Source of the DNA: Actinomycetota bacterium | Lineage (GTDB): Bacteria > Actinomycetota > Actinomycetes > Nanopelagicales > Nanopelagicaceae | Assembly (NCBI GenBank): GCA_026392935.1 | Contig: JAPLBE010000004.1 | Location: 1 to 64,000, forward strand | Direction of reading: 5' to 3' | DNA length: 64,000 nt | Shown here: positions 1 to 64,000 of the stretch, one piece after another | Numbering within the stretch: the first letter of the stretch is position 1 | Layout of the letters: the number at the start of each line of letters is the position of its first letter | Notes under the pieces: model-generated | The model's database searches: none | Told to the model about the DNA's origin: nothing | The model's input: only the letters and a program-made list of their open reading frames with translations | Position numbers and translations under genes: made by a program

Positions 1-1
1 A

Positions 2-2395
2 GCAGTTTCTTGGGATGCACCTTCTGATAGCCGTGGGTCTGCGGTAACCGGATATACAGTCACGGCCTATACCGCCGGAAACATTGCTGCTGGAACGTGT
101 ACAGCAACGGCGCCTACAGAGACATGTTCAGTAACAGGGCTGACTAACGGTGAGCCTTACACATTCAAAGTAACAGCAACAAACGGAATTGGAACATCTG
201 CGCAATCAACCGCTTCAGCAGCCGTGAAGCCGTCAACTGTTCCTAGCGCACCGACAAGCGTTGTTGCTTCCGCAGGAGACGCAAGTGCTTTAATTTCATT
301 TACTGTACCCGCGACCGATGGTGGATCTCCAATCACTGGCTATATCGTCACCGCAAGCGATGGCACAACAGCTTCTGGCACATCTTCACCAATAAGAATC
401 ACTGGTCTTACAAATGAGACTGCCTATACATTCACAGTGAAGGCTACAAATGCAAATGGTGACTCGGTTGCCTCATCTGCATCAGCATCAGCTACTCCGA
501 AGGCAAACTTTGCCCCAATACAAACAAGTAATGCGCAACCATCTGGACTTCCATACGTTGGCACAGCGCTGACATCACAAGTTATATTTAGTGGGGCCCC
601 AACACCGGCTTTGACTTATCAATGGAAGGTCTGTGACGACCCTACAGATGTAACTACTTGCAGCAATATTTCAGGAGCAACTTCATCAAGCTTTACTCCG
701 ACAATCTCCGAAGAAGGTAAGTACATCGTCGTTGCAACGACGGCCACCAACTCCATTGGAACAAACACCGTCACATCGCAACCAACTTTGGTCATCAACC
801 CAGAAATCATTTATTCCGCGCCTATTTCAGGGCTTTCAGGTACCGCGGGATCAGCTTTTGTTCTGAGCGTTGTGGCTGCCGGTGGAGTCGCGCCATTTGC
901 ATACTCAGTCTCTAGTGGAACACTTCCATCAGGTGTTTCACTTGATCCATCAACTGGTCAGCTTTCAGGAACCCCTGCAACAGCTGGAAGTTACACATTC
1001 GCTGTACGAGCCACAGATTCAAATACTGCGTTCAAGACTGTGAACGTAACTCTAACTATTGAGGCAGCAGCTTCTTCATCTAGCTCATCATCTTCATCTA
1101 GCTCTTCATCTACACCGACTCCAACTACGCCGCCTGCTTGTGATGCAGCATGTCAAGCAGCTAAAGACGCACGTGCAGCCGCAGATAAGGCGACAGCTGA
1201 TGCGAACGCTAAGGCGGCTGCAGGTGCAACAGCAAAGGCCGCCACTGATAAGGCAGCAGCTGATAAGGCAGCAGCGGACGCTGCAGCGAAAGCACAGAAC
1301 ACTGCGCAAACAAAGGCAGCAGCCGATGCCGCGGCTGCAGTTCAAGCAGCCGCAGATGCCGCAGCAAAGGCAGCAGAAGCAACTGCTGCAAAGGCAGAGG
1401 CAGATAAGGCAGCAGCCGCAGCTGCTACAGCAATCAAGGCTGCTCAAGCTGCAGCTGCTGCAAATAAACCTGGAACATCGGCTGCAACAGCAACAGCGGC
1501 AGCAACGAAGGCAGCAGCAGATGCACAAGCTGCAGTAAAGGCAGCAGCGGCCGCGGCAGCGGCGGCAACAGCTGCAAAGAAGCAGGTTGATATTTCATTA
1601 AGTGTTTCAGTTTCTGCTTCAGCAAGAGCCGCGGATTCAGCAGCAGCACAGAAGCAAGCAAATGCAGTTGCGGCTGCAGCTAAGGCAGCAGCAGAAGCTG
1701 CGGCGGCTCAGGCAGTGGCAGATGCAAGTGCAGCAAGAGTAAAGGCATCCCAAGCGGCAACAGCTGCAGCCGAAGCCCAAGCAGCAGCAGTTGCAGAAAA
1801 GAAGGCAGCTACTCAAGCAGCAGCCGAAGCCCAAGTGGCGGCAAAAGCTGCGTCATTGGCTGCTATTGCGAAGGCAGCAGCGGATCAGGCAGCACAGAAA
1901 GCTGCTTCGGAATTAGCGAAGGCTCTTGCAGGTAAGGCAGCACAATCTGCGAAGGTCGCAGAAAGTACAGACTCAACTACTAAGGCAGCGGCACAAACAG
2001 CGTTGGCTGAAGTCTCCAAAAAGGTTGAAGAGTTAACAGTTGTAGCAGCTGCTACTTCTCAACAATTTGAGGCGAAAGCCAAGGAAGTAGTTGTGACCTT
2101 AGCTGCGGCAAATGAAGCGGTTGAGACCGCAAAGCAGAAGTCTGAGGATGCTTCGCAAGCTGCACAAACAGCGGCTGCAAAGGTAAGTGCGGCAACACAA
2201 GCGGCGAAGCTTGCAACGAATACAACTGCCGCAGCAACTGCAGCAACAGCTGTAGCGAAGTCTCTTCCAACCACAGTGAAAATAGCACCAGCACCGAAGA
2301 GCACCGCTAATTCCACTGATGGCAATGGAACCAAGGCCACCATTACAGGACTCAAGCCAGGCCAGAAGATTAAGGTCACGGTAAAGGTGAAATGA
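2..2395 (+). CDS. Large secreted/surface protein, 5'-truncated by the window: fibronectin type III domains, putative Ig (He_PIG-like) domain, Ser linker, long Ala-rich coiled-coil-like region
   Basis: The frame stays open upstream of the listed start at 224 (translates AVSWDAPSDSRGSAVTGYTVTAYTAGN...TGLTNGEPYTFKVTATNGIGTS, an FN3 repeat), so 224 is not the true start. Then SPPSGVSLDPSTGQLSGTP-like He_PIG motif, Ser run, AADKAAADAAAKA repeats. Confidence 0.85.
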   Translation, partial: AVSWDAPSDSRGSAVTGYTVTAYTAGNIAAGTCTATAPTETCSVTGLTNGEPYTFKVTATNGIGTSAQSTASAAVKPSTVPSAPTSVVASAGDASALISFTVPATDGGSPITGYIVTASDGTTASGTSSPIRITGLTNETAYTFTVKATNANGDSVASSASASATPKANFAPIQTSNAQPSGLPYVGTALTSQVIFSGAPTPALTYQWKVCDDPTDVTTCSNISGATSSSFTPTISEEGKYIVVATTATNSIGTNTVTSQPTLVINPEIIYSAPISGLSGTAGSAFVLSVVAAGGVAPFAYSVSSGTLPSGVSLDPSTGQLSGTPATAGSYTFAVRATDSNTAFKTVNVTLTIEAAASSSSSSSSSSSSSTPTPTTPPACDAACQAAKDARAAADKATADANAKAAAGATAKAATDKAAADKAAADAAAKAQNTAQTKAAADAAAAVQAAADAAAKAAEATAAKAEADKAAAAAATAIKAAQAAAAANKPGTSAATATAAATKAAADAQAAVKAAAAAAAAATAAKKQVDISLSVSVSASARAADSAAAQKQANAVAAAAKAAAEAAAAQAVADASAARVKASQAATAAAEAQAAAVAEKKAATQAAAEAQVAAKAASLAAIAKAAADQAAQKAASELAKALAGKAAQSAKVAESTDSTTKAAAQTALAEVSKKVEELTVVAAATSQQFEAKAKEVVVTLAAANEAVETAKQKSEDASQAAQTAAAKVSAATQAAKLATNTTAAATAATAVAKSLPTTVKIAPAPKSTANSTDGNGTKATITGLKPGQKIKVTVKVK

Positions 2396-4041
2396 GAAAG
2401 CTTCTACTTCTAGCAATCATCGTGCTAAATTTTTCAGTGCTTCCGTCTTTTGGTGCAGACGATGTCATTATTGACCGAATCACGCAGAGCGAAGCTGAAG
2501 AGTTAGATCTGACTATTCCCGATGACGTTCCACCAGGTTTTCACTCCATCGAGATTGAGGTCTACGATGATGGTGGAACAGTTAGCAAGAAAGAGATTCC
2601 GTTTTGCAAGAATTTAGATGGCGAGATTCACTGGGATAATTTGTGCCCGGATGTTTTGGAAGCAACTGCTCAGGCAAAGCTAGACAAGATCAAAGTGCCG
2701 AGTGAACTCAAGGAATACGATCCACTGTCAGATACTGAAAAGAGTAGAGATCTTCAGATTGCTGCGTTAGCTGCCTTAGCTGCACTTGGCACCGCCAAGA
2801 AAGATGAGAAAGAGCCGGAAGATCAAGAGCAAGAAGATATCCAGGGCGTTAAGGCTGGCGATCTAAAACTTCTCTCAAATGAGCCTGGAAAAGGCGATTT
2901 ATCACGTACGTGGGACCATCGATTTACCGAAGAGATTGATTTTCGCTTCATCGGTTTAGCTCAATGGGCCAATCGTTTCTCGCCTCTCTTAACAAGAACA
3001 ATTCAGGACGGGAACTCATTACGAGCTGCTCTCGGATCTTGGACACTACTTTTAATTCCTTTTGCGCTAGGTCTCGGCTTAAGCGCATCGATTGATGTTT
3101 CAGGAAATGCTCTTCCACCAGCAATAGGAATCATCATGGCAATCATGACTATTGCAATATTTGATGCCTTCGCAGGTTTTATTGCGGGTCTTGTCTTCTT
3201 TTCGAGCACACTTCTCACCGGCCACCTCAGTAGCCGCCCAGAAATTCTCACTACATTTGGTGTCATGGTCTTCTTCTTTGCGCCTGCTCTTCTCGCAAGC
3301 TCTTTCCGTCCGTTACGCAGAAAGATTCAGAATAGGGACCATATGTGGGAACGCTTAACGGATCTTGCACTCGGCACCGTTCTGACTTATTGGGTTATTA
3401 CAAAGATGGTTGGAGCTATGAGTGGCTTGGCCAGACTTGAACTACCAATTACAAATTACGGAACGAAACTTGGAATATACGCGGCATCTCTCTTAGTTCT
3501 GCGATTTGTCTTTGAAGAAGCGATTTCACGTTTATATCCGGTCAGACTCGAAATTTTGCATGTGGAAATCAAAGAACCTGATATCTACCAGAAAATCATC
3601 TCCCTTGAATTTAAGATCTTCTTCTTTGTCATGTTGGCTCGTCCTTTTGTGGGTTACAACTTGCAACTCCTACTTGGTGCAATGATCTTTGCTATTCCCA
3701 CAATTACAGGCTTTGCACTTGAAGATGGACTGCCAAAGAAGAAGCTTTATCTTCCTAAGGGAGCCCTCAAAACGATTGTGATGATCTTCTTCATGGCCTT
3801 TATTTCAAAGGTCATTGAAGGTGCTTTCGCCAACCCTGAGACGTTCTTAAAGTGGAACTTTGTGGTGATGGCGCTTCCTGGGCTTGCACTTCATTACCTG
3901 GATGCAATAACTGATTCACCTGGTTCAGATTGGCGTGAGAGCAAGACAGGCCGATTGATTTATCGAATTGGTGGAGTCGTAATTTTCGTTCTCATCATTC
4001 AGATGGTGCGTGGAGTGGATTTAGCGGGTTGGCTGATTTAA
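2392..4041 (+). CDS. Polytopic membrane protein with signal peptide and extracytoplasmic N-terminal domain, unknown function
   Basis: 549 aa; N-terminal signal-like MRKLLLLAIIVLNFSVLPSFGA; multiple hydrophobic segments in C-terminal two thirds; ATGA overlap with preceding stop. Confidence 0.8.
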   Translation: MRKLLLLAIIVLNFSVLPSFGADDVIIDRITQSEAEELDLTIPDDVPPGFHSIEIEVYDDGGTVSKKEIPFCKNLDGEIHWDNLCPDVLEATAQAKLDKIKVPSELKEYDPLSDTEKSRDLQIAALAALAALGTAKKDEKEPEDQEQEDIQGVKAGDLKLLSNEPGKGDLSRTWDHRFTEEIDFRFIGLAQWANRFSPLLTRTIQDGNSLRAALGSWTLLLIPFALGLGLSASIDVSGNALPPAIGIIMAIMTIAIFDAFAGFIAGLVFFSSTLLTGHLSSRPEILTTFGVMVFFFAPALLASSFRPLRRKIQNRDHMWERLTDLALGTVLTYWVITKMVGAMSGLARLELPITNYGTKLGIYAASLLVLRFVFEEAISRLYPVRLEILHVEIKEPDIYQKIISLEFKIFFFVMLARPFVGYNLQLLLGAMIFAIPTITGFALEDGLPKKKLYLPKGALKTIVMIFFMAFISKVIEGAFANPETFLKWNFVVMALPGLALHYLDAITDSPGSDWRESKTGRLIYRIGGVVIFVLIIQMVRGVDLAGWLI

Positions 4042-4072
4042 GGGCAATAGGCTGGAGAGCGCGCACGAGATG

Positions 4073-4111
4073 AGCCTTTCGGTGCCTTTCACACCGGAAG
4101 GCTTTTCTTTT
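4073..4111 (+). terminator. Rho-independent terminator-like hairpin
   Basis: AGCCTTTCGGTG-CCTTTCA-CACCGGAAGGCT followed by TTTCTTTT; 12-bp stem with one G-T wobble. Confidence 0.8.
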
Positions 4112-4149
4112 ATATGGCGAACATTGCCCAAATCCGGCACAATCTCGGA

Positions 4150-4797
4150 ATGAATCGCGCCCTCGCAGCCCTTGTGGGAATGACTCTCGTGTTGAGTTTA
4201 ACCGCGTGCGGAGAAAGTTCTAAGTTATATCCGTCTTCTAAGAAAGAGGGCGTCTTCTTCTCGGTTCCTACAAATTGGAACTTACTATCCACTGCTGCAC
4301 TCAATAAGTATGAGAAAGATACTGAAGATCCTAAAGCGGAACCACGCCATGCACTTGTTCAGTGGCAGATTGCTTACTCAACCGATCCAAAGTTTAAGGT
4401 TTCTGAAGTTTTTAACTTGATAGCTCCTTCACAACCTCTGGTTTTCGCTCGAGTTCGGGAGCTATCAGGGAAAGAACGTAATGAATTCTCGTATAACTCT
4501 CTTCGCGATGTAATTGTGCCAGTCACAAAAATCATTGATGGTGAAGTCTCTGGCACGCCAGATTTCGAGATTTTGCGTGACGAAGAGGTCGTAGAAAAGG
4601 GTGCCCGGGGATTGCAGACCACCTACAGCTTCTCATTTGAAGGCGTTGCACAAACTTTTAATCAAATATCCCTTATGGCAAATGATCGAACAAAACTGTA
4701 TTTATTCGTAGTGAGATGCAAGAGCGAGTGCTACAGCAAGAATAAGAAGGAAATCGAAGAAATTGTTAGTTCATTTACAGTACAGGGAGCAAAATGA
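4150..4797 (+). CDS. Putative lipoprotein
   Basis: From the internal ATG at 4150: MNRALAALVGMTLVLSLTAC with lipobox LTAC; the listed start 4114 directly abuts the terminator hairpin and is less likely. Confidence 0.7.
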   Translation: MNRALAALVGMTLVLSLTACGESSKLYPSSKKEGVFFSVPTNWNLLSTAALNKYEKDTEDPKAEPRHALVQWQIAYSTDPKFKVSEVFNLIAPSQPLVFARVRELSGKERNEFSYNSLRDVIVPVTKIIDGEVSGTPDFEILRDEEVVEKGARGLQTTYSFSFEGVAQTFNQISLMANDRTKLYLFVVRCKSECYSKNKKEIEEIVSSFTVQGAK

Positions 4798-7058
4798 GTC
4801 AGCTAGAAAATCGCACCAGCAGACCTCGAGATACTGATCGCAAAACTCGAATACATCTCTCTTTCTATGATCGCATCAAATTCTTGCTTCTCTTTGGTAT
4901 TACCTACCTCATACTTACATGGTCCAGCCTTGCTGAGAATCCAATATTGAGCGTCGAGGATGCGTTAAATGAAACAGCACGCTCTAAATCTTGGTTGATT
5001 GTGCTTGCCGGTATCGAAGTTATTCGCCAGATTCACTTCATTCTTGCGGAACTACTTGCGCCGTACCACGGAATTTGGAAGCGCTATTTTGAGTTTACTG
5101 ATCGCCAAGTACACAGACTCAGTGACTGGACCCGCTTTCGCTTATCTCGTGTAATCAAATGGGCACTCATAGTATTTCTTCTTGCCGTGATCCTAGGTGC
5201 GATTTATAAAGAACCGCCGATCAAAGCGCTCTTCTTAGCGCCTAAGGCATTCATTACTGCATTGCCATTTCTTGGACAGCTTCTATTTGCAGTCTTCTTT
5301 GTCATCATTCAATTCGGTGCAATTTTCTGGTTCTTAAGTCGCGGTGGTGTTGATACATATTTCCCAGATGACATCCGCACTCGCTTTAGTGATGTATGGG
5401 GACAAGACCACGTTCTTAATCGCATTCGCGAAAATCTGCTCTTTCTCGAATCTCCTGAAGAGATTGAAAAGCATGGTGGTTATGTTCCTGGTGGAATCCT
5501 TTTGTGGGGACCTCCCGGAACAGGTAAGACCCTTATGGCTGAATCAATGGCAGGAGAAACTGGTAAACCATTCGTATTCGTAGATCCAGGCGCATTTACC
5601 AATATGTTTTTCGGTGTTGGCGTGCTCAAGGTAAAAAGTCTTTTCCGCAAGCTACGTAAATTAGCTCTTCGCTATGGTGGAGTAGTTGTTTTCTTTGACG
5701 AAGCAGACTCACTTGGAAACCGTGGCATAGTGTCGCAAGGCGGACCACAACGAACATCAACGATGGAAAAATCGAAGGTATTCGAGAGCCACTGTCACGG
5801 AGGTGCTTATCTTTCCGAACATGCAGTCTCTGCAATCACTCGTGACAAGTTTGTGATGGGCGGTGCTGCAGGTGGCGGCGGTGGCGGTGGAATGGGAACA
5901 CTACAAGCGCTACTGACAGAACTTTCTGGTCTTAAGAAGCCTCGTGGTTTCTTCAATCGTATTGTGCGACGCACCTTAGGTATGCGTCCGAAGAATCCTC
6001 CGAAGTATCGAATTCTTGTTGTAATGGCGACGAATATGCCAGAGGCACTTGATGAAGCCCTGCTTCGTCCAGGACGTATTGATCGTATGTATCGCGTTGG
6101 ATATCCAAGTAAAGCAGGACGTGTCCGCACATACGAAGGTTACTTAACTAAAGTTTCGCATTCGCTGACAGCAGAGGAAATCGACAAGATTGCAACGATT
6201 ACACCGTATGCAACTGGTGCAACGATTAAAGACACAATTAACGAAGCGCTCATCATGGCAATTCGTAATGGTCGAACATCAATTGAATGGTCGGATATCG
6301 TCAAAGCTAAGCAACAGAAAGAACTCGGTCCATCTGAAGATGTTGAGTACATCGAGCGCGAGCGACATGCAGTAGCAGTTCATGAAGCGTGCCATGCAGT
6401 AATGGCGCACCGTACTCGCCAACATATGTCTATTGATTTAGCCACCATTGAAAAAGGTTCCGATTACTTAGGAATGGTGGCAAGTATTCCGCCAGATGAT
6501 CAATTCACTCGCTGGAAGACCGAATATCAATCAGATATTTTGGTTTCACTTGCTTCACTTGCTGGAGAGCGAATGTTCTTTGAAGGAGATAACTCCTCTG
6601 GCGTATCAGGTGACCTCGAGAGTGCAACAACCATCGCTTCTTTGATGGAAGGTCATTGGGGAATGGGTTCCACTATTTCATCACACGCAAGTAACCGTCG
6701 CTTTGAGATGGGTTCCCCAGGTGGCGGAAAAGGAAAAGACGATACTGAAAAGCAGATGAGAATGGCTCTCAGTGATCGCATTGAAGAAAACTTGAGTAAC
6801 TTGCTCACCCAAGCTGAAGAAATTTTGCGCAAGAATCGCAATCAAGTATTGGCTTTAGCGCATGCACTAGAAACCTATAAAACAATGTCAGGTGAGGATG
6901 TTGCTGCTGTCATTGAAGGTGAAAAAGGTTCAATAGTGGATGGTCGTCCATACCTAGATCCGAATTTCTTAGCTGAGATTGAGAAGTATCACAGTGCATC
7001 TGTAGTTGCTCATCGCGAACATAGAGTTCCTGACGTGCATCTGCCGGTAGTTCCTTAA
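4794..7058 (+). CDS. FtsH-like membrane AAA ATPase/M41 metalloprotease (divergent)
   Basis: N-terminal hydrophobic segments; Walker A GPPGTGKT; Walker B VVVFFDEAD; MATNMPEALDEALLRPGRIDR; HEACH zinc motif; SGDLESATTIA M41 third-ligand region; ATGA overlap with previous gene. Confidence 0.88.
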   Translation: MSQLENRTSRPRDTDRKTRIHLSFYDRIKFLLLFGITYLILTWSSLAENPILSVEDALNETARSKSWLIVLAGIEVIRQIHFILAELLAPYHGIWKRYFEFTDRQVHRLSDWTRFRLSRVIKWALIVFLLAVILGAIYKEPPIKALFLAPKAFITALPFLGQLLFAVFFVIIQFGAIFWFLSRGGVDTYFPDDIRTRFSDVWGQDHVLNRIRENLLFLESPEEIEKHGGYVPGGILLWGPPGTGKTLMAESMAGETGKPFVFVDPGAFTNMFFGVGVLKVKSLFRKLRKLALRYGGVVVFFDEADSLGNRGIVSQGGPQRTSTMEKSKVFESHCHGGAYLSEHAVSAITRDKFVMGGAAGGGGGGGMGTLQALLTELSGLKKPRGFFNRIVRRTLGMRPKNPPKYRILVVMATNMPEALDEALLRPGRIDRMYRVGYPSKAGRVRTYEGYLTKVSHSLTAEEIDKIATITPYATGATIKDTINEALIMAIRNGRTSIEWSDIVKAKQQKELGPSEDVEYIERERHAVAVHEACHAVMAHRTRQHMSIDLATIEKGSDYLGMVASIPPDDQFTRWKTEYQSDILVSLASLAGERMFFEGDNSSGVSGDLESATTIASLMEGHWGMGSTISSHASNRRFEMGSPGGGKGKDDTEKQMRMALSDRIEENLSNLLTQAEEILRKNRNQVLALAHALETYKTMSGEDVAAVIEGEKGSIVDGRPYLDPNFLAEIEKYHSASVVAHREHRVPDVHLPVVP

Positions 7059-7068
7059 ACAATTACCT

Positions 7069-7356
7069 TTATATCTCGTCCATAACAGTGATTGTTTCAC
7101 CATGGACTAATTCAGCCGCCACTGGTCGCCAAGCTTTACTGTTCTCGTTGACCATATGGGCATCCCAGTCAGCACGGGAGCTCCAAATTTCCCACACGTT
7201 TACGACATTTGATTGCTGAGTATCGCGGTAGATATCAATAAATTCGCAGCCCTGTTCTGTGCGAATAACTTGAATATGTTTCGATAGTGCTGATGCAAAT
7301 TCATCAAATTTCCCATCTCTAACGCTGATGGCTACAAAGAGAAATACTTTAGACAT
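7069..7356 (-). CDS. Antibiotic biosynthesis monooxygenase (ABM) domain protein
   Basis: Small ABM-like ferredoxin-fold: MSKVFLFVAISVRDGKFDEFASALSKHIQVIRTEQGCEFIDIYRDTQQSN..VWEIWSS. Confidence 0.8.
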   Translation of the reverse strand: MSKVFLFVAISVRDGKFDEFASALSKHIQVIRTEQGCEFIDIYRDTQQSNVVNVWEIWSSRADWDAHMVNENSKAWRPVAAELVHGETITVMDEI

Positions 7357-7362
7357 TATCAA

Positions 7363-7384
7363 ATCGTATCCGAAGTCTTATGAT
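7363..7384. promoter_or_regulatory. Divergent leaderless-type -10 elements
   Basis: Minus: TACGAT-N6-ATG(7356); plus: TATGAT-N6-ATG(7391). Confidence 0.6.
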
Positions 7385-7390
7385 TAATAC

Positions 7391-8275
7391 ATGTCTACCT
7401 TGGCCGTTGATATCGGCGCAACAAAGTTTGCTGCCTCTATTGTCACTCAGACAGGAGATGTTTTACATCGGAGAGAGGCACCAAGTTCGCAATTATGGGA
7501 CGGTTTATTTAACTTACTCCAAGAAACGGCCAAGGACTCTGAATCTAAAATTGAAAAGATTGGTATCGGTAGTGCGGGCCCAATAAACACAGAGACAGGA
7601 TGCATAAGCCCTGTAAACATCTCAGCATGGAGAAATTTTCCACTGGTACCTAGAATCAAAGAATTCTTTCCTAATACTGAAATAGCAATGGTGGGCGATG
7701 CAGTTGCTCTAGCTGTCGCAGAACACGCAATTGGCGCAGGTAAAGGTTCCGTGAATATGTTGGGGATGGTTGTCTCTACAGGCATTGGTGGAGGAATTAT
7801 CGTTAGAGATAAACCGCTACTTGGTGATTATGGCAATGCTGGTTTCTTCGGGCATAACGTCGTAGGTGATTACGACGGTAAATGTAATTGTGGACGTAAG
7901 GGCTGCGTCGAAGGATATTCCAGTGGACCCAGCATGGTTCGTTTTGCAAATAGCCTTGGTTGGGAAGGCGACGATTTTCGCGATCTTGCAAAAGATGCCA
8001 CAAGTGGTGATGCATATGCAATTAAAGCAATCGATTTTGGGACAGATCATTTAGCAAAAGCAATAGTTAATATCTCGCAGTTGTTTGATCTTTACCGTGT
8101 AGTTGTGGGTGGAGGAGTAATTGAAGCAGGGGAGATTTATTGGAAACCTCTGGAAAATGCGCTGGCATCACACTCAACTTCTCTTAATCTTGTAGAACCG
8201 ATAAAGTTAATCCGTGCGCAATTACAGCGCGATGCGGGTTTGATAGGAGCGGCAATGGTGGTGGGTCTTGAGTAA
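7391..8275 (+). CDS. ROK family sugar kinase (glucokinase-like)
   Basis: DIGATKFAAS, GTGIGGGII-like, and CNCGRKGCVEGYSSG zinc motif. Confidence 0.9.
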   Translation: MSTLAVDIGATKFAASIVTQTGDVLHRREAPSSQLWDGLFNLLQETAKDSESKIEKIGIGSAGPINTETGCISPVNISAWRNFPLVPRIKEFFPNTEIAMVGDAVALAVAEHAIGAGKGSVNMLGMVVSTGIGGGIIVRDKPLLGDYGNAGFFGHNVVGDYDGKCNCGRKGCVEGYSSGPSMVRFANSLGWEGDDFRDLAKDATSGDAYAIKAIDFGTDHLAKAIVNISQLFDLYRVVVGGGVIEAGEIYWKPLENALASHSTSLNLVEPIKLIRAQLQRDAGLIGAAMVVGLE

Positions 8276-9014
8276 TTTCACACTCTCAATCGATTGCGGC
8301 GGACTTTTTATCAAGAGCTGCGTCCTCGATGATTCAGGAACAATGCATGCTGCTCCTACTCGTATCGAAACTCCGTATCCACTTACTACAACTCGTTTTT
8401 TAGATACTGTGCAACAGATTGCAGATTCACTTCCGAAAGCGGCGCGAGTAACAGTCGGCATACCCGGAATGATTCGTAACGGTGTCGTAGTTGCAACCCC
8501 TCATTACATTAATGATGCTGGTCCGCACACTCGCATGAACCCTGAGCTAAAAGAGCAGTGGTGGGGCTTTGACGCCCAAGCTGCAATTGAGGAGAAGTTG
8601 GGACTTCCAACAAAGGTACTTAATGACGCAGAAGTACACGGTGCGGGCGTTGTAACAGGATCTGGCTTGGAGATAGTTCTTACTTTAGGAACAGGTCTTG
8701 GATTTGCAGTTTTCCACGGAGGAAAGCTTTCTCCACACTTTGAACTTTCTCACGCAACTGTTCGCCGAAATACAACCTATGACACCTGGATTGGCGATCG
8801 CGAACGTCGCCGCATGGGAAATACATTCTGGTCGCGTCGAGTGCGCCTTATGGTTTCAGAGTTGCGCCCAGTATTCCTATGGGATCGTCTCTATATTGGC
8901 GGCGGTAATTCACACAGTATTCAACAGCGCGATCTAACCCTTATGGGAGATGACGTTGTGATCGTTCCAAACTCTGCCGGTGTTTCAGGCGGAGTTCGTG
9001 CGTGGCAGTTGTAA
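8268..9014 (+). CDS. ROK/polyphosphate-glucokinase-like kinase
   Basis: DCGGLFIKSCVLD, PGMIRNGVV, LNDAEVHGAG, LTLGTGLGFAVF; no CxCGxxGC zinc motif; TTG start overlapping preceding gene by 8 nt. Confidence 0.75.
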   Translation: MSNFTLSIDCGGLFIKSCVLDDSGTMHAAPTRIETPYPLTTTRFLDTVQQIADSLPKAARVTVGIPGMIRNGVVVATPHYINDAGPHTRMNPELKEQWWGFDAQAAIEEKLGLPTKVLNDAEVHGAGVVTGSGLEIVLTLGTGLGFAVFHGGKLSPHFELSHATVRRNTTYDTWIGDRERRRMGNTFWSRRVRLMVSELRPVFLWDRLYIGGGNSHSIQQRDLTLMGDDVVIVPNSAGVSGGVRAWQL

Positions 9015-9017
9015 GCC

Positions 9018-10424
9018 TTAAGCTCTAATTGCCTTAGCGAATTCGCGGAAATCGTCAACCAAGATATCGATTTCTTTCTGACCATGCGCCAATGAAATCA
9101 ACCACTGCTCATCTAGTCCAGGTGGAGTGATGATTCCGCGATTCAGTGCAAATAACCAATGTGCTTCTGCGATTCCAAAGTCAGTTGCTTTGTAATCACG
9201 GTAATTGCGCACCGGTGTAGTTGACCAAGTCACGCAACCTTTAATACCAAAACCAACCGTGTGAGCAGGTAACTGGTATTCATCAATTACTTCACCGATT
9301 CTTGTAAGTGCCTGCAAATTAAGGGTTTCCGCATCTGCAAGTGCATTGTCAGAACAAATACGATCAATTGCGCGAACGCCAGCCATTGCTAGTGGATTAC
9401 CGTTAAACGTTCCAAAGTGAGCCATTTTTCCATTGCTGACAAAATCCATGTACTTCTTCTTGCCACCAAATGCAGCGAGTGGAAGTCCGCCACCAATTGA
9501 TTTTGCAAGAGTAATCAGATCTGGCTTAACTCCAAGTCGCATAGATGCACCATGGGCACCCGCTGTAAGACCGGTTTTAACTTCGTCGAAGATAAGCACA
9601 ACGTTGTATTGGTTGCAGAGTTCGCGCACGCGTTCCAAATAACCTGCATCTGGAAGCACAATCGCTAAGTTCTCTAGCACTGGCTCGACAATAAAGCACG
9701 CGATTCTAGAAGCGTTCTTCGCAAACATTTTCTCAAGAGCTTCAATGTTGTTAAATGGAACTACATAGATATCACCAGGCACAAGATTCGCATCGATTAC
9801 TGCATTTGGTTCTTCTGGATCTCCAGCCACATCAAGTGCTGGCTTACTTGAGACAACGAATGGGTCGTAGCTACCGTGGTAACCACCTTCGACTTTCAAG
9901 ATACCCATCTTCTCTGTTGCAGATCTAGCTACGCGTACTGCGTACATTGTTGATTCGGTTCCAGAATTGGTAAATCTCACTTGGTCGATTCCAAATCGCT
10001 TACAGATTCGCTCTGCTGCGTCGGTGGAAGTTGGAGATGGAGTCACGAAGAGCATCCCCTGAGTGAGTGAACTTTGAATTTCTTCAACAACAATCGGGTT
10101 GAGGTGGCCTGCGAGCATTGCTCCAAAGCCCATAGAGAGGTCGAGAAGTTGGCGACCATCTACATCGGTCATGTAGGCGCCTTTAGCTGACTTGATTGAG
10201 ATCGGATATGGATCCCAGTGCTGGAAACTTGAAGTGACGCCTAGTGGCAGCGATTGAAATGCACGCTTGCTCTCGGCTTCAGAAGCCTTTGTTGCCTTAG
10301 TAAATAATTCCCATTCAGCCTTAAGTACAGAAGCTACTTTCTCGGGTGATACTGGTGTTGAGGTTGTTGGAACATAACGGTGTGTATTTGCGTGGTGCGA
10401 TTGAATCGCTGCTTGTGTAGTCAT
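9018..10424 (-). CDS. Class III aminotransferase (glutamate-1-semialdehyde aminomutase-like)
   Basis: Class-III PLP fold motifs: VRFTNSGTESTMYAVRVAR, LIFDEVKTGL, LAKSIGGGLPLAAFGG; internal ATG at 10424 (MTTQAAIQ) preferred over 10520. Confidence 0.85.
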   Translation of the reverse strand: MTTQAAIQSHHANTHRYVPTTSTPVSPEKVASVLKAEWELFTKATKASEAESKRAFQSLPLGVTSSFQHWDPYPISIKSAKGAYMTDVDGRQLLDLSMGFGAMLAGHLNPIVVEEIQSSLTQGMLFVTPSPTSTDAAERICKRFGIDQVRFTNSGTESTMYAVRVARSATEKMGILKVEGGYHGSYDPFVVSSKPALDVAGDPEEPNAVIDANLVPGDIYVVPFNNIEALEKMFAKNASRIACFIVEPVLENLAIVLPDAGYLERVRELCNQYNVVLIFDEVKTGLTAGAHGASMRLGVKPDLITLAKSIGGGLPLAAFGGKKKYMDFVSNGKMAHFGTFNGNPLAMAGVRAIDRICSDNALADAETLNLQALTRIGEVIDEYQLPAHTVGFGIKGCVTWSTTPVRNYRDYKATDFGIAEAHWLFALNRGIITPPGLDEQWLISLAHGQKEIDILVDDFREFAKAIRA

Positions 10425-10686
10425 TGTAAAGCTGTACGGCAAAAGTCTCTGATTTAGAGACCGTTTGAGAAGTACTCTCCCTTGAGTCTTGCGAATTAAC
10501 GCACCCGAAGTATCTCTCACCTTAAAAAAGTTTGCAAGTAATGCGTAAATCCCGCGTGGCTTTAGGGTTATTTTCTAGTTTTTAAGAAAGTTAGGGTCTA
10601 AAAATAAAAAACAAGTAATTTAAAATGCACGTAGAAATTTTAAATTCAAGATGCGGGGAATTTATCTGAGCAATAGAGTTCAGGTT

Positions 10687-11259
10687 ATGAAAGCAGATAC
10701 TTCAGTACCAGTAAACGAAATCATCGCTACACGTCGAAGCCCCCGGTCATTTAATGAAGAATCAATTATCGGCGATCAGGACGTACTAGGGATACTTGAA
10801 GCTGCACGATGGGCGCCCTCTGCATTTAATGGCCAACCATGGCGATTTATTGTGGGAAAGCGCGGAGATCAAGTTTTTCAACAAATACTTAGCTCTCTTG
10901 TTCCATTCAATCAAGGATGGGCAAAAAGTGCATCAGCACTTATTTTGGTTCTAGCAAAAACTACTAAAGACGATGGTTCAATCCATCCCGATTATCAATT
11001 CGATTGTGGCTTAGCTGTTGGTCAACTAGTTGTGGAAACCCATCACCGAGGATTAATCGCACACCAAATGACTGGATTCGATAAAGCGATTGCACAGAGC
11101 GCGCTATCAATTTCCTCTGAGCTCGTACCAGTTGTAGTCATCGCAATTGGTACTCAGGATGCGCCAGAGAAGTTAACTGGCCCGCTTCTTGAAAGAGAGA
11201 TGGCAAAGAGAGAAAGATTGGCGCTTTCAGAGATTGTTATTCAGGGACTACCTGCCTAA
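10687..11259 (+). CDS. Nitroreductase family protein
   Basis: IIATRRSPRSFNEESI, ARWAPSAFNGQPWRFIV; start at ATG 10687 preferred. Confidence 0.88.
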   Translation: MKADTSVPVNEIIATRRSPRSFNEESIIGDQDVLGILEAARWAPSAFNGQPWRFIVGKRGDQVFQQILSSLVPFNQGWAKSASALILVLAKTTKDDGSIHPDYQFDCGLAVGQLVVETHHRGLIAHQMTGFDKAIAQSALSISSELVPVVVIAIGTQDAPEKLTGPLLEREMAKRERLALSEIVIQGLPA

Positions 11260-12050
11260 AAACGGGACCTGATCTCCCAAAGATCTTTAAACACTGGATT
11301 AAAGAGCGTGCTTGCTAAGTATTCGACCCCACTGGAGCCACCGGTTCCGGCTTTATGTCCGATAGTTCTTTCAACCATCTTCACATGGCGGTAACGCCAC
11401 TCCTGAATTCCTTCATCGATATCCACTAAACGTTCGGAAATCATCGAGCACTCAGGATCGCTCTGGTGAACAAGTAGAAGTACATCCTGAACAGCAGGGC
11501 TAGAAAGATATGCAACAGATTTATCGCGTGACAAAACATCTTGAGGAACTTTGTGACCATGTTTTGTGAGGTATTCCAGGAATGAATCCCAGATTGAATT
11601 CTTTGAGGTAATTACCTTTATCTCCTCTTGAATATTTGGTGGTAAATGTCCCGCCATTCGACTATCTCTACGACCAAGAATCGCCTCTACTTTTCTGAAT
11701 TGTGCTGATTGAAAACCACTCGATGACGACAAGTAGCCTCTAAATGCATTGAATTGAAGCGGTGTCATAGTTTCGAGAATATCTACTTGAGCAACACATA
11801 CCTTCATGATTGTTCTTATTCGACCCAAGATTGCAAGGGCGTAATAAGTTTCCCCTGCTTCTAGCGCTCGTTGCGCTTCAGTAAATTCATGAATCAACTG
11901 TTTAAACCACAACTCGTATGTCTGGTGAATGATGATAAACAACATCTCATCATGTTCTGGCCCATCAGACAGTGGCTTCTGCAATTTCAGTAAATCATCG
12001 ACAGCCAGGTATGAGGTGTATGTCAGCGCTGAATCAAAGTTTTCGGTCAT
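11256..12050 (-). CDS. kynA: Tryptophan 2,3-dioxygenase
   Basis: LTYTSYLAVDDLLKLQKPLS, HDEMLFIIIHQTYELWFKQLIHE, GTGGSSGVEYL. Confidence 0.95.
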   Translation of the reverse strand: MTENFDSALTYTSYLAVDDLLKLQKPLSDGPEHDEMLFIIIHQTYELWFKQLIHEFTEAQRALEAGETYYALAILGRIRTIMKVCVAQVDILETMTPLQFNAFRGYLSSSSGFQSAQFRKVEAILGRRDSRMAGHLPPNIQEEIKVITSKNSIWDSFLEYLTKHGHKVPQDVLSRDKSVAYLSSPAVQDVLLLVHQSDPECSMISERLVDIDEGIQEWRYRHVKMVERTIGHKAGTGGSSGVEYLASTLFNPVFKDLWEIRSRF

Positions 12051-13321
12051 GTAACTCGTGAATCCGATCCTTCTACTTTCTCATACTGACGTGTTTCAGT
12101 GAGATCTCTAATGCGCTGGAACCCATCCCATACCTCTACATAAGAGGTCGGAAGAGGGGCGATTGCGAGCCTGATTGCGTTAGGAGTTCTGTAATCAGGA
12201 ATTACATTGGCAAATTTTCTCAGCGCGCTACAAATTCTTGCTGCATCAGGATGCCCGATAGAAATATGTCCACCACGTTCTTTTGGATTCCGTGAAGTAA
12301 GCAAGGTGTAACCAAGTGGTGCTAACCATTCATCAAATAAATCAATCATCATTTGTGTTCCCATGGCTGCTTTCGATGCAATTACATCAATGCCTGCCTC
12401 AGCAATCATTTCGAAAGCTATTTGAACACCACGTATCCCAATAATTGAAGGGCTGGCAATTTGGAAACCACGAATACCTTCAGCTTTTACAAAATCTGGA
12501 CCCATTCCAAATTGGTCTTCGTTTCCAAACCACCCTTGGATTGGGACTTGTAACTCCTTTTGTACTCGCTTATTTACGTAGAGCCACGCTGGTGAACCTG
12601 GGCCTGAGTTTCCATATTTGTAGGTGCAACCAATTGCTAGGTCCACGCCGTTATCATCGAAATTCATTTCAATTGCCCCAACTGCATGGCTTGCATCCCA
12701 GACAACGAGTGCTCCATAACTGCGAGCTAAATCGGTAATTGATGGAATATCTGACCGGGCTCCGGACCTGTACTGAATAACCTCAAGAGTTACTAGAGCA
12801 ACATCTTCGGACATATATTTTTCTAGTAGCTCCGGTGTAACTAATTCATTTTCGGCAATAGCAGGATCTTCATTGTTGATGATGACCAGGTTTAAATCGA
12901 GCAGCTTTGCAATCCCATCAAGAATGTATCTATCTGTCGGAAAATTTGCTGCATCAGTGATGATTGTTTTTCGTCCCGGACGCGCTTTGATTGCAGCTAA
13001 GCAGAGTTGGTAGAAATTCACTGACGTTGTATCGCAGACCAATACTTGGCCCGGCCCGGCTCCTAGTGCAGCTCGTCCTAGAAGATCGCCGGCAACCTGC
13101 GCCTCATCAATCCAATGGCCCCAACCAGTGACTACTTCATTCCCCCATTCTTGCGAGAGAAAATCACTGACAGCTTTTACTGTGGCATGAGGCAGGCGAC
13201 CCAAAGAATTTCCATCTAGGTAGCAAAGATTTGGGTCTGTGATTACAAACTTGCTTCGATAGCGGGCTAGAGGATCATTCTTATCTAGCTCAAGAGCATA
13301 CGCTCGGTCAGTAACCTTCAT
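12047..13321 (-). CDS. kynU: Kynureninase
   Basis: YLDGNSLGRLP, VVWDASHAVGA, CTYKYGNSGPGSPAWLYV. Confidence 0.93.
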   Translation of the reverse strand: MKVTDRAYALELDKNDPLARYRSKFVITDPNLCYLDGNSLGRLPHATVKAVSDFLSQEWGNEVVTGWGHWIDEAQVAGDLLGRAALGAGPGQVLVCDTTSVNFYQLCLAAIKARPGRKTIITDAANFPTDRYILDGIAKLLDLNLVIINNEDPAIAENELVTPELLEKYMSEDVALVTLEVIQYRSGARSDIPSITDLARSYGALVVWDASHAVGAIEMNFDDNGVDLAIGCTYKYGNSGPGSPAWLYVNKRVQKELQVPIQGWFGNEDQFGMGPDFVKAEGIRGFQIASPSIIGIRGVQIAFEMIAEAGIDVIASKAAMGTQMMIDLFDEWLAPLGYTLLTSRNPKERGGHISIGHPDAARICSALRKFANVIPDYRTPNAIRLAIAPLPTSYVEVWDGFQRIRDLTETRQYEKVEGSDSRVT

Positions 13322-13345
13322 AGTTCAAAGGTACGCTCTCCTACC

Positions 13346-15118
13346 GTGGCGCGCAATGTAGTGAATATCGAAGAGGTCTCTAAAGCCTTTGATATCCGAC
13401 CACTTCTCGACAATGTTTCTTTGGGTGTTTCAGAAGGTGACCGAATCGGCATCGTAGGTCGCAATGGTTCTGGCAAAAGCACGCTCATGAAAATTATTGC
13501 AGCGGTCGAAGATCCTGATTCGGGACGTGTGACTAAATCGAATTCTGCGCGCATCGGAATTCTTTCGCAGGTTGATTTTGCAGAAGAAAATTTGACTGTA
13601 GGCGATCTTGTCATCGGAAATCGTGAAAAACACGAATGGGCGCGAGATTCAAGAATCCGTGAAATCTTTACCGGATTATTTGGTGGTTTCGATGATCACT
13701 TATTTGAAAGAGTGTTTTCTTCTCTTTCTGGAGGTGAGAAGAGACGAGTCGGATTAGCAAAATTACTCATTGATGATTTAGATCTGATTCTGCTTGATGA
13801 GCCAACAAACCATTTGGATGTTGAAGGAGTCGCGTGGCTTGCCGACCATCTTGTAAATCGCAAAGATTTAGCTTTACTTGTTGTAACCCACGATAGATGG
13901 TTCTTGGATGCTGTTACAGAGCGGACTTGGGAAGTAGTGCTTGGGAAAGTCGAGGAATACGATGGTGGATATTCTGCTTTTGTATTAGCTAAGGCAGAAC
14001 GTGCTCGCCAAGCAAATGCGATGGACGCCCGACGAAATAATTTGATTCGAAAAGAATTAGCGTGGCTCAGGCGTGGAGCACCTGCACGTACAACTAAGCC
14101 AAAGTTTCGAGTTGATGCCGCAAACGAATTGATTTCGGCAGAGCCAGCACCACGAGATTCAACTGAGTTATTAAAGTTTGCTCTCAACCGTCTTGGAAAT
14201 ACCGTATTTGAACTACATCATGCACTTATTAAAGCTGGCGATAAAGAACTGATAGATAACTTGACGTGGAATATCGGGCCTGGCGACCGCATTGGAATCG
14301 TTGGAGTTAATGGCGCTGGAAAAACTACTCTGATGCGCACTCTGGCAGGGCTACATCAACCATCGCAAGGAAAACTAGTCACTGGAATTACTGTGAAAAC
14401 AGCTTTTCTCACGCAGCATCTTGATGAATTAGATCCCGAATGGCGTTTACTTGAAGCAGTAGAAAAAGTTGCTACCCACGTTGAGATTGGTAAAGGTAAA
14501 ACACTTTCCGCTTCGCAGTTGTGCGAAAGATTAGGTTTTGATCGCGATGCACAATGGACACCGGTCGGAAATCTATCTGGGGGAGAACGCAGAAGACTTC
14601 AGCTAACGAGACTACTAATGGATTCTCCCAATGTAGTTCTTCTAGATGAGCCAACTAATGATTTCGATATTGAGACACTTACTGAGCTAGAAGATTTGCT
14701 CGATAGTTATGGCGGCACGTTGATTGTTATTTCACACGATCGCTACTTCCTTGAAAGGGTATGCGACCGCTTCTACGGATTACTTGGCGATGGATCAATT
14801 CGCGATCTACCTCGAGGAGTAGATCAATACCTTGAACAACGAAAAGAGAAACTATCCTCAGGCCGCAATAATTCTGGAAAGACGGGTGGAACTTCAAACG
14901 CTGGAGAACAGAGACAGTTAAAGAAGGATTTAGCCAGAGTAGAGAAACAGATTGCTAAATCAAAAGAGAAACTCAGTGTCCTTGAAAGTGAGCAAGAGAC
15001 TGCAAGCCAGAACCACGAAAGACTTCTCGAAATAACCACTGAAATCGAAGCCTTGCGTACCGAATTGCAATCTCGCGAGGAAGAGTGGTTAGTGATCACT
15101 CTGGCCTTAGAAAGTTAA
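13346..15118 (+). CDS. ABC-F family ATPase (Uup-like, with C-terminal coiled coil)
   Basis: Two Walker A (GRNGSGKST; GVNGAGKTT), two LSGGE signatures, C-terminal coiled coil; GTG start. Confidence 0.92.
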   Translation: MARNVVNIEEVSKAFDIRPLLDNVSLGVSEGDRIGIVGRNGSGKSTLMKIIAAVEDPDSGRVTKSNSARIGILSQVDFAEENLTVGDLVIGNREKHEWARDSRIREIFTGLFGGFDDHLFERVFSSLSGGEKRRVGLAKLLIDDLDLILLDEPTNHLDVEGVAWLADHLVNRKDLALLVVTHDRWFLDAVTERTWEVVLGKVEEYDGGYSAFVLAKAERARQANAMDARRNNLIRKELAWLRRGAPARTTKPKFRVDAANELISAEPAPRDSTELLKFALNRLGNTVFELHHALIKAGDKELIDNLTWNIGPGDRIGIVGVNGAGKTTLMRTLAGLHQPSQGKLVTGITVKTAFLTQHLDELDPEWRLLEAVEKVATHVEIGKGKTLSASQLCERLGFDRDAQWTPVGNLSGGERRRLQLTRLLMDSPNVVLLDEPTNDFDIETLTELEDLLDSYGGTLIVISHDRYFLERVCDRFYGLLGDGSIRDLPRGVDQYLEQRKEKLSSGRNNSGKTGGTSNAGEQRQLKKDLARVEKQIAKSKEKLSVLESEQETASQNHERLLEITTEIEALRTELQSREEEWLVITLALES

Positions 15119-15130
15119 TAGACTCTATCT

Positions 15131-16087
15131 ATGTCCAAAAAGACCCAGCGGCTAGATTTCCTTGCGGCGATTTCTGGCGCGATGATTGCCATGCAAGCTC
15201 GCGCAAATGGTGAACTTTCACATTTAATCGGGAACGGAGTCGAGGCGGCTCTAGTCTCATTTGGTTCTGGATTACTGATTATTGCAATTGTCGCGATTTT
15301 TAGTCCAACCATCAAGCAAGGAGCGCGCAATTTACGTTCTGCAGTAAATGCAAAGGAGATTCCACGATGGACCCTATTTGCTGGAACTCTTGGTGGAAGT
15401 TTTGTCGCGGTTCAAACCCACATTGTTCCGCTCATCGGCGTCGCAATTTATTCAGTGGCTTCTATTGCTGGTCAAACAGCAGCATCGCTTGTTGTTGATC
15501 GAATTGGTCTTACAGGCGGAGGAAAGAAGCACATCACGCCTAGACGCGTTGCAGCGGCGTTGTTTACAGTCTTTGCAGTTTTTATCTCCGTTTTCGATCG
15601 CATCGATGCGAAAAATGTTTCAATTTTTGCAGTGATTCTAGGATGTGCAGCAGGAGCGATTGTTGGAGTTCAACGTGCTCTTAACGGACAAATTAACCAG
15701 CATTCGCAACAGAGTTTCACAACTTCATTTTTAAATTTCATTATGGGAACCGCATTTCTCTTTATCTTTCTCACCATTTTGGTGGCTGTAGGGCCAACAG
15801 AGTTTGTCCCACTACCTGCAGGACCTTGGTGGATTTATACTGGTGGAGTCATCGGCGTTGTGTATATTGCTTTTTCTTCTACCATCGTTCAACATTTGGG
15901 AGTTCTTAACTTCACACTTTTTAGTGTTGGTGGCCAGTTAATTGGATCCTTGATTATCGATTTGTATTCGCCAACAGATGGCGTACAAGTGAGCGCCTAT
16001 TTGATTTCAGGAATTGTTATGACTTATTTTGGCGTTGTGGTCGGTGGCGTAAATAATTCGCAAGCCCGGAAGCGATTGACGCAATAA
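15131..16087 (+). CDS. DMT superfamily (YdcZ/DUF606-like) membrane protein
   Basis: Two internally similar hydrophobic halves, GAMIAMQARANGELSHLIGNGVEAALVSFGSG and GVQRALNGQINQHSQQSFTTSFLNFIMG. Confidence 0.8.
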   Translation: MSKKTQRLDFLAAISGAMIAMQARANGELSHLIGNGVEAALVSFGSGLLIIAIVAIFSPTIKQGARNLRSAVNAKEIPRWTLFAGTLGGSFVAVQTHIVPLIGVAIYSVASIAGQTAASLVVDRIGLTGGGKKHITPRRVAAALFTVFAVFISVFDRIDAKNVSIFAVILGCAAGAIVGVQRALNGQINQHSQQSFTTSFLNFIMGTAFLFIFLTILVAVGPTEFVPLPAGPWWIYTGGVIGVVYIAFSSTIVQHLGVLNFTLFSVGGQLIGSLIIDLYSPTDGVQVSAYLISGIVMTYFGVVVGGVNNSQARKRLTQ

Positions 16088-16640
16088 TAAAGAAAGCAGC
16101 AATTGCATAGGAAAAAGTCTTTACCCACGGAATTGTTGCTGCGTAATACCCGGCTAATGTAATTCCCGCGCCCCAGAGAAGTGCACCAATAATATTTGCC
16201 GATAAAAATTTGTAGTAATTCATCATTGAAGCACCCGCTATCGGCGGAACAAATGTGCGTAACCATGGGAAGAACCGAGCCGCAATTACTGCCCACCAAC
16301 CTGTCTGCTCATAGAAACGTTCTGACCTAGCAATCATCCTTTTCATTCGGGGTGATTGTCGTTTATCCAAATATGGCCGCCCTACAACTCGACCAATCAC
16401 AAAACCCACCTGGTCGCCGAAAAATGCTGCTGCAACGATGATGGAAACTAGCAGGAGAATATTTATATTCCCGTGTGATGCAGCCACAAGGCCCGCGCTA
16501 AATAGAATCGAATCACCAGGTAAGAAAAATCCAAAGAGCAGCCCTGTTTCGATAAAGACTATTGCTCCAACAACAAGGTAGAAAACAAATGGAGCTAATG
16601 CGGAAAACTGAGAGTCGAAAGAGGCAGCTAGTTCCATCAC
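16017..16640 (-). CDS. DedA family membrane protein
   Basis: FIETGLLFGFFLPGDSILF, GDQVGFVIGRVVGRP, ARFFPWLRTFVPPIAGAS; 71-bp convergent overlap with the preceding gene. Confidence 0.9.
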   Translation of the reverse strand: MMELAASFDSQFSALAPFVFYLVVGAIVFIETGLLFGFFLPGDSILFSAGLVAASHGNINILLLVSIIVAAAFFGDQVGFVIGRVVGRPYLDKRQSPRMKRMIARSERFYEQTGWWAVIAARFFPWLRTFVPPIAGASMMNYYKFLSANIIGALLWGAGITLAGYYAATIPWVKTFSYAIAAFFIIASIASGLANYLRHRPQRQNKS

Positions 16641-18013
16641 ACTGATTGCTTCACTGCCGCCGCGACTTTTGTTACAACATTTGGGTCAAACACACTTGGA
16701 ACAATAAATGAAGCGTTGAGTTGTGAGGGACTTACACAATCTGCAATTGCTTCCGCAGCAGCGACTAAGAGTTTATCTGTGATTTTGTGGGCTTGTGCAT
16801 CTAGTAGTCCTCGGAAAATTCCAGGAAAAGCCAGAACATTGTTAATTTGATTTGGTTGATCGCTGCGACCAGTTGCAACTACGGCGGCATACTTGCGAGC
16901 AATAACTGGGTCGATTTCTGGATCTGGATTAGCAAGGGCAAAAACTATTGACCCTGGTGCCATGGCAGCAACATCTTCTTCGTTCAGAACCTGAGGAGCA
17001 CTGACACCAATGAAGATATCTGCTCCGACCATACCTTCATGGATATTTCCCGCAAAGTTATCTGGGTTTGAATTCTCAATAAACCAAGAGCGCATTGAAT
17101 CATCGGAATGTGATTTTTTATTGATGACACCATCTTTGTCGAATGCAATAATGTTTCGAGCTCCACTAAGAACCAGTAAACGCGCAATTGCTGTTCCCGC
17201 TGCGCCAGCACCACTCATAACAATTCTTACTTGAGAAATATCTTTCTTCACAAGTTTAAGTGCATTTCGAAGCGCAGCTAGGACAACTATCGCGGTCCCG
17301 TGTTGATCGTCATGAAAAACCGGTATGTCTAACAACTCGCGAAGCCTGCGTTCTACCTCAAAGCAGCGAGGAGCGGATATATCTTCTAAGTTGATGCCGC
17401 CATAAACCGGTGCGATTAATTGCACCGTACGTACAATCTCATCTACATCTTGAGTATCAAGACAAACTGGCCATGCATCAACGTTTGCAAAGCGCTTAAA
17501 CAGCGCAGCTTTTCCTTCCATTACGGGTAGCGCTGCTGCGGGCCCAATATTTCCAAGCCCCAACACGGCAGAGCCATCAGTAACAACAGCGACAGTGTTT
17601 CGCTTCATGGTTAATCTGCGAACATCTGTTGGATCATCGACAATCGCTTGTGAAATACGTGCCACGCCCGGTGTATAGGCGCGTGATAAATCATCGCGAG
17701 TTTTTAAAGGAACTTTTGAGACGACTTCGATTTTCCCACCAAGGTGTAATAGAAATGTTCGATCACTCACTTTACGAACATTGAGCCCATTATGCGCAGA
17801 CAAAGCAGCATGAATTTGCTGTGCATGATCTGCATCTATGGTGTCGCACGTAACGTCAATGACAACACGTTCAAGTAAGGACTCAACGACGTCCAGTGCC
17901 GTAATTGTCGCACCGGCATTGGTAATGGTTGAGGTGATGAGCGCTACAGGTTGGAGTTCAGGCGCACCTTCAACTCGGATTGTGATTCCGTATCCGGGTG
18001 ATGTTGATGCCAT
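16637..18013 (-). CDS. NAD(P)-dependent malic enzyme with N-terminal ACT-like domain
   Basis: AYTPGVARI, VTDGSAVLGLGNIGPAAALPVMEGKA, FHDDQHGTAIV, VMSGAGAAGTAIARLL. Confidence 0.93.
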   Translation of the reverse strand: MASTSPGYGITIRVEGAPELQPVALITSTITNAGATITALDVVESLLERVVIDVTCDTIDADHAQQIHAALSAHNGLNVRKVSDRTFLLHLGGKIEVVSKVPLKTRDDLSRAYTPGVARISQAIVDDPTDVRRLTMKRNTVAVVTDGSAVLGLGNIGPAAALPVMEGKAALFKRFANVDAWPVCLDTQDVDEIVRTVQLIAPVYGGINLEDISAPRCFEVERRLRELLDIPVFHDDQHGTAIVVLAALRNALKLVKKDISQVRIVMSGAGAAGTAIARLLVLSGARNIIAFDKDGVINKKSHSDDSMRSWFIENSNPDNFAGNIHEGMVGADIFIGVSAPQVLNEEDVAAMAPGSIVFALANPDPEIDPVIARKYAAVVATGRSDQPNQINNVLAFPGIFRGLLDAQAHKITDKLLVAAAEAIADCVSPSQLNASFIVPSVFDPNVVTKVAAAVKQSV

Positions 18014-18652
18014 TTATACAACTCCGTAAAGACGATCGCCTGCATCGCCTAATCCAGGAACTATGTAGCCCTTTTCGTTTAGCTTTTCATCGAGTGATCC
18101 TGTAACCAATGTGATTGGGACACCTGAATTCTTGAATTCTTCTTCGAGGAATTTGATTCCCTCGGGAGCTGCAAGTAGACAAATAGCAGTAATCTCATTT
18201 GCACCTCGCTCGATGAGATAATTAATTGCCATTACCAAAGTTCCACCAGTTGCAAGCATTGGATCGAGCACGAAGCATTGACGTCCAGATAAATCTTCGG
18301 GAAGTCGGTTTGCATATGTTGTCGCTTGTAAAGTTACTTCATTACGTACCATTCCCAAAAATCCCACTTGAGCAGTCGGAAGTAATTTAGTCATTCCTTC
18401 GAGCATACCTAGCCCTGCGCGCAGAATCGGAACAACTACTGGGCGTGGTTCTGCAAGAACTAATCCTGTTGTTGCTGTGACAGGAGTTTTAATTGAAATT
18501 GTTTTTGTCCGAACATCACGAGTCGCTTCGTAAGCAAGTAGCGTCACAAGCTCTTCAACCAAGAGACGGAATGTTGGAGAATCGGTTCTTTCGTCGCGCA
18601 AAATCGTTAATTTATGTGAGATTAGCGGGTGGTTAGCAACGTGAACTTTCAT
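18014..18652 (-). CDS. upp: Uracil phosphoribosyltransferase
   Basis: [47 protein letters not shown]; start at 18652 (MKVHVANHP). Confidence 0.95.
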
Positions 18653-18686
18653 GTCATCTACCTTACAGGGCTTTCTTTCTAATCCA

Positions 18687-19172
18687 ATGAGTGACAATAT
18701 GGGAGATGTGTCAGAGCAGACCCAGGATTTTGCCATAGAGGCGTGGCATGAAGATGGCCGTTGGTCTTTGGCTGCTCTGCCTGATCCAGATGACTTAACT
18801 CACATCATTGATCGACTAAAGAAGCAACAAACAAATGGTGGCGCAGTTGCTCTTATTGCAATAGATGATGAATTCTTTATTGCGATTCGAGTTCTCGGGA
18901 CTCACGTTAAATATTTCATGAGCGACATAAGTGCGGCGCTTGATTACGAGGTCGCGGCAGAATTTCTTGAAATCGCAGATATTGATGCTCCAGAAGAAGA
19001 AGATGAACCGCTACCGACTGGCGATCTAGATATTTTTTCCGATTTGGGCTTACAACAGATGGAACTTTCTACTTTGTGCGATGACGCCAATCTTTTTCCA
19101 GATGAAATAATCGAAGCTATTGCTAACCGACTTGGGTTTGGCGAAGCGTTTGCAGAGTTATTGGAGTCTTAG
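18687..19172 (+). CDS. tRNA adenosine deaminase-associated protein (actinobacterial family)
   Basis: Acidic ~160-aa protein directly upstream of tadA; start at 18687 or 18699. Confidence 0.75.
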
Positions 19173-19198
19173 AAATTTCACACGCCACTTCTGAAGAG

Positions 19199-19630
19199 TT
19201 GATGAACCAGGCAATTGCAATTGCACATCAAGCTAGTAATTCTGGCGATGTGCCTGTTGGCGCCTTGATTATCAACAAAGACGGCGTGGTTATTGGTAAA
19301 GGGTCGAATGAGAAGGAAGCAAACAATGACCCAACAGCACATGCCGAAATAGTTGCAATTCGCAACGCCACATCGCGTCTTCAAAACTCTCGATTAGATG
19401 AGTGCACTCTCGTTGTCACTCTCGAACCTTGTGCAATGTGCGCTGGAGCAATTGCTCAATCTCGTATCTCGCATCTAATTTTTGGTGCGTGGGATGAGAA
19501 AGCCGGCGCAGTCGGATCCGTATGGGATGTTTTGCGCGATCCGCGATCAATTTTTAAAGTGGACGTAACTGCTGGAGTTTTAGAGAGAGAATGTGCTGCC
19601 TTGCTGAAGGATTTCTTCTCAGACAAGTAG
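19199..19630 (+). CDS. tadA: tRNA-specific adenosine deaminase
   Basis: PVGALI, HAEIVAIRNA, LEPCAMCAGAI. Confidence 0.92.
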   Translation: MMNQAIAIAHQASNSGDVPVGALIINKDGVVIGKGSNEKEANNDPTAHAEIVAIRNATSRLQNSRLDECTLVVTLEPCAMCAGAIAQSRISHLIFGAWDEKAGAVGSVWDVLRDPRSIFKVDVTAGVLERECAALLKDFFSDK

Positions 19631-21958
19631 TTCGTACGATGGGTTCAAGATAGTTAATTGACCATCTTCTTCCCCGACCATACCTTCAGCGCGCATTTCC
19701 ATACCAACTTCTAGACCAGCGATTTCTCTACGCCCTAGGAAGTTAAGTGTTATTCCACCAGTCTGATCCCAAATTTCCACCTGCAACATAGGTGCGGATC
19801 CTCTCGGCGCAGTAGAAATCGAAGTAACTCGACCGTGCACTTTAGAACGCTTTCTCCATTCAATTTTTTCGATGGGGGTTACATCTTCTGCGTGGTGAGT
19901 CACAGGAGCGAAAACTTGAGGAGCTTCTTGAGTTGGTTTTGATTTGTCCTTTTCATGCTCAATCACTGGAGTTTCAACGGAACTTTTTGGAGTTGAAGTG
20001 CTGCCGGAGATAATTCTATTCACATCGAAAGGAACAATTGTTGCAACTACTCGGCGTAACTGAGAAATTGGTGCTGCAATTTCTTCAGCAGTTTGATCAT
20101 GCAGAAGTCGACCAAGGAATCGTGAATATGATCGACGCGGTAAGAGAATAGTTAACTCAACATCTGATTTCTCAGTTTTTCTAATCGCATAATCAAGTGC
20201 TGAATTAGCAATACGTCTATCAGGGCAGTCGATTAAATCTAGTTGCACATCTTCTAGAGCTTCAGATTTTGCCCATGCAGCTTGAATTGCTTCTGCGCGA
20301 CGATCATCAATTACAAAGTGCACAGCCTTAATTTTGTGCGGGCGAAGACTTCGTGCGTATCGAACTGCTCCAACGGTTGCAATGTCCACGCTATCAATGA
20401 AGATTGTTACATCATGACGTGCGATTGATGTGGCTCGCTCAGCTTCAGTCTTTACAGAGAGAGCTTCCTGTTCGCGAGTGTATTGGCGGCGCAGCCTTAA
20501 GAGAGTTGCAACAAGAATTGGAGCGGTGACAAGTACTAACCATGCTCCTTGAGTAAATTTCACAACCGAGAAAATGATCACGATTATCAGTGAGATTGAA
20601 CCTGCTAAGCCGTTGATAACAACTTTAATCTTCCAGCCTTTTGGTTTCGTACGTTGGAAGTAACGCGTCATTCCAAATCCTGCCAAAGTAAAACCAGTGA
20701 AAACTCCCAGTGCATAAAATGCAACTAGATGTTCAACCGAACCAGCTGTGATAACAACCAGAAAAATTCCACCACCGGCAAGTAGCAGGATTCCATTTGA
20801 AAAAGCTAGTCGGTGGCCGCGCTTTGTTAACTGGCGAGGCAAGTAGCCATCCGCGGCGACGAAGTTAACAAGCAATGGGAAAGCTGAATAGGTTGTATTT
20901 GCACCAGCAAATAAGATAAGCATCGTTGCGAGCTGAACCATAATGAACATAAAGGTGCCGAAAGCGCCAGTTCCAACGGCAGCCTTTGCAATCTGTGAAA
21001 TCACCGTTGGTACACCTGATTCATATGGCATTGCATGAATGTGGTGGGCAAAGTACGAAACTCCCAAAACCAAAATTCCAAGCAAGGTACTCATGATGAC
21101 AAGAGTTCGTTTTGCATTGACGTGCTCAGGTGCCTTAAAGAGTGCGACACCATCAGAAATTGCCTCTAACCCCGTAAGCGAAGAGCCACCATTTGCAAAT
21201 GCCCGAAGCAAGATAAAAATTGCTGAGAAAGTAAGCAGGCCTTGTGCTTCACCAAGTGGAACTGCACCTGGGAGATCAGTATCAAGAACTGGCAAAGTTC
21301 CGTTTGCTAGACGATAGAGACCCATTCCGAAAACAATAAACATGCACCCTACGAAGAAGTATGTTGGGAATGCAAATGCTTTGCCTGCTTCTTTTACACC
21401 ACGAAGATTTCCATAGGTAAGCAGCACAATGACAGCAAAGATCATATGCATCTTCCAAGGTTCAGCAGCCGGGAAAGTCGAAATGATTGCGGCAACACCT
21501 GCAGCTGCTTGAATCGCGAGAGTAACAATGTAATCAAGCATTAGGGCAACGGCTGCGATTTGGGCAACAACTGGTCCAAAGTTATCGCGAGAGACTATGT
21601 AGGCTCCACCAGTTTTTGTATACACATCGATTACATTTCGATATGACAAAGTAATTACAATAAGGATGGCAAGAACAATTGCAGTCATAGGCATCAAGAT
21701 TGCAAACGCTGCAAGACCGAACGCAGGAAGCAAAGCGATAAGGATTTGCTCTGATCCGTACGCAGAGGATGAGATGCAGTCGGAGGAAAGAATTCCGAGG
21801 GCAAACCGTTTCTTAAGTCGCTGATGACCGAGAGAGTGGCGGTTAAGAGCGCCACCTAGGAAGAATCGTTTTACCTTGTAAGAGAGCGGATCATTAACGT
21901 GCGTGTGATCCTGAAGTGCAACCGGTTGAGGCGCATCATCAGTCCAAGACTTAGCCAC
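19619..21958 (-). CDS. APC superfamily permease with C-terminal UspA-like region and fused OB-fold domain
   Basis: ~12 hydrophobic helices in N-terminal part (FALGILSSDCISSSAYGSEQILIALLPAFG, TGLEAISDGVALFK); C-terminus WRKRSKVHGRVTSISTAPRGSAPMLQVEIWDQTGGITLNFLGRREIAGLEVGMEMRAEGMVGEEDGQLTILNPSYELLV. Confidence 0.85.
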   Translation of the reverse strand: MAKSWTDDAPQPVALQDHTHVNDPLSYKVKRFFLGGALNRHSLGHQRLKKRFALGILSSDCISSSAYGSEQILIALLPAFGLAAFAILMPMTAIVLAILIVITLSYRNVIDVYTKTGGAYIVSRDNFGPVVAQIAAVALMLDYIVTLAIQAAAGVAAIISTFPAAEPWKMHMIFAVIVLLTYGNLRGVKEAGKAFAFPTYFFVGCMFIVFGMGLYRLANGTLPVLDTDLPGAVPLGEAQGLLTFSAIFILLRAFANGGSSLTGLEAISDGVALFKAPEHVNAKRTLVIMSTLLGILVLGVSYFAHHIHAMPYESGVPTVISQIAKAAVGTGAFGTFMFIMVQLATMLILFAGANTTYSAFPLLVNFVAADGYLPRQLTKRGHRLAFSNGILLLAGGGIFLVVITAGSVEHLVAFYALGVFTGFTLAGFGMTRYFQRTKPKGWKIKVVINGLAGSISLIIVIIFSVVKFTQGAWLVLVTAPILVATLLRLRRQYTREQEALSVKTEAERATSIARHDVTIFIDSVDIATVGAVRYARSLRPHKIKAVHFVIDDRRAEAIQAAWAKSEALEDVQLDLIDCPDRRIANSALDYAIRKTEKSDVELTILLPRRSYSRFLGRLLHDQTAEEIAAPISQLRRVVATIVPFDVNRIISGSTSTPKSSVETPVIEHEKDKSKPTQEAPQVFAPVTHHAEDVTPIEKIEWRKRSKVHGRVTSISTAPRGSAPMLQVEIWDQTGGITLNFLGRREIAGLEVGMEMRAEGMVGEEDGQLTILNPSYELLV

Positions 21959-22001
21959 GACAACTCCCTTTACATCGATATCTCGTAAGTATGCTTATCT
22001 T

Positions 22002-23420
22002 ATGCGCACACAGTTATATATAGATGGTCAATGGGTCGACGGAAGCGGGACTTTAGAGGTTATCGATCCCAGCGACGGCTCGGTTATTGCCACAGTCGCG
22101 ACCTCCAATGACGAGCAAAACCTGGCTGCCGTAGATGCCGCTGACCGCGCCGCCGCATCCTGGGCAAAGACAGCACCTCGTGTGCGAAGTGAAATTTTGC
22201 GAAAAGCTTTCGAAATGATGATTGCCGAGGCAGATTATCTAGCTGAACTCATTTCTAAAGAGAATGGAAAAGCTCTGCCGGATGCAAGAGCAGAAGTTAA
22301 TTACGCCGCTGAATTCTTTAGATGGTTCGCAGAGGAGACAGTAAGAATCTCTGGTGATTTCAGAATGGCGCCAGCTGGGGATAAAAGAATTATTGTCACT
22401 CACCAACCTATTGGAGTCTCACTTCTTATTACTCCATGGAATTTCCCTGCGGGAATGGCAACTCGCAAAATTGGGCCTGCGATTGCCGCAGGATGCACAA
22501 TGATTTTAAAACCGGCTGGAGAAACTCCACTGACTGCGCTCGCAATTGCAGACATTCTGGATCGATGCGGATTACCAAAAGGTGTTCTCAATGTAATTCT
22601 TCCAACGCAATCTGGTCCTGGAATTAGCAAAGTACTTCATGATTCGCGCGTTAAGAATCTTTCTTTCACGGGATCAACGCAAGTAGGGAAAATACTTATT
22701 AAAGAAGCTGCAGATCAAGTAATCCGTTGCTCAATGGAACTTGGTGGTAACGCACCATTTGTTGTTCTCGACGATGCAAATGTGGAAGAAGCTGTTAAAG
22801 GTTTAATGATGGCAAAAATGCGAAATGGTGGCGCTGCTTGTACTGCTGCGAATCGCATTTATGTTGCGCGCTCTATCGGAGATAAATTCATTGCAGAGTT
22901 TGCCAAAGCGATGGCTGCTCTAAAGATGGGCGTTGGTCGCGAAGCAGGAATACAACTCGGTGCCAGTGTTTCAGTAAAGGAACGAAATAAGATTGCAGAA
23001 CTAGTTGATGCAGCAAAAGCGCGCGGAGCCAAAGTCCACCTAGGCGGACAAACGCCCGACGGCAAAGGTGCGTTCTATCCTGCGACCGTTCTTGAAGTTG
23101 CTAAGGATGACGAAATTCTTGCTAACGAAGTCTTTGGCCCAGTTGCACCCGTTGTCATCTTTGATACAGATGAAGAGGCTCTCGCACTAGCCAATGAAAC
23201 AGAATATGGACTGATTAGTTATGTGTACTCAGAAGACCTCAAGCGAGCGATTCGATTTGCTGAAGGCATCGAAGCTGGAATGGTCGGCATTAACCGCGGC
23301 CTAGTTTCAGATCCCGCTGCACCTTTCGGTGGCGTGAAGCAATCTGGCCTGGGCCGTGAAGGTGGATTTGATGGCGTGCACGAGTTCTTACAGACAAAAT
23401 ATATTGGCGTAGAGATCTAA
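22002..23420 (+). CDS. NAD(P)-dependent aldehyde dehydrogenase, succinate-semialdehyde dehydrogenase-like
   Basis: TPWNFPAGMATRKIGPAIAAGCTMILKPA, SFTGSTQVGK, MELGGNAPFVV, GGAACTAANRIYV. Confidence 0.92.
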   Translation: MRTQLYIDGQWVDGSGTLEVIDPSDGSVIATVATSNDEQNLAAVDAADRAAASWAKTAPRVRSEILRKAFEMMIAEADYLAELISKENGKALPDARAEVNYAAEFFRWFAEETVRISGDFRMAPAGDKRIIVTHQPIGVSLLITPWNFPAGMATRKIGPAIAAGCTMILKPAGETPLTALAIADILDRCGLPKGVLNVILPTQSGPGISKVLHDSRVKNLSFTGSTQVGKILIKEAADQVIRCSMELGGNAPFVVLDDANVEEAVKGLMMAKMRNGGAACTAANRIYVARSIGDKFIAEFAKAMAALKMGVGREAGIQLGASVSVKERNKIAELVDAAKARGAKVHLGGQTPDGKGAFYPATVLEVAKDDEILANEVFGPVAPVVIFDTDEEALALANETEYGLISYVYSEDLKRAIRFAEGIEAGMVGINRGLVSDPAAPFGGVKQSGLGREGGFDGVHEFLQTKYIGVEI

Positions 23421-23566
23421 TCAACTGCAGCTATAGATACATGAATCTGGCTGCCTGCTAATTACTGAGAGTAACTCCACCGTATCGATTCGCTACAAGA
23501 GGCGCTAAATTTTCTTGTAAGGCTTGGATTTTTCTTCAAGTAAATCTCTCATAATCCTAGACTATT

Positions 23567-24028
23567 ATGATGATTCCAGGCAGATTCTCGAACGGATATT
23601 CTTTTTATTCTCCTGTTAAAAACAAATTGTTTTACGAATTTCACTTCCGCCTAAAAACACTTCCTTATCGGATGCATCACTCATTTCTTAGACCATTTCT
23701 CGAGTCGAATGCTTACATTCACGTGCTAGATACTTTTGTAGAAACCAAAGAGGTAGACCCTTTTGATGATTCAAGGCTCCGATACGTCGTGAGAATGTAT
23801 AAGTATGATGAAAAGAGAAAGCAGATTGTTCCAACTAGGGCAGCCGCATCTACGACTTTGCGAGGCGCACAGAAACTCGCGAGTCAGTTATCAGACTCTA
23901 GCGGTCTCCCATATTCTCAAGATCGCTCGAATTTGAAGGAATACATAACGATTTTTGGTTATAGGGCTAATACTGATTACGAAAAAGCAAGAGTACGTAG
24001 CTGGAGTCGGAAAACGAGCGGAGGATGA
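23567..24028 (+). CDS. Hypothetical protein (possible ORFan)
   Basis: 153-aa ORF, no recognised family; its 3' end runs into the 3' end of tRNA-Ser. Confidence 0.4.
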   Translation: MMIPGRFSNGYSFYSPVKNKLFYEFHFRLKTLPYRMHHSFLRPFLESNAYIHVLDTFVETKEVDPFDDSRLRYVVRMYKYDEKRKQIVPTRAAASTTLRGAQKLASQLSDSSGLPYSQDRSNLKEYITIFGYRANTDYEKARVRSWSRKTSGG

Positions 24029-24103
24029 GGGATTTGAACCCTCGATAGGTTTCCCTATACACGCTTTCCAAGCGTGCGCACTCGGCCGCTATGCGAATCC
24101 TCC
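24019..24103 (-). tRNA. tRNA-Ser (anticodon GGA)
   Basis: Reverse strand GGAGGATTCGCATAGCGGCCGAGTGCGCACGCTTGGAAAGCGTG...variable arm...GGGTTCAAATCCC..ATCCTCC + G; 7-bp acceptor, long variable arm, G discriminator. Confidence 0.93.
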
Positions 24104-24183
24104 AGCGCTAGCCGCTCGTAAGAGCTGCCAACCTGCCAAGAGTAACGGTGACTGCAGTCAGCCTCGACACATAAGATTGGCTC

Positions 24184-24275
24184 AGATCTCCGGTGCGACG
24201 CCATCGTGCTGAACTCCCCCAGGGTAGGAATACAGCAAGGGTAGGTACGCTCTGACGGGTGCACCGGAGGTCCCA
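24184..24275 (+). ncRNA. ffs: SRP (4.5S) RNA
   Basis: GATCTCCGGTGC...GCACCGGAGGTC closing stem; conserved helix 8: CCCAGG-GTA-GGAA-TAC-AGCAAGGG with GGAA tetraloop; located upstream of dnaX. Confidence 0.9.
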
Positions 24276-24354
24276 AGCACAGATAAGTAGTACACAAAAA
24301 GTTCGCGGCCAATTAGAAGTGAATTGAATCGCGATCGACCAGAGAGTAGAAGAA

Positions 24355-26133
24355 ATGTCTTTAGCGTTATATCGAAAGTATCGCCCGTCTGTATTTGCAG
24401 ATGTTATTGGCCAAGAACATGTCACTGTTCCGCTTTCTAACGCTCTTGAATCTGGCAAAACACATCACGCATATTTGTTTAGTGGCCCACGCGGTTGCGG
24501 AAAAACTTCTAGCGCTCGCATTATGGCGCGCTCACTTAACTGCGAAAAAGGCCCAACACCAACTCCTTGTGGTGTGTGCCAATCATGTAAAGATTTAGTT
24601 GCAAATGGGCCGGGATCAATCGATGTAATTGAACTCGATGCAGCGACTCATGGATTAGTAGATGATGCTCGCGATCTTCGCGATAAAGCATTCTTCGCAC
24701 CAGTACAAAGCAAATACAAGATTTACATCATCGATGAAGCGCATCAGCTTGGGCCGGGTGCTGCAAATGCATTACTTAAAGTTGTTGAAGAGCCACCTCC
24801 CCACGTAATTTTTATCTTTGCTACAACTGAACCAGAGAAGTTAATTTCAACTATTCGTTCACGTACTCATCACTATCCATTCCGTTTAGTACCACCAGGA
24901 ATTCTTACAACCCACCTTGAAGGTATTTGCGAATCCGAAGGTGTGAAAGTTGCTAAAGGAGTTCTACCACTTGTTGTTCGCGCATCTGGGGGCTCAGTTC
25001 GCGATGCTCTTTCAGTTCTAGGTCAGCTTCTTGCCGGTGCAGGTAAAGATGGTGTCAGTTACGAAATCGCAATTCAGCTTCTTGGATTTACAGATGGCGC
25101 ATTACTTGATGATGCAATGGATGCAATTGCTGCGCGTGATGGTGCCACCGTGTTTAAGACCGTTGATCGCGTCATTGAATCTGGACATGATCCACGTCGC
25201 TTCACACAAGATTTGTTGGAACGTCTGCGCGATTTAATGATTGTCGATGCGCTTGAAGCAACTAATGCAAATAGCATTTTGCGTGAGCTTCCAGATGATC
25301 AACTCGAACGCATGCGCATACAAGCACAGAACATCGGGCAAGCATCGCTTTCACGTGCTGCAGATATTGCAGCCGAAGGTCTTACGCAAATGCGCGGAGC
25401 AACTGCGCCTCGATTAATTCTTGAACTCATCTGCGGGCGAATTCTTTTGCCGATGGGAGATGCCAGTGAAGCAGGCTTACTTGCTCGCATTGAGCGCCTT
25501 GAAAGAGTCGAATCAATAGCACCGACTGCTCGAATCGTTGAGCCGTCGAGTAACTCGCTTCGCTCACATACTCTCCTCACTCAAGACTCATCGCAGCCTG
25601 AAGCGAATTCACCTTCTGATCCTGTTGTAAATAAGGAAGATTATGTAAGTGCTGCAACTGCGGAAGCGAAGAAAGAAGCTCCAGTTAAGGTGGCGAAGGA
25701 AGCTGCTGCACCTGCAGCAGTGAAGCCGAAGGTTGATTCAATGGATGTTGCTGGGCTAAGAAGGTTGTGGCCAGAAGTAATTGAGAATGTGAAGAAGCGC
25801 CGTCGCTTAACCTGGTCACTGCTTTCTGCGAGTGCACAGATTCTGGGCGTGGATGATAAAAATATTACGATTGGAATCGTCAATCCCGGTGCACGTGATT
25901 CATTTGTGCGCAGCGAATCAGACGAAATTCTGCGCCAGGCATTTATCGAAGTAGTTGGCTTAGATCGCAAAATTGAAGTAACAGTTGATCCAAGTATTGA
26001 TACAACTTCAACACCAGAAGCTCGAGCTGTGCGAACATCAGAGGCACCATCAGATAAGACGCAATTATCTGGTGCTGCGCTACTTGCCGCCGAACTTGGT
26101 GCAACAGTCATTAGCGAAACGAACCACGAATAA
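24355..26133 (+). CDS. dnaX: DNA polymerase III subunit gamma/tau
   Basis: [34 protein letters not shown], zinc [15 protein letters not shown]. Confidence 0.96.
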
Positions 26134-26738
26134 TGAGTACAGGAATGTATGAAGGCGCGATTCAAGATCTCATTGATGCACTTGGTCGCTTGCCTGGTAT
26201 CGGCCCAAAGAGTGCGCAGCGAATTGCATTTCATATTCTGCAGTCAGATTCAGAGATTGCTGCCAACCTTGTAGAAGCTGTCCGCACAGTAAAAGAACGA
26301 GTGAAGTTCTGTACTCAATGCGGAAATGTTTCTGAAGAAACAGAGTGCAGGATTTGTAGAGACCCACGTCGTGATGGAACAAAGATTTGCGTTGTCGAAG
26401 AGAGCAAAGATGTAATTGCAATCGAGCGCACCCGAGAATTCCGCGGCAAATATCACGTGCTTGGCGGAGCAATAAGTCCTATCGATGGAATCGGTCCGGA
26501 TCAGCTTCGCATTCGCGAATTAATGCAGCGCCTTTCAGATTCGACCATTACTGAAATCATTCTTGCCACCGACCCAAATCTTGAGGGAGAGGCCACCGCT
26601 ACGTATTTGGCTCGCTTGATTAAGCCGATGGGCATCAATGTTTCTCGTCTTGCATCAGGGCTTCCGGTAGGCGGGGATCTTGAATACGCCGATGAAGTTA
26701 CGCTCGGGCGCGCATTCGAAGGTCGCACAAACCTTTAA
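26133..26738 (+). CDS. recR: Recombination mediator RecR
   Basis: [21 protein letters not shown]4 zinc finger [22 protein letters not shown] region. Confidence 0.96.
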
Positions 26739-26828
26739 TCTCAATATATGGGCGAGAGTCCGTCTCATTAATTGAGATTTCCAGATAATTGGCTAGCGCC
26801 ATCTTTTCATCTGCTTCACACTTAAGCC

Positions 26829-28100
26829 ATGGGTTTGATCGTTCAGAAGTTTGGTGGCTCCTCAGTTGCTGATGCCGAGGGCATGAAACGCGTTGCTGCT
26901 CGCATTGTGGCAACGAAGAAGGCTGGCCACCAGGTCGTCGTTGTTGTTAGCGCGATGGGCGATACCACCGATGAACTCATTGAATTAGCCAATGCCGTCA
27001 CACCGATTCCGCAGGGGCGAGAGCTCGATATGTTGCTTACTGCAGGCGAGCGAATTTCTATGGCCGTTCTTGCGATGGCAATTCATAATCTTGGATTTGA
27101 AGCGCTCTCATTTACCGGATCGCAAGCAGGAGTGATTACAGATTCTGTTCATGGCAAAGCACGCATCATTGACGTAACACCTGGCCGAATTCGCGAAGCA
27201 ATTGATGGTGGCGCTATTGCAATCGTTGCAGGCTTCCAGGGGATTTCACAAGATACAAAAGACATTACAACTCTTGGTCGCGGTGGATCAGATACAACTG
27301 CAGTGGCGCTCGCTGCTGCACTGGATGCAGATGTCTGCGAAATTTACACAGATGTTGACGGAGTGTTTTCTGCAGACCCACGCGTTGTTCCAGCCGCGCG
27401 TAAATTAAAAACAGTTACGTATGAAGAGATGCTTGAACTTGCAGCAGCTGGTGCAAAAGTTCTTCACTTGCGTTGCGTTGAATACGCGCGCCGATTTAAT
27501 TTACCGATTCACGTACGTTCATCTTTTTCACCAAACGAGGGAACTTGGGTGGTTGAAAACCATCCAGAAGGAGGCACCATGGAGCAAGCAATCATCTCTG
27601 GCGTGGCACACGACAAGTCAGAGGCAAAGGTAACAATCGTTGGTGTCCCTGACCGCACGGGTGTTGCAGCGCGCATCTTCCAGGCAATCGCCGATAACGA
27701 CATTAACGTTGACATGATTGTGCAGAACGTTTCTGCAGCAGCTACAGGTCTTACAGATATTTCATTTACTGTTCCAAAAGCAGAAGGCCAGATCGCAACT
27801 TCTGTACTCCAGCGCATTCAAGGAGAAGTTGGATTCGCATCAATAATTTATGACGACACAATCGGGAAATTGTCGTTAGTTGGTGCAGGAATGCGTTCGC
27901 ATCCTGGCGTTACTGCCACTTTCTTCGCAGCAATGGCTGATTCCGGCGTAAATATTGAAATGATTTCTACCTCTGAAATTCGCATCTCTGTAATCGTTCG
28001 CGAGGCAGATCTAGAACGCGCAGCAAAGGCTGCTCACACTGCATTTCAGTTAGATGCAGATCAGCTAGAAGCAGTTGTTTACGGAGGAACAGGTCGATGA
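26829..28100 (+). CDS. lysC: Aspartate kinase
   Basis: [26 protein letters not shown] repeats in C-terminal half. Confidence 0.96.
27566..27581 (+). promoter_or_regulatory. Internal Shine-Dalgarno and in-frame ATG within lysC (candidate beta-subunit start)
   Basis: AGAAGGAGG-CACC-ATG, in frame at codon 251 of lysC. Confidence 0.7.
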
Positions 28101-29167
28101 CAGTGAAGAAAACCAAGAAACTTCCTTCGCTCGCAGTCGTTGGCGCAACTGGTGCTGTTGGCACGGTGATGCTCGACATCTTAAGCAAACGTAAGAATGT
28201 CTACGGAGAAATTCGTCTTATTGCCTCTGCACGCAGTGCTGGCAAGAAATTGATGTGCCGTGGCGAAGAACTTACCGTCGTTGCTCTTTCACCTGAAGCA
28301 TTCGACGGTATTGATATTGCAATGTTCGATGTGCCCGATGAAATTTCAGCAGAGTGGGCTCCCATCGCTGCAAAGCGTGGAGCAGTAGTTGTTGATAACT
28401 CTGGTGCATTTCGCATGGATAAGAAAGTTCCATTGGTAGTTCCAGAAGTAAATCCAAAAGATATTAAGAAGCGTCCAAAGGGAATCATCTCTAATCCAAA
28501 CTGCACAACTCTTTCCATGATTGTTGCGATGGGCGCGCTTGATAAGAAATTTGGCTTGAAAGAACTTGTTGTCTCTTCTTACCAAGCTGCATCAGGTGCC
28601 GGACAACCAGGTATCGATGCGCTGCACGATCAGATTTCTAAAGTTGCAGGCAAGAACTTAGGATCAGTTGCAAAAGATATTCGTGGAGTAATTACAGATT
28701 TAGGTCCATTCCCAGCACCGCTTGCAATGAACGTTGTTCCTTGGGCGGGTTCATTAAAGGAAGCTGGCTATTCATCTGAAGAACTTAAAGTTCGTAATGA
28801 GTCTCGCAAGATTCTTGGGATGCCAAAACTCAAAGTCTCTGCAACTTGTGTACGAGTTCCAGTAATTACTACTCACTCACTTACTGTTCATGCAGTCTTT
28901 TCAAAGGTTGTTACACGCAAAGCTGCACAGTCTGCGCTCAAGAAAGCAGAAGGAGTTCTGCTCTACGACAATCCAGAGAAAAAGGAATTTCCAACTCCTG
29001 CTGATGTCGTAGGAACTGATCCAACATGGGTTGGGCGCGTTCGCCAGTCATTAGATAATCCAAAGGCAATCGATTTGTTTGTATGTGGAGATAACCTGCG
29101 CAAAGGTGCTGCGTTAAATACTGCACAAATCGCAGAACTCGTTGCTGCTGAATTCACCAAGAAATAA
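28097..29167 (+). CDS. asd: Aspartate-semialdehyde dehydrogenase
   Basis: [49 protein letters not shown]; overlaps lysC by 4 nt. Confidence 0.95.
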
Positions 29168-29199
29168 AGAATTCAAGTAATCGCATCTAGACTGCGACC

Positions 29200-30132
29200 A
29201 TGACAATCGTTGTCGCTGGTGGAACCGGCCTTGCGGGCTCTGCAATCGTACGAGCCTACGAAAAGTCTGGCGCCGACGTAATTGCAGTCAATCGTAAAGT
29301 CGTAGATTTACTCGATCGTGATGCCACAACAAAATTCTTGAAATCAACAAGGCCAACAATGGTGATAGATGCTGCTGCAAAAGTTGGTGGCATTGGTGCA
29401 AATAACGCATTCCCTGTTGAATTCCTCGCCGACAATGTACGCATTCAAAGCAATCTCATGGAAGCAGCCCATGCTGCTGATGTCGAGAAATTCATATTTC
29501 TAGGTTCTAGTTGTATCTATCCACGTGATTGTGCTCAACCAATCAAGGAAGAGTATTTACTTACAGGCCCACTTGAAGAAACAAACTCAGCGTATGCAAT
29601 TGCAAAAATTGCAGGAATTGAACTGATTAAGTCTTTCCGCAAAGAATATGGCCGCAAGTGGATTTCATTGATGCCAACTAACCTTTATGGTCCACACGAT
29701 AATTTTGAATTACAGGGCTCTCATGTATTGCCTGCATTTATTCGTCGATTTGTAGAGGCATCCCAAAACAACATTGCCACTGAGACTTTGTGGGGGACAG
29801 GATCCCCTAAGCGTGAGTTCTTACATGTTGATGACCTGGCTGCTGCTGTGGTTCATCTTGGAGAAAAATATGATTCGCCTCTTCATTTAAATATTGGATC
29901 AGGAGAAGACCTCACAATCAAGGAATTAGCTAAGCTTGTCGCAGAGCTTTCTGGATTCAAGGGCGAAATTGCATGGGATTCATCAAAACCTGATGGGACT
30001 CCACGCAAGGTGCTTGATGTTTCAAAGGCTAAATCGCTAGGTTGGGCACCGAAGATTTCTTTACGCGATGGAATCGCATCAACTATCGCTTGGTATAAAG
30101 ATGCAGCTGCAAAGGGAGTAGCCAGACGATGA
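29200..30132 (+). CDS. fcl: GDP-L-fucose synthase
   Basis: [57 protein letters not shown]. Confidence 0.93.
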
Positions 30133-31109
30133 GTAGAAAAGTTGCACTGATAACAGGTGTTACCGGTCAAGACGGTTCATACCTTGCAGAATTTCTTCTT
30201 GCTAAAGGCTACGAAGTACATGGACTAATCCGTCGATCTTCAACATTTAATACTTCACGTATCGACCATATTTATCAGGACCCACACGAGAAGAATCCAA
30301 AGTTGTTTCTTCATTATGGCGATCTCATTGATGGCGTTGGCCTTACCAACCTAATTCGCGAAATCAAACCAACAGAGGTGTATAACTTAGGTGCACAATC
30401 ACACGTACAGGTTTCTTTCACTATGCCGCAGTACACAGGCCAAGTAGATGCAGTAGGAGCAGTTGGTCTCCTTGAAGCTATTCGCTCTGCAGATTTAGAT
30501 ATTCGTTTCTATCAAGCATCGACTTCAGAACTCTTTGGGTCTACACCACCACCACAAAATGAGAATTCAGTTTTCCGCCCACAGTCACCGTATGCAGCTG
30601 CAAAGTTGATGGCGTACTGGTGCACCGTTAATTACCGTGATGGTTACGGGCTACATGCAACAAACGGAATTCTTTTCAACCACGAATCTCCACGCCGTGG
30701 TGAAACATTCGTCACTCGTAAAATTACTCGCGCAGTTGCGGCTATTAAAGCTGGCAAGCAAGAGAAGGTATTCCTCGGAAATCTCACCGCAGTACGTGAC
30801 TGGGGTTATGCCAAGGAGTATGTCGAATCTATGTGGCTCATGCTGCAAGAAGATAAGCCTTCAGATTATGTTGTTGCTACAGGTGTTGGCGCAACGGTAA
30901 AAGATTTTGCAGAAGCAGCGTTTTCACGTGCAGGACTTAATTGGCAAGACCATGTTGAGACGGATAAGAAATACATTCGCCCTACAGAAGTTGATGCCCT
31001 CATCGGCGATCCATCTAAGGCAGAGAAAGCACTTAATTGGAAAGCGAAGACACATTGGAAAGAACTTGCAGAACTAATGGTTGATGCTGATATTGAGGCA
31101 CTGAGCTAA
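30129..31109 (+). CDS. gmd: GDP-mannose 4,6-dehydratase
   Basis: [61 protein letters not shown]. Confidence 0.96.
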
Positions 31110-31110
31110 A

Positions 31111-32817
31111 ATGAAAAAACCACTAAGGATATGTGTAGTTCTTATTGGATTAGTTAGTGCTTTTCTTACCCCACTCTCAGCAGCTGAACTACCGGATGAA
31201 CAGTTTGACCTTTTCGGATCATGGGAGCGCCAGCACCCGGGAGGAGCAAACGACAAGACATTTGGCGTTTGGTTCAATGATTTTGGGTATCAGGCAGTTG
31301 CTCAGACTTCTTATCTAGTTTCAGAAAACAGCAAAGGGCAGCTGTTATGCAAGTCTTTAGAAGAGTGCAAAGGTGAAAAAGACTTCTCCTACATAGCATT
31401 CCTCCCCTTTTGCGAAGATGGTTACACAACAAATTGCATTGCCAACGTATTTGCAACCGATTCGAAAAATAAGAGAATTTCACCCACGAAAAGAACCTAT
31501 TTCCCTGAAATTGAAAGAAATCAATTCAAAGGTAATCCCAAGTTTCAACTCCCTTCAGGTTCCACCGCGAGCGTTTTAGAATTTCCAGGTTTGCAAAATT
31601 CTGCTGGGGAAAACACTTACTCGGTAGGGGTCTATGTAATACAGCGGTTTTCAATAACTAATTGGGATACTGGCGAATTCACGTCAAAGGACCCAAGTAT
31701 TTTGGCGAATATTGCAGCTGTTGAATTAGAGAGCGGGAACTACAAAGCTCGCGTAACAAAGCAGATAATTGACTCTTATGGAAGGTTATCTCTAGATTAC
31801 ATGGCACTTGGTTCGAATATCGAATGTGTAGTGATTGAAAATGGTATTTGTGGAAAACCAGTTGGTTTTGCGGAAAACACATCGTTTGCGTTGCAACTCA
31901 AATTGAATGCCAAAACTCATGGCTGGATGCATGGAAGATTGACGAATGGCAAAATAACAGTGCTGAAGGAGACATCTTCTGGAATCGAAGTTGAAATATC
32001 AGGCTCACCAAGTCGTGTCCCATCTGTAGTAGCTGAAACAACCATTGAAAATATCACCGATTCAATCTGGGGAACAGTCATGGGTGGAACTGTCCCAAAG
32101 AATTATGGATCTAAAGAATTTTCGCCAGTTCTTGGAATTGTTGCTTCAAATCGCGGAACATACATGATGAGTTCTTTCAAAGCGATGCAACCTTTCATGA
32201 CGGATAAAGCTGTGGCAATGCCTTCCTTCTGGTCAGTAAGAAGTGTTGAAAGAGGACAAGTGGTAGTTGCTGCTGGGCAGAAAGCACTTGATTGTCTTTA
32301 CAAAAACGGTGGCGATAAGGGAAAGATATTAGGTTTCGTAAATACAAATTCCACAGCTTATGTATCTGGGCCACCAACATTTAATGAAAAAACGCAATCA
32401 CTTGATTATTCAGTAGCTGCACCTCACTTTGCGAAGGATGGCTCTGTTTTTAAAGGTAATTATTCAATTCAATTAGAAGCAAATACAGCGCGCTGCATGT
32501 TTGGTCTACAAGGAACGAACCTAAAAGCCACACTGAGTATTACTAACGACCGAGGCGAGAGTTCGATAATCACATCAATCGCCCGCGAAGATAGCGGCTG
32601 GTTTAATTTTATTGCTTCAGGATTCTCATTCTCCACACCAACCATTAGTTTGAAATTAGAAGAAGCCCCTAAAGAGTCTTCGAAGGACGATAAAACTTCA
32701 GAAGCCAAGACTGCTTCACAGCCAATGAAGAAGATGGTTTGCGTGAAAGGCAAGACTAAGAAAACCGTTACTGGCAGTAATCCAAAATGCCCGGCTGGAT
32801 TTAAAAAGCTGACGTAA
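31111..32817 (+). CDS. Secreted protein of unknown function with C-terminal Lys-rich two-Cys motif
   Basis: Signal peptide MKKPLRICVVLIGLVSAFLTPLSAAE; C-terminus KKMVCVKGKTKKTVTGSNPKCPAGFKKLT; starts 1 nt after gmd stop. Confidence 0.8.
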   Translation: MKKPLRICVVLIGLVSAFLTPLSAAELPDEQFDLFGSWERQHPGGANDKTFGVWFNDFGYQAVAQTSYLVSENSKGQLLCKSLEECKGEKDFSYIAFLPFCEDGYTTNCIANVFATDSKNKRISPTKRTYFPEIERNQFKGNPKFQLPSGSTASVLEFPGLQNSAGENTYSVGVYVIQRFSITNWDTGEFTSKDPSILANIAAVELESGNYKARVTKQIIDSYGRLSLDYMALGSNIECVVIENGICGKPVGFAENTSFALQLKLNAKTHGWMHGRLTNGKITVLKETSSGIEVEISGSPSRVPSVVAETTIENITDSIWGTVMGGTVPKNYGSKEFSPVLGIVASNRGTYMMSSFKAMQPFMTDKAVAMPSFWSVRSVERGQVVVAAGQKALDCLYKNGGDKGKILGFVNTNSTAYVSGPPTFNEKTQSLDYSVAAPHFAKDGSVFKGNYSIQLEANTARCMFGLQGTNLKATLSITNDRGESSIITSIAREDSGWFNFIASGFSFSTPTISLKLEEAPKESSKDDKTSEAKTASQPMKKMVCVKGKTKKTVTGSNPKCPAGFKKLT

Positions 32818-33616
32818 GAGTTACCAACGAAACTTCTGGTGGGCTTGCAACTCTAATTCTAGAAAACGGCCCTGTTCCCATTCCGGCTGAGACATGAAGA
32901 AGTGGTTCACCACTTAATACTGTAAGTCCGCGTGCACGCCAATTTGGTAGATCGCAATTAGTTGTAAGTGCTTTTGAGCCACCTGGCCACGGTAATCGCA
33001 CTTGTCCGCCATGCGTGTGTCCAGCAAAGATTGCATCGAGATTATCTTTGCGCATGCCGTCAATGATGCGCAGATATGGCGCATGAGTCACACCAATTGC
33101 AATGTGACACTTTCCTGGTTCGCCAGCGACCAGTGAGTAATCATCAAATTCCAAATGGGCATCGTCGGTTCCACGAGCTTCAATTACAGTCTTCTTAATT
33201 GCTATTGTGGCTCGTGATGTATTTATATTTTTCCAGCCACGTGCTTCCAACCCTGCATCAAGTGCTTGCCAAGGCAATTCAGCACCATGCACGCGCTTTC
33301 CGTGATTTGGCAGAAGATACTTAAGGGGATTCTTTGGGACAGGTTCGTAGTAATCATTAGAGCCAAATACAAATAAGCCGGGCAGATCCAGAAGTGCATC
33401 TAGTGCATTAAGTACCACTGGTACCGCGCTCTTATGGGCTAAGAAATCACCGGTGCTAATCACTAAGTCTGGCTTGAGAGAGATAAATGACTTGATATCT
33501 GCAATCTCTTTCTTTCGCGCAGGCGTGAGATGCAGATCTGAAAAATGAAGAACGCGGATGTCATCATGGCCCGCGGGCAAGATGGGCATTTCGGCCTCAC
33601 GAAGTACGTACGTCAT
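32801..33616 (-). CDS. Calcineurin-like metallophosphoesterase
   Basis: VLHFSDLHLTP, VISTGDFL, FGSNDYY, FAGHTHGGQVRLP. Confidence 0.92.
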   Translation of the reverse strand: MTYVLREAEMPILPAGHDDIRVLHFSDLHLTPARKKEIADIKSFISLKPDLVISTGDFLAHKSAVPVVLNALDALLDLPGLFVFGSNDYYEPVPKNPLKYLLPNHGKRVHGAELPWQALDAGLEARGWKNINTSRATIAIKKTVIEARGTDDAHLEFDDYSLVAGEPGKCHIAIGVTHAPYLRIIDGMRKDNLDAIFAGHTHGGQVRLPWPGGSKALTTNCDLPNWRARGLTVLSGEPLLHVSAGMGTGPFSRIRVASPPEVSLVTLTSAF

Positions 33617-33636
33617 AGTCGTGAGAAGATTAACCC

Positions 33637-34095
33637 ATGGGACTAAAAGAGACACTTAAGAGCGACCTCACAGAGGCAATTCGCAGCAGCAACAAGGTTG
33701 TGTCAGGCACTATTCGCATGGTTTTAACTGCGATTACCAATGAAGAAGTTTCTGGCAAAGAGGCGCGGGTTCTCACAGAAGACGAAATTATTACTGTGCT
33801 CTCCCGAGAAGGAAAGAAGCGCAGAGAAGCAGCAGATGAATTTGCTAAAGCAGGTCGTACAGATAAAGCTGCAGAGGAAAAAGCCGAAGGTGAAGTTATT
33901 GCGAAGTACCTACCTGCTCAGCTTACAGAAGATGATATTAAGAAGTTAATTGCTGCAGCAGTTGCATCAACAGGTGCTGCTGGGCCTGGGGACATGGGCA
34001 AAGTTATGGGCGCAATTAAGCCGCAGATTGCAGGAAAAGCAGATGGAGCACTCGTTTCATCTCTCGTTAAAGCAGCACTAGCCGGAGGAAATTAA
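33637..34095 (+). CDS. GatB/YqeY domain protein
   Basis: MGLKETLKSDLTEAIRSSNKVVSGTIRMVLTAI, GPGDMGKVMGAIKPQIAGKADG. Confidence 0.9.
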   Translation: MGLKETLKSDLTEAIRSSNKVVSGTIRMVLTAITNEEVSGKEARVLTEDEIITVLSREGKKRREAADEFAKAGRTDKAAEEKAEGEVIAKYLPAQLTEDDIKKLIAAAVASTGAAGPGDMGKVMGAIKPQIAGKADGALVSSLVKAALAGGN

Positions 34096-34096
34096 G

Positions 34097-34249
34097 ATGA
34101 AGTTTGAATACGCAACCGTGCCACTTCTTTCACATGCAACAAAACAAATTCTTGATACCTGGGGTTCAGATGGCTGGGAACTTGTCACAGTGATTCCTGC
34201 ACCAGGTGGAGAACAACTAGTTGCCTACATGAAGCGTGAGATCAAATAA
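34097..34249 (+). CDS. DUF4177-like small protein (50 aa), not in the ORF track
   Basis: MKFEYATVPLLSHATKQILDTWGSDGWELVTVIPAPGGEQLVAYMKREIK; GWELVTV motif; exactly fills the gap between yqeY-like and ridA-like genes. Confidence 0.85.
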   Translation: MKFEYATVPLLSHATKQILDTWGSDGWELVTVIPAPGGEQLVAYMKREIK

Positions 34250-34711
34250 ATGTCAGTAGATGTTCGCGCAAAGTTGGCTGAAAAAGGTTTAGTACTTCCG
34301 ATTTCATCTAAACCACTCGCAGCCTATGTGCCCGCAGTGCGCACCGGAAATATTGTTTTTACTGCTGGCCAACTTCCAATGGTCGACGGAAAGATTGCTC
34401 GTGAAGGCAAAGTTGGATCAGATATTACCATCGAAGAAGCAAAAGCTCTTGCAGAGATTTGCGCGTTAAATGCTCTATCAGCTGTAGAACTAGTTGCCCC
34501 GGTTGATTCGATTGTAAAAGTTGTTCGAATCGTTTGTTATGTAAATGGAGCTCCTGGATTTACTTCTCAACCAGCGGTTGCAAATGGAGCATCAGAATTG
34601 TTTATGCACATTTGGGGAGATGCTGGGATTGCTGCACGAAGTGCTCTTGGTGTTGCAGAGCTTCCACTTAACTCACCTGTTGAGGTTGAATTAACTGTAG
34701 AAGTTAAATAG
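34250..34711 (+). CDS. RidA family protein
   Basis: [24 protein letters not shown], ~150 aa RidA-like. Confidence 0.9.
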
Positions 34712-34723
34712 TTCGTAAAAAAA

Positions 34724-35407
34724 CTATTTGCCACGCTTTTCTAGACGCTCTACATCAGTAATAAGAACAGCGCGACCATCAAGTTTTAACCAGCCGCGGC
34801 CAGCAAAATCAGCAAGTGCTTTATTTACTGTTTCACGAGAGGCACCAACAAGCTGAGCAAGTTCTTCTTGCGTTAGATCGTGGTGTACAAAAAGTCCTTC
34901 TTCAGTCTTCTTACCGAAACGTTGGCCTAGGTCAATAAGTGCCTTTGCAACACGACCGGGAACATCAGAGAAAACGAGATCGCCGACAGCTTCATTTGTG
35001 CGGCGTAAGCGCTGCGCCAAACGAGCAAGTAAGTGCAGTGAAACTTCAGGATTTCCCTTGAGCCAAGGAATTAACTTTTCATGACTAAGGGAGAACAACT
35101 TTGCATCGGTAACTGCTGTTGCAGTTGAAGTGCGTGGGCCTGGATCAAAGAGTGAAAGTTCTCCGAACATTTCGCCAGGTCCAAGAATTGATAAGAGATT
35201 TTCGCGGCCATCTCCGCTTGAGGTACCAAGCTTGAGTTTTCCATCAAGAATTACGTAGACGTGTTCGCCCTCATCGCCTTCTTTAAAGAGGATTCCGCCC
35301 TTACTAATTTTGACGGAGTCCATTGAGGCGCGCAGAGATGCGGCTTGCGCGTCATCAAGTGCGGTAAACAGTGGGGCGCGGCGTACGACTTCATCTTCTT
35401 GTGGCAC
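34724..35407 (-). CDS. crp: Crp/Fnr family transcriptional regulator
   Basis: cNMP-binding fold ([22 protein letters not shown]) plus HTH ([23 protein letters not shown]); GTG start. Confidence 0.92.
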
Positions 35408-35413
35408 GTTGGG

Positions 35414-35420
35414 TAGTTTA
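35414..35420. promoter_or_regulatory. Shared symmetric -10 element for divergent crp and nth
   Basis: TAGTTTA: plus TAGTTT-N6-ATG (nth 35426); minus TAAACT-N7-GTG (crp 35407). Confidence 0.6.
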
Positions 35421-35425
35421 CTCGC

Positions 35426-36124
35426 ATGGCCGTCGATAGGGAAACTCGTAAAAGCGCACGGGCTATCCTTCGCATTTTGACCAAGACCTACCCTGAAATA
35501 CGCTGCGAATTGGATTTTAAGAATCCACTCGAGTTGACGGTTGCGGTCGTGTTATCAGCTCAATGTACGGATAAGAGAATCAATACATTAACCCCAGCTC
35601 TCTTTAAAAAATATAAGAAAGCGAAAGATTATGCAAAAGCACCTTTGCCAGAGATTGAGGGATACATTTTCTCTGCAGGTTTTTATCACGCAAAAGCGCG
35701 TCACCTTAAAGGTCTTGGGCAAAAATTAGTGGAAGATTTTGGTGGCGAGGTTCCTTCAACGTTAGAAGAGCTGATTACTCTGCCGGGAGTTGGTCGCAAA
35801 ACTGCAAATGTAGTTTTAGGTCATGCATTTGCTATTCCTGGAATAACAGTTGATACACATTTTGGTCGCTTGTCACGCAGATTTGAGTGGACAGAATCTA
35901 AAGATCCCGTCAAAGTTGAACACGAAGTTGGAGAACTTATTCCACAACCAGAGTGGACAAACTTGTCACAGAGAATGATTTGGCACGGACGCCGAATTTG
36001 TCACTCACGCAAACCTGCGTGTGGTGCCTGTCCTGTTGCAAAAATTTGCCCATCAGTGGGCATTGGCGAAATGGATAAAGAAAAGGCGAAACTCTTAGTA
36101 AAGACCGATAAGGATTTCCGATGA
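35426..36124 (+). CDS. nth: Endonuclease III
   Basis: [42 protein letters not shown]-x6-C-x2-C-x5-C FeS motif. Confidence 0.95.
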
Positions 36125-36645
36125 AGAAGATTCTCGTTGGTCTTTCGTTAGTTCTATTCATATCTGGTTGCTCACTTACAGAGCCCATCCCAGTTAAGGG
36201 CGAAGTTGTTTCTTGTGCAGATCTTGAAATCGGAACAGAAAATGAGTTATCTCTCGAATGTTTGGGTGGAGGTGAACCTGTCTCTGTCGAAGCCATAAAG
36301 GGTCCAGCAATCATTAATATTTGGGGAACATGGTGCGCACCTTGTCGCGAAGAGCTGCCTCATTTTGCTCACTTCTTGACTAAGTACCATGAGAAAGTTC
36401 AAGTAGTTGGAATAGCCGTAGAGGAAAAGAATCAAGCCAAAGTACGCGCTTTTATTGAAAAAAATGGAATCAGTTGGCCAATCCTTTACGATACTGATGG
36501 TTCAACGAGAAAGAAGTTTGGAATGGGTGTGCCTGTCTCTTGGTTGATAGATAAAGATGGCACAGTTGTCTGTAAGAAATTTGGTCCATTTAAATCCACT
36601 GAAGAGATTGAACTAGCTGTAATTAAGTACCTAGGAGTGAAATGA
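36121..36645 (+). CDS. TlpA/ResA-like thioredoxin-fold lipoprotein
   Basis: LFISGC lipobox; [18 protein letters not shown]. Confidence 0.92.
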
Positions 36646-37112
36646 TTTTCGACGCAATTTTTGCAATCGTTGCCGTGGTAGCTCTCATCACTGGATTTAA
36701 GAATGGCTTGGTTACAACAATTTTACGAACTGCATTTTTTATTGCGGGTGGAGTCGCCGCAATGTATTTCGTTGTGAAATACGATCAATCAGGTTGGCTA
36801 ATTGTGGCAATCATTGTTGGAGCCTATGCAGCAGCATGGGTGGGAACTCAGATTGCAAAAAGCTTGAGATTTACCGTGATACGTGGACCATTGCGAATCG
36901 TTGATTCACTGGCAGGTGCAGTATTTGAAGTTGGAAAATATGTTCTTCTTTTTTATGTAATTGGAACAATTCTACTTTGGGCGCCTTGGGCAACAGGTCA
37001 AAATGCCATGTCGGAGAGCAAGTTTTATCTACAGGTAAATAACCACGCACCAGGCCTTATTGCCGATGTGCGTCACCAAATTGAGAAAGCTCTTGCTAAT
37101 CCTCGTCTTTAG
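36642..37112 (+). CDS. CvpA family membrane protein (no protease domain)
   Basis: 156 aa, four hydrophobic segments, FDAIFAIVAVVALITGFKNGLVTTILRTAFFIAGGVAAMY. Confidence 0.8.
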   Translation: MIFDAIFAIVAVVALITGFKNGLVTTILRTAFFIAGGVAAMYFVVKYDQSGWLIVAIIVGAYAAAWVGTQIAKSLRFTVIRGPLRIVDSLAGAVFEVGKYVLLFYVIGTILLWAPWATGQNAMSESKFYLQVNNHAPGLIADVRHQIEKALANPRL

Positions 37113-39072
37113 TTGACTTGAGCCCCTCAGAAATTAACTTCATTACATTTGGATCAGCCAGTGTTGTCGCATCTCCGACTGCGCGATTCTCAGCAACATC
37201 TTTAAGTAAACGGCGCATGATTTTGCCGCTACGAGTTTTTGGAAGTTCATTGACGACCATAATCTGACGTGGTCTAGCAATTGCGCCTATTTCTTTAGTT
37301 ACATGGTTTCGCAATTCTTTAACGAGCTCATCGCCACTCGCATGTTCTACGCCACCACGAAGAATTACGAAAGCAACAATTCCTTGGCCCGTAAGGGCAT
37401 CGGCTGCACCAACAACTGCCGCTTCTGCAATCGCTTCGTGAGAAACCAGCGCGGATTCAACTTCTGTTGTAGAAATTCGGTGACCCGAAACATTCATCAC
37501 ATCATCAACCCGACCGAGTAACCAAATAGCTCCATCGTCATCTAACTTTGCACCGTCACCGGCGAAGTAAATTCCTTCAAAGCGAGACCAATATGTTTCT
37601 TTGTAACGCTCGGCTTCTCCCCACACGCCACGCAACATTGATGGCCATGGTTGATCAAGAATGAGATAACCACCATGCCCATTTGGAACAGCTACTCCTT
37701 TTTCATCTACAACTTTTGCGCTGATACCTGGCAGTGGTCGCATGGCAGAGCCTGGTTTTGTCGCAGTGACACCTGGCAGTGGAGAAATCATGATCGCTCC
37801 AGTTTCGGTTTGCCACCATGTATCAACAATTGGGCAATTTCCTCCACCTATAACTTGGCGGTACCACATCCACGCTTCTGGATTAATTGGCTCCCCAACC
37901 GAACCGAGCAAACGTAAAGTTGAAAGATTGAATTTGTTTGGAAATTCATCTCCCCATTTCATCCATGTGCGAATCAGTGTTGGAGCTGTATACAAGATTG
38001 TGACTCCATATTTTTCGATAATTTCAAACATACGTCCTTTGTGCGGGCTGTCAGGAGTTCCCTCATAGATAACTTGGGTTGCACCATTTATGAGAGGTCC
38101 GTACACCATGTATGAATGACCCGTAATCCAGCCAACATCTGCTGTACACCAATAAACATCAGTTTTAGGTTTGATATCAAAAACAACTCTGTGAGTGTAT
38201 GCAACTTGTGTCAGGTAACCACCAGTTGTATGGAAAATTCCCTTTGGTTTAGCGGTAGTTCCGGATGTGTAGAGAATAAACAACGGGTGTTCGCTGTCGA
38301 AGAATTCGGGGGTATGAGTTGAGTTTTGGCGGTCAACAAGATCGTGCCACCAGATATCTCTGTCTTCGACCCATGCGGTCTCTTGTCCTGTGCGCTTTAC
38401 AACTAAAACTTTTGAAACATTTGTTGAACCCTTGAGCGCTTCATCCACTGCTGGCTTGAGAGCAAAAGCAGCACCTTTTCTAAAGCCACCATCTGCTGTG
38501 ATAACAAGTGTTGCATCTGCATCTTGAATTCGAGAGAGAAGTGCGTCGGCAGAAAATCCACCGAAAACCACAGAATGAATTGCTCCAATGCGGGCACATG
38601 CAAGCATTGCAACTACTGCCTCAGGAATAAGTGGCATGTAAATCGCAACTCGATCTTCAGATTTGATTCCTATCTCTGTCAGAGCGTTAGCAGCTTTGCT
38701 CACATCTGTAAGTAGTTGTGCGTAAGAGATTGTCTTTGCATCTCCGGGCTCACCCTCAAAATTAAACGCGATCCGATCTCCATGTCCCTCGGCTACATGG
38801 CGATCGAGTGCGTTGACAGTCGCATTGATTTTTCCGCCTACAAACCATTGGGCAAATGGAGCGTTCCATTCGAGAGCTTTATCCCACTTCTTCTCCCACT
38901 TGAGAGTGCTTGCTTGCTCTTCCCAAAAAGCAATTCGATCATTATCGGCATGTGTGTAGAGAGAACTATTTGCATTCGCTTGTGCCGAAAATTCAGCGGA
39001 TGGCACAAAAGTTCTATTCTCACTCGACAAATTTTCAATCGAGTCATTCTGTGAATTCGAGATATTGCTCAT
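37096..39072 (-). CDS. acs: Acetyl-CoA synthetase
   Basis: YTSGTTAKPKGIFHTTGGYL, WWQTETGAIMISPLPG, PKTRSGKIMRRLLK; start MSNISNSQND at 39072 preferred. Confidence 0.95.
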   Translation of the reverse strand: MSNISNSQNDSIENLSSENRTFVPSAEFSAQANANSSLYTHADNDRIAFWEEQASTLKWEKKWDKALEWNAPFAQWFVGGKINATVNALDRHVAEGHGDRIAFNFEGEPGDAKTISYAQLLTDVSKAANALTEIGIKSEDRVAIYMPLIPEAVVAMLACARIGAIHSVVFGGFSADALLSRIQDADATLVITADGGFRKGAAFALKPAVDEALKGSTNVSKVLVVKRTGQETAWVEDRDIWWHDLVDRQNSTHTPEFFDSEHPLFILYTSGTTAKPKGIFHTTGGYLTQVAYTHRVVFDIKPKTDVYWCTADVGWITGHSYMVYGPLINGATQVIYEGTPDSPHKGRMFEIIEKYGVTILYTAPTLIRTWMKWGDEFPNKFNLSTLRLLGSVGEPINPEAWMWYRQVIGGGNCPIVDTWWQTETGAIMISPLPGVTATKPGSAMRPLPGISAKVVDEKGVAVPNGHGGYLILDQPWPSMLRGVWGEAERYKETYWSRFEGIYFAGDGAKLDDDGAIWLLGRVDDVMNVSGHRISTTEVESALVSHEAIAEAAVVGAADALTGQGIVAFVILRGGVEHASGDELVKELRNHVTKEIGAIARPRQIMVVNELPKTRSGKIMRRLLKDVAENRAVGDATTLADPNVMKLISEGLKSTKDED

Positions 39073-39204
39073 GCACACGAGATTACTGGCCACCAACGAA
39101 TATTTCTATAGCTTTATTATCAACAGCACTCACTTATTCATCCCTTTTCTGCTGCTAAGTGGCTAATCATTCGCACTTAACCAACCTCTCGCTAAAGGAG
39201 AAAT

Positions 39205-39306
39205 ATGACGATTGCAGCATTCATAACTATCTTGCTAAAGATCCTGAGCAACCCAGCCCTTATTGCCGGCTTGATTGCCTTCTTACAGAAAACTCTCCAC
39301 CCCTAA
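39205..39306 (+). CDS. Unannotated 33-aa hydrophobic peptide
   Basis: AAAGGAG SD 6 nt upstream of ATG; MTIAAFITILLKILSNPALIAGLIAFLQKTLHP; not in ORF track because of length. Confidence 0.6.
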   Translation: MTIAAFITILLKILSNPALIAGLIAFLQKTLHP

Positions 39307-39318
39307 GAGAGGTTCTTC

Positions 39319-39389
39319 CCACCTAGCCCCTGGGTAATGCGTGTGCCGATTTTTCTTACGCCGGGGTAGGTGGTTGGATTAGGCGTAAG
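39319..39389 (+). ncRNA. Candidate structured RNA (H-type pseudoknot or alternative hairpins)
   Basis: A=CCACCTAgCCCC (39319-39330) pairs A'=GGGGTAGGTGG (39363-39373); B=CTTACGCC (39355-39362) pairs B'=GGCGTAAG (39382-39389); order A-B-A'-B'. Confidence 0.45.
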
Positions 39390-39453
39390 CCTCACTTAGA
39401 CCCAATGGTGCGTCAGAGCGTTTACACCAGTTCTAGTCATTTGGGAGCATCAG

Positions 39454-40488
39454 ATGCCAATAGCAACCCCTGAAGTTTATGCAGCCATGTTGGACCGCGC
39501 TAAGGCTGGTTCATTTGCATATCCTGCAATCAACGTTTCATCATCACAAACAATTATCGGAGCTATTCGTGGATTCGCCGAAGCAGAGTCCGATGGAATT
39601 ATTCAATTTTCTTGGGGTGGAGCAGAGTACGCATCTGGCTCAACAGTTAAGCACATGGTCGATGGCGCAGTAGCGCTCGCAGAATTTACTCACGTTGTTG
39701 CAAAGAATTACAACGTCAACATTGGTATTCACACTGATCACTGTCCAAAAGAAAAGTTAGATGGATTTATGCGCCCACTTCTTGAATTTGGCGCACAGCG
39801 CGTTAAAGAGGGAAAGCAGCCACTGTTCAACTCACACATGTGGGACGGATCAGCAGTTGATATGCCAGAGAACATGAAGATTGCTCGCGAGCTACTTGAT
39901 AAGTCAGTTGCTGCAAAGACTGTTCTCGAAATCGAAATCGGCGTCGTCGGCGGAGAAGAAGATGGCGTCGAGGCAAAGCACGATGCCAAGCTTTACTCAA
40001 CTCCTGAAGATGCACTTCTTACAATCGAAACTCTTGGAACAGATGCGAATGCGCGCTACATGGTTGCTGCAACATTCGGAAACGTTCACGGTGTTTACAA
40101 GCCAGGAAACGTTGTCTTGCAGCCAAAGATTCTGCACACTCTTCAAGAGGCTGTCGCAAAGAAGCTTGGACTTCCTGCGGGCAGCAAGCCAATGGATCTC
40201 GTATTCCATGGTGGCTCTGGCTCACTTCTTTCAGAGATTCGTGAGTCACTTGATTACGGCGTAATCAAGATGAATATTGATACAGATACTCAGTATGCGT
40301 TTACACGTCCAGTTGTTGAGCACATGTTCAAGAACTACGACGGCGTTCTGAAAATTGATGGCGAAGTCGGAAATAAGAAGGCTTACGATCCACGCGCGTG
40401 GGGTAAGGCTGCTGAAGCTGGCATCGCTGCCCGCGTCGGCGTTGCTTGCGAAGATCTTCGTTCCACCGGAACATCACTACTAAAATAA
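39454..40488 (+). CDS. fba: Class II fructose-bisphosphate aldolase
   Basis: HTDHCPKEKLDGF, SHMWDGSAVDMPENM, EIEIGVVGGEEDGVE, VFHGGSGS. Confidence 0.95.
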   Translation: MPIATPEVYAAMLDRAKAGSFAYPAINVSSSQTIIGAIRGFAEAESDGIIQFSWGGAEYASGSTVKHMVDGAVALAEFTHVVAKNYNVNIGIHTDHCPKEKLDGFMRPLLEFGAQRVKEGKQPLFNSHMWDGSAVDMPENMKIARELLDKSVAAKTVLEIEIGVVGGEEDGVEAKHDAKLYSTPEDALLTIETLGTDANARYMVAATFGNVHGVYKPGNVVLQPKILHTLQEAVAKKLGLPAGSKPMDLVFHGGSGSLLSEIRESLDYGVIKMNIDTDTQYAFTRPVVEHMFKNYDGVLKIDGEVGNKKAYDPRAWGKAAEAGIAARVGVACEDLRSTGTSLLK

Positions 40489-41805
<1,317 letters not shown>

Positions 41806-41807
41806 GA

Positions 41808-43052
41808 ATGAAAATCCTCCTAGTTGGAAGCGGCGGTCGAGAGCACGCACTCGCACTAGGACTCAAGGAAGATAAAACTTGTACAGAGCTACATGTTGCA
41901 CCAGGTAATCCAGGCATTGCATCTATTGCAACGCTGCACGCAGTATCAATTAATGACAACCAAGCGATTTGTGAATTAGCAAAGAAACTTGCTGTGGATC
42001 TTGTTGTCGTGGGCCCTGAAGTCCCACTAGTAAATGGTGTTGCAGACGTTCTTCGCCAAGAAGGATTTGCAGTTTTTGGTCCATCAAAAGCAGCTGCACA
42101 ACTTGAAGGATCGAAAGATTTTGCAAAAGGTGTCATGCGCGATGCTGGCGTTCCAACTGCCCGTAGTTTTACGTGTACGGAAAAATCTGAAATAGAAAAA
42201 GCTTTAGATACTTTTGGAGCCCCATATGTTGTGAAAGATGATGGCCTAGCTGCTGGCAAAGGTGTCGTCGTCACAGAAGATCGCCAAATAGCACTTGCTC
42301 ATGCACTTGCATGCAACCGAGTCGTTATCGAGGAATATCTCAAAGGCCCAGAGATTTCTCTATTTGGAATCTCTGATGGAAGAAATATTCTGCCAATGCA
42401 ACCGGCGCAAGATTTCAAGCGCGCATTTGATAATGATGAAGGACCAAATACTGGTGGCATGGGTGCATATTCACCATTGCCTTGGGCTCCCGAAGACATC
42501 GTTGAAGAGACCTATGAAATTGTTTTAGCACCAATGATTGCCGAAATGGCAGCACGAGGAACTCCATTTGTTGGTCTTCTCTATGCAGGCCTTGCGCTTA
42601 CCGATGATGGAATTCGCGTCATTGAATTCAATGTGCGTTTTGGTGATCCAGAGACTCAAGTATTAATCCCACGATTAATGACACCACTTGCAACTTTGCT
42701 GTACAAAGCAGCAACGGATTCGCTTGATGACGCAGTCTTGCAGTGGCGTGATGACAGCGCTGTCACTGTTGTACTTGCTGCGCAGGGATATCCCGAGTCC
42801 CCCAAGACTGGAAATTCGATTTCCAAAGTTCCTACCCTTGAAAGCACTCAAATTTTTCATGCTGGCACAACCAGAAGCGGCAATGGAATTGTTTCTGCTG
42901 GGGGTCGAGTATTGACAGTCACGGGTATTGGATCAGATTTAACGGAAGCTCGCGATCGTGCCTATCGCGCAATCTCACAGATTGAACTTGATGGCTCTTT
43001 CTATCGTTCAGATATCGCGCTCAATGCGTCGGTCGCTGAGAAGGGCAATTAA
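41808..43052 (+). CDS. purD: Phosphoribosylamine-glycine ligase
   Basis: MKILLVGSGGREHALA, VVKDDGLAAGKGVVV, RFGDPETQ. Confidence 0.97.
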   Translation: MKILLVGSGGREHALALGLKEDKTCTELHVAPGNPGIASIATLHAVSINDNQAICELAKKLAVDLVVVGPEVPLVNGVADVLRQEGFAVFGPSKAAAQLEGSKDFAKGVMRDAGVPTARSFTCTEKSEIEKALDTFGAPYVVKDDGLAAGKGVVVTEDRQIALAHALACNRVVIEEYLKGPEISLFGISDGRNILPMQPAQDFKRAFDNDEGPNTGGMGAYSPLPWAPEDIVEETYEIVLAPMIAEMAARGTPFVGLLYAGLALTDDGIRVIEFNVRFGDPETQVLIPRLMTPLATLLYKAATDSLDDAVLQWRDDSAVTVVLAAQGYPESPKTGNSISKVPTLESTQIFHAGTTRSGNGIVSAGGRVLTVTGIGSDLTEARDRAYRAISQIELDGSFYRSDIALNASVAEKGN

Positions 43053-44474
43053 ATGAGGGAGAATGCATCAGTGAGCGTATTAGCCGATCGTTATGCATCG
43101 AAAGAGATGCGAGAAATCTTTGCGCCAGAATCGAAAATCATCGCCGAACGCAAACTTTGGATTGCGGTTGCGCGAGCTCAATCTGTTTTAGGGCATTTGA
43201 TTTCTGACTCCGTCATTGCAGATTATGAAAAAGTAGTTTCAAAGGTTGACCTTGCATCCATCGATGCGCGCGAAAAAGTAACCCGTCATGATGTAAAAGC
43301 GCGGATCGAAGAATTCAACGCACTTGCCGGGCATGAAGCAATCCATGCGGGTATGACTAGCCGTGATCTCACTGAAAACATTGAAGCGCTGCAAGTTCGT
43401 AATGGACTCAAACTTGTTCACGATAAGACAGTTGCTGTTCTATCTGCACTTGGAAAGAAAGCAGCAGAGCATTCAGAGCAGCCAATTGCAGGCCGATCAC
43501 ATAACGTTCCTGCGCAGATCACAACTTTAGGAAAACGTTTCGCATCAGCTGCCGAAGAACTTCTCTTTGCATACGAACGTCTGCAGTCTTTGCAGGAACG
43601 CTATCCAATGCGTGGAATCAAAGGACCTGTTGGCACAGCACAAGATTCAATTGATTTACTTGGTTCCACTGAAGCCCACCAAAAACTAGAGGCGTCAATT
43701 GCCAAAGAACTTGGCTTTGAACGAGTACTGGATTCAACTGGTCAGGTTTATCCACGATCACTTGATTACGATGTTCTTACAACTCTTGTTCAGATCGCAA
43801 CGTCTCCATCATCGCTTGCAACATCAATTCGTTTGATGGCTGGAGCCGAGCTCGTTACTGAAGGATTTAAAGCTGGGCAAGTTGGTTCATCTGCAATGCC
43901 ACACAAGATGAATACACGATCATGCGAACGCGTTAATGGTCTCACTGTTATCTTGCGCGGATATGCATCAATGGTCTCTGAACTTGCGGGAAATCAATGG
44001 AATGAAGGCGATGTTTCATGCAGCGTTGTACGTCGCGTGGCTCTTCCTGATGCCTTCTATGCAATAGATGGATTGCTCGAGACAATGCTTACAATTCTTA
44101 ATGAGTTTGGCACATTCCCTGCAGTAATTGCTGCAGAGTTAGAGCGTTATCTTCCATTCCTTGCGACAACAAAGATTTTGATGGCATCAGTGAAAGCTGG
44201 AGTCGGACGTGAAGTTGCACATGAAGTGATAAAGGAACATGCAGTTGCCGCAGCCCTTGGGATGCGCGAAGGTAAAGCAAATAATTTCCTCGATGCAATC
44301 GCTAGCGATGCACGAATTCCATTTAAGCGCGAAGAGCTAGACGCGCTTATTGGGAACCCAATGGAATTTACTGGCGATGCTCGCCATCAAGTTGCTCGAG
44401 TTGTACATCGCATTGACGCGATTACATCCGCGCACCCTGCCGCTGCGCAGTACAAGCCCGCCTCTATACGGTGA
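43053..44474 (+). CDS. purB: Adenylosuccinate lyase
   Basis: RYASKEMREIF, GSSAMPHKMNTRSCERVNGL. Confidence 0.95.
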   Translation: MRENASVSVLADRYASKEMREIFAPESKIIAERKLWIAVARAQSVLGHLISDSVIADYEKVVSKVDLASIDAREKVTRHDVKARIEEFNALAGHEAIHAGMTSRDLTENIEALQVRNGLKLVHDKTVAVLSALGKKAAEHSEQPIAGRSHNVPAQITTLGKRFASAAEELLFAYERLQSLQERYPMRGIKGPVGTAQDSIDLLGSTEAHQKLEASIAKELGFERVLDSTGQVYPRSLDYDVLTTLVQIATSPSSLATSIRLMAGAELVTEGFKAGQVGSSAMPHKMNTRSCERVNGLTVILRGYASMVSELAGNQWNEGDVSCSVVRRVALPDAFYAIDGLLETMLTILNEFGTFPAVIAAELERYLPFLATTKILMASVKAGVGREVAHEVIKEHAVAAALGMREGKANNFLDAIASDARIPFKREELDALIGNPMEFTGDARHQVARVVHRIDAITSAHPAAAQYKPASIR

Positions 44475-45352
44475 GCGGCTTTGGTGCAGCTGGCGCTCTG
44501 CCAGCACCATCGATAGAAGGATGGAAGCATCTACGTACAGGAAAAGTTCGCGATTTATATACAAATGATTCAGGTGAAATTCTTCTTGTAGCTTCTGATC
44601 GAATTTCCGCATTCGATTGGGTATTACCAACCACGATTCCAAACAAAGGCGCGATACTGACTCAGCTATCTCTATTTTGGTTTGAACTTTTGGCAGATAT
44701 TGTTCCTAACCACATCATCACTGATGAAGTTCCTGATTCTGTCGCAGATCGCGCAGTCATAGTGCAACCACTTCAAATGTTTGCCATCGAATGTGTTGCA
44801 CGTGGTTTCCTGACGGGCAGTGGATTGGTTGAATACCATCAAAATCAAGAGGTATGTGGAAACCCACTTCCTGCAGGACTTCTAGATGGTTCAGAACTGC
44901 CAGCAAGTATTTTCACACCAGCTACAAAGGCAGAAATTGGTGATCACGATATAAATATTGATTTTGATCAGGCTAGTGCAATTGTTGGCAAAGAATCAGC
45001 AGAACAACTGCGCGAACTGACTTTGAAGTTATACGACACCGCATCTGAATTTGCTCGTAGCCGCGGAATCATTCTGGCTGATACTAAATTTGAATTTGGA
45101 ATCAATATGGCTGGCGAGATAACCCTGGGAGATGAGGCACTCACACCAGATTCTTCACGATTCTGGGAAGAGTCAGGGTGGAAGCCAGGAAAATCTCAAC
45201 CTTCATTTGATAAACAATTTGTTCGCGATTGGTTAACCTCAAGTGGATGGGATAAGAAATCCACGCCGCCAGAATTGCCTGCAGAAATTGTTGAGAAAAC
45301 TGCTGAGCGATACGCAGAAGCGTATGAACGCATAACTGGAAATAAGTTCTAA
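44471..45352 (+). CDS. purC: SAICAR synthase
   Basis: GKVRDLY, SDRISAFDWVLPTTIPNKGAILTQLS; GTGA overlap with purB. Confidence 0.96.
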   Translation: MSGFGAAGALPAPSIEGWKHLRTGKVRDLYTNDSGEILLVASDRISAFDWVLPTTIPNKGAILTQLSLFWFELLADIVPNHIITDEVPDSVADRAVIVQPLQMFAIECVARGFLTGSGLVEYHQNQEVCGNPLPAGLLDGSELPASIFTPATKAEIGDHDINIDFDQASAIVGKESAEQLRELTLKLYDTASEFARSRGIILADTKFEFGINMAGEITLGDEALTPDSSRFWEESGWKPGKSQPSFDKQFVRDWLTSSGWDKKSTPPELPAEIVEKTAERYAEAYERITGNKF

Positions 45353-45374
45353 GAAAATAACTAGGGAGATAAAA

Positions 45375-45620
45375 ATGGCAAAGATCGTGGTTGATGTGAT
45401 GTTAAAGCCCGAAATTCTCGACCCGCAAGGAAAGGCAGTAGCTGCTGCTCTTCCTCGTCTTGGATTCACCTTTGCAAAGGACGTACGTCAAGGAAAGAGA
45501 TTTGAAATTGAAGTCGATGGCGAACCAACTGCTGCTCAACTAGCAGAGGTAGAGGCAGCGGCAGAGAAGTTGCTATCAAACCCAGTGATTGAAAACTTCA
45601 CAGTAAGAGTCGAGAAGTGA
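45375..45620 (+). CDS. purS: FGAM synthase subunit PurS
   Basis: [27 protein letters not shown]. Confidence 0.95.
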
Positions 45621-45624
45621 CTCT

Positions 45625-46293
45625 ATGAAAATAGGCGTAGTAACTTTTCCGGGCACTCTCGATGATAGAGATGCTGCGCGCGCAGTTCGACATGCTGGGG
45701 GCGAGGCAGTATCTCTCTGGCATAACGACGCCGAACTTCATGGCGTAGATGCCGTCATTCTCCCTGGTGGCTTCTCTTATGGTGATTATCTTCGCTGCGG
45801 TGCAATCTCACGGTTCTCTCCAGTAATGGAACCAATCATTGATGCAGCTAATGGCGGCATGCCTCTACTAGGTATCTGCAATGGATTTCAGGTACTTGCG
45901 GAAGCTCACCTAATTCCAGGTGCGCTGACCAGAAATCACGAGTTACATTTCTTATGTCGTGATCAGAAACTTACTATCGAAAATACAAATACTGCTTGGA
46001 CAAGTTCATTTACTCAAGGCCAAGAAATTTTGATTCCGCTAAAAAATGGTGAAGGCGCATATATGTGCGATGACGAAACTCTTGCGATGCTAGAAGACGA
46101 AGGGCGAATCATTGCTCGCTACGTTGGAGAAAATCCAAACGGTTCACGCAATCTGATTGCCGGTATTACCAACGAACGTGGCAATGTTGTTGGGCTAATG
46201 CCTCACCCAGAACATGCAATTGATTCACTTACTGGCCCATCAGCCGATGGTCTTGCTTTCTTCACATCTGTTCTGAAAGCGATGGTCAAGTAA
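45625..46293 (+). CDS. purQ: FGAM synthase subunit PurQ
   Basis: [46 protein letters not shown]. Confidence 0.96.
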
Positions 46294-48524
46294 TGTCACT
46301 AGACACGGTCGCAATTGCGAAAGCAAATCCAGAGACTACTCAGCCTTTTGCAGAACTTGGGTTGAAGCCAGATGAATATGCAAGCATTAAAGAGATTTTA
46401 GGACGACGACCAACTTCATCAGAGCTAGCCATGTATTCAGTAATGTGGTCTGAACACTGTTCTTACAAATCTTCTAAGGTTCACCTTAAGCAATTTGGAG
46501 AGAAAGCAGTAAAGACCAATGCACTTCTTGTTGGAATCGGTGAGAACGCTGGAGTTGTAGATGTCGGCCAAGGTTATGCAGTCACATTTAAAATCGAATC
46601 ACATAACCACCCTTCATTTATTGAGCCATATCAAGGTGCTGCAACTGGTGTAGGTGGAATCGTTCGCGACATTCTGACAATGGGTGCGCGTCCGATTGCG
46701 GTCATGGATCCACTTCGCTTCGGTCCTGCAGATGCTGCAGATACACGCCGTGTGCTTCCAGGAATTATTGCTGGTGTTGGTGGCTATGGAAACTGTTTAG
46801 GTTTACCAAATATTGGTGGCGAAGTTGTATTCGATGAAACTTATTTAGGCAATCCACTTGTAAACGCACTCTGCATAGGAGTCATGAAACATAGCGATAT
46901 CAAGCTCGCAAAAGCTGCAGGCGCCGGAAATCTTGTTGTTCTTTACGGAGCAAAAACCGGTGGCGATGGAATCGGTGGAGTATCTGTTCTTGCATCTGAA
47001 ACATTTGAATCAAAAGGACCAGCCAAGCGACCTGCAGTTCAGGTTGGTGATCCATTTGTAGAGAAGGTACTTATCGAATGTTCGCTGGAAATTTTCGCTG
47101 AGGATCTCGTTGTTGGTATTCAAGATTTAGGTGGCGCAGGTCTTTCTTGTGCAACTTCTGAACTTGCATCCGGCGGCTCTGGTGGGATGAAGGTTCAGCT
47201 AGATAAGGTTCCGCTTCGCGATCCTTCACTCTCTCCTGAAGAAATTCTCATGTCAGAATCACAAGAGCGCATGTGCGCAATTGTCGAACCAAGCAAGATT
47301 GCGCGATTCTTGGAAATCTGCGAGAAGTGGGATGTAACTGTCACTGTGATCGGAGAAGTTACCGATGGCAATCACTTAGAAATTACCTGGAATGGTGAAC
47401 TCATTGTTGATGTCCCACCTCGCACAGTTGCACATGACGGTCCTGTCTATCAGCGCCCATTCGCAAAACCTGCATACATTGATCAGGTTGCGCAAGAAGT
47501 TATCAACGTACCGATTCCAACAACGCCCGATGAAATCAAGTCGACTGTTTTGAAACTCGCTGCAACACCAAACCTTGCAGATAAGTCTTGGGTAACTGAC
47601 CAATACGATCGATATGTTCAGGGAAATTCGATTCAGTCACAACCAGATGACTCTGGAATGGTTCGCATTGATGAGAAAACGCATTTGGGTGTTGCTGTTG
47701 CAACTGATGCCAATGCTAACTGGTCATACTTAAATCCCTACGAAGGGGCGAAGTTGGCTCTTGCGGAAGCAGCACGCAATATTGCAACTGCTGGCGCAAA
47801 ACCATTGGCAGTAACTAACTGCCTTAACTTCGGTTCACCTGAAGACCCAGGTGTCATGTGGCAGTTTGCAGAGTCAGTTCGCGGGCTAGCTGACGGTTGT
47901 CTTGAGATGGGGCTGCCCGTAACAGGCGGAAATGTTTCGTTCTATAACCAAACTGGAGCAGTCGCAATTCTGCCAACACCAGTTATTGGTGTTCTTGGCG
48001 TCATAGATGATGTTCGTACACGAACTCCGATGTCCTTTGACCGCGCTGGACTAGATCTTTACTTGCTTGGTGAAACAGCAAACGATCTTGCGGGTAGTGA
48101 ATGGGCATACATGCATAAACAACGTGGAGGAGTTGCACCTATCGCAGATCTTCAACGAGAAATGCGTTTAATCGATTTGTTGGTTGCAGGTCGCACTAAG
48201 AAGATATTTACTGCAGCGCATGACCTTAGCCAAGGTGGTTTAGCTGCAACGCTGACCGAGATGGTTTTGCGATACAACACGGGCGCAACAATTCAATTAG
48301 AGAACGTTGGATTATCACTACTGAGTGAAACACCAGGTCGAGTTGTGGTTGCGATCGATCCAGCACAAGCCGCAGCTCTTTCACAAGAGGCTGCCGCGCA
48401 AAGGATTGTTCTCACAAAGATTGGAATTACTGGTGGCGATGCACTCGTTATCAATGGTGCATCAATTGGGCTCAATGAACTTCGCAGAGCACATACGGAA
48501 ACTTTCCCGAAGTTGTTTGGATAA
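46293..48524 (+). CDS. purL: FGAM synthase subunit PurL
   Basis: [48 protein letters not shown]. Confidence 0.97.
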
Positions 48525-48530
48525 TTAGAG

Positions 48531-48827
48531 ATGCGCGATCCGGTTATTATGGAAGAAGTAAAGGCCACACTTGCACTTCTTACTGAACGCGCGCCGGGTC
48601 GAGCAATCGAAGTCCGAATTCCTCCGTACGCCGCAATTCAATGCGGAGATGGCCCAACACATACGCGTGGAACTCCGGCAAATGTAATTGAGATGGATGC
48701 CCAGACTTGGTTGGCGCTTGCCCATGGAAAAATGCAGTGGGCAGATGCGATGGAGCAAGGAAAAATTATTGCGTCGGGAGTCCGAGCAGATCTCACTTCA
48801 CTTCTACCACTTAGGATGCACCCATGA
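48531..48827 (+). CDS. Sterol carrier family (SCP-like) protein
   Basis: RIPPYAAIQCGDGPTHTRGTPANVIEMDAQTWLALAHGKMQWADAMEQGKIIASGVRADLTSLLPL. Confidence 0.8.
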   Translation: MRDPVIMEEVKATLALLTERAPGRAIEVRIPPYAAIQCGDGPTHTRGTPANVIEMDAQTWLALAHGKMQWADAMEQGKIIASGVRADLTSLLPLRMHP

Positions 48828-50296
48828 GCCGTCGCCCAGATGGATTGTTAAATCACAACGTACTTGATGCAGATAAAGGTCCTCAAGATGCATGCGGAGT
48901 TTTTGGAGTCTGGGCGCCAGATGAAGAAGTCGCAAAGTTAACGTTCTATGGGCTTTATGCACTTCAACATCGCGGACAAGAGTCTGCAGGTATCGCAACA
49001 TCTGATGGTAAGCGAATTGTTATTTTTAAAGATATGGGCCTTGTTTCACAGGTATTTACCGAATCTGATCTCGCATCACTTGTTGGAAATCTTGCAATCG
49101 GCCACTGTAGATACAGCACCACGGGATCAAGTTCTTGGGTCAATGCGCAACCAACTTTGCGTCCAACTAAGTACGGAACACTCGCGTTAGCTCACAATGG
49201 AAATCTGACAAATACAGGATCCCTTGCTGAGTTAGTGCAAAAACTTGAAACGGACGTGCCAAAAAATGATCGTGGCGCAACGACAGATACAGAAATCATG
49301 ACTGCGCTTATCGGTTTGCAAGATGAAAAAAATGTTGAAGCAAGCGCATTGGCGGTACTTCCGAAATTAGAAGGCGCCTTCTCTCTTGTATTTATGGATG
49401 AACACACCTTGTACGCAGCCCGCGATCGCCATGGTGTCCGTCCACTGGTTATTGGAAAACTAGATCGCGGATGGGTTGTTGCATCTGAAACTGCTGCACT
49501 CGACATTGTGGGTGCCGCATTCGTGCGCGAAGTTGAACCTGGGGAATTTCTTGCAATCAACGAAGATGGAATCCGTTCTCAGATGTGGGCAACACCCGAC
49601 CCCAAAGGATGCATCTTTGAATATGTATATCTTGCGCGCCCAGATACAACCATTGCAGGTCAAGGCATTCATGCAGTTCGCGGAAGAATTGGGCAGCGAT
49701 TAGCAATCGAATCTCCAGTAGATGCTGACTTAGTTATTCCAGTTCCAGAATCAGGAACACCAGCGGCTATTGGATATGCAAAGCAATCCGGAATTCCTTA
49801 TGGACTTGGACTCGTTAAGAATTCATACGTTGGGCGCACATTTATTCAACCCTCACAAACTATTCGCCAATTAGGTATTCGGCTAAAGCTCAACCCACTG
49901 CGGGAGATCATCGAAGGAAAACGAATCATTGTTGTCGATGATTCAATTGTTCGCGGAAATACTCAACGTGCACTTGTCCGCATGTTGCGCGAAGCTGGTG
50001 CGCTAGAGATCCACGTAAGAATTTCATCTCCGCCAGTTAAGTGGCCATGTTTCTACGGAATCGATTTTGCGACTCGCGCTGAACTCATTGCTAGCGGCTT
50101 AGAAGTAGAAGAAATTCGGCGCTCTATTGGTGCGGATTCACTTGCCTACGTTTCAGAAGAAGGACTCATCGAAGCAACGAGCATTCCAGAATCAAAACTC
50201 TGCACTGCATGTTTTTCTGGCAAATATCCAATTGCTATTCCGACAGATATGTCAGAAGGCAAGATGCGTCTAGAAATCACTGAGGTTCATAAGTAA
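48824..50296 (+). CDS. purF: Amidophosphoribosyltransferase
   Basis: DACGVFGVWAPDEEVAKLTFYGLYALQHRGQESAGI, VVDDSIVRGNTQRALV. Confidence 0.97.
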   Translation: MSRRPDGLLNHNVLDADKGPQDACGVFGVWAPDEEVAKLTFYGLYALQHRGQESAGIATSDGKRIVIFKDMGLVSQVFTESDLASLVGNLAIGHCRYSTTGSSSWVNAQPTLRPTKYGTLALAHNGNLTNTGSLAELVQKLETDVPKNDRGATTDTEIMTALIGLQDEKNVEASALAVLPKLEGAFSLVFMDEHTLYAARDRHGVRPLVIGKLDRGWVVASETAALDIVGAAFVREVEPGEFLAINEDGIRSQMWATPDPKGCIFEYVYLARPDTTIAGQGIHAVRGRIGQRLAIESPVDADLVIPVPESGTPAAIGYAKQSGIPYGLGLVKNSYVGRTFIQPSQTIRQLGIRLKLNPLREIIEGKRIIVVDDSIVRGNTQRALVRMLREAGALEIHVRISSPPVKWPCFYGIDFATRAELIASGLEVEEIRRSIGADSLAYVSEEGLIEATSIPESKLCTACFSGKYPIAIPTDMSEGKMRLEITEVHK

Positions 50297-51354
50297 TGGC
50301 AACGTATAAAGATTCTGGTGTTGATATCGATGCTGGAGACCGCGCAGTCGAGTTAATGAAAGCTTCGATTGCTCGTGCATCTCGCCCAGAAGTTATGGGT
50401 GGCATTGGGGGATTTGCAGGGTTGTTTGACGCGTCCGCCTTGAAAGATATGAAGCGCCCATTGCTTGCGACATCAACTGATGGTGTTGTAACAAAAACAG
50501 AGATTGCTCGACAGATGGGTAAGTACGACACCATCGGTGAAGATCTTGTAGCAATGGTCGTAGATGATTTAGTTGTATGCGGCGCAGAGCCGCTATTTAT
50601 GACTGATTACATTGCAGTTGGCAAAGTGATTCCAGAAAGAATTGCTGACATAGTCTCTGGAATCGCACGCGGTTGTGAAAAATCTGGAACCGCACTTGTT
50701 GGTGGCGAAACTGCAGAACACCCAGGACTACTTGCAGAAGATGAATTCGATATCGCTGGCGCTGCTACTGGCGTAGTGGATGCAGATAAGCAGCTCAGCG
50801 CTGAAAAAGTGAAGGCGGGCGATCTGATTATTGCAATGCCTGCAAGTGGATTCCATGCAAATGGGTATTCACTCATTCGGCATATTCTGCAAAGCCAAAA
50901 ATTGGATTTGAATAAGAAATACGAAGGTTTAGATAGAACACTTGGTGAAATTCTTCTGACTCCAACAGAGATTTATACCCTTGATTGTCTAGCACTCATG
51001 AGAGCTCAAGGAGAGAAACTTCGCACATTTAGCCACATAACAGGTGGTGGGCTTGCAGATAACACTGCGCGCGTAATTCCAGCGGGGCTCACTGCACAAT
51101 ATGATCGATCAACATGGACTCTTCCTGCTGCAACAAAATTCCTGAGTGAAGTCGCATCAGTTCCTGCCAGCGATATGGAACGTACATGGAACTGTGGAAT
51201 CGGAATGAGTGCAATTGTGGATCCCACTGTCGGCGACCTAGTTATTCGCTCTCTTGGCGCACGCGGAATGCAAGCATGGATAGCTGGCGTCGTTGAGCCT
51301 TCTACAGATTTGAACGCTCCACGTTCATACTTGGTTTCTCAATACGGAGGATAG
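50296..51354 (+). CDS. purM: AIR synthase
   Basis: YKDSGVDIDAGDRAVELMK, GGIGGFAGLFD, GGETAEHPGLL. Confidence 0.97.
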   Translation: MATYKDSGVDIDAGDRAVELMKASIARASRPEVMGGIGGFAGLFDASALKDMKRPLLATSTDGVVTKTEIARQMGKYDTIGEDLVAMVVDDLVVCGAEPLFMTDYIAVGKVIPERIADIVSGIARGCEKSGTALVGGETAEHPGLLAEDEFDIAGAATGVVDADKQLSAEKVKAGDLIIAMPASGFHANGYSLIRHILQSQKLDLNKKYEGLDRTLGEILLTPTEIYTLDCLALMRAQGEKLRTFSHITGGGLADNTARVIPAGLTAQYDRSTWTLPAATKFLSEVASVPASDMERTWNCGIGMSAIVDPTVGDLVIRSLGARGMQAWIAGVVEPSTDLNAPRSYLVSQYGG

Positions 51355-51359
51355 AAATA

Positions 51360-52730
51360 ATGGCCAGTAAGTCAAAGATAGCCCGACAGTCAATTGCGAA
51401 GAAGGATAAGAAAGTTAACTTCTATCTGATTGCTATCCCTGTATTTGGATTCGTAGTCAAACTCATCACAATGATGAACACTCCTAATGGTGGATGGCTC
51501 GGGGCTGATGGCGAGAACTACTTCAGTGGTGTCGATGGACTGCTTGCAGATGGATATTTCTCGGATAAAAGTATTCTTTCTTACTGGCCCGCTGGATATC
51601 CAATACTGCTTTGGGGCTTAGCAAAAATATCTGTCACACAGATTATTTGGCTAATTTCAATTACTCAAACCCTCTTCTATGCCTATGCCAGCTATTACTT
51701 TGTGAAACAGCTTCGCGATACGAAGCTGCGCCCGTACCTATTCCTAATTGGTATCGCACTCGCCTTTAACCCAACACTTTCGCTCAGTTCGATGGCAGTT
51801 GGATATGAAAGCCCAATCGCTGCCTGCATGTTGATGGTCGTGGGTCTCATCATTAAATCTAAGCAGAGCTCTAATGATCGTGGTTTGGTTATTCGCGTCC
51901 TTGGCGTTGGTGGTTTCTCAGCACTTGCATCCTTTATGCAGCCTCGCTGGATTCTTACAACAGTAGTTATCGCAGTTATTTGGGCTTTGATGTACAAGGG
52001 CAGAAAAGTACAAGCACTAATTCTGGTTGGCGTAGTCGGAGTAATGGCAATCGCCCCAGCAATTCTGCTGCAAAGAAATATTGCATCAATTGATAAACCT
52101 GTAATTTCAACAAACCTTGGCGTTACTATGAAAATTGGTGCTGGCCCGCAAACCACTGGCGGATATAAACGCACTGGACCAGATGTTCCGTGCGAACCTG
52201 TTCCGCCAGCAACAACAGTTTCAGATAACGAAGTAGTTAAGTGCGTGATCAAGTGGTACATCGCTAATCCCGTAAAGGCTGGAAAACTATTTGTGAAGAA
52301 GGGTTGGTACTACTGGACTCCTTGGTCTGGTCCGTACGGGAACGGAACAATGGCGCGCAACCCGTGGCTAAAGGTAAATCCAATTATGGATATCGCGCGC
52401 GGAAGCCAATCCGGAAACGATTTAGTGTATAAATCAGTCGGTAAGGGGATTTCATTCCTCTGGGTTGTGGGCGGCATCTCCCTCTTCTTCATAGGATTCT
52501 TCTGGCTTCGCTCCATGAAGGGGATCTACGCCAACCTCGCCTGGCTCACTGGAATTCCGGTAGTCATCTCCTGGTTGGTATCTATGGGCACCATCGGCGA
52601 TCACCGATTCCGTATCCCGACGATGTCTCTGAGCCTGTTCCTGCAGGTGATTGGCTACTTCGCCCTTCGCCATAAGGCTAAAACGCGCTCATTTGCCGTT
52701 GCTTTGGAGTCCAGCGCCAAGGCGCGATAA
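51360..52730 (+). CDS. Multi-pass membrane protein, GT-C glycosyltransferase-like
   Basis: ~10 hydrophobic segments, loop topology resembling ArnT/PMT-like enzymes; no decisive motif. Confidence 0.6.
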   Translation: MASKSKIARQSIAKKDKKVNFYLIAIPVFGFVVKLITMMNTPNGGWLGADGENYFSGVDGLLADGYFSDKSILSYWPAGYPILLWGLAKISVTQIIWLISITQTLFYAYASYYFVKQLRDTKLRPYLFLIGIALAFNPTLSLSSMAVGYESPIAACMLMVVGLIIKSKQSSNDRGLVIRVLGVGGFSALASFMQPRWILTTVVIAVIWALMYKGRKVQALILVGVVGVMAIAPAILLQRNIASIDKPVISTNLGVTMKIGAGPQTTGGYKRTGPDVPCEPVPPATTVSDNEVVKCVIKWYIANPVKAGKLFVKKGWYYWTPWSGPYGNGTMARNPWLKVNPIMDIARGSQSGNDLVYKSVGKGISFLWVVGGISLFFIGFFWLRSMKGIYANLAWLTGIPVVISWLVSMGTIGDHRFRIPTMSLSLFLQVIGYFALRHKAKTRSFAVALESSAKAR

Positions 52731-52772
52731 CCTACGCGTCTGACACATTAGCTATTCGTAAGGAGGTCGCCC

Positions 52773-52949
52773 ATGGGTCGCGGCCGTGCAAAAGCAAAGC
52801 AGACCAAAGTAGCTCGCGATTTGAAGTACAACTCTCAGGAGATGGATCTCGATCGCCTCGCAAAAGAATTACATGGTGATGCTCCAAGTCAGCAAAATCA
52901 GGATGATGACGATCCCTTTGCTGAAGGCAATTACATCCCTCGCGCGTGA
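52773..52949 (+). CDS. DUF3073 family small protein (58 aa), not in ORF track
   Basis: MGRGRAKAKQTKVARDLKYNSQEMDLDRLAKELHGDAPSQQNQDDDDPFAEGNYIPRA; AAGGAGG SD upstream. Confidence 0.92.
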   Translation: MGRGRAKAKQTKVARDLKYNSQEMDLDRLAKELHGDAPSQQNQDDDDPFAEGNYIPRA

Positions 52950-53761
52950 GACCAACTCCGTATGTCGCATCTCTGCGAATTTACGAACCTCTCTCTGCAT
53001 TTGAAACCATTGACCAAATTCGCTGGCAGAACATCGATGCATCTGCAGATACTCGTGCAGAAGAACAAGCGCTCGCACTTCATCGTTTAGTTTTTCCTGA
53101 ACCACCAGCCGGACGACCAGATGGTGCACACGTTCTGGATATCAATGGAAAACGTTATGTTGCACCGTGGTCGACTGCTACTCGCTGTTGGGCCGCACTT
53201 GATGATTTTAAAGAATCACTTCCGTCATCAATAACCCCGTTCTTCGTCCCACCTTCCCTAGAAGAGGTAATAACTACCGGAGTAGATTTATTAGAAGATC
53301 GCGTTCCGCACATTATTACCGAGACATGGGTTATTCCACCGCGATGGTTCTCACTTTTTATTGCAGAAGAAAGAATACGAGGAGAGAACGAAGATGGTCC
53401 GTTCTGTTTTGCGCGAACAACGATGGCTAAAGCTCGCGAACGTGCAACTAATTCACATGAAATAGTTTCGGGAGCATTTGGACAAGGTCCTGTCGAACAA
53501 GAAATCGAAAACTTATTAGATTGGCTCGAACTTTTCGACCCCGAATCTCTGGTCGAACTTGATTACGGCGGATTGGCTGGGTATTTAGATATTGCACTTC
53601 GCGCGCAAGGCAAAGATGGACTCATCGATGATTCATCCATCGAAGATGTTGCATTTAGCCTCTCTGGGTTAGAAGCTGCAGACGGCGCACTTGCCGGCGA
53701 AGGCTATGAGAGGCTCGTTTCACGTTGGAGATCTGTTCAGGCTTTCGAATCTGCGATGTAG
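52946..53761 (+). CDS. Conserved actinobacterial hypothetical protein
   Basis: GTG start overlapping DUF3073 stop; located between DUF3073 and bldC as in other actinobacteria. Confidence 0.75.
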   Translation: MRPTPYVASLRIYEPLSAFETIDQIRWQNIDASADTRAEEQALALHRLVFPEPPAGRPDGAHVLDINGKRYVAPWSTATRCWAALDDFKESLPSSITPFFVPPSLEEVITTGVDLLEDRVPHIITETWVIPPRWFSLFIAEERIRGENEDGPFCFARTTMAKARERATNSHEIVSGAFGQGPVEQEIENLLDWLELFDPESLVELDYGGLAGYLDIALRAQGKDGLIDDSSIEDVAFSLSGLEAADGALAGEGYERLVSRWRSVQAFESAM

Positions 53762-53869
53762 TTTTTAGTAAGGTAAACGTATTGCCACGAGCGTGCCAGT
53801 GGTGAATACTTCGCGACATAACGGCTCAAATCGGACACACCTTGGGGCCACGTTTTATGGGGGAATTAT

Positions 53870-54067
53870 ATGAATCGTCTGCCTGATGCAGAGGTATTAC
53901 TTACCCCGCGCGAGGTTGCAGATTTATTCGGTGTTGATCCCAAGACAGTCACACGTTGGGCAAAAGCAGGAAAACTTACATCCATTAGAACATTGGGTGG
54001 ACATCGCAGATATCGTAAATCTGAAGTGGATGATCTTCGCCAGAATTATTTCAAGGCGCAGAAGTAA
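53870..54067 (+). CDS. bldC: BldC-family MerR-like DNA-binding protein
   Basis: LLTPREVADLFGVDPKTVTRWAKAGKLTSIRTLGGHRRYRKSEV. Confidence 0.95.
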   Translation: MNRLPDAEVLLTPREVADLFGVDPKTVTRWAKAGKLTSIRTLGGHRRYRKSEVDDLRQNYFKAQK

Positions 54068-54082
54068 TAATTAATTAGGCTC

Positions 54083-55123
54083 ATGAGTTATTCAATCGCG
54101 CAATTTTTCTTACTTGGATTCCTTACGCTAATTCTTGTCGGACTTATCACTCCACCAATTCGTAAACTGGCTTTAAGCCTTGATGCAGTAGATGCACCAA
54201 CACTTGCACGGAAAGCACAGAAGGAACCAGTCCCGTATTTGGGTGGGGTAGCAATTGCGGTAGGAATTCTTGTTGCATCCTACGGATCATTGCTTGCCGT
54301 CGATTTTTCTTGGGAAACGGTAAAGCTAGCAAGTTTTGTTTTAGTTCCAGCTCTTGCAATCGCCGCCATGGGGCTATGGGATGACTTACGTGGATTAGCA
54401 CCATGGCCGCGACTTGTTGCGCAAACAATTACCGGAATCATTGTTGCGGTCATTCTTACCGTTACAAACACAATGGGATTCGCATTCGATAACCATCTTC
54501 TCAACTACTCGATCACCGTGCTCTGGATTGTTGGCGTCTGTAATTCCATCAACTTCTTCGATAACCATGATGGTGGAGCAGCTGGCACCGTTGCCGTAAT
54601 TACTCTCTTCTTATTCTTTATCGCCTATGACCGCCAACAGGTACTGGTCAGCGCACTTGCCATAGTCACTGCAGGTGCCACAGCAGGATTTCTCATCTGG
54701 AACCGCCACCCTGCCAAGATCTATATGGGCGATGCGGGCTCACTCTTTCTCGGAATCATCATCTCTGTTTTAACTATTCGTTTAAGCCCAGGAGTTGTTC
54801 CCGCCTATAAATCTCTAGCAATTCCATTGTTCTTAATGGCCACTCCAATTCTCGATACAACAGTTGCAGTTACATCTCGTCTTTACCGTGGAATTTCGCC
54901 ATTCCAAGGTGGACGAGATCACTTGTCTCACCGTTTAATGCGAAAAGGATTAAACCGTCGAGTCACGGCATTTACATTGTGGGGATTTGCTGGTTTCTAT
55001 GGGGTTATTGCTACATCGATTTACACGTGGCCAGATTCACTTGGAACTCAACTCACTGTACTAGGCGCAATCAGCTGGATCGCGATGCTGATTTTCTTCC
55101 TACGAATTCCATCCGAGGGGTAG
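54083..55123 (+). CDS. WecA/MraY-like undecaprenyl-phosphate sugar-1-phosphate transferase
   Basis: KEPVPYLGGVAI, GLWDDLRGL, NSINFFDNHDGGAAGT, GDAGSLFLG, HLSHRL. Confidence 0.9.
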   Translation: MSYSIAQFFLLGFLTLILVGLITPPIRKLALSLDAVDAPTLARKAQKEPVPYLGGVAIAVGILVASYGSLLAVDFSWETVKLASFVLVPALAIAAMGLWDDLRGLAPWPRLVAQTITGIIVAVILTVTNTMGFAFDNHLLNYSITVLWIVGVCNSINFFDNHDGGAAGTVAVITLFLFFIAYDRQQVLVSALAIVTAGATAGFLIWNRHPAKIYMGDAGSLFLGIIISVLTIRLSPGVVPAYKSLAIPLFLMATPILDTTVAVTSRLYRGISPFQGGRDHLSHRLMRKGLNRRVTAFTLWGFAGFYGVIATSIYTWPDSLGTQLTVLGAISWIAMLIFFLRIPSEG

Positions 55124-55132
55124 ACTTCACCT

Positions 55133-55324
55133 ATGTCCGATAAAAATGATGATGTAAAAGCTCGCATGCTTGCTGCCCTTGAAGCTAAGAAGAATAAAAA
55201 GGGTGCTCCAGGAACTCAGACACATTCGGAGACTGGTTCAAAGATTCGCGGCGGACAACGCAGTGGTGGTGCACCTCAGGTGCAACGTAAAGCAGGTCCT
55301 TCGGGATCTGGTTCTGCAGGTTAA
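55133..55324 (+). CDS. DUF5302-like small protein
   Basis: MSDKNDDVKARMLAALEAKKNKKG...SGSGSAG; positioned behind a -10-like TAGACT. Confidence 0.75.
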   Translation: MSDKNDDVKARMLAALEAKKNKKGAPGTQTHSETGSKIRGGQRSGGAPQVQRKAGPSGSGSAG

Positions 55325-55347
55325 ATTTTCTCTGCATGTAAAACTTG

Positions 55348-55421
55348 TGGCTCGGGACAGGATCGAACTGTCGACCTCACGATTTTCAGTCGCGCGCTCG
55401 TACCAACTGAGCTACCGAGCC
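55348..55421 (-). tRNA. tRNA-Phe (GAA)
   Basis: GGCTCGGTAGCTCAGTTGGTACGAGCGCGCGACTGAAAATCGTGAGGTCGACAGTTCGATCCTGTCCCGAGCCA. Confidence 0.96.
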
Positions 55422-55444
55422 AATATTTAATTGTTATCTAACGC

Positions 55445-55481
55445 TTAAAAAAGAAGAGAGCGTGTGGACACTCTCTTCTTT
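55445..55481 (-). terminator. Hairpin terminator between tRNA-Asp and tRNA-Phe
   Basis: AAAGAAGAGAG (55450-55460) / CTCTCTTCTTT (55471-55481), perfect 11-bp stem; U-tract on minus strand. Confidence 0.75.
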
Positions 55482-55483
55482 CG

Positions 55484-55557
55484 CGACCCGGACGGGACTT
55501 GAACCCGCGACCTCCGCCGTGACAGGGCGGCGCGCTAACCAACTGCGCTACCGGGCC
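55484..55557 (-). tRNA. tRNA-Asp (GTC)
   Basis: GGCCCGGTAGCGCAGTTGGTTAGCGCGCCGCCCTGTCACGGCGGAGGTCGCGGGTTCAAGTCCCGTCCGGGTCG. Confidence 0.96.
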
Positions 55558-55595
55558 TTGAACTACTCAAAGCCTTTACTACTTCTTGCCTCTAG

Positions 55596-55668
55596 TGCCC
55601 CCAACGGGATTCGAACCCGTGTTACCGCCGTGAAAGGGCGATGTCCTAGGCCCCTAGACGATGGGGAC
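55596..55668 (-). tRNA. tRNA-Glu (TTC)
   Basis: GTCCCCATCGTCTAGGGGCCTAGGACATCGCCCTTTCACGGCGGTAACACGGGTTCGAATCCCGTTGGGGGCA. Confidence 0.96.
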
Positions 55669-55728
55669 GTTTGAGGCTCGCAAATCGTACCCCAAACTCG
55701 CTGAAAAAGCAAGCGAAATGAAGGGCTT

Positions 55729-56433
55729 TTAGAGCAGTGACCATTTCACAGTTACAGAAACACTCACATCTTGTTCGCCTAGATCAATCACTGTCGCATC
55801 TGATTCTGCCTTTGCAACGCCCATTACTGGTACATACGAAACAGGTGATGAGTTCTCAATCAAGTAAGTGACTTTGCCAAGTTTTACACCGAGCAATGAT
55901 GCATAGGACGCAGCCTTTGCACTGGCACTCTTTACTGCTGCGGTTCTGGCAGCAGCCGTCGCTTTAGAGTTATCCAAAACAAATGGCGTAGCACCGCTTA
56001 GCTGCAAACTATCTCCACCGGCGGCAACGATGTCATCAACGATTGACCCTGCAGTATCTGCAGCGCGTACAACAATGGTGAATGCTTGTGATGCTCGGTA
56101 ACCAATAATTGTTGATGTGTTGTTCTCATACTTGTATTCAGGACTTATGGTGATGCTCTGAGTTGCAATATCTTTCTTATCAATCTTTGCAGCCAGAATT
56201 GCGGCTCGGACTGCAGCGGAAGTTTTTGCTGTTGCAGCCAGCGCTTCTTTGCTGGTTGCAGCGACATTAGTTGCGGTCGCAGTGATGCGAACAGCATCCG
56301 GCACCACTTTGACACTGCCTTGGGCATTTACTGTTACATATCGGCTTGTGGCAGCTTCGGCAGAAGTTGTGAAAAATCCGGCTGATACAAGCGAAGCTAC
56401 GGCGATGATTGAAATACGTTTACGAAGTGTCAT
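55729..56433 (-). CDS. SIMPL domain (DUF541) secreted protein
   Basis: Signal peptide; VTVNAQGSVKVVPDAVRITATATNVAATSKEAL, DIATQSITISPEYKYENNTSTIIGYRASQAFTIVVR. Confidence 0.88.
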   Translation of the reverse strand: MTLRKRISIIAVASLVSAGFFTTSAEAATSRYVTVNAQGSVKVVPDAVRITATATNVAATSKEALAATAKTSAAVRAAILAAKIDKKDIATQSITISPEYKYENNTSTIIGYRASQAFTIVVRAADTAGSIVDDIVAAGGDSLQLSGATPFVLDNSKATAAARTAAVKSASAKAASYASLLGVKLGKVTYLIENSSPVSYVPVMGVAKAESDATVIDLGEQDVSVSVTVKWSLL

Positions 56434-56447
56434 GTACCTATTATCTC

Positions 56448-57587
56448 TTACTTGTTGTGGGCTGAGTTATAAATCCCTGTGTGATCTCGGAGCATTCTCT
56501 CGAGTGAGAAAAATTCATGCGCGTGTGCTTTTCCAGCCGCACCCATTGAATTTCTCAGCGCAGGATCATTGAAAAGAGTCACTAGAGCTTTCGCCATGGG
56601 TGTTGCTAGAGGGGGTGTGAGCAAACCTGTTTTCTCGTTCTTTACGATGTCGGCGATAGATCCCACTGAAGGTGCAAGAATTGGCAAGCCAGCTTGTGCT
56701 GCTTGAATAAGTGTCAGCGGAATCCCTTCGTTATCGCTGGTAAGAATCGCAATATCGCTAGCGGCAAATAACTGCGCAATATCTTTTCTCCAACCGAGGA
56801 AAGTAATCGGAAGATTTTGAGCTGCTGCTCGTCTCTTGCTGCTCTCGAAGAGCTCACCTTCCCCGGCCACCAAGAAGTGAATATCAACTTTTTCTTCAGC
56901 CATCTTTTCAGCGATATCCAATAAACGATCTGGTCGCTTAATCTGAGTTAACCGCCCAACAAATGTGCAGTAAATAGTTGTTGGATCTAGCTCAAGTTCA
57001 CGTCGGATTAACTCTTTGGAATATGAGGCAGGCTCGGGCAACCCTGGAAAGAAAACAGAGAACTTCTCCTCGTTGCCAATACCGGCTGCAATCAAGTCTT
57101 TCTTGACTTCATTGCCAATTGCAATTAATTGGTCTGTTTTGCCCGCAAGGAATTTTTCAATTGAAACAACTAACTGAGTTTTCCAACCTGCGAAGTAACC
57201 ATGTAGTAGGTGTCCATGAAAAGTGTGTATACGTACAGCGCCCCGTCCAGCGATTATTGAAGTAATTCTTCCTAGCACTCCGGCTTTAGCTGTATGAGTA
57301 TGAATAACGTCGGGCTTAAATTCGCGAATAGTTTTAACAAGCCCTACAAAAGCTTTTAGATCTGCCAGCGGTGATACCGATCTTCCCAGTCCTGCGATAC
57401 GTGTGGCTTTGATATCCGTAGCTACTTCATCTAAATAATCTGCTTCAGTGTCATCGCAATACCCAGTGATCAAAATCTGTTCAAACTGAGTTTTATCCAG
57501 CCCTCGCATTAATTCGGCCACAATGACAGCAGGGCCGCCAACATTCATGCGGGCGATAACTTGCATCACTTTGGTGCGCTGGGCCAT
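56448..57587 (-). CDS. Glycosyltransferase family 4-like protein
   Basis: VIARMNVGGPAVIVAELMRGL, IHTHTAKAGVLGR, AILTSDNEGIPLTLIQAAQAGLPILAPSVGSI; start MAQRTKVMQ at 57587. Confidence 0.9.
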   Translation of the reverse strand: MAQRTKVMQVIARMNVGGPAVIVAELMRGLDKTQFEQILITGYCDDTEADYLDEVATDIKATRIAGLGRSVSPLADLKAFVGLVKTIREFKPDVIHTHTAKAGVLGRITSIIAGRGAVRIHTFHGHLLHGYFAGWKTQLVVSIEKFLAGKTDQLIAIGNEVKKDLIAAGIGNEEKFSVFFPGLPEPASYSKELIRRELELDPTTIYCTFVGRLTQIKRPDRLLDIAEKMAEEKVDIHFLVAGEGELFESSKRRAAAQNLPITFLGWRKDIAQLFAASDIAILTSDNEGIPLTLIQAAQAGLPILAPSVGSIADIVKNEKTGLLTPPLATPMAKALVTLFNDPALRNSMGAAGKAHAHEFFSLERMLRDHTGIYNSAHNK

Positions 57588-57626
57588 GTGGTTATCTTCT
57601 CGCAAAAAGACTGGATAATTGCACTT

Positions 57627-58607
57627 ATGAGCGAGCCGAATATTGCTAGCGGGCAATTTGTTTCAAATTGCACCGCAGATGCGATGGACCGCGCCGCCGA
57701 AGTATTGAAATCTGGCGCACTTGTCGCTTTTCCAACTGAGACTGTCTACGGACTCGGCGCAGATGCCACTAATGCATCAGCGGTTGCTCGAATCTACGAA
57801 GTTAAGGGTCGCCCTGCAGATCACCCACTGATCGTTCATCTCGCTGACATGCAAGATATTGCAGATTGGTCTGATGACATTCCAGAGTATGCAATCGCTC
57901 TTGCACGCGATTTCTGGCCAGGTCCAATGACTCTCATTCTTAAGCGCAGTGAATTGGCGAAAGACTTTATTACTGGGGGACAAGAGACCGTTGGCCTACG
58001 CGTTCCCGATCATGTGATTGCCCTAGCGCTACTTTCATCGTTGAAGAAAATCGGTGGCAAAGGCATTGCAGCACCGAGTGCCAATAGATTTGGACACGTT
58101 TCGCCCACCACCGCTGCTGCAGCCAGTGAAGAGTTATCTCCGTATTTGTCGGCTCAGGATTTAATCCTTGATGGTGGCGCTTCAGCTGTAGGTGTTGAAT
58201 CAACAATTATCGATTGCACATCAGACTCTCCACGAATTCTGCGACCTGGTGCAATTACAGCTCAGCAGATTGCCGAATCAACTGGTTTAACTCTGAGCGA
58301 TACAGGAGATGAGATTCGAGTAAGTGGTGCTCTCAAAAACCATTACTCGCCAGAGGCAAAAGTTCTATTGGATATAGAACCCATCAGTGGAGATGGATTT
58401 ATCGCACTTGCAGAAATCGTAACTCCAGACGGAGTTATCCGTTTAGCATCTCCAAAAAATAATGATGAATTTGCTCGTGTGCTTTACACAGCACTTCGCG
58501 CAGCGGATCAGCAATTACTTGCTCGTGTGGTCGTAATGCAGCCAACAGGAAATGACATTTCTGTAGCTATTCGTGACCGATTACTGCGTGCAAGCCGCGG
58601 TCGCTAA
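57627..58607 (+). CDS. L-threonylcarbamoyladenylate synthase, Sua5 type (YrdC plus Sua5 domain)
   Basis: VAFPTETVYGLGADATNASAVARIYEVKGRPADHPLIVHL; C-terminal Sua5 domain (SPEAKVLL). Confidence 0.93.
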   Translation: MSEPNIASGQFVSNCTADAMDRAAEVLKSGALVAFPTETVYGLGADATNASAVARIYEVKGRPADHPLIVHLADMQDIADWSDDIPEYAIALARDFWPGPMTLILKRSELAKDFITGGQETVGLRVPDHVIALALLSSLKKIGGKGIAAPSANRFGHVSPTTAAAASEELSPYLSAQDLILDGGASAVGVESTIIDCTSDSPRILRPGAITAQQIAESTGLTLSDTGDEIRVSGALKNHYSPEAKVLLDIEPISGDGFIALAEIVTPDGVIRLASPKNNDEFARVLYTALRAADQQLLARVVVMQPTGNDISVAIRDRLLRASRGR

Positions 58608-58654
58608 GGTGATAAAGTTCGCGTTCTAACGCTGCAAAGTGTTAGTGGTAAGTG

Positions 58655-58730
58655 GGGCCTATAGCTCAGCCGGTAGAGCAACGGACTTTTAATCCGTGGG
58701 TCGACAGTTCGAGCCTGTCTGGGCCCACCA
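58655..58730 (+). tRNA. tRNA-Lys (TTT), CCA encoded
   Basis: GGGCCTATAGCTCAGCCGGTAGAGCAACGGACTTTTAATCCGTGGGTCGACAGTTCGAGCCTGTCTGGGCCCACCA. Confidence 0.96.
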
Positions 58731-59647
58731 TGTATCTTCGCTTCGTGGCTAAGAGCAAATCCTGGATTCCGGCTTACATCATCCTTGGAATTATTTGGGG
58801 CTGTTCATTTATCTTTATCAAAATGGGGCTGGAGTTCCTTACTCCGTTCGGTGTTGCATTTGTTCGATGTGCACTTGGAGCAGTAACACTTTTGTTCGTT
58901 GCGCGGATTCGTGGAATCAAACTTCCCACTGATCCAAAAGTTCGAGCGCATATCTGGGTTGTTGCGATATTTCTTAATGTAATACCAGGAATTTTCTTTG
59001 CCCTTGCAGAAACTGCGGTTACATCCGTTCTTGCCGGAATCATCAATGCTGTGACGCCCCTTATGACTCTGATTGCGATTTTGCTAGTGAATCGTGAAGA
59101 GAAAGCAAAAACCTTCCAGGTACTCGGCATACTTATCGGATTTTTCGGTGTGTTTACAGTCTTAGGTGCCTGGAAAGGATTTGGCGATAATCCACTCTGG
59201 GCGATTTTAGTTCTCTTATTCGCCGTGACTTGCTATGGAATTTCGTTTCCCTACACACGCAAGTATGTGATGCCATATCAATTGAAACCTGAATCTATAG
59301 TTTCCTTGCAGCTCCTATATGCGTCTCTTACATTGCTTCCATTCTTTCTATTTGATGGAATTGCAAATGATGAATATCGCCTTGCTCCTGTACTGGCAAT
59401 GGTGGCGCTCGGAGTTTTTGGTAGCGGTTTCGCCTACCTCTGGAACTTCACTGTGATGGAGCATGCGGGAAGTGCAATCGCAAGTTCGGTCACATACTTA
59501 ACGCCAGTCGTCGCAATTATCGTGGGAGTTATCTTTCTCAATGAGAAAGTTACGTGGAACGAGCCAGTTGGTGCGCTGATCGTTTTACTTGGTGCTGCAA
59601 TTGCTCAAGAGCGAATTTCCTTAAGAAAGAGTAAAACCAACCGGTAA
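58730..59647 (+). CDS. EamA/DMT family transporter
   Basis: Ten hydrophobic helices, IIWGCSFIFIKMGLEFLTPFGVAFVRCALGAV; listed start 58652 reads through tRNA-Lys and is rejected; start ATG 58730 or GTG 58745. Confidence 0.88.
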   Translation: MYLRFVAKSKSWIPAYIILGIIWGCSFIFIKMGLEFLTPFGVAFVRCALGAVTLLFVARIRGIKLPTDPKVRAHIWVVAIFLNVIPGIFFALAETAVTSVLAGIINAVTPLMTLIAILLVNREEKAKTFQVLGILIGFFGVFTVLGAWKGFGDNPLWAILVLLFAVTCYGISFPYTRKYVMPYQLKPESIVSLQLLYASLTLLPFFLFDGIANDEYRLAPVLAMVALGVFGSGFAYLWNFTVMEHAGSAIASSVTYLTPVVAIIVGVIFLNEKVTWNEPVGALIVLLGAAIAQERISLRKSKTNR

Positions 59648-60367
59648 TTCAAGTCGATGTGTTGTGAGCAAATCATGATTCTTTAAAATCGAACCAGTCT
59701 TGTCATCAGCAACGATTATTCCTCCCGAAAGAATCACGGATCTTTCGCATAGTTCGTACGCATATGGAAGATCGTGGGTAACCATCACGATAGTGACATC
59801 TAATGAGCGCAAGATGTCTGCTAACTCTCGTCGACTCGCAGGATCAAGATTTGATGATGGTTCGTCCATCACCAAGATCTCAGGCTTCATAGCAAGAACA
59901 GTTGCAACGGCAACACGTCTGCGTTGTCCAAAAGAGAGGTGATGAGGAGGGCGATCTTTGTATTCGCCCATCCCAACTAAATTCAACGCATAGTCAACTG
60001 TTGCATCGAGTTCAGCACCACGTACGCCCATGTTGTAAGGACCAAATGCAACATCTTCTCCAACGGTAGGCATAAATAGTTGGTCATCAGGATCTTGAAA
60101 AACAATTCCAACCTTAGAGCGGATAGTTCGAATAGATTCTTTATTCTTAGAATCTACTTTTTCTCCCGCGATAAAAACTTCACCTTGCATCGTCTGATGG
60201 ATGCCATTCATGTGCAGTACAAGAGTTGTCTTACCTGCACCATTAGGCCCAAGGAGTGCCACACGCTCTCCCTTTTCAACGCGCAGGTTTACTCCATAGA
60301 GGGCTTGATTGCCATCGGGGTAAACAAATGCCAAATTGTTAATCAATAAACTTGGATGGTTTGTCAT
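59621..60367 (-). CDS. cbiO: ECF-type Ni/Co transporter ATP-binding protein
   Basis: LLGPNGAGKTTL, GIVFQDPDDQLFMPTVGEDVAFGPYNMG, LSFGQRRRVAVATVLAM. Confidence 0.92.
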   Translation of the reverse strand: MTNHPSLLINNLAFVYPDGNQALYGVNLRVEKGERVALLGPNGAGKTTLVLHMNGIHQTMQGEVFIAGEKVDSKNKESIRTIRSKVGIVFQDPDDQLFMPTVGEDVAFGPYNMGVRGAELDATVDYALNLVGMGEYKDRPPHHLSFGQRRRVAVATVLAMKPEILVMDEPSSNLDPASRRELADILRSLDVTIVMVTHDLPYAYELCERSVILSGGIIVADDKTGSILKNHDLLTTHRLELPVGFTLS

Positions 60368-60369
60368 TA

Positions 60370-61122
60370 TCAACCGTTCATCTTGAAGGAGAGAGAAGTA
60401 ATCAGTGCAAGAGTTGGGAAAACAAGTGCCGTAACCCACGCTTTGGCGCCAACAGATTTTGATTCAGTGTGAGGGAGTTCTCCATCAAACCCACGAGACA
60501 GCATGGCCAAATGCACGCGTTCACCTCGCTCATAGGAGCGAATAAAAAGCGCGGCTGCAGATGTTGCAATTACTTTCCAATGCTTCACACCGGTTGCATC
60601 AAAGCCACGAGACTCACGAGCAATCTTCATGCGCTCCATTTCATCGCTGATGACATTTACATAGCGCAACATAAATGAGGCAATCTGAACCATGATGGTG
60701 GGAAGTCGTAGGCGTTCAAGTCCTCGCAAAATTTCGCGCGCAGTCGTCGTGGTAGAGAGAATGACTGCACTCAAAACTCCTAAAGTTCCCTTAGCCACAA
60801 TCGATACCCCCGCCAGGAGTCCATCGCGATAAAGGTTGAGCGGACCTAGTTCAAAGCGTTCGCCGGTACCAACAAATGGCATGAGCACTGCAAAAAGAAT
60901 AAAGGGAACTTCAATGAGTGCCCGCTTAGAGAGCGTAAAGATCGAAATCTTGCCAGCCGTGGCTGCAGCAATAACTAAGGCTAGGAAAATCACAAACGCA
61001 GGCCAATATGTAATCGGAGTTGATACAACGACCAAGACAAAGAAAAGAACTGCAATTATTTTTACATGGGAAGGCAATGAATGCACAACTGAATGGCGAT
61101 GAATGTAGAGCCGTTCGCCCAC
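60370..61122 (-). CDS. cbiQ: ECF transporter transmembrane protein CbiQ (start possibly further upstream)
   Basis: HRHSVVHSLPSHVKIIAVLFFVLVVVSTP, MKIARESRGFDATG, RGERVHLAMLSRGFDGE. Confidence 0.9.
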   Translation of the reverse strand: MGERLYIHRHSVVHSLPSHVKIIAVLFFVLVVVSTPITYWPAFVIFLALVIAAATAGKISIFTLSKRALIEVPFILFAVLMPFVGTGERFELGPLNLYRDGLLAGVSIVAKGTLGVLSAVILSTTTTAREILRGLERLRLPTIMVQIASFMLRYVNVISDEMERMKIARESRGFDATGVKHWKVIATSAAALFIRSYERGERVHLAMLSRGFDGELPHTESKSVGAKAWVTALVFPTLALITSLSFKMNG

Positions 61123-61181
61123 ATCATGGCCATGGTGATGGCCGTGCGAATGAACCTGGCTTTTTTCGGAAGTTGAAATGT

Positions 61182-61487
61182 TTATTTGTTTGCACCACTC
61201 TTGCGTCGCAAAACAAGGAACAGACCAGTAGAAACACCAGCTGTGGCAATCACTCCAATTACACCAGCTGCGCCAGTAGATAGGCGTTCATTTTTAATGC
61301 CCTTGACTCCGTAGTCAGCCAAAACTCCATCAGAATTAGAATGCTCTTTTGCACTTTCTAGAAATCCAATATCTCCGGCAACTTTCTCTAGTCCATCTGG
61401 GCTTGAAGATGCATAGTGAGAAACAACGCCAGCTAAGAATAAAGAGAGAATAAATCCAGCGATGAGAAACTTGTTTTGTTTTTTCAT
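61182..61487 (-). CDS. PDGLE domain protein (CbiN/NikN-like)
   Basis: SHYASSSPDGLEKVAGDIGF, C-terminal TM helix. Confidence 0.9.
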   Translation of the reverse strand: MKKQNKFLIAGFILSLFLAGVVSHYASSSPDGLEKVAGDIGFLESAKEHSNSDGVLADYGVKGIKNERLSTGAAGVIGVIATAGVSTGLFLVLRRKSGANK

Positions 61488-62161
61488 TCTTTAACTCTCG
61501 TTTCTAGAACTTGCTGCGATCCTTTATATCCGTAAACAAGATCAGAACGACTTGCCATGACCGCGCCCACGGCGAGTGCGGAGATAACCCCTTCGCCAAT
61601 TCCAATTAGGAAGTGAGTTCCAAGCATTGCGGTCAACACCTGAGAAATAGAAAACGTTGCAGTTCCACCGATTGCATACTGGAGTACAAATCCTGCTGCC
61701 GCAAAAGGCACTGATATCAAACCTGCAAGGAATGCAGCAATTGAAATAGAAGACTTATTCTTTGGAAGAATTTTCTTGATGGCGATAAATGATGCGTAAC
61801 CAACCCACACTCCGATTAGCGACATGTTAAACACATTGAGCCCAAGCGCAGTGAGACCACCGTCGGCAAAGAGCAGACCTTGCATGAGTAAAACAACTGT
61901 CAGCGCAAGGGAAGCTGCCCACGGTCCAACAAGAATTGCAGCGAGTGCACCGCCAAGTAGGTGGCCACTTGTTCCGGCAGCAACAGGAAAATTGAGCATC
62001 TGCACAGCGAAGATAAAGGTTGCAGTAAGCCCGGCAAGGGGAGCAGTCTTCTCATCAAGGGTCGACTTGGCGCCCTTCAGTGAAAGTGCCACTCCTGCGG
62101 CTGCTATGCCGGCAAAGGCGACTGAAGTGGGTACATCGATAAACCCATCAGGGATGTGCAT
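61484..62161 (-). CDS. cbiM: ECF-type Ni/Co transporter S-component CbiM
   Basis: MHIPDGFIDVPTSVAFAGIAAAGVALSLK, GTSGHLLGGALAAILVGPWAA, THFLIGIGEGVISALAV; start at MHIPDGF (62161). Confidence 0.93.
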   Translation of the reverse strand: MHIPDGFIDVPTSVAFAGIAAAGVALSLKGAKSTLDEKTAPLAGLTATFIFAVQMLNFPVAAGTSGHLLGGALAAILVGPWAASLALTVVLLMQGLLFADGGLTALGLNVFNMSLIGVWVGYASFIAIKKILPKNKSSISIAAFLAGLISVPFAAAGFVLQYAIGGTATFSISQVLTAMLGTHFLIGIGEGVISALAVGAVMASRSDLVYGYKGSQQVLETRVKE

Positions 62162-62176
62162 GGTGAGATCCTCCAG

Positions 62177-62193
62177 ATGCAAACGGTTTGCAA
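62177..62193. promoter_or_regulatory. Nur-box-like palindrome upstream of cbiM
   Basis: ATGCAA-ACGGT-TTGCAA on + strand; 15-bp palindrome TGCAAACgGTTTGCA. Confidence 0.55.
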
Positions 62194-62307
62194 GAAGACA
62201 ATGGTAAACGAGAATTTACAGGCGAGCCACCTGAAATATCCGCGCCTTGGCCAGCGTTAGGTCTAAAGTGCAGGAATCTGCCAGGGCGAGTTACGGGGAG
62301 GTCACTT

Positions 62308-63279
62308 GTGAGCGATGAAGATGGCCAGGACGAGCTAGTTACCGAGGAAATGCTCTGGGATCGAATCCCAGAAGTGCACGGCGAAGAACGTGCCAATACA
62401 TATTACGAACTCTCTGCCCGAATTTTTGCACGTGGTCAATATGACGAAGCGCTCGCGCTCGCAGAGACAGCGCGCGATATTTTCTCTGAACTTGGTGCAG
62501 CGGCTCCCAGTGAAGGACTCGCACAGGCCTATTCTGCAATTGGTTACAACCTTAACCAGTTAAAACGAATGGATGAAGCTGCAACTGCAATGAGTAAAGC
62601 AGTTGCAATTTTGCGGGAAAATAAATCTCCGATTGCCCTTGAACTTGCTTGCACGCTAGGCGAGTGGTGGTACTCATCAAAGAATTATGAAAAAGTAATT
62701 GAAACTATGTACGAATGTTCTCAAGAGCATCTCGTAGATGGAAACACAATCGGTGCAGCAAATGACATGCACCTTATCGGATGTGCGCAGCGCGAACTCA
62801 AGAATTACAACGAAGCGATTATCTGTTTTCAAGAAGCGCGCAAGATGTTTAAATTAGAGAAGGAAGTAATTCATATTGCACGTTGTGATCAAAAGATTGC
62901 ATCCTGCTATGTTGAAATCGGGGAAGGTGAAAAAGCACTCGAAGCGGCTCGCCGAGCAATTGATGTCTTTGAAACAGCTCATGATCATCAACGTGAAACT
63001 TTTGCACTTTTTGAGTACGGGAAAGCTGAAATTCTCTTAGGCAAATTAGATGACGGCTTATTGACTCTTGATGGCGTGTTACAAATCATCGCCGATGATG
63101 AACCTAAAGATTTCGAGTTCATTCTCGATATTGAAACTCGCATGGTTGCGGTAATGCGCCAACTCGGTCGTATCGATGAGGCAAATGAAGTAGAACGTCG
63201 ACTTAACTCTGTACGCGAAGCACTTAAGAGCGATGAAGAACCTAATCTCGATGGGTTCCTACCAAAAAAAGACGACTAA
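62308..63279 (+). CDS. Tetratricopeptide repeat protein
   Basis: TPR-like helical repeats (ANTYYELSARIFARGQYDEALALAETARDIF; GLAQAYSAIGYNLNQLKRMDEAATAMSKAVAIL); GTG start with GGGGAGG SD rather than listed 62188. Confidence 0.82.
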   Translation: MSDEDGQDELVTEEMLWDRIPEVHGEERANTYYELSARIFARGQYDEALALAETARDIFSELGAAAPSEGLAQAYSAIGYNLNQLKRMDEAATAMSKAVAILRENKSPIALELACTLGEWWYSSKNYEKVIETMYECSQEHLVDGNTIGAANDMHLIGCAQRELKNYNEAIICFQEARKMFKLEKEVIHIARCDQKIASCYVEIGEGEKALEAARRAIDVFETAHDHQRETFALFEYGKAEILLGKLDDGLLTLDGVLQIIADDEPKDFEFILDIETRMVAVMRQLGRIDEANEVERRLNSVREALKSDEEPNLDGFLPKKDD

Positions 63280-63926
63280 GACTTACGAGGTAAGTGCTGC
63301 AAGGCCCAGTGATACATAGCGATTGCGCCTGCAGCGGATGCATTCATAGATCTTGTTGATCCATATTGTTCAATTGCATAAAGCACTTCGCAGACTTCAA
63401 TACCTTCATCTGACATACCGGCACCCTCTTGGCCAAATAGAAGTACGCATTTTTCAGGTAGCTGCGAGCCCTCGAGATGTTTTGAACTTGGAACATTATC
63501 GATTCCAATGATGGGAACACTATTTTCCTGGCACCACGCAGCGAATTCAGCGACGGTTGAATGGTGGAGAACATGGAGATATCTGTCCGTAACCATAGCT
63601 CCACGCTTATTCCAGTCTCGCTTTCCGATGATATGAACCATCGAAACGTTAAATGCATTTGCTGTGCGAACAACAGAACCAATATTCAAATCATGTTGCC
63701 AGTTTTCAATTGCTATTTGTAATTTATGCCTCTTTGAATCAAGGTCAGCAACAATCGCTTCGACAGTCCAATAACGATAGTGATCTAGAACATTCCTGCG
63801 GTCACCGTTCTCGAGTAATTCAGGATCATACTGAGCTCCCGTAGGCCAAGGTTTCTCATGTGGACCGACGCCGACTACTGGGAAAAATTCACCCGGACCA
63901 ATGACTGCAGGTGTATTGATTTCCAT
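63276..63926 (-). CDS. TrmH/SpoU family RNA methyltransferase
   Basis: NIGSVVRTANAFNVSMVHIIG, LLFGQEGAGMSDEGIE, GSTRSMNASAAGAIAMYHWA. Confidence 0.93.
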   Translation of the reverse strand: MEINTPAVIGPGEFFPVVGVGPHEKPWPTGAQYDPELLENGDRRNVLDHYRYWTVEAIVADLDSKRHKLQIAIENWQHDLNIGSVVRTANAFNVSMVHIIGKRDWNKRGAMVTDRYLHVLHHSTVAEFAAWCQENSVPIIGIDNVPSSKHLEGSQLPEKCVLLFGQEGAGMSDEGIEVCEVLYAIEQYGSTRSMNASAAGAIAMYHWALQHLPRKS

Positions 63927-63986
63927 GGTTGCACTCTAAACTTAAACCACCAGAACTTCCAAAGTTTTGATTTCAGAAGGAGCCCA

Positions 63987-64000
63987 ATGAATATCGTCTA
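63987..64000 (+). CDS. Start of a CDS truncated by window end
   Basis: AGAAGGAG SD then ATGAATATCGTC. Confidence 0.5.

Follow-up and report, generated by a model that had tools for sequence, protein, structure and literature searches.

Rfam orphan leader motifs and riboswitch candidates show a short conserved loop and strand before the Shine-Dalgarno sequence of an operon, covarying helices and a restricted taxonomic distribution, and the element located at 39367-39428 shares these traits, its covarying helices being candidates. It differs from them in its weak fold energy, in not being tied to one gene function and in having no Rfam match: among 4227 models, none matched at the gathering cut-off and only chance-level matches were found at E values up to 10. 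Intrinsic terminators resemble the region upstream of the core, which shows a GC-rich, terminator-like stem directly before a T-run in 62 of 107 relatives, where it presumably ends the small-ORF transcript. Unlike in these terminators, the T-run of the window (the whole 64-kb stretch of DNA that was analysed) is in the loop of a local hairpin, H1, and not after a stem; the window's clade shows no terminator-like stem, and the scan of the window found no intrinsic terminator on the forward strand. Long inverted repeats similar to two-way terminators, of the form AAAATCGCCAT...ATGGCGATTTT, are present upstream of the core in these 62 of 107 loci (e.g., L009 and L172) and absent from the window's clade. 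Finally, leaders that sequester the Shine-Dalgarno sequence are resembled by the copies of genus g31, where the Shine-Dalgarno of purA is predicted to be enclosed in a long helix, whereas hairpin H2 of the window ends 18 nt before the Shine-Dalgarno of fba and leaves it outside the element.

The arrangement acs, small ORF and fba is common to the window and its relatives, and the flanks are those reported in an earlier note on this DNA: a small hydrophobic ORF upstream and a gene encoding a class II fructose-bisphosphate aldolase downstream. The ORF, of 33 amino acids, has a good Shine-Dalgarno sequence upstream and no Pfam match. In nearly all relatives, including those without fba, a small hydrophobic ORF is found between acs and fba or purA. 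On balance, the element at 39367-39428 is best read as a structured 5' leader of the fba-purA-purD-purB transcription unit, because it is conserved family-wide at a fixed place, is present in a single copy, shows inner pairing above the null and persists when the first gene changes. The features of the locus are the following:

39205-39306, forward strand: small hydrophobic ORF of 33 amino acids (MTIAAFITILLKILSNPALIAGLIAFLQKTLHP), upstream neighbour
39319-39330, forward strand: left arm of stem 1 of the pseudoknot proposed earlier; its outer 7 bp are not conserved
39327-39366, forward strand: local hairpin H1 with a T-rich loop, arms 39327-39337 with 39356-39366
39350-39354, forward strand: T-run, 20 nt upstream of GTGG, conserved in position
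39367-39428, forward strand: family-wide conserved leader element, matched by covariance model R1 with 60.3 bits
39370-39388, forward strand: most conserved 5' strand, GTGGTTGGATTAGGCGTAA, predicted to be largely single-stranded up to GUAA
39371-39373 with 39402-39404, forward strand: candidate pseudoknot, a possible 3-bp contact of UGG with the CCA in the H2 loop
39385-39425, forward strand: hairpin H2, from the minimum-energy fold and covariation
39385-39390 with 39420-39425, forward strand: outer stem of H2, GUAAGC with GUUUAC, in the minimum-energy fold
39391-39393 with 39416-39418, forward strand: CUC with GAG of H2, in the minimum-energy fold
39399-39401 with 39412-39414, forward strand: apical GAC with GUC of H2, from covariation
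39402-39411, forward strand: loop of H2, CCAAUGGUGC
39443-39447, forward strand: Shine-Dalgarno GGGAG of fba, read from the sequence
39454-40488, forward strand: fba, class II fructose-bisphosphate aldolase (Pfam F_bP_aldolase), which heads the run fba-purA-purD-purB
40522-41805, forward strand: purA, directly 3' of the leader element in relatives without fba

The element shows the order GUGGUUGGAUUAGG-CGUAAGC, a hairpin with the CCAAUGRNGC loop and the closing arm UUUACACC, followed by the Shine-Dalgarno and fba. The consensus built from about 160 collected upstream regions is (T/A)AnGTGG(T/A)nGGAT-n3-5-CGTAAGCC, a variable segment, (G)nC-CCAAUGRNGC-GnC, a second variable segment and GAG-AU-UUACACC, then the Shine-Dalgarno and the ATG. 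In DNA searches, conservation beyond the nearest clade begins at about 39344 and continues into fba. Two candidates for the core were rejected: an anti-Shine-Dalgarno pairing of the CCCAA loop with UUGGG, which by eye is broken in the GTGAGAGG clade without a clear replacement, and a conserved short upstream reading frame, which shows in-frame stops in several clades.

With 39365-39450 as query, matches at E<=1, a lax cut-off, were found in 180 of the 296 genomes of the order: the weakest of them are due to chance, but several further genera of the family have unambiguous ones. With the covariance model, strong matches are confined to the same family, one per genome, and elsewhere in the class and phylum there are only weak matches, none above chance level. 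The window's own genome contains one strong copy, and a candidate for an extra copy was discarded as a weak match (E = 0.017) without similar surroundings. A 22-base pattern searched in 84,980 species genomes was found in 75 contigs, all of them actinobacterial records and mostly freshwater MAGs: 72 show it directly before fba, two are contig ends reading into fba, and one shows it before a gene encoding an FkbM methyltransferase. In genera without class II fba, the element is immediately followed by purA, the second gene of the fba-purA-purD-purB run, and one genome shows a second, different methyltransferase-like gene between the element and purA. Most genomes have fba attached to the element, those lacking it have purA, and in two cases the gene is one for a methyltransferase. 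Since the element is kept before purA or methyltransferase genes, it belongs to the locus or operon and not to the aldolase, which makes a riboswitch for fba that senses a glycolytic metabolite unlikely. The two methyltransferase-like genes located directly behind the element (L349:109-876 and L243:896-1807, in two genomes) look like insertions at the head of the operon. No match to phage DNA was found. Metagenome bins labelled as Bifidobacterium breve or Streptomyces griseus carry the freshwater-actinobacterial locus (L301, L324, L336, L343, L350 and L356), and these labels look wrong.

The pairing of the element was analysed with a list of pairs drawn up partly by eye from the sequences before the tests. 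With this list, the structure-blind alignment contains 34 doubly changed cells against 10.7 in shuffles, none of the 500 shuffles being as high, and most of this signal is gone when the partner is slid by 1-3 columns. The model-fitted alignment, which leans towards structure, contains 105 doubly changed cells against 32. In the tree-aware simulation (structure-blind alignment, 107 sequences, 300 simulations), helices P1-P3 are 76% paired against 61 +/- 5%, with 0 of 300 as high. Tested by helix, P2 and P3 are each above the null (p = 0.007 for both), P3 shows two compensatory branch events against 0.13 (p = 0.007), and P1 alone is not above the tree-aware null (p = 0.18). Apical pair 34-45 of the manual alignment is standard in 100% of cases, with the types C-G, U-G, U-A and G-C, and the minimum-energy fold of 39319-39462 contains GUAAGC/GUUUAC and CUC/GAG. 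The UGG/CCA contact is 97.5% paired and shows a G-C to A-U exchange, and its pairing is not above the tree-aware null (p = 0.55).

Other analyses were negative: RNAalifold gave no consensus pairs on the seed alignment of 37 sequences, the core fold shows no extra stability against shuffles (mean z 0.11), the free-energy duplex test with arms swapped across clades gave p = 0.35, and the all-pairs tree-aware scan found no structural pair at E<1. The hairpin alone shows z = -0.8, its ends having been picked for complementarity. The results on a common RNA fold of this element are mixed: the pair counts and the tree-aware simulation of P1-P3 speak for it, and the RNAalifold, z-score, arm-swap and all-pairs results against it.

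Copies in other genera show variants of this fold. Three of the four copies in genus g29 have the inner hairpin GUAAGC-CUUCG...CGAAG-AUUUAC as their predicted minimum-energy fold, and the fourth folds into a close variant. In genus g31, the folds of all six leaders have energies of -24 to -34 kcal/mol and pair the purA Shine-Dalgarno, the T-run arm being predicted to pair with the Shine-Dalgarno region. In these leaders (L257, L261, L270, L274, L276 and L278), the ribosome-binding site of purA would be masked by the long helix of GATTTCTCC... with its Shine-Dalgarno, suggesting translational control. Genera g29 and g32 have a reduced CCCAA loop or none.

Judged from these comparisons, the element is probably folded as an mRNA leader and probably tunes the expression of the operon. 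It would be transcribed together with the operon and could control the translation initiation or the stability of its mRNA. The GUGGnnGGAU strand and the CCAAUGRNGC loop may be presented to a protein or an RNA, or possibly to a ligand; alternatively, they may make a 3-bp contact with each other.

The main rival to the leader reading is a DNA-level promoter role of the upstream half. The conserved block would then be mainly DNA, a promoter or operator of the operon consisting of a T-run, 20-23 bp and GTGGnnGGAT, and the apparent hairpin would be secondary. The T-run is 20-23 nt from GTGG in 87 of 107 loci and keeps its distance even at loci without the terminator stem, the element persists when the downstream gene changes, and its upstream conserved bases are largely unpaired in the predicted folds, all of which fit a DNA element. 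Against it, the internal spacers vary by 5-9 nt: from GTAA to CCCAA there are 9-14 nt, and from CCCAA to TTAC about 15-24 nt, so that hairpin arms fit better than a promoter of fixed spacing. The pairing of P1-P3 exceeds the tree-aware null, and the g31 T-run arm that pairs with the Shine-Dalgarno region is sensible only within one RNA. Nor was a sigma-70-like promoter found in 39050-39500, and neither the window nor three relatives show a sigma-70 pair with hexamers 16-18 nt apart; the TTGGAT/TTAGAC promoter mentioned in the earlier note was not recovered by the consensus scan, and its second hexamer is not kept in relatives. A block acting mainly as DNA is somewhat unlikely.

The leader could, more specifically, represent a hitherto undescribed sensing class restricted to the freshwater Actinobacteria of the acI lineage: its CCAAUGRNGC loop would, together with the GUGGnnGGAU strand, form a pocket for a ligand or a protein and set the expression of an operon that joins glycolysis and purine synthesis. 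This reading is unlikely. It is quite improbable that the element is a true metabolite riboswitch, whose ligand would be connected with glycolysis or purine synthesis and which would act on the whole operon. The conserved loop and 5' strand with their possible contact, the leader position before fba or purA and the g31 form that buries the Shine-Dalgarno are consistent with it, but the element stays before unrelated methyltransferase genes, is restricted to one locus per genome and one family, shows a reduced or lost CCCAA loop in g29 and g32 and has no Rfam counterpart.

The structure proposed in the earlier note, an H-type pseudoknot or two mutually exclusive hairpins, partly overlaps the leader element, and its stems are present in the window. 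Stem 1 consists of CCACCTA(g)CCCC at 39319-39330 with GGGGTAGGTGG at 39363-39373, and stem 2 of CTTACGCC at 39355-39362 with GGCGTAAG at 39382-39389; they are arranged as A-B-A'-B', with B and A' contiguous, a loop 1 of 24 nt and a loop 3 of 8 nt. Their co-occurrence, held to be of low probability, is indeed rare in dinucleotide shuffles of the 90 nt (0 of 3000 with two perfect stems, at least 7 and 8 bp long, that interlock), but comparable stems are found at three other sites of the window (about 1371, 6051 and 28931), so such a stem pair somewhere in the window is not rare. Taken alone, the region has a fold with little advantage over shuffles (z = -1.28; 19 of 200 equally good or better) and is not unusually stable.

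In 20 distinct close relatives that can be aligned gap-free here, 53% of cells are paired in the outer seven positions of stem 1. Of the eight pairs of stem 2, two are lost without compensation, because its right arm is invariant and its left arm changes: one of them is kept in 11 of the 20 relatives and the other in one of the 20. Hairpin H1, which covers most of the region described in the earlier note and precedes the element, is paired in 96% of cells in the same relatives. Its innermost pair, 39337/39356, is A-U in six, U-A in nine and G-U in three, a compensation from A-U to U-A, and pairs 39330/39363 and 39331/39362 show C-G, U-A and U-G types; the window's own copy has two mismatches. 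By these substitutions, H1 is the predicted structure that replaces the pseudoknot, the left-arm bases of stem 2 being predicted to pair locally upstream instead, and the pseudoknot is a chance pairing of a single sequence that involves the invariant GGCGTAAG. That it works as a riboswitch, a small RNA or a 3' element of the small-ORF mRNA is very improbable: its stems are perfect in the window and rare in shuffles, and outer stem 1 belongs to the minimum-energy fold there, but close relatives neither keep nor compensate outer stem 1 or stem 2, and the competing hairpin H1 shows compensation. The claim of a regulatory leader of no known class upstream of fba finds support at 39367-39428 and not for the pseudoknot.

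Small genomes characterise the acI lineage (Planktophila, Nanopelagicus), which is widely considered one of the most abundant lineages of fresh water; the genomes of the family are mostly 1.2-2.2 Mb. The leader is uncatalogued and is found in these abundant freshwater Actinobacteria (Planktophila and relatives); in the literature, which was covered in part, there is no report of the element or of small RNAs in Planktophila. A single-copy leader kept family-wide despite the changing gene behind it is a compact target for the regulation of central metabolism, and the alignment and the covariance model make it directly testable.
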